Of a DNA stretch of 64,000 bases, positions 1 to 64,000 are shown one piece after another. Under the pieces are notes generated by a model. It worked only from the letters and a program-made list of their open reading frames with translations, was not told the origin of the DNA and ran no database searches. The position numbers and the translations under genes are program-made. The stretch is from contig NZ_JADEWZ010000010.1 of assembly GCF_015207425.1 (NCBI RefSeq), positions 1 through 64,000 of the forward strand. Direction: 5' to 3'. Origin of the DNA: Lusitaniella coriacea LEGE 07157. GTDB lineage: Bacteria; Cyanobacteriota; Cyanobacteriia; Cyanobacteriales; Spirulinaceae. How positions within the stretch are numbered: position 1 is the stretch's first letter; the number at the start of each line of letters is the position of its first letter.

Positions 1-247
1 CCCCTCCCTCGCCCTTTCCCCTCGCGAAGCCTTCTTCGCCCCCCAAGAAACCCTTCCCCTCCAACAAACTCCCGGTAGAATTAGCGCCGAACTCGTGTGT
101 CCCTATCCCCCAGGGATCCCCGTCCTAATGCCAGGAGAAACCATCTCTCCCAACTCCCTCAATACCTTGCAACGTATTCTCAACCTTGGGGGGTGCATCA
201 CTGGGTGTAGCGATCTCACCCTCAAAACCCTCAAAGTTGTTCGTTAG
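1..247 (+). CDS. Orn/Lys/Arg decarboxylase, C-terminal end (5' truncated)
   Basis: The window opens inside an open frame (first full codon at base 2) that ends at TAG 245-247. The last 81 residues contain CPYPPGIPVLMPGE, the characteristic C-terminal-domain segment of PLP-dependent fold-type I Orn/Lys/Arg decarboxylases, preceded by SPREAFFAP, which is also typical of the family. In cyanobacteria these enzymes make cadaverine, putrescine or agmatine. The PLP-binding lysine and the wing domain lie outside the window, so substrate cannot be assigned. The next gene, cbiT, starts 142 bases downstream, so the two are probably separate units. Confidence 0.85.
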   Translation, partial: PSLALSPREAFFAPQETLPLQQTPGRISAELVCPYPPGIPVLMPGETISPNSLNTLQRILNLGGCITGCSDLTLKTLKVVR

Positions 248-388
248 AATCTGGAGATAGACAGTTACCCTATTACCGATCTTCTATATCGCTGAAATTT
301 CTCCCTTTCTTTGTCGGCGTAGGTTTGCCCCTATTCCCTATTCCCTCGCCGTCAGGTGCTGATAACCGATTACTGATAACTGAAATTT

Positions 389-979
389 ATGCTGTGGAAC
401 TACGCAACCCCAGGCATTCCCGACGATCTTTTTGAACGGTTGCCCGGTATTCCCTTAAGCAAGCGAGAAGTGCGCCTGCTGATTCTGTCTGCTTTACGCC
501 TGCAAAAAGATTCTGTCCTTTGGGATATTGGCGCGGGAACGGGAACCATTCCCATCGAATCCGGTTTGCTGTGTCCCAATGCTCAAATTATCGCTGTCGA
601 ACGAGACGACGAAGTTGCCAATTTGATTCGCCATAACTGTAATCGTTTCGGAGTGACTAACGTTAAGGTTTTAGAAGGAAGCGCCCCTAAATGTTTGGAA
701 GACCTCAAACCCAAACCCCACCGCGTTTGCATCGAAGGGGGACGACCCATTAAATCTATTTTGGAAGAAGTTTGGCAGCACTTGCAACCAGAAGGTCGCG
801 TTGTCGCCACCGCAGGCAACCTCGAAACCCTGTATGCCATCTCAGAAAGCTTATCCCAATTGCAAGCACGCAATATCGAAGTCGTACAATCTGCGATCAA
901 CCGCTTAGAGACGCGCGGGATTCATCAAACTTTTGCCGCCGTTAGCCCCATTTTCATCCTTAGTGGGGAGAAACTTTGA
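389..979 (+). CDS. cbiT: Precorrin-8W/6Y C15-methyltransferase (decarboxylating) subunit CbiT
   Basis: This 196-residue SAM-dependent methyltransferase matches the CbiT half of CobL. It methylates C15 of the corrin ring and decarboxylates the C12 acetate in cobalamin synthesis. The N-terminal GIPDDLFERLPGIPLSKREVR segment region is family-typical, and the SAM-binding motif I is DIGAGTGTIPIE (about residues 46-57), followed by the acidic motif AVERDD. The ATG at 389 sits in a stretch of TGATAAC-type repeats without a strong Shine-Dalgarno. No other corrin-ring gene is adjacent; the next gene is cdsA. A CbiQ-type permease lies near 8.1 kb, but it is not in the same operon. Confidence 0.9.
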   Translation: MLWNYATPGIPDDLFERLPGIPLSKREVRLLILSALRLQKDSVLWDIGAGTGTIPIESGLLCPNAQIIAVERDDEVANLIRHNCNRFGVTNVKVLEGSAPKCLEDLKPKPHRVCIEGGRPIKSILEEVWQHLQPEGRVVATAGNLETLYAISESLSQLQARNIEVVQSAINRLETRGIHQTFAAVSPIFILSGEKL

Positions 980-1209
980 GGAAATCGTCATTAATATTTT
1001 AAAGAATAGGAGACTAGAAATTATAATACAGTGAGACTTCGTTAACCTTCTATAAATCTTCTGTTAACCTTATCTCTCCTCTATGTCTGTAGGGGGATGT
1101 CTGCGGGAACAGGCTTTAGATGCAGTGATACGTCATCGGAAGTTTGCCCAAGTCGTCCGCTTGCGGGTTGTTTAGAGGGTGCTTCTCTCAATTTTTAATC
1201 ATAACGCTT

Positions 1210-2115
1210 ATGCCTTTGTCTCGTATTTTAAGTGGAATTGTCGCGATCGTTCTAGCGCTAGGAATGATTGTTATGGGTGGGTGGTATTTTACCCTGGGTT
1301 TCATGATTATTGTCTTTTTGGGACAACAGGAATATTTTCGTCTGGTTAAAGCCAAAGGAATTGAACCTGCGGCTAAAACGACCCTTATTGTCTCACAACT
1401 GCTGCTGATCACAGCAACCATCTCGCCCCTACTGATGAATGCAATGTTTCCCATTGCGGGAACCTTGATTTGTTTCTATCTCCTTTTTCAGCCCAAAATT
1501 GCAACGATTGCCGATATTTCAACTTCAATTTTGGGTTTATTTTATGGCGGTTGGTTGCCCAGCTATTGGATTCGATTGCGAGTTGGGCTTACTGAAACAT
1601 CCCTGAACATTAAAGATACTCACCTCGCTAACATTCATATTCCTTTCACCGAATATCTCCCGACAAGTTGGACCGATCCTCACACTTTTTCCCAAGCTTT
1701 AGCGATTACGCTACTTGCTTTTGGCTGTATTTGGGCTGCGGATATTGGTGCCTATACGATGGGGAAATTTTTGGGACGTACCCGCTTGTCAGATATTAGT
1801 CCGAAGAAAACAGTAGAGGGTGCATTTTTTGGGATTTTGGGTAGCGTAATGGTTGCAGAAGTGGGAGCCTGGTATTTGGGATGGCATTGTTGGCAAGTGA
1901 GTGGCGCGCTGTTGGGGATTTTGATCGGTGTTACCAGTTTGCTGGGAGATTTGACGGAATCAATGATGAAGCGGGATGCGGGGGTTAAAGATTCGGGTCA
2001 ACTCATTCCCGGACACGGGGGGATTTTGGATCGAACGGATAGTTATGTTTTTACCGCCCCGTTGGTGTACTATTTCGTAACGCTGTTTTTGCCACTCATT
2101 CCACAAATGTGGTGA
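1210..2115 (+). CDS. cdsA: Phosphatidate cytidylyltransferase
   Basis: This integral membrane enzyme makes CDP-diacylglycerol from phosphatidic acid and CTP, the branch point to phosphatidylglycerol. The protein is 301 residues with about eight hydrophobic segments. The C-terminal CTP transferase signature is present: SMMKRDAGVKDSGQLIPGHG followed by GGILDRTDS. I chose ATG 1210 (MPLSRILSG) over the in-frame TTG at 1144, because the 22 extra residues encoded upstream look non-membrane and are absent from the usual family N-terminus. The gene stands alone between cbiT and petG. Confidence 0.92.
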   Translation: MPLSRILSGIVAIVLALGMIVMGGWYFTLGFMIIVFLGQQEYFRLVKAKGIEPAAKTTLIVSQLLLITATISPLLMNAMFPIAGTLICFYLLFQPKIATIADISTSILGLFYGGWLPSYWIRLRVGLTETSLNIKDTHLANIHIPFTEYLPTSWTDPHTFSQALAITLLAFGCIWAADIGAYTMGKFLGRTRLSDISPKKTVEGAFFGILGSVMVAEVGAWYLGWHCWQVSGALLGILIGVTSLLGDLTESMMKRDAGVKDSGQLIPGHGGILDRTDSYVFTAPLVYYFVTLFLPLIPQMW

Positions 2116-2411
2116 TCGGCGATCGGCTTTTGAAGTCTGGTGTGTATTATCCAGAAGCCACCAAAGCCCTCGCCCAAAGTTGAGAGAGGGAGATAAGCTG
2201 CTATGCATTTAAATTGTGAATGAGACTGACACGGTGACGGGGTGACGGCACTTCGACACGCTCAGTGACCGGGAGACGGGGTGAGGGATTGATTGCTTTG
2301 ATATAGAGAGTCCTATACCCAATTTAGATATGTTTTAGCTTAGAGACAATAGACAAATAAAGGACGCAATAGTTGCGCCCCTAAAGTTTATTAGCTTTTG
2401 GGTGAGGAAAT

Positions 2412-2525
2412 TTAAAAGCTGATTTGGTTGCCGCGTTTGTACTGGAGATAAGCCGCCACAAATAATCCAGCAAGGGTAATGGGGATTAAACCCGCAACAA
2501 TTCCTAATAGCAAGGGTTCGATCAT
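2412..2525 (-). CDS. petG: Cytochrome b6-f complex subunit 5 (PetG)
   Basis: A 37-residue single-helix protein, [12 protein letters not shown] at the N-terminus and YKRGN near the C-terminus. It is the small subunit PetG that stabilises the cytochrome b6f dimer in the thylakoid. Translation from ATG at 2525 to TAA at 2412 gives one hydrophobic helix (about residues 4-26) and a basic stromal tail. A strong ribosome-binding site (AGGAGA) lies 7 bases upstream of the start. The gene is isolated, as petG usually is in cyanobacteria. Confidence 0.96.
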
Positions 2526-2705
2526 TTACAGTTCTCCTTTATCTGCTTAATATTCCTTATCTTTTATCTTACAGGGAACAGACCCTTGTTTGTTGCTTGG
2601 TGAAGGTTCTAGAAAAAAATCGAACCCCATAACCCACGGAAAGGGTAGGAGCGAAGTAGCATAGAGAGAGAGAATTTTGGCAATGGCATTGGTGGGAAAA
2701 AGAAA

Positions 2706-4163
2706 ATGGCGATAAAACTGCGCAAACCAATTTTAGTCGGCGGAATGGGTCTGTCTTTCGGACTCTGGGTGTGGTGGAATCTTCAGGATTCATTGATGGA
2801 AGCAGGTGAGTTTGGGATGTTTGGCGCGATCGCGCTGGGGGGTGGATTGTGGCTTCTGCGGCGCAACTCCTCTGGGGAGACGCTATCTCAAGAAATGGCG
2901 GTGTCGGTGAATCGGGAAATGGTGGAAACCGCGATCGCGCAAACCCAGTCTGCAATCGCGCACTTGGAAAAAGAAGCCCCCCAACGGGATATTCCTTCCC
3001 TCAAACAAGCCTTTGAGGAACTCTCCACATCGCGCGATCGCCAAACTCTCCAGGGGGCGATCTTGGGAGGCAAAAATACCGGAAAAACTAGCGTAAAGCA
3101 GTTACTCGAAGCCGAAATATCGGAAAATACGACCTGGATCGACACAGAACCTTTATTTTCTAGTGCAGAGGCAATAGAACAGGGCGCAAAAGACCTTGCT
3201 GCCACCTCAGACCTGGTTATTTTCGTGGTGACAGGAGATTTGACCGATTCGGAATTCCAAGTCTTACAGGCGCTAAGGACGGTGCATCAACGGGTGTTGG
3301 TGGCGTTCAATAAACAAGATTGCGTTCTCCCCGAAGATCGCGCAGTTGTTTTACAACAGTTGCGCCAGCGCGTTTTTGGCGCAATCGCCTCGGAAGATGT
3401 TATTGCCCTCTCTGCCGTTCCTTCCCCCCTCAAAGTTCGACAGCATCAAGAAGATGGTTCCCTCAAAGAGTGGTTAGAAGAACAACCCGCCGAAATTGTA
3501 GGATTGCGCGATCGCGTTCAGTCCATCATCGAACAGGAACGGGAATCCCTCCTATTGGGAACCACCTGGCGAGAAGCCATGCAACTCAAAGCAACCGCGA
3601 AAGATATCCTCAATCAAGTTCGGCGCGATCGCGCGATGCCCATCATCGAACAATATCAGTGGATAGCCGCCGCCGCAGCCTTTGCCAACCCCGTCGCCGC
3701 CCTCGATCTTCTCGCCACCGCAGCCATTAGCGCCCAACTCCTCGTAGATTTAGGAGAAATTTACCAGCAAAAATTCTCCCTCTCCCAAGCGCAAAACGCA
3801 TCGGGAACCCTCGGAAAACTGATGGTGAAATTGGGACTTGTCGAACTCTCCACCCAAGCCATTGGCAGCATCCTCAAAAGCCACGCCCTCACCTACGTTG
3901 CCGGGGGCGCAGTCCAAGGCGTAAGCGCGGCATACCTCACGCGCCTAGCGGGTTTGAGTTTGATTGAATATCTCCAAGAACAAGAGATCGATCCCGCCTC
4001 CCGCGATGGGTTCAATATCGAACGACTCGGACAAGTCCTGCAAAACGTCTTCCAACAAAATCAACGCACCGCTTTCCTGCAAAACTTTGTCAAGCAAACC
4101 CTAACTCGCCTCTCCCCCCAATCAGAATCAGTGGATTTGAATCCTGCAACCGGAGTTCATTGA
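2706..4163 (+). CDS. DUF697-type membrane GTPase
   Basis: The 485-residue protein has two hydrophobic N-terminal segments (about residues 8-25 and 36-52), then a small GTPase domain. G1/P-loop is GGKNTGKTS (about residues 119-127), G3-like is DTEPLF, and G4 is NKQD. The C-terminal half (about 310-460) is a hydrophobic alanine-rich DUF697 module, as in YcjX/Era-like cyanobacterial GTPases. Its cellular role is not established. GATCG-rich HIP1 octamers are frequent within the gene. It lies alone, on the opposite strand to petG, and the gap between the two starts is only 180 bases. Confidence 0.8.
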   Translation: MAIKLRKPILVGGMGLSFGLWVWWNLQDSLMEAGEFGMFGAIALGGGLWLLRRNSSGETLSQEMAVSVNREMVETAIAQTQSAIAHLEKEAPQRDIPSLKQAFEELSTSRDRQTLQGAILGGKNTGKTSVKQLLEAEISENTTWIDTEPLFSSAEAIEQGAKDLAATSDLVIFVVTGDLTDSEFQVLQALRTVHQRVLVAFNKQDCVLPEDRAVVLQQLRQRVFGAIASEDVIALSAVPSPLKVRQHQEDGSLKEWLEEQPAEIVGLRDRVQSIIEQERESLLLGTTWREAMQLKATAKDILNQVRRDRAMPIIEQYQWIAAAAAFANPVAALDLLATAAISAQLLVDLGEIYQQKFSLSQAQNASGTLGKLMVKLGLVELSTQAIGSILKSHALTYVAGGAVQGVSAAYLTRLAGLSLIEYLQEQEIDPASRDGFNIERLGQVLQNVFQQNQRTAFLQNFVKQTLTRLSPQSESVDLNPATGVH

Positions 4164-4272
4164 AATTGTGAGTTCTTTTTTGCTCGTGTAGGGTAGGTTA
4201 GGCTGCACGCTCATAGCTGAATGCTTAAATTTATCGTAACCCACCAAAACTAAGGCTTTCCATCACCTTAAA

Positions 4273-4845
4273 ATGGATTCTATATTAACCCTAAATTTAG
4301 ACACCGTTCGCCTGACAGACGAGCAATTCTACAACATCTGTCAAAATAATCGCGAGTTGAAATTCGAGCGCACAGCCCTAGGAGAACTAATTATTATGTC
4401 ACCCGTTGGGGGAGAAAGTGGCAACCGAGAAGCTGACTTAATCATCGATTTGGGAATTTGGAATCGGCAAACCGGACTGGGTTACACCTTTAGTTCCTCC
4501 ACCATATTTAAACTACCCAATGGCGCAGATCGTTCTCCCGATGCCGCCTGGATTCAGCGTCAACGCTGGGAATCCCTCACTCCCGAACAACGGCGCAAAT
4601 TTCCCCCCATCGCCCCGGATTTTGTCATCGAATTAAGGTCTGCAACTGACAGTATAGAAATGTTGCGCGCCAAGATGCAGGAATATTTGGATGCAGGGGT
4701 GTTATTGGGATGGCTGATTAACCCCCAACAGCAGCAAGTCGAAATTTATCGCCCAGAAAAGGTAGTGGAAGTGCGAAATCTGCCCGCCGAATTATCTGGT
4801 GAAACTCTTCTACCCGGATTTCGTTTGAGCTTATCTCAGTATTAA
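4273..4845 (+). CDS. Uma2 family (DUF820) endonuclease-like protein
   Basis: The 190-residue protein has the Uma2/DUF820 fold, a PD-(D/E)XK nuclease-like family greatly expanded in cyanobacteria. Visible hallmarks are RSPDAAWI (about residues 94-101), PDFVIELRS (about 117-125) and KMQEYLDAGVLLGWLI, which supply the aspartate, glutamate and lysine positions of the motif. Target and function are unknown; the family is often scattered as single genes, sometimes near mobile elements. A second, clearly divergent copy lies at 20,655. Confidence 0.85.
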   Translation: MDSILTLNLDTVRLTDEQFYNICQNNRELKFERTALGELIIMSPVGGESGNREADLIIDLGIWNRQTGLGYTFSSSTIFKLPNGADRSPDAAWIQRQRWESLTPEQRRKFPPIAPDFVIELRSATDSIEMLRAKMQEYLDAGVLLGWLINPQQQQVEIYRPEKVVEVRNLPAELSGETLLPGFRLSLSQY

Positions 4846-5149
4846 ACATCTTCAAAATTGCATATTACAGTTCAATAAGCTGCTCGCTTGAGTTTGGGGC
4901 TACTCTCATTGCCATTCTGAGCGCGATCGGTTTGCTCGGTTGGTATGGGGGCAAGTTAAGCGGGAGAGCAACGATCCCTCTACTCAAAATCGTTATGACT
5001 ATGATATAGTTGTAACAGTTCGTAACTATTTAACGGGTACCGCATTGCTACAGGTGTTCGTACTCTTTCTTCAGCAGATGTCGGAGAAATTTTGTTTGCC
5101 TGTAGTAGGACGAAAACCAGTGTAATTGAAGAGTTAAGGAGAATCAATA
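4846..5149. other. Intergenic region upstream of the peroxiredoxin
   Basis: About 304 bases with no convincing gene. A 61-codon frame at 4940-5125 has no family resemblance and no ribosome-binding site. A good Shine-Dalgarno, AAGGAG, lies at about 5135-5140 in front of the peroxiredoxin ATG, so a promoter is expected here, but I could not place a clear -35/-10 pair. Confidence 0.5.
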
Positions 5150-5743
5150 ATGGAAGGATGCCTGCGCGTTGGGCAAGCTGCCCCCGATTTCACAGCGACG
5201 GCTGTTGCAGATCAAGAATTTAAGACTCTGAAACTGTCTGACTATCGCGGCAAATATGTTGTCCTATTTTTCTACCCCTTAGACTTTACCTTTGTCTGCC
5301 CGACGGAAATTACAGCATTTAGCGATCGCGTGGAAGAATTCAGCAAGATCGATACCGAAATCCTCGGCGTTTCCGTTGACAGCGAATTCTCTCACCTCGC
5401 TTGGATTCAAACCGATCGAAAAGAAGGTGGAATAGGCGACATTAATTATCCGTTGGTTTCTGATATCAAAAAAGAAATCAGCAACGCGTACAATGTCCTC
5501 GATCCTGAAGCTGGCGTGGCACTGCGCGGACTGTTCATTGTCGATAAAGAAGGCGTTGTGCAACACGCAACCGTCAACAACCTCTCCTTTGGTCGTAGTG
5601 TAGACGAAACCCTCCGCACGCTCAAAGCCATTCAATACGTTCAATCTCACCCCGATGAGGTCTGTCCTGCGGGTTGGCAAGAAGGGGACAAAACAATGGT
5701 TCCCGATCCCAAGAAGTCTAAAGTTTATTTCTCTGCGGTCTAG
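5150..5743 (+). CDS. 2-Cys peroxiredoxin
   Basis: This thiol peroxidase (197 residues) reduces hydrogen peroxide and alkyl hydroperoxides, with electrons from thioredoxin. The peroxidatic cysteine is in [10 protein letters not shown] (about residue 49) and the resolving cysteine is in VCPAGW (about residue 171). [10 protein letters not shown] and the C-terminal KVYFS correspond to the GGLG and YF motifs that make typical 2-Cys enzymes sensitive to overoxidation. The start at 5150 has an AAGGAG site about 10 bases upstream. A hairpin terminator follows the stop, so the gene is monocistronic. Confidence 0.95.
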
Positions 5744-5786
5744 ACTGGGTATTTGCCCTCGATCGATTTTGAAACGTATTTTTATT

Positions 5787-5829
5787 CTCCCTGAATTCCC
5801 AAAATGGGAAATTTTGGGAGATGTTTTTT
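5787..5829 (+). terminator. Rho-independent terminator of the peroxiredoxin gene
   Basis: Nested inverted repeats CTCCC/GGGAG and TTCCCA/TGGGAA around an AAA loop are followed by a run of six T bases. The hairpin lies 44 bases after the peroxiredoxin stop. Confidence 0.75.
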
Positions 5830-5918
5830 AGATGCGAGATTTTGTTGTTGAGAACGAGGAACGCGATCGCGGGTAATCTGGATAACGGGTAAATGCTTAC
5901 AGGAAACTCAAACCATTT

Positions 5919-7520
5919 GTGTCTGTCGATAAAAAACCGTCTCGTTCGCTAGCTCGAATTGCTGGCATTGTGGCAGCCGCCACGCTCATTAGTAAAGTCT
6001 TTGGCTTGTTCCGAGAACAAGCGATCGCGGCAGCCTTTGGCGTGGGACCCGTCATCGATGCCTACGCCTACGCCTACGTCATTCCCGGCTTCTTGCTCAT
6101 CCTCCTGGGTGGGATTAATGGCCCCTTTCACAGCGCCCTCGTCAGCGTTCTCGCCAAACGGGATAAATCCGAAGCTGCACCCTTAGTGGAAACCATCAGC
6201 ACCCTCGTCAGCTTCCTTCTGTTGGGGGTCACGACGGTTGTGATTATTTTTGCCGGAACCTTTATTGATATCCTCGCGCCAGGATTGGAAACCGCTACTC
6301 GCGCGATCGCGATTCAACAACTGCAAATCATGGCTCCCCTCGCCGTCCTTGCCGGACTGATCGGCATTGGTTTCGGGACGCTCAACGCCTCCGATCGCTA
6401 TTGGCTGCCCAGTATTAGCCCCCTCTTTTCCAGCCTAGCCACTCTTGTGGGTTTGGGCGCACTCATTTTCTACCTAGGCGATCGCGTACAAGCCCCCCAA
6501 TACCTCAAACTCGGCGGAATGGTTCTCGCCGGAACCACCCTCGTCGGGGGGATTTTTCAATGGCTCGCTCAAGTCATTGCCCAATGGCAATCGGGAATGG
6601 GAACCTTGCGCTTGCGCTTTGACTGGCGCATTCCCGGCGTTGCCGACGTGATGAAAGTTATGGCACCCGCAACCCTCTCCTCTGGGATGCTGCACATCAA
6701 CGTCTACACGGACTTGTATTTCGCCTCCGCGATTCAAGGGGCAGCAGCCGCAATGCGGTACGCCAACTTCATCGTTTTAACGCCCTTGGGGATCATCTCC
6801 AATATGCTCCTCGTTCCCCTTCTCCCCGTCTTCTCGCGCCTTGCAGCCCCGGAAAACTGGTCAGACCTCAAAATTCGCATTCGTCAGGGTCTATTCCTCT
6901 CCGCCCTTTCCATGCTGCCCCTAACGGCACTTTTTATGGCGGCGGCAGTTCCCATCGTTCGGATTGTTTACCAACGCTACGCCTTCGATGCCGAAGCGTC
7001 CGCGGTCGTCGCTCCCGTCCTGATGGCGTATGGATTTGGGATGTTTTTCTATTTAGGACGAGATGTTCTCGTGCGCGTCTTCTATGCCTTGGGAGATGGC
7101 GAAACCCCTTTCCGCATTAGCATTGTCAATATCTTCGTCAACGGGATTTTAGACTACTTTCTCATCAAAGCCTTCGCAACGCCGGGACTCGTCATGGCAA
7201 CCGTTGGGGTAAATTTCATCTCAATGATGGTGCTATTGTGGATACTCCATCGCCGTCTCAATGGGTTGCCGTTGTTGGAATGGGGTTTATCGCTATTAGC
7301 GTTAATCGTCGGGACGGTTGTTGCGGGTTTTGCCAGTTGGGGTGCGTGTTGGGGATGGGAACGATTCATCGGAACGGGAAATTTAATTCTGCAACTTTTA
7401 CAATTGGGGTTGGCTTTTTTTATTGCATTGGGAATTTTTATTCTGTTTGCAATTCAACTCAAATTACCAGAGGTGAATATTCTCACATCCCGTATTCGGC
7501 AAAAATTTGCACGACGGTGA
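5919..7520 (+). CDS. murJ: Lipid II flippase MurJ (MviN)
   Basis: The 533-residue MOP-superfamily transporter has about 14 predicted membrane helices and moves the peptidoglycan precursor lipid II across the inner membrane. The N-terminal stretch SLARIAGIVAAATLISKVFG with LFREQAIAAAFG is diagnostic for MurJ. The start is GTG at 5919 (MSVDKKPSRS); no ATG lies earlier in frame with the conserved N-terminus. Family length is about 510-540 residues, so it appears complete. The flanking genes are unrelated. Confidence 0.93.
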   Translation: MSVDKKPSRSLARIAGIVAAATLISKVFGLFREQAIAAAFGVGPVIDAYAYAYVIPGFLLILLGGINGPFHSALVSVLAKRDKSEAAPLVETISTLVSFLLLGVTTVVIIFAGTFIDILAPGLETATRAIAIQQLQIMAPLAVLAGLIGIGFGTLNASDRYWLPSISPLFSSLATLVGLGALIFYLGDRVQAPQYLKLGGMVLAGTTLVGGIFQWLAQVIAQWQSGMGTLRLRFDWRIPGVADVMKVMAPATLSSGMLHINVYTDLYFASAIQGAAAAMRYANFIVLTPLGIISNMLLVPLLPVFSRLAAPENWSDLKIRIRQGLFLSALSMLPLTALFMAAAVPIVRIVYQRYAFDAEASAVVAPVLMAYGFGMFFYLGRDVLVRVFYALGDGETPFRISIVNIFVNGILDYFLIKAFATPGLVMATVGVNFISMMVLLWILHRRLNGLPLLEWGLSLLALIVGTVVAGFASWGACWGWERFIGTGNLILQLLQLGLAFFIALGIFILFAIQLKLPEVNILTSRIRQKFARR

Positions 7521-7546
7521 TGATGATAGGGAGACTTTTCAGTTAA

Positions 7547-7571
7547 CAGTCATCAGTCATCAGTCATCAGT
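7547..7571. repeat. Short heptamer tandem repeat (CAGTCAT)
   Basis: Three full CAGTCAT units and a partial fourth lie in the murJ-ankyrin gap. This is a short tandemly repeated repetitive (STRR) sequence of the kind common between genes in filamentous cyanobacteria. Confidence 0.8.
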
Positions 7572-7627
7572 TTAGAAGCTGGGGGAGTAGGGGGAGTTCT
7601 TTGATGAAACGGTGATTCTTAATTCTA

Positions 7628-8026
7628 ATGACGCACAGCGATACTTCTACCCAAGAACAACTCATCGATCTCTATCGACTTGCAGATGCAATTCATGAAT
7701 TTGAAGAGGCAACATCAGAGGATGAAAAGCAGAAAATTCTTGAAAAGATTAGGGTTCTCGTTCAACCTGGATTTGAGGATTACGAAGAAGAACCTTTTTA
7801 TACAGATGAAGATCCTTTGTCGTCAGCAGTTTGCACTGGTAACTTAGAACTTGTGACTATTTTGGTGGAAGCGGGTGCTAGTGCTAATGTTATGGCTCCA
7901 GACGATTTCACCACACCCCTTTATGTCGCTCAACAATTTGGTCATACTGAAATCGCGGAATATATAGAAACGATAACAAGTGATGAATTGAGGGAAGTGA
8001 CAGAACAACTTCTACAACAAAACTAA
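7628..8026 (+). CDS. Small ankyrin-repeat protein
   Basis: An acidic 132-residue protein. The N-terminal half is a charged helical region (about residues 1-55). The C-terminal half holds about two ankyrin repeats: DPLSSAVCTGNLELVTILVE followed by AGAS, then FTTPLYVAQQFGHTEIAEYI (residues about 63-118). Ankyrin repeats mediate protein contacts, and no catalytic domain is present. It lies 28 bases upstream of the cbiQ-like gene on the same strand and may be cotranscribed with it. Function unknown. Confidence 0.8.
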   Translation: MTHSDTSTQEQLIDLYRLADAIHEFEEATSEDEKQKILEKIRVLVQPGFEDYEEEPFYTDEDPLSSAVCTGNLELVTILVEAGASANVMAPDDFTTPLYVAQQFGHTEIAEYIETITSDELREVTEQLLQQN

Positions 8027-8054
8027 CTTTATTTGCAATCTCGTCATAGCGTCA

Positions 8055-8855
8055 ATGAAACTCAATCTCGATCGATACGCCGACTTATCTTCGCCTATCC
8101 ACCGTTGGGAAATGCGATCTAAATTTGTTGGACTGCTGGCGTTGATTTTTGCTTTTGCCTTCGTGCAAAAGTTAGTCCTCTTGCCTGCAATGATTTTTGT
8201 CACTGTTTTGTTATTTGTTCTGTCGCGATTGCCGTTGTCCTTTCTTCTCAATCGCCTGCGCTATCCGGGTTTATTTATTGCGGGGGTGGTGATGTTTTTA
8301 CCGTTTTTGGGTGGGGAAACGATTCTTTTTCATCTTGGCGGAATCGCGGTTAAGGAGGAAGGCTGTTTGGCGGTGTTGTTAATTGTGACTCGCTTTGTTT
8401 GCATTCTGACAGTGAGTTTGATTTTGTTTGGCACTGCACCCTTTTTGAGTAGTATTAAGGCGTTGCGTTCGCTCGGTTTGCCGGGGGTGATTGCAGATAT
8501 GCTACTTTTAACCTATCGCTACCTAGAACAGTTAGGCGAAACTCTAGGAACAATGCAACGTGCGATGCAATTACGAGGGTTTAGGCGCGATCTCAAACGA
8601 GATCTGCCTTCGGCAGTGCGCGGCAATCGTCGCAATTTATCCCAATTGGCAGGTTTGGCGGGGAGTTTGCTGACGCGCAGTTACGAACAATCGGAACGGG
8701 TTTACCACGCCATGCTTCTTAGAGGATACGGTCATTCTCGTCAAACCCCAAAACCTCTGCTCAATCAACACAATACAACCTCGTTCGTGGGATTGGGGCT
8801 AATTTTATTTGTTGCGGCAAGTTTCGCGATCGCGGAAATCTTTTTACCCGCATGA
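8055..8855 (+). CDS. ECF/CbiQ-type transporter transmembrane component
   Basis: The 266-residue membrane protein matches EcfT/CbiQ, the energy-coupling component of cobalt, nickel or vitamin ECF importers. It has about five hydrophobic helices and the two coupling-helix signatures MQLRGFRRD and MLLRGYGHS, which dock onto the ATPases. No substrate-binding S component or CbiM/CbiN is adjacent, so the substrate is unknown. The most likely partner ATPase in this window is the CbiO-like gene at 39,542, about 31 kb away; such scattered ECF sets occur in cyanobacteria. The gene converges on glgA. Confidence 0.85.
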   Translation: MKLNLDRYADLSSPIHRWEMRSKFVGLLALIFAFAFVQKLVLLPAMIFVTVLLFVLSRLPLSFLLNRLRYPGLFIAGVVMFLPFLGGETILFHLGGIAVKEEGCLAVLLIVTRFVCILTVSLILFGTAPFLSSIKALRSLGLPGVIADMLLLTYRYLEQLGETLGTMQRAMQLRGFRRDLKRDLPSAVRGNRRNLSQLAGLAGSLLTRSYEQSERVYHAMLLRGYGHSRQTPKPLLNQHNTTSFVGLGLILFVAASFAIAEIFLPA

Positions 8856-8925
8856 ATTTGAGAGATATTATAATCGAAGTCGGGTAGGGGAGAAATCCCC
8901 CAAACCCCCGCAATGCCACGCTTCC

Positions 8926-10344
8926 CTAAGATTCCGTAGAGATCGCTGTTTCTTTTGCTTCTTCCTCTGGCGGCAAACCCAGAATTTCTCGATACATTTT
9001 GGCGTATTCCACCGCAGATTTTTCCCAGCTAAAATCTTGTTGCATTCCTCGTTGTTGCAGCTTTTGCCACCGATCTTTATAGCGAAATCCTTCCGATGCT
9101 TTGACCATGCAAGTATAAAAATCAAGGGGTTCGTAGCGATCGAAACAATACCCCGTTCCCGCATCATTCATGGGATCGTAGTAAGAAACCGTATCGACCA
9201 ATCCACCCGTTTGCCGCACGATTGGCACGCAACCATAACGCATTGATAGGATTTGGCTGATTCCACAAGGTTCAAAGCGAGACGGCATGACAAAGGCATC
9301 GCATCCCGCATAGATTCTCCGAGATAGCGCATTGTTGTAGAGCAATTGAACGGACATTCGCCCAGGATAGCGAGAAACCATTTGCCACATTTGCGTTTCG
9401 TAGTAGCGCTCTCCCGTTCCCAACAGAATGAACTGGGAGTCTGTGTAGGAGAGGAATCGATCGAGAATTTGCAGCAGCAGATCGATCCCCTTTTGCTCTA
9501 CCAATCGCGTGACCATTCCCAATAAAAAGGTCTTCTTGTTAACCTCTAAACCCACTTCTTCTTGCAGGGCAATTTTATTGGCGGTACGCTTTTCGAGGGT
9601 TTCAACGGTGAAATTCTGGGAAATATATTTATCGGTTTGCGGATCGTAACTTTCGGTGTCGATGCCGTTGACAATTCCGCGCATCTTGCCACTGATGAAG
9701 GAGAGCAATCCTTCGAGGGTTTCCCCGTATGTCTCGGTTTGGATTTGTTGTGCATAGGTAGGAGAAACGGTGTTCACGCGATCGGCGAATTGCACTGCTG
9801 CTGCCATTGTATTGTGTCCCTGCATATACCAAGGACACCAAGTCATTTGATCCAAGCGCCAACGCCAAGGACCTTGATAGGCAAGGTTGTGAATGGTGAA
9901 AACCGTGCTGATATCCGGAGATTGCTGCATCCACACCGGAATCATTCCCGTATGCCAATCGTGACAGTGAATTATTTCGGGTTTCCAATGGTTCCAAGCA
10001 AATTCCGCAGCGCCATTGGCAAAGAGGGTAAACCGCCAATCTTCATTTTCTCCGGCGTAAATGCGACGTGGCAAAAATGACGGATGTCCGAAGAGGTAGA
10101 GGGGAACGTCCGTTTCGGGAAGGACTGTTTCGTAGACAGAAAAGTTCTCGAACATCGCCGCACCCGTCCAAATGGGTTCTTTAGGAATGTCCATTTTGTC
10201 GGGGAGAAACCCATAGTAGGGCATGAAAAGGCGCACGTCATGCCCCATTTTTCTCAAAACTTTTGGTAAAGCTCCAGCAACATCTCCCATGCCCCCCACC
10301 TTCGCAAGAGGAGCAACTTCGGCGGCAACAAATAATATTCGCAT
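8926..10344 (-). CDS. glgA: Glycogen synthase (ADP-glucose starch synthase)
   Basis: The 472-residue GT5 enzyme transfers glucose from ADP-glucose to the growing alpha-1,4-glucan. The N-terminal [18 protein letters not shown] carries the KXGG ADP-glucose-binding loop in the KVGG form seen in one of the two cyanobacterial GlgA paralogues. The C-terminal GT-B signature [20 protein letters not shown] and the following [10 protein letters not shown] are intact. Length is normal. It is transcribed away from bioB, with 160 bases between the two starts. A second glgA paralogue is expected elsewhere in the genome but is not in this window. Confidence 0.95.
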
Positions 10345-10504
10345 ACTGAATTTCGCATCGACTCTAGCAAGTATAGCGGTTAATTGTCGCGCTCCTGCGG
10401 TTGGGCAATTTAGTTTTTTTGGGGGAATTTCTTCAGGCTTTCAAGCCATCGGTTCGCGATTCAAGTAAGATATTAAGCGGCAAAAATGCAACCGCACTGA
10501 ATTT

Positions 10505-11530
10505 ATGAATTTTCCCAATTGGAATGCCTTAGCCGATCGCGCCCTAGAAGGCGAATGTCTCGAACGCGAAGCGGCACGGGCTGTTCTGCACGCTCCCGAT
10601 GATGTTCTCCTCGATCAACTCGCTGCGGCATATCGGGTGCGCCGACACTATTGGGGCAATCGCGTTCGCTTCCACTTTTTGTTAAATGCCCAAAGTGGGT
10701 TGTGTCCGGAGGATTGTCATTACTGTTCTCAATCGAAAATTTCTAGCGCAGAGATCGAGAAGTATCCTTTGATGGCGAAGGAGAAGATTTTGAGTGCGGC
10801 AGAACGTGCTGCAAGCCTGAATGCGGGAACGTTTTGTTTTGTGATTTCCGGGCGTTCTCCTAACGACTCTACCTTGGGAAAAGTGGTTGAAGCAGTGCGG
10901 GAGATCAAACAAACTTCGGATCTAAAAGTGTGTGCTTGTTTGGGTTTGTTGAGCGAGGAACAAACGCGCCAGTTGGCAGATGCGGGGGTCGATCGCGTGA
11001 ATCATAATTTAAATACTTCTGAGGATTATCACCCGAATATTTGCAATACTCACACTTGGCGCGATCGCGCGACAACCCTTAAAAATGTGAAAGCCGCAGG
11101 AATTACCACCTGTTCGGGGGGCATCATTGGCATGGGCGAATCCGATGACGACATCATCGATTTAGCGTTGCAGTTGCGCGAACTCAAAGTCACCAGCGTT
11201 CCTATTAATTTCTTAATTCCCATCCCCGGAACGCCTTTTGCGCGTTTGAATGAGTTGAATCCTCGCCGTTGTCTGCGCGTCCTTTGTCTCTTTCGCTTTC
11301 TCCTCCCCTCCCAGGAAATTCGCATTGCAGGGGGACGAGAAGTACATTTGCGCTCCTTACAACCCCTTGGATTGTATCCGGCAAATTCCATTTTTGTCGG
11401 CGACTATTTAACAACTCCCGGACAAGCCGCGCGCCGTGATTTGGAAATGTTACAAGATGCTGGATTTATCCTAGAAGCGCCCGACGGTTCTCCTCTTGAT
11501 AGTAAAATCCCTTTAAATCGCCTTAGTTAG
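10505..11530 (+). CDS. bioB: Biotin synthase
   Basis: The 341-residue radical-SAM enzyme inserts sulfur into dethiobiotin. The SAM-cluster motif [11 protein letters not shown] (about residues 67-77) supplies the three cysteines of the [4Fe-4S] centre, and [11 protein letters not shown] and [11 protein letters not shown] are conserved family blocks near the second cluster. The last residues (KIPLNRLS) are encoded by a dispersed repeat that recurs immediately after the stop, so the natural C-terminus may have been altered by the repeat. Length is within the family range. Confidence 0.95.
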
Positions 11531-11612
11531 GGCTGATACGGGGACGCGGAGAATGGGGAGACGCGGTGATATAAAATCCGCTTGAATCGCCTTAGTTAGG
11601 GCTGACACGGTG
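11503..11612. repeat. Directly repeated 41-bp dispersed element spanning the bioB stop
   Basis: Two near-identical 41-bp copies (11503-11543 and 11572-11612) share AATCGCCTTAGTTAGGGCTG, followed by a GACACGG/GATACGG tail. The first copy encodes the last bioB codons and its stop. Further copies of the same core lie at about 37,690-37,735 (inverted) and, diverged, at 59,978-60,002. Confidence 0.8.
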
Positions 11613-11662
11613 ACACGGTGAAGGGGAGACACGGAGAAGGGGAGACACGGGGAAGGTATAGC

Positions 11663-12484
11663 CTACTTTGAAGCTGATTTTGCGTACAATTTGAACGCAT
11701 TAACAATTTTCTTTTCAATTTGTTTTTCTAATTGAGGTAAGCCTAAATTTCGATCGACATGATTGAATATTCCATCTGTGCCAATTTCTAATACCAACCA
11801 TTCTCCATTTTCTCGTTTAATCAGATCGATACAGCCGAATGAGTCAATCAATTGAGCGTGAGCCAAAACCGTTCTTGCAAGTTCGAGAGGAGGCGCAATT
11901 GATGGGGTTGGAAAAGCGTAACAAGCGCCACGAGCATGGGCAACCCAAGGGCTTTTTTGACCCTTCCCGCGATCGCGCGCAAACTTTCTCACATTCCAGC
12001 CAAAGATATCTCCTGCCACACAGTACAATCGATAAACCTCTGGATTTCTCATTTCTATAAATTCTTGAACGATATAAGGTTTAGGAAATCGATCGGGGAT
12101 ATCATCAATAGTTCCAAGTATTCTGTGTCCGCTAGCACCGCAAGATGTTGGATATTTCAAACACCATTGGCATTGATTTTCTTGAAGTAATAAAGTTTCA
12201 ACTTCTCTCTTGGAATTCAATAAAACTGTTTTAGGGATTGGGATATTATATTTATTAAACAACTCAGCTTGTTTTCTTTTGTCAGAAGCCAAAATTATCG
12301 CATCAATGGGAATAAAGCTTTTATCTTTTATTGATTTAATTTCAGTTTCTGGGTAATATAATACGTAGTTTTTGTCTAAAGGTATTTCTCGGATAGGTAT
12401 ATTTAAAACCTCGCTTAGATTTTGAGCTAATTTTTCAAAAGCCCAATTTCCAGGTTTTGCATTTAAAATTCCAATTGAATTCAT
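11663..12484 (-). CDS. ATP-grasp domain protein
   Basis: A 273-residue protein resembling RimK-like ATP-grasp ligases, which join a carboxylate to an amine or thiol using ATP. The ATP-binding lysine is probably in CLKYPTSCGASGHRI (about residues 108-122), the IVQEFIE segment (about 138-144) is the hinge, and LVLEIGTDGIFNHV (about 231-244) holds the metal-binding acidic residues. The substrate is unknown. It lies 62 bases downstream of a SUKH-domain gene on the same strand, and AT content is higher here than in the flanking genes, which suggests acquisition. It could be a peptide-modifying enzyme, but no precursor peptide is evident. Confidence 0.75.
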   Translation of the reverse strand: MNSIGILNAKPGNWAFEKLAQNLSEVLNIPIREIPLDKNYVLYYPETEIKSIKDKSFIPIDAIILASDKRKQAELFNKYNIPIPKTVLLNSKREVETLLLQENQCQWCLKYPTSCGASGHRILGTIDDIPDRFPKPYIVQEFIEMRNPEVYRLYCVAGDIFGWNVRKFARDRGKGQKSPWVAHARGACYAFPTPSIAPPLELARTVLAHAQLIDSFGCIDLIKRENGEWLVLEIGTDGIFNHVDRNLGLPQLEKQIEKKIVNAFKLYAKSASK

Positions 12485-12545
12485 TTAAATGAGTCCCCAT
12501 AGTTATTTAAATTAGGATAAGACAACAGTCACAGTAAAAAAATAT

Positions 12546-13298
12546 TTATTGAGGTAAGTTTTCCGCAATGGGAAAAGGAAAAAAAGTATTGCTTTTATCG
12601 TCAGAAGATTCAGGACAGCTTTCACTAACTCTTTGTGGGATAAATCCCAACCAGTCAGTAAAGTTCTTATTCGTTGCTGTACCGAGACAAACATCACGAA
12701 TAAAAGAATAAAAACTTCGACCTAAATAATGAATTTCCGCACCCTCACTAGTATTCGATAGCGTTGCGTAAATATCATAACTTCGATCTTGTTCGCTATA
12801 AGTTCTAAGATCGAAAACAAATAATTGGTCTTCAACTCCAAAACCTATTAGATAAGCATTTTGTAAAAGCTCTGTAGCTTCGCAAGGCTCGACAATAAAA
12901 TGACCTTCTTTAAAAATTCTTGGAACATGAGCTTCTAAAATACCTTTGTGTGAGTCTAGTGTTTCTTCCAGATATTGGATTGAAGGACAGTCGATGGCAA
13001 ACTCATTTAACCCAAATCCTCCCGACCCAAAAACTTGACAATATTCTCTGTATTCTTGAGGAAGAACTAATCCCGTTTTTGACTCAAATAAATCGAGTTC
13101 CTCTTCACTTAAAGTTGATAAACATCCTTGAGGAAAGTCGAAGCCTTCTTGAGAAGCAAAATCGGTGAATAATTCTTCGTTAAAACTCGACAAACGTTCG
13201 GGATATTGTAAAAATACACCAAAAGCTTCTAAGCTTAAGTCTAATTCGGAAAGAAGATTTCCCCACTTTTCTAGATTATTTTTTTTCATCTCAAACAT
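12546..13298 (-). CDS. SMI1/KNR4 (SUKH) family protein, candidate immunity protein
   Basis: The 250-residue protein has the SUKH core: LSTLSEEELDLFESKTGLVLPQEYREYCQVFGSGGFG region (about residues 60-95), with the typical alternation of acidic residues and an LPQEYREY turn. SUKH proteins often neutralise nuclease toxins of contact-dependent or polymorphic systems. It overlaps by eight bases a short upstream open frame lacking an ATG (13291-13557), the layout expected of a toxin-immunity pair. Lower GC than neighbours supports recent transfer. Immunity function is inferred from family and position only. Confidence 0.75.
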   Translation of the reverse strand: MFEMKKNNLEKWGNLLSELDLSLEAFGVFLQYPERLSSFNEELFTDFASQEGFDFPQGCLSTLSEEELDLFESKTGLVLPQEYREYCQVFGSGGFGLNEFAIDCPSIQYLEETLDSHKGILEAHVPRIFKEGHFIVEPCEATELLQNAYLIGFGVEDQLFVFDLRTYSEQDRSYDIYATLSNTSEGAEIHYLGRSFYSFIRDVCLGTATNKNFTDWLGFIPQRVSESCPESSDDKSNTFFPFPIAENLPQ

Positions 13299-13557
13299 CC
13301 AAATTTACTTTTTTAAACTCATGATTTGCGTAAATAGAAGCTCCAGAGCGACAATCGGGAGTATTTGACACTTTTGTGAGAATATCTGAACTAAATTGAT
13401 GCTTTTTCAGTTTCAGGGACAGTTCTACACGATTATAGTATTTTTGTTCTGTTGATGTAACCCGATCCTCGATAATCTCCCTATCGAGTGAGTATTTGCT
13501 AATCTCTTTCGTCCAAACAGCGTGTGAGGGATGGTGAGGTGTCTTTAACCTATCCAA
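13291..13557 (-). pseudogene. Start-less reading frame upstream of SUKH gene, possible toxin C-terminus remnant
   Basis: An open frame of 88 codons runs from an in-frame stop just upstream of 13557 to TGA at 13291. It contains no methionine codon; only a TTG could serve as start. The translation (for example RSGASIYANHEFKKVNLDV at the end) is protein-like and polar, but I recognise no family. It overlaps the SUKH gene by eight bases. I infer a leftover C-terminal segment of a larger toxin or a degraded gene. It could also be a chance frame. Confidence 0.4.
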
Positions 13558-13646
13558 TCATGTAAGAAGCTGACACCTGAAAGCTGAATGCTTACATTTA
13601 GGATAAATTAGAGCAGCAGCAGATACACCTCGCAAACTTTCCCCTT

Positions 13647-14816
13647 ATGAAAATTCTGCAAATTATTCCCTCCATTTCCGTGGTTTATGGCGGTCCGAGT
13701 CAGATGGTGAGGGGACTTTCTTCCGCACTGGCATCCCAAGGGGTGGAAGTGACCGTTTTGACCACTGACTCGAATGGCGATGTGGGACAACCGCCGTTGG
13801 ATGTGCCGTTGGAGCGTCCGGTAGAGGAGAATGGCTATCAAGTTCGCTATTTCCGATGTTCGCCGTTTCGTCGCTACAAGTTTTCTCTGGGGTTGTTGCG
13901 TTGGTTGGCAGCGAATGCAAAAGAGTACGATTTGGCACACATTCACGCCTTATTTTCTCCTGTGAGTACGTCTGCGGCAACAGTCGCGCGATCGCGCGGC
14001 TTACCCTACATTCTCCGTCCTTTGGGAACTTTAGATCCGGCAGATTTGCAGAAAAAGAAGCAATTCAAACAAATTTACGCAGCATTGTGGGAAGGGAAAA
14101 ATATTGCCAAAGCCGCAGCCATGCACTTTACCAGCCCTCAAGAAGCCAAAATTTCCGAACGGTTTGGCGCAAAAACCAACGATATTATTATCCCCTTGGG
14201 GGTACAGCGTCCCGAACTCCCAGAAGCGGGTCAGGTGCGGGCGAAATGGGGCATTCCAGCAGATCGACCCCTCTTGTTATATATGTCTCGTCTCGACCCG
14301 AAAAAGGGCTTGGATTTGCTGTTTCCGGCATTAGAAGCCCTAATTGAAGAGGGGGTGGATTTCCATTTTGTTCTTGCGGGTTCCAATTCCCAAGACCCCG
14401 ATTACGAGAAGGCAATTCGCAGCCAAATTGAAGAGTCGCCGCTCAACTCTCGCACGACCATTGCCGGATTTGTTCGAGGGGAAGATAAGTTAGCACTACT
14501 GCGGGATGCAGATTTATTTGTATTGCCTTCTTACTACGAAAACTTTGGCATTGCCGTTGCCGAGGCGATGGTTGCAGGGGTTCCGGTGGTGATTTCCGAC
14601 CAGGTGCATATTTGGTCTGAAGTGGAACAAGCTGAAGCGGGTTGGGTGGTTCCTTGCGGAATTGCGGAATTAAAAAAAGCCCTAAAATCTGCCATAACTG
14701 ACGAAGCCACTCGGCAACAAAAAGGAAGCAACGCCCAAACCTATGCCTTAGAGCATTACAGTTGGCGCGCGATCGCGCAACAAATGATTGCCGCCTACCA
14801 AACCCTCCTCCCCTAA
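13647..14816 (+). CDS. Glycosyltransferase family 4
   Basis: A 389-residue GT-B enzyme. The N-terminal part (YGGPSQMVRGLSSALASQGV, about residues 14-33) is the acceptor-side glycine-rich loop, and the C-terminal part contains MSRLDPKKGLDLL and the EX7E donor-binding motif in ENFGIAVAEAMVAGVPVVIS (about residues 297-316). It likely transfers a sugar from a nucleotide donor during exopolysaccharide or lipopolysaccharide assembly, but donor and acceptor are unknown. It stands 86 bases before pyrG on the same strand. Confidence 0.85.
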   Translation: MKILQIIPSISVVYGGPSQMVRGLSSALASQGVEVTVLTTDSNGDVGQPPLDVPLERPVEENGYQVRYFRCSPFRRYKFSLGLLRWLAANAKEYDLAHIHALFSPVSTSAATVARSRGLPYILRPLGTLDPADLQKKKQFKQIYAALWEGKNIAKAAAMHFTSPQEAKISERFGAKTNDIIIPLGVQRPELPEAGQVRAKWGIPADRPLLLYMSRLDPKKGLDLLFPALEALIEEGVDFHFVLAGSNSQDPDYEKAIRSQIEESPLNSRTTIAGFVRGEDKLALLRDADLFVLPSYYENFGIAVAEAMVAGVPVVISDQVHIWSEVEQAEAGWVVPCGIAELKKALKSAITDEATRQQKGSNAQTYALEHYSWRAIAQQMIAAYQTLLP

Positions 14817-14875
14817 CCTTTTCCTCAACAGCGAAATGCTACATTATCAAGGGATTGCTTATTCCTAATTCCTAA

Positions 14876-16594
<1,719 letters not shown>

Positions 16595-16647
16595 TACTTC
16601 TTGTTACGATAGATGCGACTGCTCTCTTTGTGAGTTTTTGCAGTCTA

Positions 16648-16673
16648 ATCAAAAGGGCTTTGAACCTTTTGAT
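16648..16673 (+). promoter_or_regulatory. Leader hairpin before the tandem-domain protein
   Basis: A perfect 9-bp stem, ATCAAAAGG/CCTTTTGAT with an 8-base loop, ends five bases before the strong Shine-Dalgarno AAGGAGG at 16678-16684. It has no T-run, so it is not a classical terminator of pyrG. It could affect translation of the next gene or protect the mRNA end. Confidence 0.45.
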
Positions 16674-16688
16674 GAATAAGGAGGTTGT

Positions 16689-17108
16689 GTGGCGTATTGG
16701 GTCAAAATCAACTACGAACGAAATATTTATTTTGTCGATCTCAATCGGATCGGTTCTTTTTCTTGCGCGTCCAATGGACGGTTAACCTTTTGGCTGCCAG
16801 AAAGTTCGATTCCCATTATTCTCAATCGCCAAGGCAACTCAGAAGACTACAACAAAATCTTGAACTATATCAACCGGATTGATGCTTTTGCTCCTTCTGG
16901 ATATTGGTTCAAGTTTTCCTACGAAGGACAAGAATATTGGGTCGATCTCAATCAAATTAGTAGTTTTTGTTACGCTAAAAATAAATTAACTTTCTGGTTG
17001 CCCAATAGTTCGCTTCCGATTATTTTGACCCAAAATTCCGATCGCGAAAGTTATAATGCAATTATGGATTTTGCGATCCAAAGAACCGGGCAAACGCCCT
17101 ATGAGTAG
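16689..17108 (+). CDS. Hypothetical protein with two tandem repeats of a WxP-like domain
   Basis: The 139-residue protein consists of two similar halves. Residues about 2-63 and 71-132 each contain YWV/F-x-Y-x-x-YxVDLN, then SF, LTFWLP and SSIPIIL/SSLPIIL followed by a DYN/SYN helix. The start is GTG 16689, supported by AAGGAGG five bases upstream and because it places YWVKINY at the same position as the second copy. I recognise no named family and no catalytic motif. The duplication suggests a binding or structural role. Confidence 0.7.
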   Translation: MAYWVKINYERNIYFVDLNRIGSFSCASNGRLTFWLPESSIPIILNRQGNSEDYNKILNYINRIDAFAPSGYWFKFSYEGQEYWVDLNQISSFCYAKNKLTFWLPNSSLPIILTQNSDRESYNAIMDFAIQRTGQTPYE

Positions 17109-17266
17109 TGGGAAGCTGAGGGAGCTGGGGGAGCTTCTTTGAGGACACGGAGACACGGTGATGACTGAAAAAACCTATTCCCTGTTCCTTTTTGCCGTCG
17201 CGCAAAGTTCCATATCCTCAAGTTCAACGCTATAGTAGGGTTTTTGCTGATAGTCGATCGCTTCAA

Positions 17267-18418
17267 TTAAAAAATATCAGCAGGATCGGCTTCTCGAAGT
17301 TTGCGAACCGCGATCGCGCCGGAAATACTACACATTAAGATCGTGAGAAATAGTACGAGAATTGCACGATTGAGCGTCATGAAAATTGGAAGTAATGTCG
17401 CACTGCGAGTTAATTCGTACAGTCCCCAAGCAATGGCACTGCTGGGAAGATATCCAAGTAGCGATAAAATCAAAGATTCTTGAATCAACACTCCCAATAA
17501 ATAAGAATCTTTATATCCCATTGCTTTTAAAGTTGCATATTCGGGTAAATGATCGGAGACATCGGAGTAAAGAATTTGATAAACGATCACAGCACCGACA
17601 ATAAATCCCATAATCGTGCCGATGGTAAAAATAAAACCAATTCCGGTACTATTTGCCCAATAATCTCGCTCGATTTGTGCAAATTCTTCAATCGTTAATG
17701 CCTTGACATTATCGGGAAGTTGTGAGTTTATTTGTTCTCGAATACTTTCTAAATCTGCATTAGGTTGCAGCGTAATAATGCCTACTTCAATATCGTTGGA
17801 GTTGCGATCGAAGATACGAAAAAAGGTGAGATCGCTAGCCACTAAATTACCTTCTGCGGAAAAAGATGCACCTAGGGTGAAGAGTCCGGAAACTTTGACG
17901 CGAACGTCATTTATTTCTGCTTCAAAAGGTTGACCTTGCTCAAAATACTCTGCAATGGGCCCGTATTCTGGTCGGGATCCTCGATCGAAAATCACTTTGT
18001 CAATTTGTTTCAAACTATCCAAGTTTTGATTGACTTCGGGAAACTTTAAAGTAGGTTTTGTGGGGTCGATACCGAAAACTAAAATTGCGCGGCTGCTGCG
18101 ATTAATAGGGTTAATCCAATCCGCAGAACCAATATATAAAGAATCGACAGATTTCACTCCCTTAACCGCAAGGGCTTGGTATAAATGATTGCGGGAAAAA
18201 CTCTGCATATAAAAGATGGTTTTGTATTTCGCATCGACAAGGACTAAATCCCCTTTAATACTGTAGTGGGGCCCATTTGCACTGGCGTAAAGTCCTTCTT
18301 GAAACCCAATTTGTACGAACATCAAAATGTCGGCAAAGGCAATTCCCGCGATCGCGACAATTAAGCGCGTTTTCTCGCGAGTCACTTGCAGCCAAGCTAA
18401 GGGGATTTTGCGAAACAT
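17267..18418 (-). CDS. devC: DevC-type ABC exporter permease
   Basis: A 383-residue permease with an N-terminal membrane helix, a long periplasmic domain (about residues 45-265) and three C-terminal helices, the MacB/FtsX-like layout of DevC. The N-terminus RKIPLAWLQVTREKTRL and the coupling region LPEYATLKAMGYKDSYL are hallmarks. DevBCA exporters work with TolC to export glycolipids or other lipophilic products. It follows devB by 78 bases on the same strand. No devA ATPase follows: the next gene is on the other strand, so the ATPase must be supplied in trans. Confidence 0.88.
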   Translation of the reverse strand: MFRKIPLAWLQVTREKTRLIVAIAGIAFADILMFVQIGFQEGLYASANGPHYSIKGDLVLVDAKYKTIFYMQSFSRNHLYQALAVKGVKSVDSLYIGSADWINPINRSSRAILVFGIDPTKPTLKFPEVNQNLDSLKQIDKVIFDRGSRPEYGPIAEYFEQGQPFEAEINDVRVKVSGLFTLGASFSAEGNLVASDLTFFRIFDRNSNDIEVGIITLQPNADLESIREQINSQLPDNVKALTIEEFAQIERDYWANSTGIGFIFTIGTIMGFIVGAVIVYQILYSDVSDHLPEYATLKAMGYKDSYLLGVLIQESLILSLLGYLPSSAIAWGLYELTRSATLLPIFMTLNRAILVLFLTILMCSISGAIAVRKLREADPADIF

Positions 18419-18496
18419 GATTTTGCTCCTGTATAGGTGGAACTGGACGGGATCGCAACAGGGAATAGGGAACAGTAGGAAGATGATATCTGATAG

Positions 18497-19675
18497 CTAG
18501 TTCAGCGCGATTTGAACTTGTAAATGGGTGAAATCTTTAACCTGCTGGCTGTCTTCTGGATTGAGGCGAATTCTGACTTCAATAATTCTGCGATCGACAT
18601 CGGAACCGGATTCGGCGGCAAAAATGTCCTGCTGCGTGACTTGAGAACCAATGCGAATCACTTCCCCGCGCAATTCGTCGGGAAAGACATCGCTAGTGAT
18701 AGTTGCGGATTGACCCAGACGCACTTGGTTAATGTCGGTTTGATAAACTTCTGCTATGACTTCCATGCGATCGGTTTGACCCAATTCCACAATGCCCATA
18801 TTTCCTGCAATTTCTCCCGGTCGCGTATGAATTTTCAACACTTGACCGTTTTGGGGAGAACGCACGTAAGCCAGTTCCAAATCTGCTTCGGCTTTGCGTA
18901 CCGCCGCGATCGCGTCGTTGACTTCTGCTTGCGCCACTTGCACGTCTACGGGACGCACCTCTGCAATCCGATTGAGCGTCGCTTTGGCTTCTTTGATTTG
19001 TTCCCGCAGCGTGCCGAGGGTGCGACTGCGATTGGCAATGGCTTCGTTGAGTTGGGATCTGGCAGTTTGAACCGCAAGATTGCGACTGTCTCTTTCTGAA
19101 GCCGCGATCGCGCCCTCCTGGTATAAACTTTGGTAGCGCTGATAATCCGTCTGAACATTGCGTAATTGTGCTTGTAAGCGATCGATTGTCGCATCCGCCG
19201 CCGCCTCCGCTTCCCGCAAATCCACTTCCCACCGCGCTATCTCAGCCCGTTGCGCCTCAACCTCCCTAGGAGACGCTCCAGCATTCACGCGATCGAGTTT
19301 GGCACGAGTCACATTCACCCGCTCTTTCGCCTGTTCTAGGGTCGCTTGCAGGCGATCGCGGTTATCCAAAATCGCAACGATCTGTCCCACTTTTACCAAA
19401 CCCCCTTCCTCCACCCGCAAAGCGGCAACTTTTGACCCTTCCACTGAAGGCGTGGGTGCGAGGTAAATCATCTCCCCTTGGGGAACCAAACGCCCTAACG
19501 CCGTTACTGTCGCCTTCGGTTGAGGCGATTCAATGGAATTGGATAAAGCGGGTTTGTCTCGAACCCAAAATTCCTTGGAATATTTAACAACTGCGAAGGT
19601 TGCAAATGCCGCCGCCGCGATCGCGAAAACGATCGTCCATCGACGTGTCGGGTTTGAAAAGAAAGGGATAGCCAT
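18497..19675 (-). CDS. devB: DevB-type HlyD-family membrane fusion protein
   Basis: The 392-residue periplasmic adaptor has an N-terminal membrane anchor (about residues 11-28), a lipoyl/barrel-sandwich half starting GRLVPQGEMIYLAP, a long coiled-coil hairpin rich in Ala, Glu, Gln and Arg (about 105-250), and the second half beginning AYVRSPQNGQVLKIHTRPGE. This matches DevB, which links an inner-membrane ABC permease to TolC. It lies 117 bases after the tetR gene and 78 before devC. Regulation by that TetR protein is likely. Confidence 0.9.
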   Translation of the reverse strand: MAIPFFSNPTRRWTIVFAIAAAAFATFAVVKYSKEFWVRDKPALSNSIESPQPKATVTALGRLVPQGEMIYLAPTPSVEGSKVAALRVEEGGLVKVGQIVAILDNRDRLQATLEQAKERVNVTRAKLDRVNAGASPREVEAQRAEIARWEVDLREAEAAADATIDRLQAQLRNVQTDYQRYQSLYQEGAIAASERDSRNLAVQTARSQLNEAIANRSRTLGTLREQIKEAKATLNRIAEVRPVDVQVAQAEVNDAIAAVRKAEADLELAYVRSPQNGQVLKIHTRPGEIAGNMGIVELGQTDRMEVIAEVYQTDINQVRLGQSATITSDVFPDELRGEVIRIGSQVTQQDIFAAESGSDVDRRIIEVRIRLNPEDSQQVKDFTHLQVQIALN

Positions 19676-19792
19676 AAAAACTCGCTCCTGAATTTGTGGA
19701 GAGAAATTGCTCTATAACCTGTTTTGTAGGATCGTTGATTTTTTCGCGCGATCGCCAGGGAAAATGGGAATGTTAATCGGGAATTTAAGACA

Positions 19793-20410
19793 CTATAGTT
19801 GCAACGCTCGGCGAACCATTCGTTCCAACTCCTTTTCTTGCTTGGAAAAAAAGCTGGGGGAAGGACGAAACAAGCCATAATGCAGCAAAATACCGTCTAT
19901 CATACTGACCAGCGTTCTCGCCAGTGCCTTCGCGTCGATCTCCGGATGTATTGTGCCTTTCTGCTGTCCTTTAACAATTAATCTCGCATAAGCCGCACTC
20001 AAACGCTCGAACCAGTCTGACATTTTCTCCCTGAGTCCCAAACTCTCACTCAACAGCCGCGAACCCCACAACTCCAAACAGACGGGAGTGAGATCGGCAT
20101 ATTCATCCACCTCTTCCAACAATTGCGTCAAACTGCCGAGAATTGCCTCAAGGGGAGGTTGGGAACTCTCCGCCAACTGATTGAGAAGTTGTTCGTACTC
20201 CCACGTCAACCCCTCGAAAATTGCCAGGATTAACTCATCCTTGCTGTTGAAATATTCGTAGATCGTTCCTTTGCCAATCCCCGCTTCTTGGGCAATATCG
20301 CTCATGCGCGACCCTTGATATCCCTTGCGTCCAAAGACTTGTAATGCCGCTTCGACAATTTCCAGTCGCTTTTGCTCTTTGTCAACAATTTTGGGACTCA
20401 TGGCACGCAT
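19793..20410 (-). CDS. TetR-family transcriptional regulator
   Basis: About 205 residues from ATG 20410 (MRAMSPKIVDKEQ). The N-terminal helix-turn-helix is typical: IVEAALQVFGRKGYQGSRMS, then DIAQEAGIGKGTIYEYFNSK. The C-terminal domain is a helical ligand pocket. The frame is open upstream to 20524, but that would read through the operator and promoter, so the later start is preferred. The gene heads the devB-devC operon. Its palindromic operator lies 30 bases upstream, so it probably represses itself and the exporter until a ligand binds. Confidence 0.88.
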   Translation of the reverse strand: MRAMSPKIVDKEQKRLEIVEAALQVFGRKGYQGSRMSDIAQEAGIGKGTIYEYFNSKDELILAIFEGLTWEYEQLLNQLAESSQPPLEAILGSLTQLLEEVDEYADLTPVCLELWGSRLLSESLGLREKMSDWFERLSAAYARLIVKGQQKGTIHPEIDAKALARTLVSMIDGILLHYGLFRPSPSFFSKQEKELERMVRRALQL

Positions 20411-20424
20411 TTTTTTTGTTCGTA

Positions 20425-20460
20425 ATTTGATTATATCCCATTGACCGACCAGTCGGTCAA
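20425..20460 (-). promoter_or_regulatory. TetR operator and promoter of tetR-devB-devC
   Basis: The near-perfect palindrome TTGACCGACCAGTCGGTCAA (20441-20460) is the common TetR/AcrR-type operator. On the minus strand it supplies a TTGACC -35 box and is followed 19 bases later by TATAAT, about 15 bases before the start at 20410. Operator over the -35 box fits repression by steric block. Spacing of 19 is slightly long for a typical promoter. Confidence 0.7.
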
Positions 20461-20535
20461 CAAAAAACTTTTTTTTATCCCGATTGCACCATCGCAACGC
20501 CGGACAAAGAAGTAGTAGATGCACCCCGATAAAAT

Positions 20536-20563
20536 CCTTGGTTCAACACCAGGGATTTTTTTT
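20536..20563 (+). terminator. Orphan rho-independent terminator on + strand
   Basis: A hairpin pairing CCTTGGT with ACCAGGG around a short loop is followed by eight T bases. It is oriented + but has no coding gene upstream on that strand: only the divergent tetR. It could end a short RNA starting near the tetR operator, or it could be chance. Confidence 0.45.
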
Positions 20564-20654
20564 GCCTAGATATCGCTCTTCCTTAACTGTCCACCCTGCC
20601 CGCTGCAAACGCTAAAATCAAGGGCAAGTAGATATCATCTTTCCCTCTCAAGCC

Positions 20655-21338
20655 ATGCCAACCACAGAGATTCAATCGCCGCAGCTCTCCCCATCACCTC
20701 CAAACTCAATTCCTCAGTGGCAACCCGCGACTTGGAAAGAATACTTGGCTTATGTGGAAGATCCAAATGTAGAAGAAATTCGGGTATTTTTTAATGATGG
20801 ATATCTTTGGGTGGATATGGGAAACGAAGGCATCAATCACGCTCGATTCAATCGGCTTTTTTCCATGCTCTTTTTGAGCTGGTTTGCTCGAACTCCCGAT
20901 GTCATTTGGGAAGATTTAGGGGGATGCGTCATCGAAAAACCGAAACAGCGTGGCGGTGCGCCGGATTTGATGTTGTATATCGGCGAAGGAGCGCCTCAAT
21001 GGACTCCAGGAGAACCGCGTCGCATTGACTTTAATAAATGGCGCGTCCCCGATCTCGTGGGAGAGATTTCCGATACAACCCTCGCCACAGATTTAGATGA
21101 GAAGAAATGTTTGTATGCAGCGCTGGGAATTCCTGAATATTGGGTTGTCGATGTTAAGGGTTTTCGGATCTTTGCGTTTTACTTGCAGGAGGATGGAACT
21201 TACCAACAGGTTGGAGAATCGAGTGTTTTAAAGGGGTGCGCGATCGCGCTCTTGGATCGAACCTTAGAACAAATGCAACAAGGAACGAACGGTGGCGCAG
21301 CGCTATGGTTTTCTCAGCAAATTGCCACCTTGAGTTAA
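20655..21338 (+). CDS. Uma2 family (DUF820) endonuclease-like protein
   Basis: The 227-residue protein has a proline-rich N-terminal extension (about residues 1-28) and a Uma2 core. Motif residues are in GGAPDLMLYIG (about 103-113), VPDLVGEISD (about 131-140) and EKKCLYAALGIPEYWVVD (about 149-166), giving the D...E-x-K pattern of the PD-(D/E)XK superfamily. It ends convergent to glnA. The function of these proteins in cyanobacteria is unknown; it is only distantly similar to the copy at 4,273. Confidence 0.85.
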   Translation: MPTTEIQSPQLSPSPPNSIPQWQPATWKEYLAYVEDPNVEEIRVFFNDGYLWVDMGNEGINHARFNRLFSMLFLSWFARTPDVIWEDLGGCVIEKPKQRGGAPDLMLYIGEGAPQWTPGEPRRIDFNKWRVPDLVGEISDTTLATDLDEKKCLYAALGIPEYWVVDVKGFRIFAFYLQEDGTYQQVGESSVLKGCAIALLDRTLEQMQQGTNGGAALWFSQQIATLS

Positions 21339-21350
21339 ATATCTCCAGAC

Positions 21351-21375
21351 AAAAAAACGCCCCCCAAAGGAGGGC
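21351..21375 (-). terminator. Terminator of glnA
   Basis: Read on the minus strand, GCCCTCC, a TTT loop and GGGGGGC form a GC-rich stem (one G-T pair) followed by seven T bases, 37 bases after the glnA stop. The convergent Uma2 gene ends just beyond. Confidence 0.75.
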
Positions 21376-21411
21376 GATCGCGAAAATCGATATCACTCAA
21401 TCAACAGCTAT

Positions 21412-22833
21412 TTAGCAATCGTAGTAGAGAGAGAACTCATAAGGATGAGGACGCAAGCGCATGGGGTTGATTTCATTATCGAGTTTGAAGGAAATCCAAT
21501 TCTCAACAAAATCTTCCGTAAATACGCCCGTGTCTGTCAAGAACTTATAATCGTTTTGCAAACTTTCCAAAGCATCTTCCAAAGAACCAGGGGTACTCGG
21601 AATCTTGCTCAACTCTTCTGGGGTGAGATCGTAAATATCGACATCCAAAGAATTACCCGGATCGATTTCATTCTTAATCCCATCCAGTCCAGCACAGAGC
21701 ATTGCTGCAAACGCAAGATAAGGATTAGCCGTTGCGTCGGGACAGCGGAACTCCAAACGCTTCGCTTTCGGATTGCCTCCAGACAGGGGAATGCGGATAG
21801 ATGCGGAGCGATTCCCTTGAGAGTAAGCTAGGTTTACAGGCGCTTCAAACCCAGGAACTAAGCGCTTGTAAGAGTTAATAGAAGGGTTTGTGAACGCCAA
21901 AAGAGCCGGTGCGTGCTTAATCAAACCGCCGATGTAATGCAACGCCATTTGGCTGAGATTCGCGTAACCATCACCCCAGAACAACGGTTCTCCACCTTTC
22001 CAGATCGATTGGTGGGTGTGCATTCCAGAACCATTATCGTTGAACAAGGGCTTCGGCATAAATGTCGCGCTGCGACCGTATTTCTTGGCAACGTTCTTAA
22101 CAACATACTTGTAGGTCATTAAGAAGTCGGCTGACTCAACCAGCGTGGCAAAACGGACACCCAGTTCGTTTTGTCCCCCAGTTGCAACCTCGTGGTGGTG
22201 CTTTTCAATAGGAACCCCACAAGCCGCCATTGTCAGCAGCATTTCCGTGCGCATATCTTGTAAGGTATCCGTTGGCGCTACAGGGAAGTACCCTTGTTTG
22301 TAGCCCGGTTTGTACCCTAAGTTACCGCCAGCTTCTTCCCGACCGGAGTTCCAACGACCTTCAACGCTGTCTACGTAGTAGTAGCCTTTGTTTTCAGTTT
22401 GGTCAAAACGAACGTCGTCGAAGACAAAGAATTCTGCTTCAGGACCAAAGAATGCAGTATCGCCGATTCCAGTGGCAGACAAATAATCTAGAGCTTTCTG
22501 TGCAATGCTGCGAGGATCGCGGCTGTACCACTCTCCGGTGCGCGGCTCTTTAATGCTACAGACAAGGCTCAAGGTTTTTTCTTGATAGAATGGGTCGATC
22601 CAAGCGGTATTGGCATCCGGCACCATTGACATATCGGATTCGTTGATGGCTTTCCAACCCCGAATACTTGAGCCATCAAACGCTACGCCGTCTGTGAAGG
22701 AACTTTCGTCAATTTGATCTTGATAGAACGAACAGTGCTGCCAGATTCCTGGCATATCAACAAACTTGAGATCGATGATTTGGATGTCTTCATCTTTAAT
22801 CATCTTCAAGACATCTTCGGGGGTTTTTGACAT
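21412..22833 (-). CDS. glnA: Glutamine synthetase type I
   Basis: The 473-residue enzyme makes glutamine from glutamate, ammonia and ATP, the entry point of nitrogen assimilation. The start [15 protein letters not shown] at ATG 22833 is the normal cyanobacterial N-terminus; the frame is open eight codons further upstream. Active-site blocks visible are FDGSSIRGW, the metal-binding [10 protein letters not shown], the ATP-binding region [16 protein letters not shown], and NRSASIRIP. The promoter region contains a perfect NtcA site, so transcription should rise under nitrogen limitation. No gif inactivating-factor gene is present in the window. Confidence 0.97.
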
Positions 22834-23165
22834 TATGATGGCTCCTTCCGTGTTCAAGCGAATTTGAGTCTCAATTCATCCTAGAAAGAGAGCCGTATTC
22901 ATGTTTGTATTCCTTGATACGAAATGCCATTGTCTAGATTTTGTTAATCAATTGGAAAAGAATAAGAATGAAATGAAATCGGGGTTTGGGATAGAGTCAG
23001 TGGTTCTTTTATGAAGAAATGTATCAAATATTGCCATAAATAGGGTTGAGCAGAGGGAAATTCAGTTCCAATCGGGCGACCCTGTGGGATTATTAATAAA
23101 TAAAGCTAGGGGCTTCGGTTAGGAAGTTCTATAACCAACAAAATGTTGTTTGGGAGCGCAATTTA
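22834..23165. other. Divergent regulatory region of glnA and apcF
   Basis: About 330 bases hold the glnA promoter on one side and the apcF promoter on the other. Apart from the NtcA site and its -10 box I saw no gene or clear RNA element. AT-rich segments at about 22,925-23,045 are candidates for further activator sites. Confidence 0.6.
22878..22920 (-). promoter_or_regulatory. NtcA-activated class II promoter of glnA
   Basis: The palindrome GTATTCCTTGATAC (22907-22920) fits the NtcA consensus GTA-N8-TAC exactly. On the glnA strand it is followed after 23 bases by TAGGAT (22883-22878), which matches the TAN3T -10 box at class II spacing. NtcA activates glnA in cyanobacteria when 2-oxoglutarate is high. 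Confidence 0.8.
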
Positions 23166-23675
23166 ATGAGAGACGCAATTACAAACCTGATTAGAAACTA
23201 CGATGTAACGGGTCGCTATCTCGATCGCAACGCGATCGATAGCCTTAAGTCCTATTTTGAGTCGGGAACTGCACGAGTCGCAGTCGCATCAATGATTACG
23301 GCGAATGCAGCGACGATTGTCAAGCAAGCAGGCGCTCAACTTTTTGAAGAAGTTCAAGAGTTAATTCGTCCGGGTGGCTATGCTTATACCACTCGTCGCT
23401 ATTCCGCTTGTCTGCGCGATATGGATTATTACCTGCGCTATGCAAGCTATGCTTTGGTTGCTGCTGATAATAATGTTCTAGACGAGCGCGTGCTACAGGG
23501 GTTGAAGGAAACTTACAGCTCTTTGGGCGTACCGGGCGGTCCCACGGTTCTGGGCATCCAGATCATGAAGGATATTGTCAAGGACATGGCAGCAGAAGCG
23601 GGAATTGAAAATACCGATCTGGTGGACGAACCTTTCGATCATATGACTCGCGAGTTAGGCGAAACGGATCTTTAA
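23166..23675 (+). CDS. apcF: Allophycocyanin beta-18 subunit
   Basis: The 169-residue phycobiliprotein matches ApcF, a beta-like subunit of the terminal-emitter trimers of the phycobilisome core, which passes energy to photosystem II. It has the chromophore-attachment cysteine in RRYSACLRDMDYYLRY (about residue 82), and the N-terminus MRDAITNLIRNYDVTGRYLD is ApcF-like rather than ApcB. The C-terminal DEPFDHMTRELG extension is diagnostic for ApcF. It is a single gene, as ApcF often is. Confidence 0.93.
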   Translation: MRDAITNLIRNYDVTGRYLDRNAIDSLKSYFESGTARVAVASMITANAATIVKQAGAQLFEEVQELIRPGGYAYTTRRYSACLRDMDYYLRYASYALVAADNNVLDERVLQGLKETYSSLGVPGGPTVLGIQIMKDIVKDMAAEAGIENTDLVDEPFDHMTRELGETDL

Positions 23676-23919
23676 GGTAGAAAGTTCCTCTTGTCTATCA
23701 ATTTCATCAAAATACGCGATCGCGCTAAACTCTGGAAAACGAGTGCGGCGCGATTATTTTTCCCAAATTATGCCTGAGCGGAGATATCTTGCTCTCTGAT
23801 GAGGTGATAAGGGACTTGCGTAAAAATAAGATACCTAAGATACCAGCGATGCACCTGCGGCTATCGCCTAACACATCCTACGATTGGGACATTATTTAAC
23901 TGCAAACCCCTAACTGGAA

Positions 23920-24345
23920 ATGACTCCTACCCTATTTGGTCGCTGGCAAACCCGCTTGTTCTTGTTCGCTACGGTTGGCGTTTTGATAACGCTTCCCTTT
24001 GCCCTGGGCATTTTCGGAACGAATGCGGGGATAATCTTTTCTTGGGTACTGGGTTATATTGCCGTGCTGGGTTTGTTGTGGGATAGCCTCTATCTCTACC
24101 TGCAAACTTTCCGTTGGGATCGAGATTGGCCCGCCGTTTTCCAACTGCTTGCGGGTTTGTGGGAAGGGGTCTTTTTTATCGCAATTGTCAAACTTTTTGG
24201 ATTGCCAGGAGTCCCAAAAACGCTGCCATTGGGGTTGTTCTTCCTGCACTACAGCCTAGTGTGGTTAGGAATCTTCACGGCTTCCCAAACCTTGATGCGC
24301 GTTCTGTTTCCCCGTTGGCGTTTTCGAGGCGGACAATTATTTTAG
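23920..24345 (+). CDS. Conserved hypothetical membrane protein
   Basis: The 141-residue protein is very hydrophobic with about four membrane helices (approximate residues 10-30, 36-58, 72-92 and 100-125). Aromatic residues cluster at helix ends (WDRDWP, FFLHYS). No known family was recognised. It lies 102 bases before dnaX on the same strand; the distance leaves cotranscription uncertain. A cyanobacterial conserved protein of unknown function is the most that can be said. Confidence 0.65.
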   Translation: MTPTLFGRWQTRLFLFATVGVLITLPFALGIFGTNAGIIFSWVLGYIAVLGLLWDSLYLYLQTFRWDRDWPAVFQLLAGLWEGVFFIAIVKLFGLPGVPKTLPLGLFFLHYSLVWLGIFTASQTLMRVLFPRWRFRGGQLF

Positions 24346-24446
24346 GAATTTTGCGACAATAGGTAAGGTCGGCGATCGGTGAGGGACTTGAAACTCAAAA
24401 GCCGATCGCGCCGTCTCCTTATCAAAGGCAGCAGACGATATATCTC

Positions 24447-27092
24447 ATGGCTTACGAACCCCTACACCACAAATATCGTCCCCAGACGTTTGCTGAGTTA
24501 GTAGGACAAAGCGCGATCGCGTCCACCTTAACCAATGCGATTACAAGCGGACGAATTGCCCCCGCTTACTTGTTTACCGGGCCCAGGGGGACGGGGAAAA
24601 CCTCTTCTGCACGGATTTTAGCGAAGTCCCTCAATTGCATTGCCACCGATCGCGCGACTCCCACTCCCTGTGGCACGTGTGAAGTCTGTCGCGCCATTAC
24701 CGATGGTTCTGCTTTAGATGTTATTGAAATCGACGCGGCGAGCAATACTGGCGTAGATAATATTCGAGAAATTATCGAACGCGCTCAATTTGCACCGGTA
24801 CAATGTCGCCACAAAGTTTACGCGATCGATGAATGCCTAACAGGAGACACCCTCATCCTGACTCGCAACGGCTCGATGCGCATCGACAACCCAGAGATTA
24901 AAGGGAAGGAAGTTCTCAGCTACAACGAACAAACCGAAATCTGGGAATTCAAAAATGCCCTGCGATGGCTCGATCGCGGCGAGAAAGAAACCCTCATCAT
25001 TCAAACCAATCGGAGAGAGATTTGCTGTACCCGCAACCATTTAATCCGAACGGAAATGGGGTGGATTACCGCAGAAAAAATAGAACCGGGAACGAATCTC
25101 CTCTCTCCCGCACCCGCAATTGCGAGGGACTATTTTTTACAACGTTTGTGGCAGTTCTCGCAAATAGTCGGTCACCGCATGATTGGCGTACCGGAAAAGG
25201 CGGAAAAGTTACCCACAGTCGAGGAAGTGAACGCTCAACGCACTCCTCCCCAATGGCAAACGCGCTTGGAAACCGTACAAGGGGTGAAAATTGGGAGAAT
25301 CGAGCGGGTTTATGACCTGGAAGTGGAAGACAACCATAACTTCGTTGCCAATGGGTTGCTGGTTCACAATTGCCATATGCTCAGTACTCCGGCATTTAAC
25401 GCTTTGCTGAAAACCCTTGAAGAACCGCCTCCACGGGTTGTGTTTATCCTGGCAACCACCGATCCCCAGCGCGTCCTGACGACGATTATTTCTCGCTGTC
25501 AGCGTTTTGATTTCCGCCGCATTCCCCTCGATGCGATGGCGAAACATCTGGCGCAAATTGCCCGAAATGAAAAAATTGAGATTGAAGAAGAGGCGATTAC
25601 CCTCGTGGCGCAAATTGCCAATGGGGGATTGCGGGATGCGGAAAGTTTGCTCGATCAATTAAGCCTTTTTTCTGGAACGGTGACTGTTGAGCGAATTTGG
25701 GATTTGGTGGGTGCGGTTCCGGAACGAGATTTGTTGAAATTGTTGGGCGCGATCGCGGACAATAATCCAGAAGCCATTATCGATGGCTGCCGACACCTGA
25801 TGGATCGCGGACGAGAACCCCTCGCCGTTTTGCAAAGTTTAGCTCAGTTTTACCTCAACCTCCTCACCGTTAAAACCGCTCCCCATCGCTCGGATTTAGT
25901 CGCCGTAACCACTCCCACCTGGGAACAATTGCGCCAAGAAGCAACCCGTTGGGAAACCGCCACCATTTTGCGCGGACAACAGCATCTCAAAAATAGCGAA
26001 GTTCAGATCAAAAACTCCACGCAGCCGCGCCTCTGGCTCGAAGTTACCCTCTTAGGTTTACTTCCCGATAATTTGGCTCCTCAACCCCTTCAAGAACCCG
26101 CTAGACCCCAATCAAACTCTCTTCCATCGCAGGGTGGAGTTACCAAAGAGAAAAAGGAGCGTTCCAACAATCCAACGCCGCAGAAAGAAATTACTCAATC
26201 GCCTAGCACTTCGAGCAATAATCTCGATCCTAATTCCGCTCAACCCCAAGTTTCACCGGGGAATCGCGACCAAAAAGTCAAAGAAAGAAATATTTCCCCG
26301 CAAACCCCAATTCCAGATGTTTCGACCCCTCTCCCAGCACAATCAACTGTTCCACCGCCTCCTGCGAATAATTCCCCAACCAATATCCTGCAAGAACGAA
26401 TGCAGCAAATTTGGCAACAGGTTTTAGTGGCAATCCACCCCAATTCAACTCGCATTTTGGTTAGCCAGCATTGCAATTTGGTCAATTTCGATCTGGAAGA
26501 ATCGATCGCGGAAATTGGAATTGCTTCAGAAAATTTGTTAAAAATCGCTCAGGATCGAGTTCCCAATATTGAAACCGCATTCGAGCAAGTTTGGCAGCAA
26601 AAAGTCAAAGTTCAATTGTTTGTGGGAACGACTTCTCCATCTTCTCCATCGCCTCAAAAGCAAACAAATACTGTAGAAAAAACCGTTACTCCCGCACCTC
26701 AAAACCGGGAAATTCCGCCAGAAAAACCCCAACCCCAATCGATTCCACCTCAAGCGAAACCTCAAAATCCCATAAACCGCGATCTCGCAGAGATCCGCTT
26801 TGCGGCACGCGCGATCGATCCTCCCCAATCTCCAGACCCCCAACCCCTTACAATAACTGAGGAAGAAGACGACCCAGAAGATGCGGTCGAACGAGCCGCT
26901 AAATCCCTTGCAGAGAGCTTTGAGGGGGAAATTATTGCCTTGGACAGTCGCTTTTTCCAAACCTCCCCACAACCGCCTCCCGCAATGGAAAGGGAAATTG
27001 AACCCATTCCCCCGCCAGAACCCGCCGCTATTCCCCCCCCCAGTCCAGTTTCGCCAATTCCCGATGAGGATGAGGATGATATTCCCTTTTAA
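24447..27092 (+). CDS. dnaX: DNA polymerase III gamma/tau subunit, intein-containing precursor
   Basis: The precursor is 881 residues. After removal of the intein the extein is about 702 residues. The clamp-loader AAA+ core contains the P-loop GPRGTGKTS (about 45-53), four zinc-binding cysteines (residues 64, 75, 78 and 81), the Walker B segment VYAIDE/CHMLS (split by the intein) and the sensor SRC motif. The tau-like C-terminal half is proline- and glutamine-rich and low in complexity, and the protein ends in an acidic DEDEDDIPF tip like that of SSB. The gene is followed by a heptamer repeat array. Confidence 0.94.
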   Translation: MAYEPLHHKYRPQTFAELVGQSAIASTLTNAITSGRIAPAYLFTGPRGTGKTSSARILAKSLNCIATDRATPTPCGTCEVCRAITDGSALDVIEIDAASNTGVDNIREIIERAQFAPVQCRHKVYAIDECLTGDTLILTRNGSMRIDNPEIKGKEVLSYNEQTEIWEFKNALRWLDRGEKETLIIQTNRREICCTRNHLIRTEMGWITAEKIEPGTNLLSPAPAIARDYFLQRLWQFSQIVGHRMIGVPEKAEKLPTVEEVNAQRTPPQWQTRLETVQGVKIGRIERVYDLEVEDNHNFVANGLLVHNCHMLSTPAFNALLKTLEEPPPRVVFILATTDPQRVLTTIISRCQRFDFRRIPLDAMAKHLAQIARNEKIEIEEEAITLVAQIANGGLRDAESLLDQLSLFSGTVTVERIWDLVGAVPERDLLKLLGAIADNNPEAIIDGCRHLMDRGREPLAVLQSLAQFYLNLLTVKTAPHRSDLVAVTTPTWEQLRQEATRWETATILRGQQHLKNSEVQIKNSTQPRLWLEVTLLGLLPDNLAPQPLQEPARPQSNSLPSQGGVTKEKKERSNNPTPQKEITQSPSTSSNNLDPNSAQPQVSPGNRDQKVKERNISPQTPIPDVSTPLPAQSTVPPPPANNSPTNILQERMQQIWQQVLVAIHPNSTRILVSQHCNLVNFDLEESIAEIGIASENLLKIAQDRVPNIETAFEQVWQQKVKVQLFVGTTSPSSPSPQKQTNTVEKTVTPAPQNREIPPEKPQPQSIPPQAKPQNPINRDLAEIRFAARAIDPPQSPDPQPLTITEEEDDPEDAVERAAKSLAESFEGEIIALDSRFFQTSPQPPPAMEREIEPIPPPEPAAIPPPSPVSPIPDEDEDDIPF
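24834..25370 (+). other. Mini-intein inserted in DnaX Walker B motif
   Basis: Codons 130-308 (179 residues) interrupt YAIDE/CHML. Splicing block A starts at Cys130 (CLTGDTLI), block B contains CTRNHLIRT (the TxxH-type motif), and the C-terminal block reads VYDLEVEDNHNF, then GLLVHN just before the +1 cysteine (Cys309). All usual catalytic residues are present: Cys1, the block B His, the penultimate His and the final Asn. There is no LAGLIDADG or other endonuclease domain. DnaX inteins are known at this position in other cyanobacteria, but with a larger insert; this one is a splicing-only form. Confidence 0.92.
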
Positions 27093-27164
27093 TGAGACGG
27101 GGAGACGGGGAGCAGGGGGAGCAGAGGAAGCTGGGGAAGCTGGGGGAGTTTTTGGATGACACGG

Positions 27165-27189
27165 CACTTCGACACGCTCAGTGACCGGG
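27165..27189. repeat. Dispersed GC-rich repeat copy
   Basis: GCACTTCGACACGCTCAGTG followed by ACCGGG recurs at 2248-2273 and about 60,152-60,176. The copies sit within GACACGG-rich spacer DNA and contain no gene. Confidence 0.7.
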
Positions 27190-27221
27190 AGACGCGGGGA
27201 CGCGGAGATATTTATAATCTG

Positions 27222-27347
27222 TTCCCTGTTCCCTGTTCCCTGTTCCCTGTTCCCTGTTCCCTGTTCCCTATTCCCTATTCCCTATTCCCTATTCCCTGTT
27301 CCCTATTCCCTGTTCCCTATTCCCTGTTCCCTATTCCCTATTCCCTA
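27222..27347. repeat. Heptanucleotide tandem array, 18 units (TTCCCTG/TTCCCTA)
   Basis: Exactly 126 bases consist of 18 units of TTCCCTG or TTCCCTA, ending 14 bases before the ATG of the next gene. This is a classic cyanobacterial STRR sequence, prone to copy-number change. It may lie in the 5' leader of the downstream gene. Confidence 0.95.
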
Positions 27348-27360
27348 AAATGAGGTGTTT

Positions 27361-27942
27361 ATGCGTGTTTTAAGATTAATCCTTGCTAGTTTGTTGGGAC
27401 TTCTCCTTGCCATTGGGGGAGGGTATTTGAGTGGGGGAAACGAACAACCCGCGATCGCGCAATTTATTCAACCAGAAATCGTTGCACCCAAAGTTTACGA
27501 AAAACTCCCGGATTTCCCCCTAGAAAATCAGTACGTCAGCGTTGAAACCGGAGAAATCGCTCCTCGCAATAGCCTTGCAACGCGCCTCCTGCGCTATCAC
27601 CTCTACGTGAAAAGTCGTCCCCCCTACTACCGCCTCGATTGGAAACTAACCCTCGCGGATTATCTCGGCGTACACGATGCAATGAAAGCCTCTCTCTATC
27701 CCGGAGATGGAATTTTGACCGAAAATCCGATGAATCAGGATATTGCCCTCATTCGCGGTTTCAATCGCCAACAACGGGAGGCTTTAGTCGATACATTGGT
27801 GGGAATTTTCAATCCTCGTGCCGCACAAGCAACGCCGCCAACACAACAGGAAACTCCCTCCCCGCGATCGAATCCGCGCGATCGCAATCCTCAACTCCCT
27901 TCACTTCCTCAACCGGGGGATGCGGATTTGCTCAAGTTCTAA
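27361..27942 (+). CDS. Conserved secreted protein of unknown function
   Basis: A 193-residue protein from ATG 27361 (a GTG two codons earlier is possible). Residues 1-33 form a signal peptide (basic MRVLR, hydrophobic LILASLLGLLLAIGGGY, then AIAQ as a probable cleavage point). The mature part is rich in Tyr and Pro with conserved-looking PRNSLATRLLRYHLYVKSRP and RLDWKLTLADYLG segments. The last 35 residues are a Pro/Ser-rich tail. No named family was recognised. The start is only 14 bases from the heptamer array. Confidence 0.7.
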   Translation: MRVLRLILASLLGLLLAIGGGYLSGGNEQPAIAQFIQPEIVAPKVYEKLPDFPLENQYVSVETGEIAPRNSLATRLLRYHLYVKSRPPYYRLDWKLTLADYLGVHDAMKASLYPGDGILTENPMNQDIALIRGFNRQQREALVDTLVGIFNPRAAQATPPTQQETPSPRSNPRDRNPQLPSLPQPGDADLLKF

Positions 27943-28328
27943 TCCATCCCGAACGCGAAAAACCCTCTTGGTTTTTACACCAGAGGGGAAAGTTCGCCGC
28001 AACGCCGTTTTACCTCAGTTTATGACCTGGAAGAATCCAGGTGGGTATCGATACTCTCAGTTTCAAGTTTCCGGATAGCAAAGTCCGGTCTACCGCCACG
28101 AGTGCAATTGATGCCCGTATATGTCAAGCAAGATCAACAAACTATATTGGCAGTCACCAACGTTGCAGTCGAACTCTCCCTATATTACTCAATAAGCCTG
28201 GGGAAATGGCAAGGGGGTATAACCGTTTTTACTAAATTGGGATAGGGTAACGCTTTTGATGACAGGGAGACGGGGAGACACGGTGACGGGGGAAAGTGGC
28301 ACTGAGAAGGATCGCTCTTTTTATTCTA
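27943..28328. other. Intergenic region with small open frames
   Basis: About 386 bases hold several overlapping small frames, none with a recognisable domain. The coding-like features shift frame: a segment reading PEGKVRRNAVLPQF is followed, in another frame, by MPVYVKQDQQTILAV. This may be a decayed gene or non-coding DNA. Two hairpins occur, CCCTCT/AGAGGG at 27963-27987 and CCTGGA/TCCAGG near 28025-28042; neither has a T-run. Confidence 0.35.
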
Positions 28329-29330
28329 ATGAATTACTCTGCCCAAACCGTTAAAGATATTGGAGAACAAGGCGTTCTCAAGCGAGTACAGCGTTTTTGT
28401 CCGGCAAATATTGTGGGCGATGATGGGGCAATTATTGAAGTGGATTCCGGTCAATCCCTCGTCGTTACCACCGATGTTCTTGTTGAAGGAGTTCATTTTA
28501 GCGATCGCACTACGTCTCCGGAGGATGTGGGGTGGCGTGCAGCCGCGGCAAATTTATCGGATCTTGCGGCGATGGGGGCTTCTCCGGTGGGAATTACGGT
28601 GGGTTTGAGCCTTCCAGGAGACGTAACAATAGAGTGGATTGAAGACCTGTATCGCGGACTGAGTAACTGTTTAAATGCTCATGATACGCCCATTCTCGGC
28701 GGCGATATCTGCCGTTCTCCCACCCTTTCTCTTGCTATTACCGCATTGGGTCAAGTTCTCCCCCACCGTACCATTTTGCGATCTGCGGCTCGACCGGGGG
28801 ATGCAATTGTGGTGACGGGAACCCACGGGGGATCGCGGGCGGGTTTAGAATTACTTCTGAATCCTGAAATAGGTCAAAATTTGAGTCCTTCTCAACAAAA
28901 AGCTCTAATTCAAACCCATCAACGCCCTCAACCTCGATTGGATGTATTGCCTTCCCTTTGGCGTGTTTTGGGGGAATTTCCTGTGGCGGGGATGGATAGC
29001 AGCGACGGGTTAGGGGATGCGATCGCGCAAATTTGTCGTGCGAGTGGCGTTGGGGCGGAAATCGAGGAAAGTGCGATTCCCCTACCCGATGGATTAGAGC
29101 GGCTTGTTGGCTCCCAGAAGGCTTTAGAATGGGCGCTGTACGGTGGAGAGGACTTTGAACTCGTTCTTTGTCTTAAGGAGGATTTGGCAGTAATGCTTGT
29201 TGAAGAGTTGGGAGGGAATGCGGCGATTATTGGGAGAATTATCGCAGGATCTGGCGCGATCGCGAACGAACGTAACGATCCAAATTCCAAACGGGTTATT
29301 TCCTTGGAACAGGGGTTTCAGCATTTTTGA
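28329..29330 (+). CDS. thiL: Thiamine-monophosphate kinase
   Basis: The 333-residue enzyme makes thiamine pyrophosphate from thiamine monophosphate. ATG 28329 (MNYSAQTVKDIGEQG) is preferred to a start 11 codons earlier because it places the conserved GDDGAI block at the usual distance. Family blocks are GDDGAIIE (about 34-41), TTDVLVEGVHF (about 52-62), ANLSDLAAMGA (about 78-88) and GGEDFELV near the C-terminus. A dispersed repeat begins just after the stop. No other thiamine gene is adjacent. Confidence 0.93.
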   Translation: MNYSAQTVKDIGEQGVLKRVQRFCPANIVGDDGAIIEVDSGQSLVVTTDVLVEGVHFSDRTTSPEDVGWRAAAANLSDLAAMGASPVGITVGLSLPGDVTIEWIEDLYRGLSNCLNAHDTPILGGDICRSPTLSLAITALGQVLPHRTILRSAARPGDAIVVTGTHGGSRAGLELLLNPEIGQNLSPSQQKALIQTHQRPQPRLDVLPSLWRVLGEFPVAGMDSSDGLGDAIAQICRASGVGAEIEESAIPLPDGLERLVGSQKALEWALYGGEDFELVLCLKEDLAVMLVEELGGNAAIIGRIIAGSGAIANERNDPNSKRVISLEQGFQHF

Positions 29331-29453
29331 GTTACGCCTGATGCGAACACCCTGAAACCTTTGCTAGGACAAGGGAATAGGGAATAGGGAAGAGTAAGAA
29401 GAAATTACCGCAGAGTAAGGGTTTTCGCTTCTAATACACATTAAGCGTGAGTT
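29331..29453. repeat. Dispersed repeat copy A, abutting hpnB
   Basis: This spacer shares most of about 110 bases with 39,437-39,543, including AGAAATTACCGCAGAG and ACACATTAAG. It ends directly at the hpnB ATG. A shorter inverted copy lies at about 32,680-32,708. Confidence 0.75.
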
Positions 29454-30692
29454 ATGAATCATTTAGTTTTATTTCTTAGTCTCCTGTCTCTTGCAATCTG
29501 GATTGTCCTGGTATTTTTTTGGGGGGGATTTTGGTGGCGCGTGCTGCCCGAGGGCAGATCCCTTTGGGATCGCGAATTGGAAGAAACGCATAATGGCACG
29601 GAGATCGATCTAAAATCGGTTTGTGCGGTGGTTCCGGCGCGAAACGAAGCAGAAGTGCTACCCATCTCCCTAAAATCCCTTTTGCAACAAGACTATTCCG
29701 GTTCCTTTCGCGTCATTTTGGTGGACGACAATAGCACCGATGGAACGGCGACGGTGGCGAAGGAAGTCGCAGAATCTTTAGGCGAAACAATTACCCTTGC
29801 AGACAATTCCTCAGAAAATGCTCGACTCCACATTCTTTCTGCTGAACCCCTACCCAAGGGATGGACGGGAAAACTTTGGGCGCTGGAGCAGGGAACGCGC
29901 TATGCCTTAAACTTGGAAAATCCCCCAGACTATTTACTTCTGACCGATGCAGATATCGACCGCGATCGCGCGAGTCTACACCGTTTAGTCGCGAAAGCCC
30001 AACAGGAAGACTTAGACCTCGTTTCCCTCATGGTCAAGTTGCGCGTCCAAAGTTTCTGGGAAAACCTTTTAATTCCGGCATTTATCTTCTTCTTCCAAAA
30101 ACTCTACCCCTTTCCCTGGGTGAATAATCCCCATAAATCCACCTCCGCGGCGGCTGGGGGGTGTATTTTAATGAAAAAAGAAGCCCTAACTCGTATTGGC
30201 GGAATTGCAGCCATTAAAGATGCTCTAATCGACGATTGTGCCTTGGGGAAAGCGGTTAAGGGCGTTAAGGATTCCTCTCCCCCGTACCATAAGATTTGGT
30301 TGGGACTCACCCAAAACGCCCACAGCTTGCGTCCTTACGACTCCTTAAAAGCGATTTGGGATATGGTTGCGCGCACCGCCTATACTCAACTCTATTATTC
30401 GCCCTTCCTATTACTGGGAACCCTCCTGGGCATGACCTTGGTTTATCTCGTGCCGCCTGTGAGTGTAGTGTGGGGGAGTCTGACGGGAAATTGGCTTTGC
30501 GCGATCGCGGGTTCACTCCCTTGGATATTAATGAGCATTGCCTATCTCCCCACCCTGCGCTTTTACAACTGTTCCCCCTTCCTCGCCCTTTGTTTGCCAG
30601 GAATCGCCTTTCTCTATACTCTCATGACCCTCGATTCTGCATTTCGTCACCTGCGAGGGAAAGGGGGAAATTGGAAAGGACGAGTGTATTAA
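29454..30692 (+). CDS. hpnB: Hopanoid-associated glycosyltransferase HpnB
   Basis: The 412-residue membrane GT2 enzyme has an N-terminal helix (about 1-25), the nucleotide-binding blocks VPARNEAE and VDDNSTDGT, the DxD-like TDADIDRD, and a C-terminal group of two to three helices. LPKGWTGKLWA and SAAAGGCILM are typical of HpnB, a family usually linked to hopanoid loci, though no shc or other hopanoid gene is present here. The role is therefore inferred from similarity. The ATG lies at the end of a dispersed repeat, which must contain or replace its promoter or leader. Confidence 0.85.
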   Translation: MNHLVLFLSLLSLAIWIVLVFFWGGFWWRVLPEGRSLWDRELEETHNGTEIDLKSVCAVVPARNEAEVLPISLKSLLQQDYSGSFRVILVDDNSTDGTATVAKEVAESLGETITLADNSSENARLHILSAEPLPKGWTGKLWALEQGTRYALNLENPPDYLLLTDADIDRDRASLHRLVAKAQQEDLDLVSLMVKLRVQSFWENLLIPAFIFFFQKLYPFPWVNNPHKSTSAAAGGCILMKKEALTRIGGIAAIKDALIDDCALGKAVKGVKDSSPPYHKIWLGLTQNAHSLRPYDSLKAIWDMVARTAYTQLYYSPFLLLGTLLGMTLVYLVPPVSVVWGSLTGNWLCAIAGSLPWILMSIAYLPTLRFYNCSPFLALCLPGIAFLYTLMTLDSAFRHLRGKGGNWKGRVY

Positions 30693-30893
30693 ACCGCATC
30701 TACTTTGAAAACCATAGTTTTTCCTACAGAAAAAACTCCAGTTCTCTATCTGGACGGGATATAGAATAAAAAAAATTCTCCGCGTCTCCGTGTCTCCCCA
30801 TCCCCATCCCCATGTCTCCCCATCCCCGTATCTCCCCTTACTGAGGGCATTTAACCAGATTTTATAGGATTTGCATTAGCCATCAGCGCAAAA

Positions 30894-32432
30894 TTAATGC
30901 AAGAAATGGCGAACGCCAGTTAACACCATCACCACTCCCAACTCATCGGCGGCTTGAATCGAATCCTTATCGCGAATTGAGCCTCCCGGTTGAATAATGG
31001 CGGTAATTCCAGCAGCAGCAGCAGTGCGGACAGAATCGTCGAAGGGGAAGAATCCATCGCTGGCGAGGGTTGCCCCTTTTGCCTGTTCTCCCGCCTGTTC
31101 AAGGGCGATTTTAGCCGCACCAACGCGGTTCATTTGTCCCGCACCCACTCCCAATGTCACGCGATCGCGCGTCACGACAATTGCATTCGATTTAACGTGT
31201 TTTGCAACCTTCCACGCAAAGCTCAATTCCGCCATCTGTGCGGGAGTTGGTTGTTTCTGCGTCACAATTTGCCAAGTATCGGGATCCGCCGCGCGATCGT
31301 CCGCCGCTTGCAAAAGAAATCCCCCCGCAATAACTTTTACGGTTTGAGGTTCTCCCTGTTGCAAATCCGGGAGTAACAACACCCGCAAATTGGACTTGCT
31401 AGCTAGGATTTCCCTAGCTTCGAGTTCGCATCCCGGCGCAACAATGCACTCCAAAAACGTTTTCTTCAAAACCTTCGCCGTCGCAACGTCAATGGGTTGA
31501 TTGAGCGCGACAATTCCCCCAAATGCTGAGATAGAATCTGCTGCAAAGGCTTTTTCATAAGCGTCCAACAAACTGCTACTCACCGCTACGCCACAGGGAT
31601 TGGTGTGTTTCAGAACGGCGGCGGCGGGTTCATTGGCGGGGAATTCGGTAATAATGCGTCGCGCGGCTTCGAGATCGACTAAATTGTTATAACTCAATGC
31701 CTTCCCTTGGAGTTGCGTCGCACTCGTCCATCCTTGCGTTCCCGTTCGATACCAGGCGGCGCTTTGGTGGGGATTTTCGCCGTAGCGCAAGGATTGGTGC
31801 TGCTTTCCAGAAAGGGTAAATTGTGCGGGTTGTTCCTCAGAAGGCTGCAAAGAGGCAAAATAATTAGAGATCGCGCGATCGTAAGCCATTGTCATCGTAA
31901 ACCCTTCTGCTGCCCGCGCTTGGCGAAATTCTAGGGAAACGTCCCCTTGGTTATCGCGCAACTCCTGCAAATAGGCATCGTAGCGTTCGGGTTTACACAA
32001 AACGGTTAAATGGGCGAAATTCTTCGCCGACGCGCGTAACAACGTGGGACCCCCAATATCGATCTGCTCGATCGCGTCCGCAAGCGTAACATTAGGTTGG
32101 GAAATCGTATCCTCAAAAGGATAGAGATTCACCACCACCAAATCGATCGCGCGAATCTCATTATTCTCCAAATCTACCCCATCCTGCGCCACATCCCGAC
32201 GCGCCAAAATTCCGCCGTGAATGCGAGGGTGCAGGGTTTTGACTCGTCCGCCCAAAATTTCAGGAGAACCCGTGTAATCGCTCACCTTCGTCACTGGGAT
32301 TCCCGCATCCTGAAGCGTTTTCGCGGTTCCCCCACTACTAATCAACTCAAATCCAAATTCTTCAACCAATTGACGAGCAAAGTCAACGATTCTGGTTTTA
32401 TCCGATACACTCAGCAGCGCTAAACGTCCCAT
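30894..32432 (-). CDS. purH: Bifunctional AICAR transformylase/IMP cyclohydrolase
   Basis: The 512-residue enzyme catalyses the last two steps of IMP synthesis. MGRLALLSVSDKTRIVDFAR at ATG 32432 is the standard N-terminus, so I trimmed the upstream open frame, which runs to 32576. IMP cyclohydrolase residues occupy the first 200 or so positions; the transformylase half contains LRYGENPHQSA, AVLKHTNPCGVA (the Lys-His pair), and ends in GVVMVLTGVRHFLH. Complete and monocistronic. Confidence 0.96.
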   Translation of the reverse strand: MGRLALLSVSDKTRIVDFARQLVEEFGFELISSGGTAKTLQDAGIPVTKVSDYTGSPEILGGRVKTLHPRIHGGILARRDVAQDGVDLENNEIRAIDLVVVNLYPFEDTISQPNVTLADAIEQIDIGGPTLLRASAKNFAHLTVLCKPERYDAYLQELRDNQGDVSLEFRQARAAEGFTMTMAYDRAISNYFASLQPSEEQPAQFTLSGKQHQSLRYGENPHQSAAWYRTGTQGWTSATQLQGKALSYNNLVDLEAARRIITEFPANEPAAAVLKHTNPCGVAVSSSLLDAYEKAFAADSISAFGGIVALNQPIDVATAKVLKKTFLECIVAPGCELEAREILASKSNLRVLLLPDLQQGEPQTVKVIAGGFLLQAADDRAADPDTWQIVTQKQPTPAQMAELSFAWKVAKHVKSNAIVVTRDRVTLGVGAGQMNRVGAAKIALEQAGEQAKGATLASDGFFPFDDSVRTAAAAGITAIIQPGGSIRDKDSIQAADELGVVMVLTGVRHFLH

Positions 32433-33069
32433 GCAGCCTTTCTGTCTCCTATCACAATACTGACTTTTTTCAGGATAAGGGTTGAGGGGACTGTCTTTGC
32501 AATGGGTTCTTAAAATTCGCGCCTGCTGCGGAAGGCGAATCCCGGCTGGGATCGCGGACATTTCTAACCAACGCAAAATTATTGAGACTATTTCTTATTT
32601 ACTGAGGACGTAAAATAATTAATGGGGTCTTGTTGAAAAGAGCGAGGGATAACTAAAACGATGGCTATTACTCAATAAAAACGCTTAATGTGCATCAAAA
32701 GCTAAACCGCGTCTGGCTTGAAAACCTTAGTTTTAGGAATCCACCGAACAATCCACTAAGTGCTTCTGTACTCCTTTCAATAAGGTAGCGCTTTTGCCGG
32801 AAATTCCTGAGTTTATCTTTCGAGGCTCAAAGCCTTATTCTGCAAAGTTTTTGGATGACTGTAATTCCAATTACACTCCCTAAAATGTGAAATATCGCAA
32901 ATCCCGACATAAATCTTAATCCTAGTTTATTGAGAAAGATTCTAAACTATATCTCAAGAGCTTATTGATAATAATAAGCAATAAACAAAAACCTTCTATG
33001 GGCTTTTAGCATCATGCAGACCTAGAATCAAAACTTTTTCCTCACACACACTAACCCTTCAATTTTCAT
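32433..33069. other. Long intergenic region before the iron-stress cluster
   Basis: About 637 bases without a convincing gene. Contents: an inverted fragment of the dispersed repeat (32680-32708), a TAAACCGC(A/G)TCT element shared with 30,690-30,730, and the AT-rich promoter region with a Fur-box-like site at 32966-32980. The rest shows no clear structure. Confidence 0.6.
32966..32980 (+). promoter_or_regulatory. Fur-box-like operator upstream of the iron-stress cluster
   Basis: TGATAATAATAAGCA matches the 7-1-7 Fur consensus TGATAATNATTATCA at 12 of 14 positions. It also lies within the palindrome CTTATT-GATAAT-AATAAG. Flavodoxin and IsiA genes are classically Fur-repressed, which supports the assignment. 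Confidence 0.6.
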
Positions 33070-33267
33070 ATGAACTGTCCTTGTTGCGCGTGTAAACTGC
33101 TGCGACACGTCGATCGCAATGGTTTGTATTGGTATTGCACTGATTGTCGCCAAACCATGCCTGTCTCGCCAGAGATCTCGCAATGGCAACGCGCGCCCAA
33201 AAGTCGTTCTCAGATTTGGCTCTACATTCCGCTCAAATCACAATCGCTTTTACCAGAAACGGCCTGA
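33070..33267 (+). CDS. Small zinc-ribbon protein
   Basis: A 65-residue protein. The N-terminal MNCPCCACKLLRH and YWYCTDCRQTMP form CPCC...CTDC, a four-cysteine zinc ribbon (about residues 3-29), followed by a basic-aromatic tail. Short proteins of this kind (MxCPxC...YWxCxxC) occur in many cyanobacteria, with no known function. It lies between the Fur-box-like site and flavodoxin and 61 bases before the latter, so it may be in the same transcript. A ribosome-binding site is not obvious. Confidence 0.65.
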   Translation: MNCPCCACKLLRHVDRNGLYWYCTDCRQTMPVSPEISQWQRAPKSRSQIWLYIPLKSQSLLPETA

Positions 33268-33328
33268 GATGGGGCGCATGAGGTTCAAAGGGACAAACAA
33301 GATTAACTAGCACACATCAGGAGTAAAG

Positions 33329-33841
33329 ATGGCAAAAGTTGGCTTATTTTACGGTACTCAAACAGGAAACACCGAAACCGCAGCAGAACTCATTCAAAAG
33401 GAAATGGGTGGCGATAGCGTAGTGTCTTTGCACGATGTTGCAGATGCCGAAACATCGGATTTGGAAGGCTATGAATGCCTGATTATCGGCTGTCCTACCT
33501 GGAATATCGGGGAATTGCAAAGCGATTGGGAAGGCTTGTATGACGAGCTAGATGGCGTTGACTTTAGCGGTAAAAAGGTAGCTTATTTTGGCGCGGGAGA
33601 TCAGATTGGCTACGCCGACAACTTCCAAGATGCAATGGGCATTTTAGAGAAAAAAATATCCGCTCTCGGCGGTCAAACCGTTGGGTATTGGTCAACGGAT
33701 GGCTACGACTTCAGCGAATCCCAAGCCATTCGCGACGGGAAATTTGTGGGACTGGCAATCGATGAAGACAATCAATCGGAGTTAACGGACGAGCGGATCA
33801 AATCTTGGGTTGCACAACTCAAGCAAGAGTTTGGCGTGTAG
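33329..33841 (+). CDS. isiB: Flavodoxin (long-chain)
   Basis: The 170-residue FMN protein replaces ferredoxin at photosystem I under iron limitation. The FMN phosphate loop is GTQTGNTETAA (about residues 9-19), and aromatic flavin-stacking residues are in PTWNIGEL (Trp57) and in the DGYDFSES segment (about 127-134). The long-chain insertion in the last strand is present. An AGGAG site lies about 9 bases before the start. It heads the IsiA-like genes with 25 bases to the next start, as in isiAB-type clusters. Confidence 0.96.
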   Translation: MAKVGLFYGTQTGNTETAAELIQKEMGGDSVVSLHDVADAETSDLEGYECLIIGCPTWNIGELQSDWEGLYDELDGVDFSGKKVAYFGAGDQIGYADNFQDAMGILEKKISALGGQTVGYWSTDGYDFSESQAIRDGKFVGLAIDEDNQSELTDERIKSWVAQLKQEFGV

Positions 33842-33866
33842 CGAATTCCATTGAAGGAAAAACGAG

Positions 33867-34937
33867 ATGAATGACTCAATTTTTTGGACTCCCATAATGC
33901 GATGGCTAGGCTGGTCTTCTGATTTCAAGAAATCGGGCGCGCCATTATTATCGGGTAATGCTCGGTTTATCGACCTTTCCGGTCGCCTTTTGGGGGCGCA
34001 CATTGCCCATGCAGGGTTAATTGTTTTTTGGGCTGGCGCAATGACCCTCTTTGAGCTATCCCAGTTCAATCCAACCTTACCTTTGTACGAGCAGAATTTA
34101 ATCCTGCTGCCCCATTTAGCCTCCCTTGGGTTCGGGGTTGGCGAGGGCGGACAAATTCTCGACACCTATCCCTACTACCTGATTGGGATGTTGCACTTAA
34201 TTAGTGCGGCGGTGTTGGGAGCAGGGGGGATTTATCACGCAGTTTTAGGGCCCGAAACCCTTGACGAGCAAGGCTTCGGCTACAACTGGAAAGATGGAAA
34301 TAAGATGACAACGATTCTGGGGATCCATCTGGTGTTGTTGGGAATGGGTGCGGCGTTATTCGTGCTGAAAGCTACTCGTTTCGGCGGACTCTACGATCCT
34401 CTCGTCGAACAGGTGCGTTTGGTGCAACCTAATTTAGATCCCACTCGAATTTTCGGCTACCTGTTTGGGTTCAGTCCTCACGGTTGGACGTTGGCGGGGA
34501 TGGCAAGTGTCGATAATTTAGAGGATGTTGTTGGGGGACACGTTTGGGTAAGTCTGCTTTGCATTGCGGGGGGAATTTTCCACATTGTTTCTCAACCTTT
34601 GGATTGGGCAAAACGGTCTTTAGTGTGGTCGGGAGAGGCTTATCTTTCCTATAGTTTGGGCGCACTCGCGATCGCGGGATTCAGCGTGGCTTGTTTTGTG
34701 AGCGTTAATGAAGTGGTGTATCCCAGCGTATTTTACGGCTCCATTGACAGTACTGCCAGTTCAATTCGGACGGCTTTAGCCAGCGTTCACGCAACATTTG
34801 GCTTTCTGGCACTGCTCGGACATTTTTGGCACGCCTACCAAGCAAGGTCAACCGCCAGTGGATTGCGATATAACACATTTTTGGACTTCATTGCTCAAGA
34901 TGTGACCTTGATGGTTCCAACGAAGGCGACAAACTAG
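33867..34937 (+). CDS. IsiA/Pcb-family chlorophyll a-binding antenna protein (first paralogue)
   Basis: A 356-residue six-helix chlorophyll protein of the CP43-like family that forms antenna rings around photosystem I under iron stress. Typical blocks are [20 protein letters not shown] (about 43-62), [20 protein letters not shown] (about 78-97) and [11 protein letters not shown] with GGIFHI. The CP43 lumenal loop and its Arg motif are absent, as in all IsiA/Pcb proteins. It has an N-terminal extension of about 25 residues relative to the next paralogue. Cotranscription with flavodoxin is likely. Confidence 0.92.
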
Positions 34938-34977
34938 CCAGCTTAAAAAATTGCATTAAAAAAGGAGAAACTTTACG

Positions 34978-36006
34978 ATGGCGATCGCGACCAGTGCGAA
35001 CGAACAAATCCCTTGGCGGGCGGGAAATGCCCGACTTGTCAACCTTTCTGGAATGCTTTTGGGGGCGCACGTCGCCCATGCCGGACTGATTGTATTGTGG
35101 GCGGGAGCCATTACCCTGTTTGAGGTGTCGGGATTCGACCCCTCCCGCTCGATGTACGAACAAGGATTGATTGTTTTGCCCAACCTTGCCCGCTTGGGGT
35201 TTGGAGTGGGTGAAGGCGGTGCAGTGGTCGATACCTATCCCTACTTCGTGATTGGGGTACTGCATCTCATCAGTTCTGCGTTTTTGGGTGCAGGGGGAAT
35301 CTTCCATGTCCTCAAAGGCCCGAAGAAATTAGAATCGAAATATCCGGCATTTGGCTACCGTTGGGATGATGCCAGAAAAATGACGACGATTTTGGGCATT
35401 CATTTAATCCTTTTGGGAATCGGTGCATTGCTGCTGGTGGCAAAAGCGACAATTTTTGGGGGACTGTACGATCCAATTGTCCAGAATGTCCGCGCGATCG
35501 CGCCCACCCTCAATCCCCTCAAAATCTTTGGCTATCTCTTCGGTGCGGAAGGCAAATTATGGCTTGCTAGCGTTGATAACTTGGAAGATGTGGTAGGCGG
35601 TCATGTTTATATCGGTCTGATGTGCATCATCGGCGGTATTTGGCACATTCGCACAACGCCGTTTGCTTGGGCAAAAAACCTATTTGTTTGGTCAGGAGAA
35701 GCTTATTTGTCCTACAGCATTGGTGCGGTGAGTTTAATGGCGTTCGTGGCAACCTTGTTTGTTTCCACAAATTCCCTAGTGTTCCCCTCGGAGTTTTTTG
35801 GCCCGACGTTGGCGCTAAATTTCGACCGCTTTCCCGTGTTTCTCAGTCCCGATGGCGCTCTAACCTGCCGCGTGTGGCTGGCAAACGCTCATTTTTGGCT
35901 GGGATTCTTTTTCCTCCAAGGACACCTCTTTCACGCCCTGCGAGCGGCTGGATATAGCTTTGTGGAAGGTCGCGCGATCGCGTCCCCACGAGGACAGGTG
36001 AACTAA
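34978..36006 (+). CDS. IsiA/Pcb-family chlorophyll a-binding antenna protein (second paralogue)
   Basis: A 342-residue antenna protein with an AAGGAG ribosome-binding site. Helix blocks are [40 protein letters not shown] and [20 protein letters not shown] with WHIRTT. Compared with its neighbours it replaces the [18 protein letters not shown] loop with [11 protein letters not shown] and differs in its last lumenal loop, so it is a diverged paralogue rather than a recent copy. It lies 40 bases after the first and 2 before the third. Confidence 0.92.
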
Positions 36007-36008
36007 TT

Positions 36009-37565
36009 ATGACAACAACCAATCTCCTCAAACCCCTCGGTTTCTCAACAGATAAAGCCCTCGACACCACCTATGTCGCCGATTCTGTAGAACCCTACTC
36101 CTGGTGGGCAGGTAACTTCCGCTTTGCCAATTTATCGGGCAAACTATTAGGCGCTCATATCGCCCATGCGGGGTTAATCGTCCTGTGGGCGGGGGCAATG
36201 ACCCTCTTCGAGCTGTCCCACCTCGATCCCGCAATCCCCCTCTACAAGCAAAATTTAATCCTGTTGCCCCATCTCGCCTCTCTCGGTTTCGGCGTTGGTG
36301 CGAGCGGGCAGATTATCGATACCTCTCCCTACTTTGCCATTGGGGTTTTGCATCTGGTCAGTTCGGCAATTTTGGGGGCTGGGGGCTTGTACCATGCGGT
36401 TTTGGGTCCCGAAACTCTCGATGAGAAAGGATTTGGCTACAACTGGAAAGATGGCAAAAAAATGACGACGATCCTCGGCATTCATTTAGTGCTGTTGGGT
36501 ATAGGTGCGTTGTTATTTGCCATTAAAGCAACACTTGCGGGAGGATTGTACGATCCCGCGATCGCGAACCTGCGCATTATTAACCATCCTACCCTCAATC
36601 CCCTGACCATTTTCGGCTATTTGGTGGGCATCACCCCCAATGGCTGGACATTGCAAGGGATGGCTGCGGTGAATACCCTCGAAGATGTCGTCGGCGGTCA
36701 TCTTTATATCGGCGCAATCTGTATCCTCGGCGGGATTTGGCACATTCGCACGCAACCGAGCCAATGGGCAAAGGGTCTATTTGTTTGGTCGGGAGAAGCG
36801 TATCTTTCCTACAGTCAAGCCGCCCTCGCCTATATGGGCTTTTTCGCCGCCTATTTCGTCTGGGTCAACGATACCGTTTATCCCTCGGTCTTCTACGGGC
36901 CCGTCGGCACAACCACCGTGGATGGCGTTATAACCCCCCGAACGTGGTTAATGCTCTTTCAACTCATTTTCGCCAGTTTGTTGCTGGCAGGGCATTTCTG
37001 GCACGGACTCCGATCGCGCGCGATCGCGGCAGGGTTTGTTTTCAGCAAAATGAAATTCAATCCCAACGCCCTCTTCGGCGACACCCAATTTAATAGCGAG
37101 CCACTGTTTGAAGGAATCGTGCAACCCTTCCAAAACAACCCGCAACTCGGCAACCTAGCCACCCCCATCAACAACAGCCAAATTACCCTCACCTGGGTGA
37201 AAAATCTGCCCATCTATCGCAAGGGCTTATCCCCCATCACGCGGGGACTCGAAATTGGCATGGCTCACGGTTACTGGTTATTAGGACCCTTTCTCAAACT
37301 AGGACCATTTCGCAATAGCGATAGCGCCCTTCTTGCAGGCGGAGTCAGCACATCCGGTTTAGTCGTAATTTTGAGCGTGGGTCTTTTCATCTACGGAATC
37401 GCCTCGTTCAAAGGGCGCAACAAACCCCTCGGCGTATTGCCTGCAAACCTGCAAACCGACAAAGACTGGAGCTTTTTTGCATCGGGTTTTCTCGTTGGCG
37501 GTTTGGGCGGCGTGATTTTTGCCTGCTTCATTTTGCTGGAAATCGGACGGGCAGGTATTGGTTGA
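36009..37565 (+). CDS. IsiA-PsaL fusion protein (CP43'-PsaL)
   Basis: The 518-residue protein has an IsiA/Pcb antenna in residues about 25-345 (six helices; [19 protein letters not shown]) and, after a linker of about 30 residues, a PsaL domain from about 378 to the end: [35 protein letters not shown] and a final helix. PsaL is the subunit that joins photosystem I monomers into trimers. Fusions of this type are known in some cyanobacteria and are thought to bind the antenna firmly to monomeric photosystem I. The stop-start gap to the previous gene is two bases. Confidence 0.93.
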
Positions 37566-37852
37566 TGGGGAGACATCAAATCCTCCTAATTGCACATCAT
37601 AAAAATTCACCGCTAGGTCGGCTTTCCCTTGCGTCTTTCGCCGACGCGGGTTCCGACCTCTTTCGCCGACGCGGGGTCTAACCGTTCACCGTGTCAGCCC
37701 TAACTAAGGCGATTCAAACGGATTTTATATGACGCGGTGACGGGAATCGTTAATGACGGTTGCCTATTGCTAGACAACTGATTTTTCCCCTTCCCTTTTA
37801 CTCCTTACTCGTCTTCCTTCTGATAACTGACAACTGTTGACTAATAACTGAA

Positions 37853-38563
37853 ATGACCATTCCACCACTCAATTATCCACTATCGAGCCAGAACCAACGA
37901 GTTAAAGGGTTTGAGATTCCGGGCGACGAGCAACCCAAAATTTATAGCCTGGATAATTTGCTCAAAAACACGGAACTCGACGAACTGATTTGGGCGGCGT
38001 ATCGGCAAATCTTCAACGAGCAACAAATGATTGTCAGCCACCGCCAAATCGCCCTAGAATCGCAACTTCGCGCGGGTCAGCTTACCGTCAAAGACTTTAT
38101 TCGGGGTTTGGTTCTCTCAGACTCATTCCGACGGCTGAACTACGAAACGAACAGTAACTATCGCTTTGTGGAAATGTGCGTTCGACGAATTCTGGGGCGA
38201 GATGTTTACAATCAACGAGAGACACTTGCTTGGTCGATCGTTTTAGCCACCAAGGGATTACAAGGGTTCGTTGACAATTTACTCAACAGCGAGGAATACC
38301 AAACTCACTTTGGGGATTATACCGTTCCCTATCAACGACGGCGGATTTTACCCCAACGATTGCGCGGCGAACTTCCTTTTGCTCGCATGGCGCGGTATGA
38401 CAGCAACCACCTCGATCTGCTTTACCAACTCGGTCAATTGCGTTCCTCTGGTTCTAAAGTCATCGACCGCAGCGCGTCTGTTTATCGAAAAGTGTTGTTC
38501 CTCGTTCCTGCAACTTCGGTAGCAATGTTGGTTGTCACCCTGATTTTGGTGGCTTCGCCATAA
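37853..38563 (+). CDS. cpcL: CpcL (CpcG2-type) membrane-anchored phycobilisome rod linker
   Basis: A 236-residue linker. The N-terminus NYPLSSQNQRVKGFEIPGDE is the CpcG family signature, followed by the rod-linker domain (about 20-180) with ELIWAAYRQIFNEQQ, FIRGLVLSDSF and HFGDYTVPYQRRR. The C-terminus is a single membrane helix (VLFLVPATSVAMLVVTLILV, about residues 214-233), which core-binding CpcG proteins lack. CpcL rods attach to photosystem I rather than to the phycobilisome core. Its position behind the IsiA-PsaL fusion is consistent with a photosystem I-antenna cluster, though 287 bases separate them. Confidence 0.88.
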   Translation: MTIPPLNYPLSSQNQRVKGFEIPGDEQPKIYSLDNLLKNTELDELIWAAYRQIFNEQQMIVSHRQIALESQLRAGQLTVKDFIRGLVLSDSFRRLNYETNSNYRFVEMCVRRILGRDVYNQRETLAWSIVLATKGLQGFVDNLLNSEEYQTHFGDYTVPYQRRRILPQRLRGELPFARMARYDSNHLDLLYQLGQLRSSGSKVIDRSASVYRKVLFLVPATSVAMLVVTLILVASP

Positions 38564-38681
38564 ATCCTTCAGCCTTCAACAGGTTTTCCACAGATGAGAT
38601 TACTTAAAGAGATGATTGGGAATCTTTTGCTGTCTCTCGATCGTCTCTTTCTTTTTTGATAACAATATCGGTAAATTCTTA

Positions 38682-39434
38682 ATGTTTCAATTACCCAATG
38701 CCCTTTGGCTCAATGTCAGTCCTGCCTTAAAAAAATTCGATCGCGCGCTTTTGAAATATTTATCTCAACACACCGCGATCGCGCAATGGGAATATAGCCA
38801 AACCCCAGACGAACCTCTCTCCTTAGAAATTGCCCTAACATTACTCCACGACTATTTAAAACAGCGCGATCGTCCCCTACATCTCCTGGGACACAGCACG
38901 GGGGGATTATTGGCATTGCTCTACGCGCGTCGCTATCCCCAACGGGTTCGCTCTCTCACGCTGCTTTCGGTTGGCGTGCATCCCGCCATTGATTGGCAAG
39001 CCCATTATTACGCGCAACTCCAATTATTACCTTGCTCTCGCCAACGAGTTTTAGCTCAAACCATTACCAACTTATTCGGGCATCAAGCTCGTCCCATCGC
39101 GCGAGAACTCATCCAAATTTTAGAACGGGATTTAGACTGTTCCCTCTCTCCACACACCTTATATCGCCGTGCAAAGGTCGATCCGGGCGGTGCGGATGTT
39201 CCTCTCATGGCCTGTGGCGCTCAAGACGATTTGATTATTGACCCTCATTTATTGCAAGGATGGAAAACCTGGTTAAAGGCGCGCGATCGCGTTTGGCAAT
39301 GTCCCGGAGGGCGCTATTTCTTCCACTACTTTTACCCGCAATTAACAGGAGAGCAAATTATTGAGTTTTGGAATTCACTTCCTGCTCAAACTTCCCACAA
39401 GGAAACACAATTGTACCCAAGTTCGCTGTCCTAA
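38682..39434 (+). CDS. Alpha/beta-fold hydrolase
   Basis: A 250-residue protein. The nucleophile elbow GHSTGG (about residues 70-75) and the later MACGAQDDLIID (the acid) and GGRYFFHYF (the histidine region) make up the Ser-Asp-His triad. I used ATG 38682 (MFQLPNALW) because the upstream 22 codons lack similarity to the family. A hydrolase-like gene is the third member (isiC) of iron-stress operons in some cyanobacteria, and its place at the end of this cluster fits, but I cannot confirm orthology. Substrate unknown. Confidence 0.8.
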   Translation: MFQLPNALWLNVSPALKKFDRALLKYLSQHTAIAQWEYSQTPDEPLSLEIALTLLHDYLKQRDRPLHLLGHSTGGLLALLYARRYPQRVRSLTLLSVGVHPAIDWQAHYYAQLQLLPCSRQRVLAQTITNLFGHQARPIARELIQILERDLDCSLSPHTLYRRAKVDPGGADVPLMACGAQDDLIIDPHLLQGWKTWLKARDRVWQCPGGRYFFHYFYPQLTGEQIIEFWNSLPAQTSHKETQLYPSSLS

Positions 39435-39436
39435 TT

Positions 39437-39543
39437 CACATCAGGCGTGAACACCCTGAAACCCTCTCTAGGAATAGGGAAGAGTCAGAAGAAATTACCG
39501 CAGAGTAAAGGTTTTAGCTTCTGATACACATTAAGTGTAATTC
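39437..39543. repeat. Dispersed repeat copy B
   Basis: This copy of the element at 29331-29453 runs between the hydrolase stop and the end of the convergent ABC ATPase gene. Its end contributes the stop codon of that gene. Confidence 0.7.
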
Positions 39544-40315
39544 ATGTTAAGGAGAGGGGAACTTCTAAGCCATTGGTTTCCATTAAAGTTCGATCGGACA
39601 TAATGGTTTGAGGTTTACCATCCGCAACGACCTGTCCTCGATCGAGAAGAAGCACGCGATCGCACACTTCCAAAATCATTTCTAAATCGTGGGACGCGAT
39701 CGCGAGGGTTTGTTGAGATTGTTGCAGAAAGCGTATTAATCGGCGGCGCGCGCGTAAATCTAAGTTGGCGCTGGGTTCGTCATAGAGCATGACTTTGGGG
39801 TGCATCACGAGAACAGACGCGATCGCGACCATACATTTTTCCCCCCCGGAAAGTTGATGGGGAACGCGATCGATTAAAGGCAAAACTCCCGTTGCAGACA
39901 GCGCTTGATGAACTCTGCGATCGACTTCTTCGGGATCGAGTCCCAAATTTTCTGCCCCAAATGCCACATCATCTCGTACAGAAGCGCAAAAAAGCTGATC
40001 GTCTGGGTTTTGGAAAACTAAGCCGATTTCGGGGCGAAATTCGCCCTTGATAATGGGTTTTCCCAATAATGTCAGGGTTCCTCCCGTTGGGGACAAAAGA
40101 CCGCAAATCGTCAAAAATAAGGTGGTTTTTCCTGCCCCATTGGAGCCAATTAAACCAACCCGTTCCCTTGGTAAAATACTGAAGCTTAGATCTTGTAAAA
40201 TTGCAGGGCGATTGGGATAGGAGAACCATACACCAGAAGCCGCGATCGCGCCCCCCGTTTTTACCCATCGAGCTTGTTCCTCTAATTTTGTCATCAGCGC
40301 ACCAATATCTTTCAT
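39542..40315 (-). CDS. ECF/CbiO-type ABC transporter ATP-binding protein
   Basis: About 258 residues from ATG 40315; the frame is open to 40351, and 40294 is another possible start. All ATPase motifs are intact: Walker A GSNGAGKTTLF, Q-loop region QNPDDQLF, signature LSGGEKCMVAIASVL, Walker B VMLYDEP, and H-loop ASHDL. QNPDDQLF is typical of CbiO/EcfA proteins that partner with a CbiQ-type permease. The only candidate permease in the window is the gene at 8,055. Confidence 0.88.
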   Translation of the reverse strand: MKDIGALMTKLEEQARWVKTGGAIAASGVWFSYPNRPAILQDLSFSILPRERVGLIGSNGAGKTTLFLTICGLLSPTGGTLTLLGKPIIKGEFRPEIGLVFQNPDDQLFCASVRDDVAFGAENLGLDPEEVDRRVHQALSATGVLPLIDRVPHQLSGGEKCMVAIASVLVMHPKVMLYDEPSANLDLRARRRLIRFLQQSQQTLAIASHDLEMILEVCDRVLLLDRGQVVADGKPQTIMSDRTLMETNGLEVPLSLT

Positions 40316-40503
40316 CGATCTAACTTCATAAATCTTTACATATTTTTTCAAAACTGAGGATCGTATTCGTCAACCTCGACCTTGTGCGTTGAGAGCGACG
40401 GGGTGACAATTACCAATTACGCCTGATGACTGATAGCTGATAGCTATAACTGTGCCGAGTAAGACAGTTTATTCGTTGGGCTACTCTAATGAAACAAACG
40501 ACT

Positions 40504-41493
40504 TTAGAACAGTTGCCAATCGGGAGATCGCAGCCGCTTCAACCGTTCGATCCGCAGTTTGAGGAAACTATCATCCAAACGACACCAATTATGAACGATC
40601 GCGGCATTGGTGTTAATCGACCAAACCCAAATGTGGGCGGTTTGTGTCAGTGCTTGCAATGCGTTCGTTTCAAAATCTCTTAGGGTTTGAACCGATTGAT
40701 AACCCGCAAAAAATTCTTCTCGCACTTTTTTACTAACCCCCGTGCGCAAGGAGAAGTGTAAAAACTTTGCCAGATCGAATGCACGCCAACCATAACCGCA
40801 TTGATCGAAATCGAATAACATGACTTCTTCTTCTGAGGTGAAGTGGGCGTTTCCGCTATGGGGATCGCCCCAACAAATGCTCCAAAAAGGCGGCTCTACT
40901 GGGAAATCTTGGAGTTGTACTTTAATTTGCGAGATCGTCTCGTGCAGGTATTCTAAATCAGAGGAACGGTGTTTTAAGAAGGGCGCGATCGCGCGTATCG
41001 AATCATCCAATAAATACTCTAAGGTCAGAGATTGACGTTGAGCGTTGCTGCGAAAATCAACTCCGACTCGGTGAACTTTTGCCAGGGTTGCACCTAACAT
41101 CCAGCTTTGCTTGAGATTTAAATCTCCTATAGGAATTTCTCCCGGCGCATAAATAAATAATGCCGCGTAGCGTTTTCCCTCTGGCGCATTAATCTCAATC
41201 GATAATTTTCCCTCTTTTGTAGGAAGAGGATAGGCGACGGGGAGATGGCGACTTTTCAAAAAATCCAACAATTCCAATTCAAAATCGATATCTGACTTAG
41301 AGCGCCAATGGTGGTGGGATACTCGTAAAATATAAGACCGAGCGGGCGTTCTTACCAAATAAACGTCGCTGAGTCCTCGATTCCAAAATCGGCAATCCTC
41401 GACCCAATCGAGGTTGTAACAGGGGAGAATCCGTTCGACAATCGCTTGACTATTGAGAGTCGAGTAAATCGCTGGAAATAGCTCGGCAGTCAT
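40504..41493 (-). CDS. Phosphotransferase (APH/choline kinase-like family)
   Basis: A 329-residue kinase-like protein. The catalytic motif is CWGDPHSGNAHF (about residues 210-221), in which the family's HGD appears as WGD while the catalytic Asp and metal-binding Asn remain, and the DFG-like MLFDFDQCGYG follows. The nucleotide-binding lobe is in residues 30-110. The substrate could be an amino alcohol, sugar or antibiotic. It is a single gene, in a divergent position relative to the cpc operon 376 bases away. Confidence 0.82.
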   Translation of the reverse strand: MTAELFPAIYSTLNSQAIVERILPCYNLDWVEDCRFWNRGLSDVYLVRTPARSYILRVSHHHWRSKSDIDFELELLDFLKSRHLPVAYPLPTKEGKLSIEINAPEGKRYAALFIYAPGEIPIGDLNLKQSWMLGATLAKVHRVGVDFRSNAQRQSLTLEYLLDDSIRAIAPFLKHRSSDLEYLHETISQIKVQLQDFPVEPPFWSICWGDPHSGNAHFTSEEEVMLFDFDQCGYGWRAFDLAKFLHFSLRTGVSKKVREEFFAGYQSVQTLRDFETNALQALTQTAHIWVWSINTNAAIVHNWCRLDDSFLKLRIERLKRLRSPDWQLF

Positions 41494-41868
41494 GGGGGAT
41501 CGAGGGTGAAAGGATGGGACTCATAGTTTTACCAAGTTTTACGCGATCGATCTGTAGCGTTGGGAACGACTGAAGAGAAAATTTCCCTATCGTGTCGTTA
41601 CACTTAGTTACGAAAAGAAACAAATATTTAGGTTTTCTCGATAAAATTGCACGAAAATTGCACAATAACCTTGGTTGAATGGTTTTAAGAAAAGAGCCAC
41701 CGGAACCCGAACCAAAGAATCGATCGATACTGATTTTTGACATTGGAATCGGTAATCGAAACCTTAAAATTCTTCATTGTGCTTGCTGTAACGCAATAGT
41801 TGAATTGGGATTCAGGGTTTTTTTTAAAATCCAACGTTTTGCAAATTGATATTCAGGAGAAGCTTTAA
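41494..41868. other. Leader and promoter region of the cpc operon
   Basis: About 375 bases with no gene. A run of eight T bases at about 41,818-41,825 precedes the AGGAG ribosome-binding site at 41855-41859, nine bases before cpcB. Long leaders are normal for cpcB. I found no clear -10/-35 pair or NtcA site. Confidence 0.5.
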
Positions 41869-42387
41869 ATGTTTGATGCTTATACAAGAGTTATTTCTCA
41901 AGCGGATGCTCGCGGAGATTACGTTTCTTCCTCTCAAATCGATGCCCTGAGCGCGATGGTTGGAGATGGACTGAAGCGGATTGATGCGGTTAACCGCATG
42001 ACGGGTAGTGCTTCTGCTATTGTTGCCGATGCTGCTCGCGCGCTGTTTGGCGAGCAACCTCAGCTCACCGCTCCTGGTGGAAATGCTTACACCAGCCGTC
42101 GCATGGCGGCTTGCCTGCGCGATATGGAAATCATCTTGCGCTATGTCACTTACGCCACCTTCACCGGCGATGCTAGCGTTCTCAACGATCGCTGCCTCAA
42201 CGGTCTGCGCGAAACCTACGTTGCATTGGGCGTTCCCGGCGCTTCTGTCGCAGCAGGCGTGCAAAAAATGAAAGATGCAGCCATTGCGATCGCGAACGAT
42301 CGTAACGGCATCACCCAAGGCGATTGCAGCGCGTTAATGTCTGAAATCTCTGGTTACTTCGATGCGGCTGCCTCAGCCGTTGCTTAG
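41869..42387 (+). CDS. cpcB: Phycocyanin beta subunit
   Basis: The 172-residue subunit binds two phycocyanobilins. [20 protein letters not shown] is the standard N-terminus. The first chromophore cysteine is in [16 protein letters not shown] (Cys82) and the second is near Cys153 in [11 protein letters not shown]. The asparagine methylated in this family lies in GGNAYTSRR. It leads the operon cpcB-cpcA-cpcC-cpcD; 57 bases separate it from cpcA. Confidence 0.98.
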
Positions 42388-42444
42388 AGCGAACGCAAAA
42401 TCTTTGAACGACATTTCTAAATTATTAAGGAGATATCCAACATC

Positions 42445-42933
42445 ATGAAAACCCCATTAACTGAAGCCGTCTCTACCGCCGATTCCCAAGGCCGCTTTTT
42501 GAGCAGCACCGAATTGCAAGTTGCTTTCGGTCGTCTTCGTCAAGCTGAGTCTGGCTTAGAAGCAGCTAAAGCTTTAGCATCCAAAGCCGATGGCTTGGTG
42601 AGCGGTGCGGCAAATGCTGTTTACAGCAAATTCCCCTACACGACCCAAATGGAAGGCGCTAACTATGCCGCAGATCAGCGCGGTAAAGATAAGTGCGCTC
42701 GCGACATCGGCTACTACCTGCGCATGGTGACCTACTGCTTAGTTGCAGGCGGAACGGGCCCGATGGACGAATATTTGATTGCTGGCATTGGCGAAATCAA
42801 CAGCACGTTTGAATTGTCTCCTAGCTGGTATGTTGAAGCGCTGAAGCACATCAAATCCAACCACGGTTTGAGTGGCGATGCTGCTTCTGAAGCCAACTCC
42901 TACATCGACTACGCGATTAATGCTCTGAGCTAG
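42445..42933 (+). CDS. cpcA: Phycocyanin alpha subunit
   Basis: The 162-residue subunit carries one phycocyanobilin on the cysteine in [12 protein letters not shown] (Cys84). [20 protein letters not shown] is the standard start, with an AAGGAGA ribosome-binding site. It pairs with CpcB as the (alpha-beta)3 rod building block. The lyase genes cpcE and cpcF are not next to it. Confidence 0.98.
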
Positions 42934-43051
42934 TTTCAATTGCTTGGAATTGCAGGTGACGATTGAGCTTATTTTTGGTTGAAGGGTTGTCTGCGATTCC
43001 AAGTTTGTATTTAAAAAAATCAAATTTAAGTAAGATTTAGGAGTATATCCA

Positions 43052-43864
43052 GTGGCTATTACAGCAGCGTCTCGTTTAGGAATCTCTGCGTTTGACGAAA
43101 CCAATCGGGTGGAGTTGCGTCCGAATTGGAGTCAGGAAGATGCAAATGTCGCGATCGCGGCAGTTTATCGACAAGTGTTAGGCAACGACCATCTGATGAG
43201 TTCAGAGCGTTTGACCAGTGCGGAATCTTTATTGCGCGATCGCGCGATCTGCGTCCGCGATTTTGTCCGCGCCGTGGCTAAATCCGAACTCTACAAAACG
43301 AAATTCTTCTATCCCAACTACCATCCTCGCACCATCGAGTTAAACTTCAAACACCTTCTCGGTCGCGCGCCTTACGACCAATCGGAAATTTCCGAGCATC
43401 TCGATTGCTATCAAAACAAAGGCTTTGAAGCCGATATCGATTCCTACCTCGATTCAAGCGAATACGAGCAAAACTTTGGCGATCATATCGTTCCTTACTA
43501 TCGCGGATTTGCCACCGAACAGGGACAAAGAACCGTCGGTTTTACGCGGATGTTCCAACTCTATCAAGGCTACGCCAATAGCGATCGCGCCCAAGGAAAT
43601 ACGGGCAGTCCTCGCCTAACCTACGACTTGGCTCGCAACACCGCAACCCCCATACGCAATCCGGGAGGAAACCAAGTCCTGGCTGGCGCGACAACCAGCA
43701 CCAGAAGCGGCATATATCGCCTGCGCGTCGCTCAAGGTGCAAAAGGACGTTCGCCTCAACTGCGACGCAGCATTAACGAGTATGTCGTCCCCTACGAACA
43801 ACTCTCCTCAACCTTACAAAAACTCAATCAAAAAGGCTGTCAGATTCTCAGCATCACCACATAA
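43052..43864 (+). CDS. cpcC: Phycocyanin-associated rod linker CpcC
   Basis: A 270-residue linker starting at GTG 43052 with TTAGGAG nine bases upstream. The N-terminal Pfam00427-type linker domain (about 20-150) contains [24 protein letters not shown] and [13 protein letters not shown] glycine- and serine-rich hinge leads to the C-terminal CpcD-like domain (about 215-270), which starts YRLRV and contains [13 protein letters not shown]. It joins phycocyanin hexamers in the rods. Confidence 0.96.
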
Positions 43865-43883
43865 AAAGGAGGCACGAAAAACA

Positions 43884-44141
43884 ATGTTAGGTCAATCTGT
43901 GATTAACGGTCGATCGAGTTCGCCCTCAAACAATCGTGTTTTTGTTTATGAGGTCACCGGACTGAAGCAAAACGAGCAAACCGATAGCAACGGCTATCCC
44001 GTCCGCAACAGCAGCAGTACCTTTGTTTCTGTTCCTTACAATCGCATGAACGAAACCATGCAAAAGATAACCCGGATGGGAGGAACGATCGTCAATATCA
44101 AACCCCTTGGCGCATCTTCCCCGCAAAAGGATGAAGGGTAA
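43884..44141 (+). CDS. cpcD: Rod-capping linker CpcD
   Basis: An 85-residue protein starting at ATG 43884, with AAGGAGG 11 bases upstream. The frame is open further upstream, but that overlaps cpcC and the domain starts here. It is a single CpcD domain: RVFVYEVTGL and YNRMNETMQKITRMGGTIV, closing the outer end of each rod. It ends the operon; a terminator follows. Confidence 0.95.
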   Translation: MLGQSVINGRSSSPSNNRVFVYEVTGLKQNEQTDSNGYPVRNSSSTFVSVPYNRMNETMQKITRMGGTIVNIKPLGASSPQKDEG

Positions 44142-44201
44142 TTTGTAGAAACGAGAAACGCTATATATCGTTGAAATTAGGTCAATGTGGTTGAGCTTTA
44201 T

Positions 44202-44232
44202 GCCCGGAATTTCCATTCCGGGCAAGTTTTTT
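44202..44232 (+). terminator. Rho-independent terminator of the cpc operon
   Basis: A perfect 9-bp stem, GCCCGGAAT/ATTCCGGGC with a 4-base loop, is followed by AAG and a run of six T bases. It lies 60 bases after cpcD and just before the end of the convergent caspase-like gene. Confidence 0.9.
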
Positions 44233-44242
44233 GAGGCTTTTT

Positions 44243-45760
44243 TTATTTTTTCCAAGATTCGCCTTCGCATTCAATTAAACGATTGAGGATGGCAATTGTG
44301 GCGAAATTTCCCCCAGAACGAATTTGCTCTTCGATGCCAATATTGAGTAACTCCATTTTCAATCGCGTTAAATAGGCTTTTTCAACTTTATTGGAAAGGT
44401 TAAGCTGGCGCGAGTTTTCTGTAAAGGATTGGGCGGGATTAAAGCCAAACTTTTGCACGAGAGAATTGACGACATACTGTTGTTCGGGACGTGCGGTTTG
44501 TAGGAATTGCGCGATCGGTTTTTGCAGAAGTTGTGCTTTTTGTGCCTCGCTTCTCTGACGTTGCAACCATACCTCAGAGGTGGAAACGGGTAAATCGGTG
44601 GTGTGTTCGTCAATTTTCGCAAAGCTGTGGGCTTCGGCGTAGGACACTTTGCCATCCTTGTTATAGTCGGCGGAAGGGACGGTTTCTCCGGTGCGACTGA
44701 TACCGCTCAATCCTGCAAAAAAACTGGAACTGTAGTCTCGATAATCCGCTTCGTTGACCTCTGCGGTACACCCGACAGAAGGTTGCGTTTTGATGGTTGC
44801 AAAGAAGCCGCAGCGCGTTTGGAGGGCAACGGAGAGGTTGGGATTGCCTTGTTCGTAGATAAAGTTGGCAAAAGAACCCGAATAGCATTGTGCCATTACC
44901 GTAACGACGGGGTTTTTCTGCGGCAATCGTTCCAATTGTCGCGCGAATTGTTGAACGCTGAGATATTCTTCATTCCAGAAGATGAGGGCATTATTATCGA
45001 TATTTTTCTCGTTTTTATAGCCGTGTCCGGTGAAGTAGAAGAAAATGGGACGAGAATCGCGCTGTTGAATGACTGTCTCGATCCAATTTTGGAAATTTTG
45101 GATCGTTGCGGCACCTCGAAGGTGAGGAATGTTGGGAACTTTGAAGCGTTCTTGCCGTTGGGAATTGAGGTAGCGAATGGAGGCTTGTCCGTCGTTGCCA
45201 TTGGCAAAAAAAATCGCCGCGCGATCGCGTATTTCTCCTAAATTTGCAAGGGTGCGTTGGAAGTAGAGGACATTTTTTTCTAAGGCAATTTCGTTGTAGT
45301 GGGGTGCGCCACCTCCGGCGAAAACGAGGAAGTTTAACCGGGATGCGGGGGAAGATGTTTGCGAAGGATTCTGCGCGGCAAAAACTTGTCCCTTAACGCG
45401 CTGCTGTGCAATGGTTAAGTTTCGTCGATATTCGTCGATTTTTCGTTGGGCGAGGGCTTTTTTGGGGTGAGAGGGGGAGAGGGATTTCAACAGCGCGATC
45501 GCGCGTTCCCACTGTCGGGCAACCATTTGCCAATCTTCCGGGGAAATTGCCGATTGTGCGATTGTTGCGGCACTCATTGCTGCATCCATCGCGCGATTGA
45601 AAGTTTGGGGGTCGGGAGTTGGAGAAGGAGTAACGGCTGGACTCGCCTGGGAAACAGTTGGAGAGGAGGAGGAGGGGAGAGATGCAGTGCGCGACTCGCA
45701 TCCCGTTCCCAAGACCAGTAAGATAAATAGCGTCGCTGTCTTCAAAGGGGAAAGGTGCAT
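44243..45760 (-). CDS. Caspase-like (peptidase C14) lipoprotein with an EF-hand
   Basis: About 505 residues from ATG 45760 (MHLSPLKTATLF). The start was moved from the open frame at 45850 because it places a lipoprotein signal peptide with lipobox LGTGC near residue 21. A Ser/Thr/Pro linker is followed by a helical segment and then a caspase domain: the catalytic histidine is in YFTGHGYKN (His246) and the cysteine in MAQCYSGSF (Cys292). A canonical 12-residue EF-hand loop, DYNKDGKVSYAE (365-376), follows. Metacaspase-type proteins are often calcium-dependent, so calcium control is plausible. Partners unknown. Confidence 0.85.
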   Translation of the reverse strand: MHLSPLKTATLFILLVLGTGCESRTASLPSSSSPTVSQASPAVTPSPTPDPQTFNRAMDAAMSAATIAQSAISPEDWQMVARQWERAIALLKSLSPSHPKKALAQRKIDEYRRNLTIAQQRVKGQVFAAQNPSQTSSPASRLNFLVFAGGGAPHYNEIALEKNVLYFQRTLANLGEIRDRAAIFFANGNDGQASIRYLNSQRQERFKVPNIPHLRGAATIQNFQNWIETVIQQRDSRPIFFYFTGHGYKNEKNIDNNALIFWNEEYLSVQQFARQLERLPQKNPVVTVMAQCYSGSFANFIYEQGNPNLSVALQTRCGFFATIKTQPSVGCTAEVNEADYRDYSSSFFAGLSGISRTGETVPSADYNKDGKVSYAEAHSFAKIDEHTTDLPVSTSEVWLQRQRSEAQKAQLLQKPIAQFLQTARPEQQYVVNSLVQKFGFNPAQSFTENSRQLNLSNKVEKAYLTRLKMELLNIGIEEQIRSGGNFATIAILNRLIECEGESWKK

Positions 45761-45945
45761 GGGAATTCTTGGGCGAGGTGCAATAATATAAAGTCCGGTT
45801 GAATGCCTGAGAGAGAGGACTGACAAGGGGAAGGGGTGACACGGAGACACGGAGAATTTTTATGATGTGCAACCAGGAGGATTTGATATAACGCGGGAAG
45901 AATGTATCTCTGTTTTAACGCAAAATCAGCAATGAGTAGAATGCA

Positions 45946-46866
45946 ATGGATTATTTAACCGACAGCCGCGATATTCGCGACGCGATCGCGCGCTACTGCC
46001 AACGCCCCATCCTTTGGATAGACACAGAAATTGCCGATTTTCGCAGTAAAACCCCAAAACTCTCCCTAATTCAAGTTCTCGATGACTCTACGGACTTCAA
46101 AGGCGATCGCGCGTCTGTTTTTGATGTATTAGAATGTCCCGAATGCGCGATCGAATTCATCGAACGCATTGCCGTCAATCCAGCCATTGAAAAAGTCTTT
46201 CACAACGCCAAATACGACCTTAAATTTTTAGGAGATAAAAACGCCCAAAATATTACCTGTACCCTCGAAATTGCCAAGAAAATTCCCTACTACCTTGCAC
46301 CCGTTCCCAACCATACCCTCAAAACCCTCGCAGAACATCTTTGCAAATTTCCCAACGTCGATAAAAGCGAGCAAAGTAGCGATTGGGGAAAGCGTCCGTT
46401 AACCCCCCAACAACTCTACTACGCAAGGATGGATGTGGTTTATCTCGCTCAAGTTCACCTTCGCCTGCTGCAACTCCAACAGATGGCACAAACCGATCCC
46501 GCGACGGAAGATATCAATGCATTGATCCTTCGCTATCGTCGCATCGAACAGCAGTGGAAATGCCTCGATTCGGAAATGAGTCACCTGAAAGAACGGTTGA
46601 AAGTGGCAATGCACCAGCAACAGGTGCCAGAACAAGGGGGTTTTAAAGTTTCAACCCATACCAAAACCACCAAAAAAGTAGCCTTTGGCGAACTGGCCCA
46701 ACTTGCTCAAACTCTCGATCTCGATTTAGACTTATCCATAACCCTCAATAAGTCTCTACAAAAGGAATTGGGGGATGTCATGGAAAAACTCGCGATCGAA
46801 GAGCAGGTTAGCACGATTTCTCAACTCAAAGTTGCCCCGCAACAGGATGATGATGTGCCGTTTTAG
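45946..46866 (+). CDS. Ribonuclease D-like DEDDy 3'-5' exonuclease
   Basis: A 306-residue nuclease. Catalytic acidic residues sit in WIDTEI (ExoI, about residue 26), HNAKYDLKFL (ExoII) and YYARMDVVYL (ExoIII with Tyr and Asp). The C-terminal third is a coiled, helical region and ends QDDDVPF, resembling the protein-interaction tip of SSB. RNase D homologues trim tRNA 3' ends, but no HRDC domain is visible. The next gene is convergent, ending eight bases away. Confidence 0.88.
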   Translation: MDYLTDSRDIRDAIARYCQRPILWIDTEIADFRSKTPKLSLIQVLDDSTDFKGDRASVFDVLECPECAIEFIERIAVNPAIEKVFHNAKYDLKFLGDKNAQNITCTLEIAKKIPYYLAPVPNHTLKTLAEHLCKFPNVDKSEQSSDWGKRPLTPQQLYYARMDVVYLAQVHLRLLQLQQMAQTDPATEDINALILRYRRIEQQWKCLDSEMSHLKERLKVAMHQQQVPEQGGFKVSTHTKTTKKVAFGELAQLAQTLDLDLDLSITLNKSLQKELGDVMEKLAIEEQVSTISQLKVAPQQDDDVPF

Positions 46867-46873
46867 AAGCCCA

Positions 46874-47452
46874 TTAAGCTTGTTGCAGTTTATACATCCA
46901 ATCGAACAGTTGCCAACAGTAGTGTTCTGGCAATCCGCAGGTGACTGCACCCCGAAGCACGACATTAAAATACCAGTCATTGGGCGCAACTTCGCGATTG
47001 AGCTTATCCACCACCACATAAGTCCGAACGTTGCGATACTGCATTCTGTCGCGCTGTACGGTGATGGTTTCGTGTCGATAGCCATTGTTGGGAACTTCTT
47101 CGCGCAAATCCAAAGGTTCGCTCAATCGCAGTGGCAAGTGGTAGAGAACGCCATGCACCGATCGCGCGCGATCGGGTACGATATCGAGAACGCCGCAATC
47201 ACGACGGATCGATTTGCGATAAAATCCCAAACGATAGCCAGAAAGCAGCGCAGGGCCAATAATATAAGGGCAAACGTTTTCACCCAGCGATCGCTTTAAA
47301 TCCACCGGACACATACAAGAACCGTAAGCAAAATAGTAAAACTTTGGCTCGTCGGGTTGCGAAGGCTGCCAATGATGCTTGGAGGGAGGCGGTGTAACTA
47401 GCTCGTCAGTAGAGAGTTTTGGCTTATCTGGGGGAGAAGGTTGAATTTGCAC
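46874..47452 (-). CDS. Gamma-glutamylcyclotransferase-like protein
   Basis: A 192-residue protein. After a proline-rich N-terminal segment (about 1-35) comes FYYFAYGSCM, the ligand-loop YGSxM signature of the GGCT fold, and PLDLREEVPNNGYR, with the likely catalytic glutamate. The family releases 5-oxoproline from gamma-glutamyl amines or peptides. Substrate unknown. It converges on the exonuclease gene with eight bases between the stops. Confidence 0.8.
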   Translation of the reverse strand: MQIQPSPPDKPKLSTDELVTPPPSKHHWQPSQPDEPKFYYFAYGSCMCPVDLKRSLGENVCPYIIGPALLSGYRLGFYRKSIRRDCGVLDIVPDRARSVHGVLYHLPLRLSEPLDLREEVPNNGYRHETITVQRDRMQYRNVRTYVVVDKLNREVAPNDWYFNVVLRGAVTCGLPEHYCWQLFDWMYKLQQA

Positions 47453-47831
47453 GGGAGAGTACGCGATCGCGGTGACTGAATTGCAAGCTTCGTCCCAAAC
47501 ATAGCATATTTGACTCGAAATACTGCATAAATTCTCGTGAAGATTCTGAGAAGAGAAATACGGCTAACCTCGTTTTTTTTATCTTTTCTTTATAAAGGGA
47601 ATTTTAGCAGCCATAATAAAGCTGTAGCATTTCTCAGGGCATCGGAAATCGTACAATTACTCTATTCTTTATCGCTAATTAATCAAGGAACATTAAAGTG
47701 TCGCGATAAACAAAAAACTTCAATTGTTAAGATATTGTCCTACCTCCGCGATCGCCTAAATATCGCATCTCTCATTCAACTGAGAAAAGCTATAAACCGA
47801 TTGATTTATCGCTCACCTTCCCAAAGCTAGA
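47453..47831. other. Intergenic region before the CBS/GGDEF/EAL gene
   Basis: About 379 AT-rich bases. An open frame of 97 codons (47537-47830, GTG start) fits just before the next gene but has no recognisable family, no Shine-Dalgarno and low-complexity composition; I did not call it. It otherwise probably contains promoters for the flanking divergent genes. Confidence 0.5.
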
Positions 47832-50800
47832 ATGGAACCCAATCGCCAATACGCTCCTCAATTACCCGCACTAGAGGAAACAATCGACCCTGCACCGCTC
47901 GTTGTTGACCCCCATTTGCCAATCACAGATGTCCTCAATCTCATGAGCGCAAACAGTACGAGAGACGGTGGAAGCGCGCCCGCCAAACGATCGAGCTGCG
48001 TCTTAGTGTTGGAAAATGAGAAGTTAGTGGGTATCTTAACCGAGCGGGATATCGTCCGACTCACCGCCTCAGAAAAGAGCTTTGAGACAACGACTATTGC
48101 CGATGTGATGACCCGAAAAATCGTAACGCTCGATCGGGCTGAGTGCGATGATGTTTCTGCGGCTTTGTCCTTGATGCGCGATCGCCACATTCGACATCTC
48201 CCCATTATCAAAGATGGTACTCAACTGGTGGGTTTAGTCACGGCAGATAGCATTCGCAGAGTTCTACAACCTGCTAACTTGCTGAAACTGCGCCAAATTA
48301 AGGACGTGATGTCAAGCCAGGTCATTCGCGCGCCGGAGAACTCATCTATTTTAAGAATCGCTCAACTGATGAGTGCCAATCGAGTAAGCTGCGTGGTCAT
48401 TGTCCAAGCTTCCGAACGTCCGGTGGGGATTATTACCGAGCGCGATATCGTTCAGTTCCAGGCACTGGATTTAACGCTTAAAGAAACCCAAGCTTATCAA
48501 GTCATGAGCGCTCCATTATTCTGTCTCCACTCAGAAGATTCTCTCTGGCGAGCGAACGAAGAGATGCAACGGTTGAAGGTACGACGTTTGGTCATTGTGG
48601 GCAGTCGAGGGGAACTGGCAGGGATTATTACGCAAACCAGTATGCTCAAGGCAATGGATTTAAAAGAGCTGTATGGTGTAATTGACACCCTGTGTCAAAA
48701 CTTGAATCAGCAAGCTCGCAGATTACAGAAGATTAATACCCAACTCTACGGCGAGGTGACCAAACGCCAAGAAGCAGAAGAAGGGTTGCGCAAAATCAAT
48801 GAGGACTTAGAGGAGCGTATTGCCGAACGAACGGCTTTCCTCGAAAAAACCAACCGACGGTTGCGTGCGGAAATTGACCGACGACAAGCTGTTGAAATAG
48901 CGCTGCGAGAGAGCGAAGAACGCTATCGATTGATGGCAGACAACGCAACGGATTTGATCGCCCGACATACGCAGACGGGTTTCTTTCTTTATGCTTCTCC
49001 CGCCAGCCAACCGCTATTGGGGTATCATCCCAATGAGTTAATCGGACGTTCCCTTTACGAGTTTTTGCATCCCGACGATCGCGCGACGTTCGAGAAAACC
49101 TGCAAAATTCTTTGCTACGAACCGGATAGCCATACCCTCAGCTATCGAACGCGCGCCAAAAACGGTAACTATATTTGGATGGAAAGTACCTTACAAGCCG
49201 TTCAATTAAACGATTCAGGAATTAGAGAAATTGTTGTCGTTTCCCGCAATATTACCGAGCGCAAACAGGCGGATGCAGAATTAGAAACCTATAAAATTCA
49301 TTTAGAACGAGTTGTTGCCGCTCGAACCGCAGAACTGACTCGTGCCAATCAACAATTGGAGCAGGAAGTTTCAGAACGATGTCGTGCGGAACAGGCTCTT
49401 TTTGAAGAGAAAGAATTGGCACAGGTGACCTTACAATCCATTGGTGATGCGGTGATTACTACCGATTCCCTCGGTCGAGTGAAGTACCTCAATCCCGTGG
49501 CTGAGGAGTTAACAGGTTGGACATTTGCTGAGGCAGAAGGATTGCCCCTTTCCAAGGTGTTCAAAATTATTGACGAAACCACCCGCAATCCTGAAGAAAG
49601 TCCGGTCGAGCAAGTGTTGCGAGAGGGTTTGATTGTTGGTTTGACCAATCCAACATTATCACTCGCGCGGGATGGAACGGAATATTCGATTGATTGTTCC
49701 GCTGCACCGATTCGCGATCGCGCGGGAGCCATTATTGGGGCGGTTTTAATCTTCCACGATGTCACCCACGCTCGAACCCTAACCAAAAAATTGACCTGGC
49801 AAGCCTGTCACGACGCACTAACCGGATTGGTTAACCGCAGCGAATTCGAGCGAAAAACCATCGACGCGATCGCGAGCGCAAAAGAACGAGAACAACAGCA
49901 TATCTTGTGTTACCTCGATTTGGATCAATTCAAGATCGTTAACGATACCTGCGGTCACAGTGCGGGGGACGAACTGCTACGCCAGTTAGCGGACGTTCTC
50001 TCTCAAAAAGTTCGCACCAGCGACGTTCTCGCCCGTTTGGGAGGGGATGAATTCGGCATTTTGCTCTACCAATGCCCCCTCTCTCGTGCTGAAAAGATTG
50101 CTAATATGTTGCATCAAACCATTCAGAAGTTTTGTTTTACCTGGCAGGACAAAACTTTCAAGATCGGGAGTTGTATCGGTTTGGTGGAAATTAATTCCGA
50201 CAGCAACGATTTGACCGAGGTTCTCAGTGCGGCGGATGCAGCCTGCTATGCGGCTAAGGATTTGGGGCGCAATCGCGTTCACATTTACCGCAGCAACGAT
50301 CGCGAACTCGTCAAACAACGAGGCGAACGCCAGTGGATTGCCACGATTAATCAAGCGCTAGAAACCGATCGCTTCGTGCTTTACGCTCAAATCATTGCCC
50401 CAGTGGATCGACTCTCAGAGAGGGAGGTCGTGCGTGCGGAAATTTTAGTGCGGATGCTCGATGATTCAAACGACGCAATTCCACCAATGGCATTTATTCC
50501 GGCGGCGGAACGGTATGGATTAATGCCCGCGATCGATCGTTGGGTGATTCGGACTTTTTTCCAGCGATATAGCAATTCTTCCTGGGATAATTGTGCCATA
50601 ACCGCGCAGCGCGATCGCGCGAATTGCATTTATGCGATCAACCTGTCTGGTATGAGTTTGAATGACGAACAATTTTTGCCCTTTCTCAAAGAGCAGTTTG
50701 ACCGCTATCGAGTCCCTCCTCAGCATATCTGTTTTGAAATCACCGAAACTGCCGCGATCGCGAATCTCAGCCGAGCAGTTCGCGTCATCCGACAACTTAA

Positions 50801-51152
50801 GGGCATGGGATGTCGCTTTGCCTTAGATGATTTTGGAAGTGGCATGAGTTCTTTTACTTATTTAAAAACACTGCCCGTGGATTACCTGAAAATTGACGGA
50901 CATTTTGTTAAAAATATTGTCAGCAATCCGATCGATCGCGCGATGGTGGACTGTATTAACCGCATTGCCCGCGTGATGGGCATTCAAACCGTTGCTGAGT
51001 ATGTCGAGGATCGCGCGATTCTCCTCGTCTTGAAAGAGTTAGGCGTAGACTACGCCCAAGGTTATGGCATTGCAATGCCTCGACCTCTGTGGCTTAACGA
51101 TCCGAAGTGCGAAAAAGATTACATTGAGGATGCACGCTTATTAAGTAATTAA
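47832..51152 (+). CDS. Multidomain c-di-GMP protein: CBS x4, PAS x2, GGDEF, EAL
   Basis: The 1106-residue protein begins with four CBS modules (about 25-280; each has a GILTERDIV- or GIITQ-type strand). A coiled coil (about 285-365) leads to PAS (about 370-480) and a second PAS (about 530-645). The GGDEF domain (about 655-815) has an intact LGGDEFGILL (about 735-744); the EAL domain (about 835-1090) keeps the catalytic neighbourhood DFGSGMSSF, but its first motif reads AEILVRM rather than EALLR. It could bind AMP or ATP through the CBS part and turn over c-di-GMP. No membrane helix. Confidence 0.88.
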   Translation: MEPNRQYAPQLPALEETIDPAPLVVDPHLPITDVLNLMSANSTRDGGSAPAKRSSCVLVLENEKLVGILTERDIVRLTASEKSFETTTIADVMTRKIVTLDRAECDDVSAALSLMRDRHIRHLPIIKDGTQLVGLVTADSIRRVLQPANLLKLRQIKDVMSSQVIRAPENSSILRIAQLMSANRVSCVVIVQASERPVGIITERDIVQFQALDLTLKETQAYQVMSAPLFCLHSEDSLWRANEEMQRLKVRRLVIVGSRGELAGIITQTSMLKAMDLKELYGVIDTLCQNLNQQARRLQKINTQLYGEVTKRQEAEEGLRKINEDLEERIAERTAFLEKTNRRLRAEIDRRQAVEIALRESEERYRLMADNATDLIARHTQTGFFLYASPASQPLLGYHPNELIGRSLYEFLHPDDRATFEKTCKILCYEPDSHTLSYRTRAKNGNYIWMESTLQAVQLNDSGIREIVVVSRNITERKQADAELETYKIHLERVVAARTAELTRANQQLEQEVSERCRAEQALFEEKELAQVTLQSIGDAVITTDSLGRVKYLNPVAEELTGWTFAEAEGLPLSKVFKIIDETTRNPEESPVEQVLREGLIVGLTNPTLSLARDGTEYSIDCSAAPIRDRAGAIIGAVLIFHDVTHARTLTKKLTWQACHDALTGLVNRSEFERKTIDAIASAKEREQQHILCYLDLDQFKIVNDTCGHSAGDELLRQLADVLSQKVRTSDVLARLGGDEFGILLYQCPLSRAEKIANMLHQTIQKFCFTWQDKTFKIGSCIGLVEINSDSNDLTEVLSAADAACYAAKDLGRNRVHIYRSNDRELVKQRGERQWIATINQALETDRFVLYAQIIAPVDRLSEREVVRAEILVRMLDDSNDAIPPMAFIPAAERYGLMPAIDRWVIRTFFQRYSNSSWDNCAITAQRDRANCIYAINLSGMSLNDEQFLPFLKEQFDRYRVPPQHICFEITETAAIANLSRAVRVIRQLKGMGCRFALDDFGSGMSSFTYLKTLPVDYLKIDGHFVKNIVSNPIDRAMVDCINRIARVMGIQTVAEYVEDRAILLVLKELGVDYAQGYGIAMPRPLWLNDPKCEKDYIEDARLLSN

Positions 51153-51406
51153 ATTACCCCTGTCCGAGACGATAAGAGTACCGCAAATAAAAAGTGGTTC
51201 AATCGCCTCAGACAGACGGGGAGAGGTCGGAACGTCTCTGAGGTTTCACGGCGGTCACAAGCATCTGAGGAAAACTGAGGGGCTGTGTTTCGAGGAAACC
51301 TCGAAACCCTGTACGCCCCGTCAGATGTCGCCACCTCCTCAGACGACGCAAGCCGACCTAGGGGGAGCTGGGGGAGCTGGGGTGGGATAGTTTATTGATT
51401 GGAGTA
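51153..51406. other. Intergenic repeat-rich spacer
   Basis: About 254 bases consist mostly of one copy of the 136-bp hairpin element (51224-51359), with GGGGGAGCTGG-type repeats after it. The flanking genes converge here. Confidence 0.7.
51224..51359. repeat. 136-bp imperfect-palindrome element, copy 1
   Basis: Terminal arms AGGTCGG/CCGACCT; inner stems TCTGAGG/CCTCAGA, CATCTGA/TCAGATG, GGGGC/GCCCC; central TTTCGAGG-AAA-CCTCGAAA. The second copy is at 60003-60139. It contains no open frame of interest and lies between convergent genes. Confidence 0.85.
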
Positions 51407-52570
51407 CTATAACTGACGATAAAACGCCAACTGCTGTTGGGCTAAAGCCTTGTTGGTATAGCGCTTCATTGCCCGTTCGTAGCCCAAATGACCCAGCTTT
51501 TCCCGTAATTCCGGCTGTTCGATCGTTTTTGCCAAACATTCGGCAAAGGCGGCAGCATCCTTTTCTGGGAAGACCAATCCCGCCTCGCCAATCACGTGGG
51601 GAATTTCCCCAGAATCCGAACCAATAACCGGAATTCCGCACGCCATCGCTTCAATGAGAACGTGACCGAACTGTTCTTTCCATCCTGCTGCGCTTAGGGT
51701 TTTAAACTTATAGGTCGTTTCTGAGGGGAGAACCAGAACGTTCATGAGGTTGATATAGCGCGCTACTTCGTCGTGGGGAACGCTTTCTTTCCAAATCGCG
51801 CGATCGCGCAGACCCGATTCTGTTAACTTCTCTTCTAGGGTTCCCTTCAATACACCCCGTCCCAGAAGCAGCAATTTCCATCGCTTGTCCTTCAACCTTG
51901 CCAGCGCATCTACCAGCGTCAACAAGCCCTTTTCCTCGACAAATCGCCCCACAAACCCGATAACGCATTCATCCGCTTCAATCCCCAATTCTGTTGCGAG
52001 TTCCGGTTGCAGGCGCGGTGCAAATAAGTGTTCGTCTACTCCCAATTGCGGCAGAACGGTCGTAACATTACGATATCCGCGATCGCGCAGCACCTCAACC
52101 CCATCCTGATTTCCCGCAATCGCACCATCGGTATTGCGCAAATTGTAACTCTCCAAAACAGAAAGCGGGAATTTCGATTCGTAGGGTAAATTCCACCAAG
52201 TAAAAAAGATATTCTTCGCCTTCAGTCCCAAGAGACGATTGAGCGTAATCAATTGTGCGTAAGCAAGGGATTTTGCTCCCTGTTCCACATGAATGATGTG
52301 AGGACGAAACTCGCGGAGTAAGGGAATAATATCCGCGCCAAAGGTCAGCAGTGCTTGATTGTTTTCGCTGAAATTGGAAATCGGAACCACGCGAAAATTA
52401 CCATCACTCCAAGCTCGCGTTTCAATAATTTTATTTTGTACGCCCCCCGGTCGCCAACGTTTCGGTACGACAACAGTAACTTCAATATCCGGTTCCAAAT
52501 GAGCGAGAGCGCGCAATTTCTCGCAGTTCAGGTCAACAATATAGGTATGACTTGCAACCAAAATTCTCAT
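51407..52570 (-). CDS. Glycosyltransferase family 4
   Basis: A 387-residue GT-B enzyme. The N-terminal half begins MRILVASHTYI and includes HIIHVEQGAKSLA; the C-terminal half includes GFVGRFVEEKGLLTLVDALA (about 198-217) and the donor-binding EQFGHVLIEAMACGIPVIGS (about 302-321), giving the EX7E motif. The likely role is in cell-surface polysaccharide synthesis. It has no polysaccharide cluster around it. Only distant similarity exists to the enzyme at 13,647. Confidence 0.87.
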   Translation of the reverse strand: MRILVASHTYIVDLNCEKLRALAHLEPDIEVTVVVPKRWRPGGVQNKIIETRAWSDGNFRVVPISNFSENNQALLTFGADIIPLLREFRPHIIHVEQGAKSLAYAQLITLNRLLGLKAKNIFFTWWNLPYESKFPLSVLESYNLRNTDGAIAGNQDGVEVLRDRGYRNVTTVLPQLGVDEHLFAPRLQPELATELGIEADECVIGFVGRFVEEKGLLTLVDALARLKDKRWKLLLLGRGVLKGTLEEKLTESGLRDRAIWKESVPHDEVARYINLMNVLVLPSETTYKFKTLSAAGWKEQFGHVLIEAMACGIPVIGSDSGEIPHVIGEAGLVFPEKDAAAFAECLAKTIEQPELREKLGHLGYERAMKRYTNKALAQQQLAFYRQL

Positions 52571-52909
52571 TTTATGTTGGGGATGGGGTAGTGATTGACA
52601 GGATGAGAGTGACGGCTTGATGCCTATGAACTCTAAACTCTGAACTCCAATCGCATCTTAGCTTAAGGTTTCATAGAATTACATTCTGCGTCAGGAGTGT
52701 ATGGGACTCAGGACGAAAAAACGACTTTAAACGATTCAAATTTTAAGTTTTGTAACAAAACCCATAATAACCGTATAACTAACCAGAGTGATACATGAAA
52801 GCGTCCCACGGATACATTTTGTCGCTATTCGGCATTAAACAATAATCTTTATGGGACGCACCTAAGCAAAAAATTTAGTGTCTTAGGCGTTTTCAGAGGT
52901 CTTTCCGGA
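52571..52909 (+). promoter_or_regulatory. Leader of the sigma/CHAT operon with two inverted repeats
   Basis: The 339-base gap contains GCGTCCCA (52801-52808) and its reverse complement TGGGACGC (52852-52859), and just after it CCTAAG/CTTAGG (52861-52866 and 52882-52887). The second hairpin ends 22 bases before the start of the sigma-like gene and 8 bases before the AGAGG ribosome-binding site. Either could be an RNA control element or an operator. An AT-rich stretch at about 52,730-52,790 is a candidate promoter. Confidence 0.45.
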
Positions 52910-53812
52910 ATGGACGAACAATTACAACAAGCAATTGAGGAGGTACAACGATGTTCTCTTGGAAGCGAGGAAAGAGAAAGCGCTTTGAGCGCTCTGGTCA
53001 AGCATATATTACGATCGCGCAAAGTTTTTCGTTTTTGCCAAGGTCAACCCTTGTGGGGAATTTACGAGGAAGTTTACCAGCGTCTTAAAGTCCGTCTAAC
53101 AGAGGAGTTGAACTCGACAATTGATGATTACAATCTCGAAAATCCTTCGGTGCGAGAATGGGCAAGCAATCGGCTGAATATAGTTTATCGTAGCGCGATC
53201 GACCACGCTCTCCTAAAACGCCTTGCAATAGAAGCACAAAACCAAGAACCCAGTACGGAATTACGACAATATGCATTGAGGGAATTGGTAGGAGCAATTC
53301 AAGTTTCTGGCAGACTTTGCCATCCCCATCGCGGTCGATGGAATCCTCAATTTTACGAACTTGTTTATGAAGAAACAGTCAATCAAATATTGATTTATGT
53401 TTGTCAGAAAATTCATCTTTACAATCCCAATCGAGGAGATGGGAAATTCATGAATTGGGTGAACTTTAAACTGGATAAAAAGTTTCTAGATATTGCCCAA
53501 CAATTCCGGAACAGTGAAGATTTACCCAATTTATCCGAAATAGAAAATATTCCGACTCCGGAATATCCTCCTTCCATTGCCAATTGCATTCAACAAGTTA
53601 TCGAACGCGATCCCGATAACTTATTCACAAAAACTCATATTCGAGGCAATCAAAAAGCCACTTTCAAAGCAATCGTACTCGCAAGATTGTTGGGTAAAAG
53701 CTGGGAAGAAATCTCACAAGAATTGGGAGAAATTCCTGTTGCCACACTGAGTGGTTTCTTTTATCGATGTTGCAAGAAATTCTCTTATTTATTTGAACAA
53801 TGTCGGTATTAA
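52910..53812 (+). CDS. Sigma-70-like protein (sigma region 2 and 4-type domains)
   Basis: The 300-residue protein resembles ECF-type sigma factors. Region 2-like: residues about 157-199, containing LYNPNRGDGKFMNWVNFKLD and DIAQQF. Region 4-like helix-turn-helix: residues about 245-295, containing FKAIVLARLLGKSWEEISQE. The N-terminal 140 residues are an unassigned helical extension. A sigma-like gene upstream of DUF1822, CHAT/CHASE2 and DUF928 genes is a recurring arrangement in cyanobacteria as far as I can recall. No anti-sigma gene is recognised. Activity on a promoter is unproven. Confidence 0.75.
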   Translation: MDEQLQQAIEEVQRCSLGSEERESALSALVKHILRSRKVFRFCQGQPLWGIYEEVYQRLKVRLTEELNSTIDDYNLENPSVREWASNRLNIVYRSAIDHALLKRLAIEAQNQEPSTELRQYALRELVGAIQVSGRLCHPHRGRWNPQFYELVYEETVNQILIYVCQKIHLYNPNRGDGKFMNWVNFKLDKKFLDIAQQFRNSEDLPNLSEIENIPTPEYPPSIANCIQQVIERDPDNLFTKTHIRGNQKATFKAIVLARLLGKSWEEISQELGEIPVATLSGFFYRCCKKFSYLFEQCRY

Positions 53813-53851
53813 GAATGGGCAAGACACTAGAAAACCTAAATTTGCCTTCCC

Positions 53852-54961
53852 ATGCCAAAGTTTATCATCACAGAAAATTGTCAAACAATGAACGGTACGC
53901 TCAACTCCAAAAACCCAGTCAAACTCATGAACAATATTTCTTGTAACGTCTCGCTCTCTCTAGAGGCTCATGCTCGAGCCAAGCGGTTTCAACGCTATCA
54001 CACCAATCCGCAAAAAGCCAAGCAGGTTTATCTCAATACTTTGGCTGTCTATGCAGTCGATAATTATCTGCAATGCCAAGGATTTGAGACAGATTGGGTG
54101 GCAAGCGACAGCACAAATCCTGTCTTTCAAGCTTTGATGGATATTGCTGATTTGAAGGTCAAAGATTGTGGGAAAATTGAATGCAGACCTGTTCTTCCTA
54201 ACTCGGATAAACTTTATGTTCCCCCTGAAGTTTGGGCAGAAATTGGAGATGAGCGACGAGGGTATGTTGCAGTTCAGTTCACAGAATCTTTACGAGAAGC
54301 AACGCTGTTAGGATTTGTTGACAAGGTGGAAGCAGAAGAACTTTCCCTGAGTGAATTACAATCCATCGAACAGCTTTCCAAATCCTTAAACCAATATAGA
54401 GAACTCGCTCCAGAATCAACAACCGTCAACTTAGGAAAATGGTTTCAAGAGGTGTTTGCAAAGGGGTGGCAATCTGTTAACTCTCTATTTGAACAAGAAA
54501 GACAAGAATTGGCGTTTCGAGACAGGCGATTAAATTCTGCCTTACGAGGTAACTTACAATTACTTAGAGAGAACGCTGTTTTGAAAAAAGATTTAAAGTC
54601 AAGCGAACCAATACCCGTTCGAGGAATAAAATTACTCGATGTTGGGATGGAATTAGAACATGAATCAGTAGCAATGTTAGTAGGTATTGCGCAAGAAAAA
54701 GAAGAAAAAATGGGAGTCCGCGTCAGACTTTTGCCAACGGAGGAGCGATCTTATTTACCACAAGATATTAAACTTTCACTGCTTTCTTCTTCTAACGATA
54801 TTCTCCAGGAATCCCAGGCGCGCGATCGCGATAATATGATTCAACTGAAACGATTCACCTGTCCGATGGGAGAAAGCTTTAGCGTTCGAGTCTCTTTGGG
54901 TGAATGTACTTTAACGGAAAATTTCGCGATCGATCCGATTTCTTTTGAAAAGAATGAGTAA
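53852..54961 (+). CDS. DUF1822 family protein
   Basis: A 369-residue cytoplasmic protein with the N-terminal DUF1822 block: LEAHARAKRFQRYHTNPQKA and VYLNTLAVYAVDNYLQCQGF (residues about 40-75), then VPPEVWAEIGDERRGYVAVQ. No catalytic motif or membrane helix is visible. An in-frame ATG at 53888 might be the true start, as usual family members begin nearer to the conserved block. It lies 39 bases after the sigma-like gene and overlaps the CHAT gene by 8 bases, so translation is probably coupled. Function unknown; it is a candidate protease substrate or sigma-binding partner. Confidence 0.8.
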   Translation: MPKFIITENCQTMNGTLNSKNPVKLMNNISCNVSLSLEAHARAKRFQRYHTNPQKAKQVYLNTLAVYAVDNYLQCQGFETDWVASDSTNPVFQALMDIADLKVKDCGKIECRPVLPNSDKLYVPPEVWAEIGDERRGYVAVQFTESLREATLLGFVDKVEAEELSLSELQSIEQLSKSLNQYRELAPESTTVNLGKWFQEVFAKGWQSVNSLFEQERQELAFRDRRLNSALRGNLQLLRENAVLKKDLKSSEPIPVRGIKLLDVGMELEHESVAMLVGIAQEKEEKMGVRVRLLPTEERSYLPQDIKLSLLSSSNDILQESQARDRDNMIQLKRFTCPMGESFSVRVSLGECTLTENFAIDPISFEKNE

Positions 54962-57275
54962 GCTAGTAATCTTGAATTTTGGTAACGGGACGTTGGAGGA
55001 AGGTTGTCCTGCGGTAACGGTTCGCGTAGAGGCGGAGGATCGCACGCCGTTGGCACTGCTTAACGGTAATTTACCCCCTGCATCGGAACTTTTAGAAATT
55101 TACCATCGTTGGCAATTACTTTACCTCCTACTTTACGATCGATTTCGAGGCATTGAAATTGACAATGGAGATATTACAAATGTTTCCTATGGCGATTTTG
55201 AGGAAATTTCCCAAGAGTTGAAGAGACAGATTAATCACTGGCTTGATTCTGAAGAGTTTCAGCACGTTAAGCTTCAACTGTTTTTCTCATTAGCGGCAAA
55301 TGATGAAGTTCGGGTGATTATCCAAACCGAAGATGAATTTTTAAGAAAGCTTCCCTGGCATCAGTGGGACTTTTTCGGAAATTATCACCGTTCTGAAGTT
55401 GTAGTTAGCAATCTCTCGATTTTTCAACCTCAGTACCCCATTAGAAAAGCGAAGGTAAAAATCTTAGCGATTTTGGGCGACTCTACAGGAATTAATGTTG
55501 AAGAAGATCGCAAATTATTAGCAGCATTACCCAATGCAGAGGTCGAATTTTTGGTCAAACCCAAACGCAAGCAGTTAAACGATCGCTTGTGGGAGGAAGG
55601 ATGGGATATTCTATTTTTCGCCGGACATAGCGTCACTTCCGAGGATGGGGAAACGGGACATATTTATATCAATCGCCAGGATCGTTTAAGTATTGCTGAT
55701 TTAGAATATGCACTAGGAAAGGCAATTTATCGGGGATTGCAACTGGCGATTTTTAACTCCTGCGACGGGTTAGGATTAGCACAAGAATTAGCAGATTTAC
55801 GGATTCCTCAGATGGTTGCAATGCGCGAATCCGTTCCCGATCGCGTGGCGCAAGAATTCTTAAAATACTTTTTGAATGCCTTTTCTGCGGGTCAATCTTT
55901 CTATTTATCAGTTAGAGACGCGAGAGAACAACTGCAAGGACTGGAGAACGAGTTACCGGGTGCGAGTTGGTTACCCGTGATTTGCCAAAATCATACCCAA
56001 ATTGCACCCATTTGGAACGACTTCCTGTTAGATCGTCCACAATGGACTTGGTGGAAGCGTTTCAGCCTTGTGTGTGGGGTTGGCGCGATCGCGTCTGGGT
56101 TAATTATGGGAACGCGCTTCCTTGGAGTCATGCAACCCGTCGAACTCTCCGCCTACGACCATTTAATGCGCCTGCGTCCCGCCGAACAAATCGACAATCG
56201 CCTGTTGGTGGTAGAAGTAACCGAAGAGGATGTAAAAAAGTACGGCTATCCCCTTGAAGATAGAACCCTTGCTAAACTCCTACAAAACCTCAACAACTAT
56301 AAACCCCGTGCGATTGGCGTGGATATGCACCGCTATCGACAACGAGGAGAAGGACGCGAGGATTTTATTTCTCAGTTTGACAAGCATTCCAATCTCTTTC
56401 TCGTTTGCGCTTACGGAATTGAGGATCGCAACTATGCACCGCCTCCGGAATTTTCCCCTAACCAATTGAAAAATCAAGTGGGGTTTAGCGATCTTCCTAT
56501 TGACGATAATCCCAATGAAAATATTTTTCCCGTTCGCCGTCAACTCCTCTCTCACGATTCTCAATTACACAATTCTCCGACACCTTGTCAAACTCCCTTT
56601 AGTTTTAGCTTTCACCTCGCTTTTCGATTTTTGTATGAGGACGCGATCGATCCGCCAACTCCTAATGAAAGGGGTCATTGGCAATTGGGGAAAGTGGCGT
56701 TCAAATCCTTAAAAAATCGCACGGGAGGCTATCAAAACTTAGGAGAACACAATCAAATTCTCCTCAATTACCGTTCTATCCCGAAATCCGGTCAAATTTC
56801 GCGAAAAATCACGCTACGACGAGTTTTAGAAGAAGAAATCGATCGGCAATTGATAGAAGGAAAAGCCATTCTGATTGGAACGACTGCTGCTGTGGCGAAC
56901 GACAGTCTTAATACTCCTTATGGTTCTATGTCCGGCGTGTGGGTTCACGCTCATATGGTCAGTCAAATGCTGAGTGCAGCGATGGAAGATCGAACCCTCA
57001 TTTGGACGCTACCACAATGGGGAGATGCGCTGTTTGTTCTAGCTTGGTCTGTAGCGGGTGGATTTTTGGCTTGGCGATCGCGCACACTTCTCTTTCTCCT
57101 ACTCAAACTGAGCCTTGCCAGCATAATCCTACACCAACTCTGTCTCGTGTTCCTGATCTACGGCGGCTGGATGCCATTGATTCCTTCGGGAATGGCACTT
57201 TGGGGAACTGCAATCGCTGTTAAGGGTGGGTTTATTGCAAAACGAAAACTCGAACTAAGAGGTCAATTCCTATGA
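54954..57275 (+). CDS. CHAT protease-CHASE2 sensor membrane protein
   Basis: The 773-residue protein starts at ATG 54954, which overlaps the DUF1822 stop (ATGAGTAA). The N-terminal CHAT domain (about 100-345) has the caspase-like dyad: His225 in FFAGHSVTS and Cys270 in FNSCDGLG. A membrane helix (about 372-395) leads to a periplasmic CHASE2 domain (about 405-665) with YDHLMRLRPAEQID and TPYGSMSGVWVHAH, then three C-terminal helices. This places a protease inside and a sensor outside the membrane. The DUF928 gene starts in its stop codon. Protease activity is inferred. Confidence 0.85.
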   Translation: MSKLVILNFGNGTLEEGCPAVTVRVEAEDRTPLALLNGNLPPASELLEIYHRWQLLYLLLYDRFRGIEIDNGDITNVSYGDFEEISQELKRQINHWLDSEEFQHVKLQLFFSLAANDEVRVIIQTEDEFLRKLPWHQWDFFGNYHRSEVVVSNLSIFQPQYPIRKAKVKILAILGDSTGINVEEDRKLLAALPNAEVEFLVKPKRKQLNDRLWEEGWDILFFAGHSVTSEDGETGHIYINRQDRLSIADLEYALGKAIYRGLQLAIFNSCDGLGLAQELADLRIPQMVAMRESVPDRVAQEFLKYFLNAFSAGQSFYLSVRDAREQLQGLENELPGASWLPVICQNHTQIAPIWNDFLLDRPQWTWWKRFSLVCGVGAIASGLIMGTRFLGVMQPVELSAYDHLMRLRPAEQIDNRLLVVEVTEEDVKKYGYPLEDRTLAKLLQNLNNYKPRAIGVDMHRYRQRGEGREDFISQFDKHSNLFLVCAYGIEDRNYAPPPEFSPNQLKNQVGFSDLPIDDNPNENIFPVRRQLLSHDSQLHNSPTPCQTPFSFSFHLAFRFLYEDAIDPPTPNERGHWQLGKVAFKSLKNRTGGYQNLGEHNQILLNYRSIPKSGQISRKITLRRVLEEEIDRQLIEGKAILIGTTAAVANDSLNTPYGSMSGVWVHAHMVSQMLSAAMEDRTLIWTLPQWGDALFVLAWSVAGGFLAWRSRTLLFLLLKLSLASIILHQLCLVFLIYGGWMPLIPSGMALWGTAIAVKGGFIAKRKLELRGQFL

Positions 57276-58051
57276 AACTTACTCGAATGTATTGGATTGT
57301 CGCAATTTCGCTTCTACAAATTACCACGAGTTTTAATCGCGCGATCGCGCAAAACCCCTCAACCCCCTCCTCAACTCCACCCGTTCCCGGTCGCCAAACC
57401 ACACCAGGAGGCGGACAGCAATCCGCAAATCCCCCCACACCGTCACCAACTCTACCGGATAATCGTACCCGACCTGGCGGTTCCCTCAGTTCCCCCGATT
57501 CCACTTGTCCCCCCACAAAACAACCATTAACCGCACTCATTCCACCTCAAAATCCCGTCATCACCACTAACGCGACTCTAAGAATTTCATTCTACGTTCC
57601 CTATGGCTCGGATACCGTGCAAAAAGGCGAATTTTCCCTCGTTACCCAGGATGAAAAAACGCGCATCTATAAAACTCAAATTACACTTTCCCCAACACCG
57701 GGAATCATCAGTATCGACGTGCCATCAGAACCCGAATACGCCCTTACAGAGGGACAATACTACCATTGGTACTTCAAACTCTATTGCCAAGGAAACGACA
57801 GTTCTAGCAACGATTTAGCGGTCAATGGATGGGTGCAGCGAGCGCCTTTGACTCCCGAACGGGAACGGCAAGTTGCTGAGTTTTCTCCGGAGGTTTGGTA
57901 CGATTCTGTGGCAAATCTGCGCGATCTTCTGCAAGATTCTCCCGAAGATGAAACATTACAGAACAGTTGGGAAACTTTATTGCGTTCGATTAATGCAGAA
58001 GAATTAATCTCAGAACCATTTGTGGATTCTGCCACAATTCAACCCAATTAG
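57272..58051 (+). CDS. Secreted DUF928 family protein
   Basis: A 259-residue protein with a signal peptide (MKLTRMYWIVAISLLQITTS, cleavage near AIAQ at residue 26), a Pro/Thr/Gly-rich linker (about 27-85) and the DUF928 domain (about 90-240): LRISFYVPYGSDT, EGQYYHWYFKLYC and VNGWVQRAPLT. The ATGA overlap with the CHAT/CHASE2 gene couples translation. It is likely periplasmic and so could meet the CHASE2 sensor domain. Function unknown. The stop overlaps by 4 bases the stop of the opposite-strand regulator. Confidence 0.82.
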   Translation: MKLTRMYWIVAISLLQITTSFNRAIAQNPSTPSSTPPVPGRQTTPGGGQQSANPPTPSPTLPDNRTRPGGSLSSPDSTCPPTKQPLTALIPPQNPVITTNATLRISFYVPYGSDTVQKGEFSLVTQDEKTRIYKTQITLSPTPGIISIDVPSEPEYALTEGQYYHWYFKLYCQGNDSSSNDLAVNGWVQRAPLTPERERQVAEFSPEVWYDSVANLRDLLQDSPEDETLQNSWETLLRSINAEELISEPFVDSATIQPN

Positions 58052-59898
58052 CTTCTCATAAGAAGATTGAGAATGCGACTGGCAAGTCGTTGAGCAATCA
58101 CGGGTTTATTAACAAAATCATTGGCACCGCTTGCAAAAACTTGAGTGGAAATCGCTGCATCGTCATGAACGCTGAGGAACAAAACCGGTAATTGATACCA
58201 AGAGGGATGATTCCGTAGCACTTTACATAATTCGATTCCACTCAAGTGTGGCATTTCGATATCTAGGACTAACAAATCGGGAACGACTGCTTGCAGGATA
58301 TCCCAAAATTGTCGGGGGTCGCTTAGGGTGGTGAGCTTAAAATCCCAAGGTTGCAAGAGAGACGGTAAAACTCGTAATAATTCTACGTCGTCATCGACAA
58401 TCAGAATTTTTTTACCTTGAGCGGAACGTTGAAGAACGTGCTGGCAAAACGCAATTGTTTGACTGGCACTAATCGGTTTGGTCAGAAAAAAGCTGCTTCC
58501 GTGTCGCGCCACTTGCAGGCGATCTTGAAAGCGATCGCGATCGGCAATTACAATTGCAGGAATGGATGGTACGAGTAAGTAAAATTCGGCGATTAGAGCG
58601 AGATAGTCCTGGAAAAAGGACTGTTGAAAGGAAATATTTAACAAAACTGCATCAGGCGGTTTTCGATCGTAATTGATTTGTTCCTCAAGCCAAATTTTAA
58701 CGAGTTCGGGAGTCGCAATAATTTTGGTGCGAATGCCTTGACTTTCTGCTTCTTGAGTTAACTGTTCGGCAAAATCGCTATCGTTATCAACAATTAACAA
58801 TAACGGTGAGTGTTTAGAGATTTGTCGCGAGATTTGTCGAGAAATATTCTGATGATTTGCAAGTTCCTGGCGTAAGGTATTTAAGTTGACTTGCAATTGC
58901 AATAACTGTTCGGATTTTTGAGCGAGATCGTTTTGGAGAAGCTGCTCGATTTCTCTTGCAAGTTGGGAGCCTCTAAACAAGCCAAACAATCCCAAGTTTC
59001 CAGCTAAACTGTGTGCAGCAACTACCGCTGATAGGCGATCGCTTACACTTAAAGTTCCATCTTGCAAGGATGTTATCGCTCGATCTAAGGTGGCTAATTG
59101 TTGAGCGCTTTTGTTGCGATATTTTTCCCAAGCTGAGGTCAAAGCCGCTAAATGTTGCGATTGTTTGTCATTCTTTTTCTCTGACACATTATAGGGTTGA
59201 GACTCTGTTTGTTTTTGAGTGGAGGGAGGCAGTTTTAAGCAATAGCCTTGACCTCGAATCGTGACGATAATATCCCCCGGTAACCCCGCACGTTTTAATT
59301 TTTGTCGCAAGTGCCTAAGATGAGAGCGAACCGTTGCTTCTGCCGGATATTCTGTCGATGACCATAAGCTTTCGCTAATTTCTTCAATGCTCAAAACATC
59401 TTTGCTGTGCCGTAGAAATAATTCCAATAATCGATATTCCTTCGCGGCTAAAGGAATTGATTTTTCCTGATACGTTACTTGGCAGTGACAGGGGTCGAGT
59501 TGTAATTCTCCCCAGCGTAAAATAGGAAGAAAATCCCAATGGATTCGACGCAGTAAGGCACGAATTCGAGCGATTAATTCTTCAATATCAAAAGGCTTGC
59601 AAATATAATCATCTGCTCCTGCATCTAGCCCTCTAATCGTGTTTTGACTGCCGTGACGGGAGGTGAGTAAGATAATGGGGGTATCGTAGCCGCGATCGCG
59701 AAAACGCCGACACAAACTAATACCATCGAGTTTAGGTAAAGACCAGTCAAGAATGATTAAATCGTAGGTGTAAGTCGAGCCATATACCCAACCTTGTTCT
59801 CCATCTGTTGCCACGTCAATGGCATAACTCCTTTCTGCAAACGCTTGAGAAAGCACCTCGACTAAATTTTTATCGTCATCAACTAATAAAATTTTCAT
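58048..59898 (-). CDS. Multidomain response regulator REC-wHTH-Hpt-REC-REC
   Basis: A 616-residue protein. Receiver 1 (about 1-120; LVDDDKN, LIILDWSLPKLDG) precedes an OmpR-type winged helix (about 130-225; KEYRLLELFLRHSKDVLS and RGQGYCL). A phosphotransfer domain (about 245-340) carries its histidine in AAHSLAGNLGLFG. The middle receiver (about 375-490) has lost its phosphorylation aspartate (AVLLNISF). The last receiver (about 498-612) is intact (VLDIEMPHLSGI). It is likely the output node of a local phosphorelay. Convergent with the DUF928 gene, overlapping by four bases. Confidence 0.88.
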   Translation of the reverse strand: MKILLVDDDKNLVEVLSQAFAERSYAIDVATDGEQGWVYGSTYTYDLIILDWSLPKLDGISLCRRFRDRGYDTPIILLTSRHGSQNTIRGLDAGADDYICKPFDIEELIARIRALLRRIHWDFLPILRWGELQLDPCHCQVTYQEKSIPLAAKEYRLLELFLRHSKDVLSIEEISESLWSSTEYPAEATVRSHLRHLRQKLKRAGLPGDIIVTIRGQGYCLKLPPSTQKQTESQPYNVSEKKNDKQSQHLAALTSAWEKYRNKSAQQLATLDRAITSLQDGTLSVSDRLSAVVAAHSLAGNLGLFGLFRGSQLAREIEQLLQNDLAQKSEQLLQLQVNLNTLRQELANHQNISRQISRQISKHSPLLLIVDNDSDFAEQLTQEAESQGIRTKIIATPELVKIWLEEQINYDRKPPDAVLLNISFQQSFFQDYLALIAEFYLLVPSIPAIVIADRDRFQDRLQVARHGSSFFLTKPISASQTIAFCQHVLQRSAQGKKILIVDDDVELLRVLPSLLQPWDFKLTTLSDPRQFWDILQAVVPDLLVLDIEMPHLSGIELCKVLRNHPSWYQLPVLFLSVHDDAAISTQVFASGANDFVNKPVIAQRLASRILNLLMRS

Positions 59899-60251
59899 TC
59901 GTAAACGCGATCGAATTCAACAGTAAAGCAATCTAAAATTTTTGTATTATTCCCCGTCTCCCTGTTATACGATATTCGCTTGAATCGCCCTAGTTAGGAC
60001 TGAGGTCGGAACGCCTCTGAGGTTTCTACGGCGGTCACAAGCATTTGAGGAAAACTGAGGGGCTGTGTTTCGAGGTTTCCTCGAAACCCTGTACGCCCCG
60101 TCAAATGTCGCCACCTCCTCAGAGGACGCAAGCTGACCTAGCGGTGACGCGGCACTTCGACACGCTCAGTGACCGGGTGACACGGTGAATTTTATGATGG
60201 GCAATTTGAAGGATTTGATATCAATTTTACAAGCCGATAGTTTATTCTATA
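59899..60251. other. Intergenic region with repeats between regulator genes
   Basis: About 353 bases contain the CGCTTGAATCGCCCTAGTTA-type element (59968-60002), the second 137-bp hairpin element (60003-60139), and a CACTTCGACACGCTCAGTG repeat (about 60152). Nothing looks like a gene. The three repeats lie end to end, so this is a composite repeat block. Confidence 0.75.
60003..60139. repeat. 137-bp imperfect-palindrome element, copy 2
   Basis: About 90% identical to 51224-51359. It has CATTTGA/TCAAATG where copy 1 has CATCTGA/TCAGATG, so the stem is preserved by a paired change. The central loop is TTT instead of AAA. Confidence 0.85.
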
Positions 60252-60635
60252 CTACAAATCCCAGTGCAGTATTTTAGCGATTTGACTGGCAAGGGTCATT
60301 GAATTAAACGGCTTAGTAATCACATCGACAACGCCTAATTGCTTGCATCGATCTTTTTCCACTGCTTGGGTTTTAGCGGTTAAAAAAATCACAGGAATCG
60401 AGCGAGTTTTAGCATTTGCTTTCAACTGAGCCACCGTAGAAAATCCATCCATATCCGGCATCATTACATCAAGAAGAATGACATCGGGGTGCTGTGTTTG
60501 AGCCAAATTAATCCCCTCAGAACCCGAAGACGCGATCGCGACGTGCCAATCCACTTCAATCTCAATTCCAATTTTTACCACTTCTTGAATGGTTTCTTCA
60601 TCATCAATTAGTAAGATAGATTTTTCACTCATCAC
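60252..60635 (-). CDS. CheY-like single-domain response regulator
   Basis: The 127-residue protein is a lone receiver domain. Acidic pocket residues are in LIDDEETIQEV, the phosphorylated aspartate is in VILLDVMMPDMDGFS (about residue 56) and the conserved lysine in DVITKPFNS (about 107). It has no output domain, so it acts through a partner. It starts 17 bases after the histidine kinase gene on the same strand; the kinase is probably its phosphodonor. Confidence 0.92.
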   Translation of the reverse strand: MMSEKSILLIDDEETIQEVVKIGIEIEVDWHVAIASSGSEGINLAQTQHPDVILLDVMMPDMDGFSTVAQLKANAKTRSIPVIFLTAKTQAVEKDRCKQLGVVDVITKPFNSMTLASQIAKILHWDL

Positions 60636-60652
60636 GCATCATTAACATCGCT

Positions 60653-62404
60653 CTATTTCAAAAGTTCCGGCAGCGTAAAATAAAACGTACTCCCCTCATC
60701 CAAACGACTTTCCGCCCAAATTTCCCCGCCGTGTCCCTCGACAATTTGACGGCAAATGGCTAAACCCAAACCCGTTCCTCCTTTTTTACGAGAATCAGAA
60801 GAGTCCACTTGCTGAAATCTCTCAAAAATTGTTTCTAGGCGGTTGTGGGGAATCCCTTGTCCGCAATCTTTTACCTCAAAGGTAATGTATTGGGGGCGTT
60901 GTTGGGTTGCCAAAAGCCAAACGAGACTCTCTGGAGGAGAAAACTTAATGGCGTTGCTTAACAAATTTGTGAGCGTTTGGACGATATAGTCGCGATCGGC
61001 CCAGACGACAAAATTAACGGGTTTGAGCAGCAACTTCACCCCTTGTTCCTGCGCCATTGCCTGCATGGTTTGCACTGCTTCCACAATCAAATCCATTGCG
61101 TTACAGGCTTGTTTATTCATTTTGACCTTACCGGATTGAATGCGCTGTAAATCGAGGACGTTATTCACTAAGCGCACTAAACGATCGGTTTGCTCGTCAG
61201 CAATGTGCAACATTCGCTGTCCTTTCGAGGAAAAATCCCCCAGTTTTCCCGTCGCCAAAATTTTGAGAGAACTGTGGATGGAGGTGAGGGGAGTTCGCAA
61301 TTCATGACTGACCACAGAAATAAATTCGTCTTTCATCCGTTCGATGGCTTTGCGGTCGCTAATATCGCTAGTGAGAGCAAAAAAACCGCGAACTGCCCTC
61401 AAGTCACCCCGTTCGACGAGATGGGGAATGTAGGTAATACTTAAGGTGTGAATGCATCCATCCTGTAGGGGAATATCTCGTTCGTAGGTAACGGTTTTTC
61501 CCGATAGCGCCGCTTCAACATATTGGCGAATGTATTGATAGTCGTCTTTCCCGTGAACTTTTTTAAGATGGCAGCCGGAAATCTCCCCAGGGGAGAGTCC
61601 CAGCCAAGTTTGGTAGGCTTCGTTATTAAAACAATAGCGCTGCTGCTTGTCTACGTAGGCAATTAAAACCGGGAGTCCGTTGGCAATCAGGCGCAATTGC
61701 TCTTCGCTGCGGCGCAGTGCGGCTTCTGCTTTGCGGCGGACGTTAATTTCCTGTTGCAGGTGTTTGTTGGCTTGTCTTAATTTAGCGGTGCGTTCGGCGA
61801 CTAATTCTTCGAGATTTTCTAGGAGTTCTGCTTGGGATAGAGCAATGCCAATTTGATCGGCCAGTTGTTGCATCAATTCCGATTCAAATTCCGTCCACTG
61901 TCGGGGGGATTGACATTGATGGGCAATTAATAAACCCCACAGCCGTTCGCTATTGCCGTCGGCGTGAGATTTGAAGTTTTGCAGAATCGGGACGACGAGT
62001 TTGGCTTTAACGCTCCATTCGTCCATAAATGCAATCAAACATTCTGCGAGACCTGCGTCTGCGGCACGAACATCGTCAATTGCTTGAACTCTTCCTGCGG
62101 CGTAGCGTTGGCGATATTCTTCGGGAAAAACCTCTTCGGGAAATGTTACTCCAAGAATGGGGTCGTAGTTGGGGAGGACGGCTTCGCTAATGGGCATTCC
62201 CGTACCGTCGGTAAAGATTTGGTAGATGAGGACGCGATCGGCTTGAAAAATTCTTTGAACTTCGGTGACGGCGGTTTGAAGAATTTCTTTGAGGTGTAGC
62301 GAACGGCGAATCTTGAGGGTAACTTCGGCAAATAACTCTACTCGTTGATGTTGGCGGTGAAGTTCTTCTGCTGCCGCTTTGAGGAATTTGTGTATGCCCT
62401 CCAT
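60653..62404 (-). CDS. GAF-PAS sensor histidine kinase
   Basis: A 583-residue soluble kinase. The GAF domain (about 20-190) is phytochrome-like in layout and contains VFPEEYRQRYAAGRVQAIDD, but the bilin-binding cysteine is not evident. A short coil leads to PAS (about 225-345; GFFALTSDISDRK ends it). The HisKA H-box is VSHELRTPLTSIHS (about 366) and the ATPase has LSNAIKFSP, KDCGQGIPH and GLGLAICRQIV. No membrane helix. It is the first gene of a kinase-regulator pair. Confidence 0.92.
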   Translation of the reverse strand: MEGIHKFLKAAAEELHRQHQRVELFAEVTLKIRRSLHLKEILQTAVTEVQRIFQADRVLIYQIFTDGTGMPISEAVLPNYDPILGVTFPEEVFPEEYRQRYAAGRVQAIDDVRAADAGLAECLIAFMDEWSVKAKLVVPILQNFKSHADGNSERLWGLLIAHQCQSPRQWTEFESELMQQLADQIGIALSQAELLENLEELVAERTAKLRQANKHLQQEINVRRKAEAALRRSEEQLRLIANGLPVLIAYVDKQQRYCFNNEAYQTWLGLSPGEISGCHLKKVHGKDDYQYIRQYVEAALSGKTVTYERDIPLQDGCIHTLSITYIPHLVERGDLRAVRGFFALTSDISDRKAIERMKDEFISVVSHELRTPLTSIHSSLKILATGKLGDFSSKGQRMLHIADEQTDRLVRLVNNVLDLQRIQSGKVKMNKQACNAMDLIVEAVQTMQAMAQEQGVKLLLKPVNFVVWADRDYIVQTLTNLLSNAIKFSPPESLVWLLATQQRPQYITFEVKDCGQGIPHNRLETIFERFQQVDSSDSRKKGGTGLGLAICRQIVEGHGGEIWAESRLDEGSTFYFTLPELLK

Positions 62405-62608
62405 AACCGAACTGAATGGGGATTGACGTTAAGTAATCTTAACGCAAGGTAATGTTTTTTGATTAATATTTAGGATTTCTCGGTGGAGCGATTAAATGCT
62501 TAAAGAGAGACGATATCTCATCTCTCTTCTTATTTGCGTGTTATTTCCTGAGATCGCAACGCGCTACTCGTTCAGTTGGCTCGTTTCTCCTCGCACGATC
62601 GCAATCTT

Positions 62609-62740
62609 TTACAGATTGGGATGTTGAATTTCCAAGCGGCTACTGCCAATAAATGGATGTGGAGCGGGTTTACTGCTCATTTGCAAGGAAAAATAGAGCG
62701 ATAGCGTGATGGTACAAGCTAATAAAAGTCTTTCTAACAT
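62609..62740 (-). CDS. Small membrane protein
   Basis: A 43-residue product from ATG 62740 to TAA 62609, too short for usual gene lists. The strong ribosome-binding site AGGAGGGAGG lies about 8 to 17 bases upstream. Residues 4-20 (RLLLACTITLSLYFSLQ) form one hydrophobic helix, followed by a polar tail ending HPNL. No known family was recognised, though cyanobacteria have many single-helix proteins attached to photosynthetic complexes. Supported by the ribosome-binding site and the membrane-like composition only. Confidence 0.6.
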   Translation of the reverse strand: MLERLLLACTITLSLYFSLQMSSKPAPHPFIGSSRLEIQHPNL

Positions 62741-63052
62741 GGGCGAATTCCTCCCTCCTATAGCCCACATTTCTATTGTGTTCTGTTTTTCCTTGAATGG
62801 GTTTGATTTAATCCCCCCGCGACCTATGATCTAGATCTTGCGAAAAGCGCGATCGCGATCGCCAGCCCTGACCTAGAATTTTCCTAACCTAACCCCAAGG
62901 TCTTGGCAAAGTGCGACCGACCGACCATAATGAAGGGCGTAGCTGGCGATTTTAGCAGCAGGGGAGATGGCAAGGAAAAAGCGGTAATATTTGGACGTTT
63001 TGTTGTTTGCGTTTTAATTCTCCCAGTCCCCGATCGCAAAGGAATACAAACC
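62741..63052. other. Intergenic region upstream of the proline-rich membrane protein
   Basis: About 312 bases without a gene. It holds overlapping GCGATCGC octamers (62,849-62,862) and a CGACCGACCGACC repeat. I saw no certain promoter elements. Confidence 0.5.
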
Positions 63053-64000
63053 ATGTCTGAGTCTGTCGCTAATCAGCAAGAAATTCAACCGCCTTTGGCA
63101 GAATCAACTCCAATTAAACCGTGGTCAGTCGAAAATGATGCCGACCACTTGATGAACGATCTGTTTCTCGATATCGATCGTCTTCTTGATGTTGGCAGCG
63201 AATTACCCAACGAACCCGTTCAAACCGAATCTCGCGAACGCAAAGCGCTGGTAATCCCCTCCTTAAGACTGTCAGCGGCAGAACCCCTAGCACTACAATC
63301 AGAAGCACCTCCTCTCTCTCCTCCTCAAACCCATCAGCCGAAATCTCTTCCAGAAAAAAAACCTGCACCCCAAAAAAGCCCTGTCGTTCGGCATCTGGAC
63401 AAAATTCTCTTTGGTGTTGCTTGCGTCTCCTTGACGGGCGTTCTCTTTTGGCTGCTCCAAACCGATAAACTGCACTTACCTAAATTTCTCTCGCCCAATG
63501 CGGTAAAAAACTCCCTAACTCAAAACCCTGCGGCTCCTTTATCCGAATCCGACGCTCAGTTTGTGAGCTATATGCTGCGTTCCCTCGATCTTCTCGATAG
63601 CAAGGCGGAAACAAGCCAAGGGAATAATGGAAATAACGGGCAATCCAACCTCCCTCCCGCGCCAGGAGCGGGTAATGGCAATTCAGTTTCCATCCCTCAA
63701 GTGATCGAGCGCGTCTATATTCCCGTTTATCCGCCCACCCAAATGCCTTCTGGCTCGCTCCTGCCCCCCCCACCCTCTCCTGAGCCGCCCTCGCCACAAG
63801 CTCCTGCCAAAAACAATCCCCAAGCGGCTGCACCCGCTCCTAAACCCGCGTCGGCGAAACCATCCACCCCAAGCAATAGCAATACGGACTCACCGCCACA
63901 AGCGGCGGCACCCGCTCCTGTCCCCGAAGTAAGCCGACATACCCTAATGGGTGTAGTTGTAGAATCGAACGGTCGGTCAGCAGCATGGTTTAAAATTGAC
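63053..64000 (+). CDS. Proline-rich single-pass membrane protein (3' truncated)
   Basis: An open frame of 316 codons from ATG 63053 to the window end. Residues 1-115 are acidic and proline-rich, a membrane helix lies at about 120-142 (ILFGVACVSLTGVLFWLLQT), and a long Pro/Ala/Ser-rich linker follows, with PPPPSPEPPSPQAP. The end, RHTLMGVVVESNGRSAAWFKID, looks like the start of a small beta-rich domain found in cyanobacterial envelope proteins. Type IV pilus or transport adaptor proteins share this layout, but I cannot assign one. The stop lies beyond the window. Confidence 0.8.
   Translation, partial: MSESVANQQEIQPPLAESTPIKPWSVENDADHLMNDLFLDIDRLLDVGSELPNEPVQTESRERKALVIPSLRLSAAEPLALQSEAPPLSPPQTHQPKSLPEKKPAPQKSPVVRHLDKILFGVACVSLTGVLFWLLQTDKLHLPKFLSPNAVKNSLTQNPAAPLSESDAQFVSYMLRSLDLLDSKAETSQGNNGNNGQSNLPPAPGAGNGNSVSIPQVIERVYIPVYPPTQMPSGSLLPPPPSPEPPSPQAPAKNNPQAAAPAPKPASAKPSTPSNSNTDSPPQAAAPAPVPEVSRHTLMGVVVESNGRSAAWFKID

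What the first reader, a model, noticed from the sequence alone, without database searches (positions are those of the whole stretch)
52910..58051. Sigma-like/DUF1822/CHAT-CHASE2/DUF928 operon: possible protease-to-sigma signalling pathway
The sequence shows a sigma-70-like protein, a DUF1822 protein, a protein with an intact CHAT His225/Cys270 dyad joined to a CHASE2 sensor through the membrane, and a secreted DUF928 protein, the last three overlapping by 8 and 4 bases. In type III-E CRISPR systems a CHAT protease cleaves a factor that releases a sigma factor; by analogy DUF1822 could be the cleaved or holding partner here. That link is inference: an envelope signal sensed by CHASE2, perhaps with DUF928, would activate CHAT and free the sigma factor.
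Basis: partly seen in the sequence, partly recalled or inferred. Interest (0 to 1): 0.85.

Follow-up and report, generated by a model that had tools for sequence, protein, structure and literature searches.

The report
Membrane protease beside sigma/anti-sigma gene pair
A cyanobacterial four-gene operon encodes a sigma factor, its probable inhibitor, a membrane-anchored caspase-like protease and a probably secreted protein; the set recurs across cyanobacteria and looks like a way to turn a signal at the cell envelope into gene expression by cutting the inhibitor.

Summary
In detail: four genes, overlaps of 8 and 4 bases, CHAT His225/Cys270 intact (80 of 80 aligned sequences). The "sigma-like" call rested on a sub-threshold motif; the predicted structure fits ECF sigma regions 2 and 4, and region 2 is duplicated in tandem. 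Order is conserved: of 73 DUF1822–CHAT loci, 67 have a sigma gene directly upstream, from one of two dissimilar sigma families. The architecture is not new: Kaur et al. 2021 (PMC8195603) reported ECF sigma + DUF1822 + "EACC2"-caspase + CHASE2/STAND neighbourhoods and suggested a transcriptional step. New here is what DUF1822 probably is. Its model is an alpha/beta domain, a linker and an Ig-like domain, not TPR. Its N-domain is homologous to the cytoplasmic end of TonB-like membrane proteins encoded next to a sigma gene in small-genome relatives (23 of 25 loci), the layout of an anti-sigma factor. Best reading: DUF1822 holds the sigma factor and CHASE2-controlled CHAT cuts it. Binding, cleavage and signal are untested; sigma–DUF1822 pairs without an adjacent protease are common (38 of 122 rows).

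The parts
52910..53812 (+). ECF-type sigma factor, 300 aa; residues about 97-203 sigma2-like, about 223-299 sigma4-like, residues 1-91 a second, divergent copy of the sigma2-like domain
   Evidence: Sigma70_r4_2 E 0.017, below cut-off; model, mean pLDDT 75.7, pTM 0.41, first 95 residues low; 1or7_A Z 9.9, 2o7g_A Z 9.9 with rmsd 2.4 over 86 residues; nearly all of the 50 rows shown are sigma-70 family; two domain hits, 41 and 143 bits, profile built without it
53852..54961 (+). DUF1822 protein, 369 aa: alpha/beta N-domain (about 30-220), low-confidence linker (about 221-255), Ig-like beta-sandwich (about 255-362); probable anti-sigma factor
   Evidence: mean pLDDT 84.1, pTM 0.67; beta-sandwich matches weak, best Z 7.0
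54945..57275 (+). Membrane protease-receptor: N-terminal conserved domain and CHAT (His225, Cys270 counted from ATG 54954), hydrophobic segment 372-390, CHASE2 sensor, hydrophobic C-terminal region (717-735)
57272..58051 (+). DUF928 protein, 259 aa; N-terminus read by eye as a signal peptide (not confirmed by the hydropathy scan)
   Evidence: near CHAT in 33 of 79 related loci

Best explanation
The operon is an ECF sigma / anti-sigma pair placed under a membrane receptor-protease. The DUF1822 protein binds the sigma factor through its alpha/beta N-domain and keeps it off RNA polymerase (inferred, about 0.65). The CHASE2 domain senses a periplasmic signal and activates the cytoplasmic CHAT domain of the same polypeptide (inferred, about 0.5). 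CHAT then cuts DUF1822, most simply in the linker between its two domains (inferred, about 0.4), which frees the sigma factor, directly or after further breakdown, for a regulon that may include surface or secreted proteins. DUF928 is an accessory, perhaps a partner of CHASE2 outside the membrane (about 0.3). Shown: gene order and its conservation, intact catalytic dyad, sigma-type fold of the model, two-domain shape of the DUF1822 model, homology of its N-domain to the cytoplasmic domain of membrane proteins beside sigma genes.
For: (1) Sigma fold; the family profile finds ECF SigK in PDB sequences (E 0.0065). (2) Linkage in 116 genomes: 47 of 58 sigma hits of the window's type and 27 of 32 of the larger type (27 of 33 with one row I left out) have DUF1822 directly downstream. 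In 73 loci where DUF1822 precedes EACC2-CHAT, 67 have a sigma gene directly upstream, 15 of one family and 52 of the other. On a quick tree of those 67, DUF1822 splits by sigma family with one change, support 100. (3) Anti-sigma layout: of 25 loci of small-genome relatives, 23 have a DUF1822-like N-domain + long linker + one hydrophobic segment + conserved C-terminus, with a sigma gene 13-107 bp downstream; N-domain against N-domain hhalign probability 93.6%, E 2e-7, while the C-terminal domain of DUF1822 gives nothing; in the one pair scanned Pfam gives Sigma70_r4 1.9e-9 and TonB_2 4.5e-7. (4) Catalytic dyad 80 of 80. (5) The C-terminal sensor varies (CHASE2, nSTAND1-WD40, pentapeptide, TPR) while the CHAT core stays. 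(6) Precedents: Csx29 cuts Csx30, which inhibits CASP-sigma; HetF cuts PatU3, an inhibitor of the regulator HetZ.
Against: No direct evidence of binding or cleavage. Sigma and DUF1822 occur without an adjacent EACC2-CHAT in 38 of 122 DUF1822 rows, and two genomes with the pair have no EACC2-CHAT at E <= 1e-25 (G048, G072), so this CHAT is not obligatory. Of 99 EACC2-CHAT rows, 36 lack DUF1822 directly upstream. The most conserved linker residue, Arg225 (47 of 48 sequences), is also kept in those two genomes, so it is not shown to be a CHAT site. hmmscan of one whole 1083-aa relative did not list DUF1822 at E <= 0.1, although the genome search gave 45 bits, over the Pfam cut-off. Foldseek gave no match of the sigma model at E <= 0.001 (best 0.04, a sigma factor), and Z near 10 is not decisive for a helical model by the tool's own note. 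Profile comparison of the two sigma families is not significant (probability 0.7%, E 0.086). The 80 of 80 dyad count is helped by the search, since one scan pattern lies just before His225. In the Csx30 precedent the authors say it is unclear how the cut frees the sigma factor.
Confidence: 0.5

Rival explanations
1. Kaur et al. reading: the EACC2-caspase is activated by autoproteolysis and acts as part of a conflict/cell-death system; the sigma factor and DUF1822 are a downstream or parallel response and DUF1822 is not the substrate.
For: Published proposal for this architecture; some C-terminal modules are STAND-WD40, as in immune receptors.
Against: DUF1822 sits between sigma and protease and tracks the sigma family; its N-domain has an anti-sigma layout in relatives. 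Their label 'TPR protein' does not fit the model of P0002, which is alpha/beta plus beta-sandwich.
Confidence: 0.2
2. DUF1822 is an anti-sigma factor released without cleavage: activated CHAT-CHASE2 binds or relocates it, or the protease has another substrate.
For: Sigma-DUF1822 pairs without an adjacent CHAT are common (38 of 122 rows); the conserved linker Arg is not specific to CHAT-linked copies.
Against: Dyad kept in 80 of 80, so proteolysis probably matters; related CHAT proteases are reported to cut inhibitors.
Confidence: 0.2
3. DUF1822 is a positive partner (co-activator or promoter-specificity subunit) of the sigma factor rather than an inhibitor.
For: Adjacency alone cannot tell an activator from an inhibitor; the pair exists without an adjacent protease.
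Against: Membrane-anchored DUF1822-like proteins with a TonB-like end are what one expects of an anti-sigma factor.
Confidence: 0.1

Closest known systems
EACC2-caspase / ECF sigma / DUF1822 neighbourhoods (Kaur et al. 2021, PMC8195603; passages seen)
   Same: Alpha+beta N-domain followed by a caspase-type domain, variable C-terminus including CHASE2 and STAND, ECF sigma and DUF1822 genes alongside in most cases without TRADD-N; transcriptional output suggested there
   Different: They call DUF1822 a TPR protein and propose autopeptidase activation; here DUF1822 is modelled as alpha/beta + Ig-like and its N-domain as an anti-sigma domain; DUF928 is not in the passages seen
CHASE2 + DUF928 + WD40 gene cluster of one Nostoc (PMC5587647; passage seen)
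   Same: CHASE2 and DUF928 genes side by side, read as signal transduction; a DUF928 protein of Synechocystis is cited there as responding to acid stress
   Different: No sigma factor, DUF1822 or CHAT in that passage; reported there as found in one of seven cyanobacteria
Type III-E CRISPR CASP: Csx29 / Csx30 / CASP-sigma (PMC10028731; abstract and passages seen)
   Same: CHAT protease, ECF sigma, a third protein as inhibitor of the sigma
   Different: RNA-guided Csx29 instead of a membrane CHASE2 receptor; the DUF1822 profile matches no PDB chain at E <= 1 (I did not check which Csx30 chains that library holds)
HetF / PatU3 (review PMC12288457, passages seen; primary paper not read)
   Same: Cyanobacterial protease that cuts an inhibitor of a transcription regulator; the NCBIfam HetF model hits the CHAT part of P0003 weakly (E 9.5e-6; 24 bits against a cut-off of 1200)
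   Different: HetZ is not called a sigma factor in the passages seen; P0003 is far below the HetF cut-off
Membrane anti-sigma factors such as RseA released by DegS (from passages in PMC10028731)
   Same: Envelope signal, protease, anti-sigma, ECF sigma
   Different: Here the sensor sits on the protease and the presumed anti-sigma is soluble

Membership tests
EACC2-caspase/ECF/DUF1822 module (Kaur 2021) | Constant N-terminal alpha+beta domain plus caspase-type domain | tested here: inconclusive
   CHAT present with the dyad kept after a conserved N-terminal region; no EACC2 profile was available, so identity with EACC2 rests on matching architecture
EACC2-caspase/ECF/DUF1822 module (Kaur 2021) | Variable C-terminal sensor (CHASE2, STAND and others) | tested here: met
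   CHASE2 in 67 of 79 loci; nSTAND1-WD40, pentapeptide or TPR in some of the others
EACC2-caspase/ECF/DUF1822 module (Kaur 2021) | ECF sigma and DUF1822 genes alongside | tested here: met
ECF sigma factor | Sigma2 and sigma4 folds | tested here: met
   Model m4320f5983754; nearly all of the 50 rows shown are sigma-70 family. Caveats: Foldseek best E 0.04, Pfam below cut-off, Z near 10 on a helical model
ECF sigma factor | Binds core RNA polymerase and directs transcription | not testable with these tools
   Needs biochemistry
Anti-sigma factor | Encoded beside its sigma factor | tested here: met
   (74 of 90 kept sigma rows)
Anti-sigma factor | Cytoplasmic sigma-binding domain joined to a membrane/periplasmic sensor | tested here: inconclusive
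   Layout seen in small-genome relatives (23 of 25); P0002 itself has no hydrophobic segment. Many anti-sigma factors are soluble (recalled)
Anti-sigma factor | Binds and inhibits the sigma factor | not testable with these tools
   Pull-down and reporter needed
Type III-E CASP | Cas7-11 and CRISPR array in the locus | not tested
   No dedicated CRISPR search was run
HetF | NCBIfam NF045509 equivalog over cut-off | tested here: not met
   24.2 bits against 1200

The most novel reading that the evidence does not exclude
The N-domain of DUF1822 is an undescribed anti-sigma domain spread through Cyanobacteriota: in small-genome relatives it is the cytoplasmic end of a TonB-like membrane protein, and in photosynthetic cyanobacteria it became soluble and passed under the control of a caspase-like receptor, CHAT-CHASE2, that cuts it. 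This would be a one-step bacterial receptor-caspase-to-transcription pathway independent of CRISPR.
Probability: 0.35. Interest if true: 0.85.

Novelty: new variant of a known kind. Interest (0 to 1): 0.62.

Why it matters
In the papers found, DUF1822 has no function beyond the label 'TPR protein' and DUF928 none beyond a cited acid-stress response. This genome alone holds 42 CHAT matches, so a defined substrate and output for one class would open the rest to test. If right, it shows that caspase-like proteases gate sigma factors widely in cyanobacteria, with type III-E CRISPR as one special case.

Tried and rejected
DUF1822 as a TPR protein (the published label): the model is alpha/beta plus an Ig-like beta-sandwich. 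The beta-sandwich matches are weak (Foldseek best E 0.002; best Z 7.0, none at 8 or more). The N-domain was not searched alone, so no claim of a new fold is made.

DUF1822 as Csx30: no PDB sequence match at E <= 1, and no Csx30 among the fold rows shown; this does not exclude a distant relation.

A CHAT-specific cleavage motif: the linker carries an Arg kept in 47 of 48 aligned sequences, often as A-F-x-F-R. In a wider alignment it is in 34 of 36 further rows, among them copies with no adjacent CHAT and the two genomes with no EACC2-CHAT. I therefore do not claim it as the cut site. That part of the alignment is gappy and may force the Arg into register.

Regulon: TPS (filamentous-haemagglutinin type) genes lie in 27 of 79 loci and extra TPR-CHAT genes in 26 of 79. 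From the density in this genome (28 TPS over cut-off in 5.86 Mb) I would expect about 6-7 of 79 for TPS, but densities in the other genomes were not measured. Suggestive only.

Promoter and terminator scans are within the shuffled range (7 promoter-like sites against mean 9.8; 10 terminator-like against 7.0): no information.

Rows dropped before counts: of 84 rows, 7 partial or duplicate-domain rows and 19 rows from genomes outside the class, the rows outside the class and, by oversight, one in-class row (G011:C1:2094352), rows outside the class. The listing was shortened by the tool. The 79 loci are the best-scoring of 508 relatives, so they are not an even sample, and many end near a contig edge (60 of 79 have enough flank; among these DUF1822 54, window-type sigma 9, CHASE2 51, DUF928 28). 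Six loci without a sigma gene were left out of the trees; the trees are quick ones with long branches flagged.

Small-genome loci: 42 genomes of that family had a DUF1822 match; 28 had coordinates listed; I fetched 25. The two of 25 without an adjacent sigma are one ORF that runs to the contig end (L225) and one short ORF of 304 aa (L258).

Second sigma family: four of six members scanned have a sigma-70 region over the Pfam cut-off, two (L112, L113) have none; the own-genome member scanned has region 4 over cut-off.

Of the 11 sigma rows without an adjacent DUF1822, three have it a few kb downstream behind TPR-CHAT or TPS genes (L226, L228, L235), one has TPS and TPR-CHAT only (L231), four show nothing in the stretch fetched (L227, L229, L230, L232), three were not examined.
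Full report
What is there. The window is part of contig C10 of a 5.86 Mb genome that by its kin is cyanobacterial. Four genes run in one direction: a 300-aa sigma-like protein (52910-53812), a 369-aa DUF1822 protein (53852-54961), a CHAT-CHASE2 protein (54945 TTG or, more likely, 54954 ATG, to 57275) and a DUF928 protein (57272-58051). Pfam gives DUF1822, CHAT, CHASE2 and DUF928 well above cut-off; the first gene has only a sub-threshold region-4 hit. With the ATG start the overlaps are 8 and 4 bases.

The first gene is most likely an ECF-type sigma factor. AlphaFold with 11 sequences gives good confidence for residues about 97-203 and 223-299 but low confidence for the first 95 (mean pLDDT 75.7, pTM 0.41). 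Foldseek alone was weak: no match at E <= 0.001, best 5zx2_F, sigma H, E 0.04, then sigmaE, then unrelated helical proteins. Realignment of its candidates puts sigma factors at the top: E. coli sigmaE 1or7_A Z 9.9 over both domains, and SigC 2o7g_A Z 9.9, rmsd 2.4 over 86 residues. Helical models easily reach such Z by the tool's own note, so what counts is that nearly all of the 50 rows shown are sigma-70 family members. A profile of the family finds ECF SigK (E 0.0065) in PDB sequences. None of six family members scanned reaches a Pfam sigma cut-off. A profile built without the window protein hits it twice, residues 1-91 (41 bits) and 101-291 (143 bits): the sigma2-like domain is duplicated in tandem. 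Double hits of the same kind appear in G112 and G062.

Conservation of the set. The same genome has another full copy in the same order at C37:21670-26702, a sigma-DUF1822-CHAT-nSTAND1-WD40 version on C2 (its sigma recognised by the family profile, not by Pfam), a DUF1822-CHAT-CHASE2-DUF928-DUF928 version without an adjacent sigma on C12, and a sigma-DUF1822 pair without CHAT at C37:4184. A scan of one genome per species gave 508 relatives of the N-terminal + CHAT region; the best 79 loci were kept. In these, DUF1822 is upstream in 70, CHASE2 is present in 67, DUF928 is within 1.5 kb in 33, and a sigma of the window's type is upstream in 12. Most of the rest carry another gene, about 390-580 aa, in the sigma's place. 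Pfam finds a sigma-70 region above cut-off in four of six of these scanned (region 2 as well in one), none in two, and the family profile finds SigF and FliA in PDB sequences. With own-genome loci added, 67 of 73 DUF1822-CHAT loci have a sigma gene directly upstream, 15 of the first kind and 52 of the second. On quick trees of those 67, DUF1822 separates the two kinds with a single change (support 100) and CHAT needs two.

Across 116 genomes of the phylum searched with the same profiles, 47 of 58 kept sigma hits of the first kind and 27 of 32 of the second have DUF1822 directly downstream, and none of the first kind has it upstream (one in-class row of the second kind was left out, which would make it 27 of 33). 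Of 122 DUF1822 rows, 75 have a sigma gene directly upstream and 64 an EACC2-CHAT directly downstream; 37 have both and 20 neither. Of 99 EACC2-CHAT rows, 63 have DUF1822 directly upstream, 36 of them with a sigma gene before it; the full triad is in 26 of the 39 genomes that have EACC2-CHAT. The tight pair is thus sigma-DUF1822, with the protease as a frequent third partner.

What DUF1822 is. The model (mean pLDDT 84) shows an alpha/beta N-domain, a low-confidence linker at about 221-255 and a beta-sandwich that weakly resembles Ig-like domains. It is not a TPR protein. There, PF08852 matches the N-terminus of long proteins. Of 25 loci fetched, 23 show the same layout: DUF1822-like N-domain, long linker (acidic in the ones read), one hydrophobic segment, a conserved C-terminus (816-1294 aa in all), and a 184-198-aa gene of one sigma family 13-107 bp downstream. 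Pfam names the C-terminus TonB and the neighbour Sigma70_r4 in the one pair scanned. The N-domain alignments match over 144 columns with probability 93.6% and E 2e-7; the DUF1822 beta-sandwich gives no match. Against this, hmmscan of one whole 1083-aa protein did not list DUF1822, perhaps because of its linker; the genome search gave 45 bits, over the cut-off. Cytoplasmic domain, membrane span, periplasmic end and adjacent sigma gene are the layout of membrane anti-sigma factors (established knowledge). I infer that the DUF1822 N-domain is an anti-sigma domain.

The protease. Both catalytic residues are kept in 80 of 80 aligned sequences, though one of the search patterns lies just before the His, which favours it. 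The C-terminal module varies: CHASE2 mostly, also nSTAND1-WD40, pentapeptide and TPR repeats. In P0003 a hydrophobic segment at 372-390 lies between CHAT and CHASE2. CHAT would thus be cytoplasmic, where DUF1822 and the sigma factor are, and CHASE2 outside the membrane (inference from the known CHASE2 arrangement). Two precedents make cutting of an inhibitor plausible: Csx29 cuts Csx30, which inhibits CASP-sigma, although the authors say it is unclear how the cut frees the sigma factor (PMC10028731, abstract and passages); and HetF cuts PatU3, which limits HetZ (review PMC12288457, passages).

What is known and what is new. Kaur et al. 2021 (PMC8195603, passages seen) described a constant EACC2 + caspase module with variable C-termini including CHASE2 and STAND, the majority of TRADD-N-independent cases having an ECF sigma gene and DUF1822, and suggested autopeptidase activation with a transcriptional step. 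The window operon matches that description, though no EACC2 profile was available to test it. A CHASE2-DUF928-WD40 cluster was noted in one Nostoc in 2017 (PMC5587647, passage). Full-text searches for DUF1822 (two papers, passages of both seen), EACC2, DUF928, CHASE2 + CHAT + sigma factor, CHAT domain + sigma factor + cyanobacteria and Gastranaerophilales + anti-sigma showed me no paper that names DUF1822 an anti-sigma factor; only open-licence papers are in that library. New here, as far as those searches go, are the modelled fold of DUF1822, its membrane-anchored relatives beside sigma genes, the two sigma families in one slot, and the duplicated sigma2 domain.

Verdict.

Noticed in passing
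   Followed up: partly
window 52910-53182 (P0001 residues 1-91): Tandem duplicate of the sigma2-like domain; second hits of the same kind in G112:C114 and G062:C1:243722.
   Followed up: partly
L233 8795-10018 (-), G000:C16: Sigma of the larger family (407 aa) without DUF1822, on another contig from the sigma-less DUF1822-CHAT-CHASE2-DUF928 operon of C12; perhaps its displaced partner. A TPS gene lies close by (4192-7350).
   Followed up: partly
L226, L228, L231, L235: Sigma genes followed by a TPR-CHAT gene and, in L226 and L231, a TPS exoprotein gene; in three of the four (not L231) DUF1822 and CHAT-CHASE2 genes follow.
   Followed up: partly
L068, L069, L070 (G000:C3 and C1): A CHAT protein of 879-914 aa, a DUF928 gene and a CHASE2 protein close together (one small ORF between in L068): a split arrangement of the same domains.
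   Followed up: no
G000:C4:116197-119229 and C2:27047-31414: Single long ORFs with both a TPS secretion domain and a CHAT domain (same ORF lengths), i.e. apparently secreted CHAT proteins.
   Followed up: no
window 52801-52859: Inverted repeat GCGTCCCA ... TGGGACGC upstream of the sigma gene, possible operator (seen).
   Followed up: no
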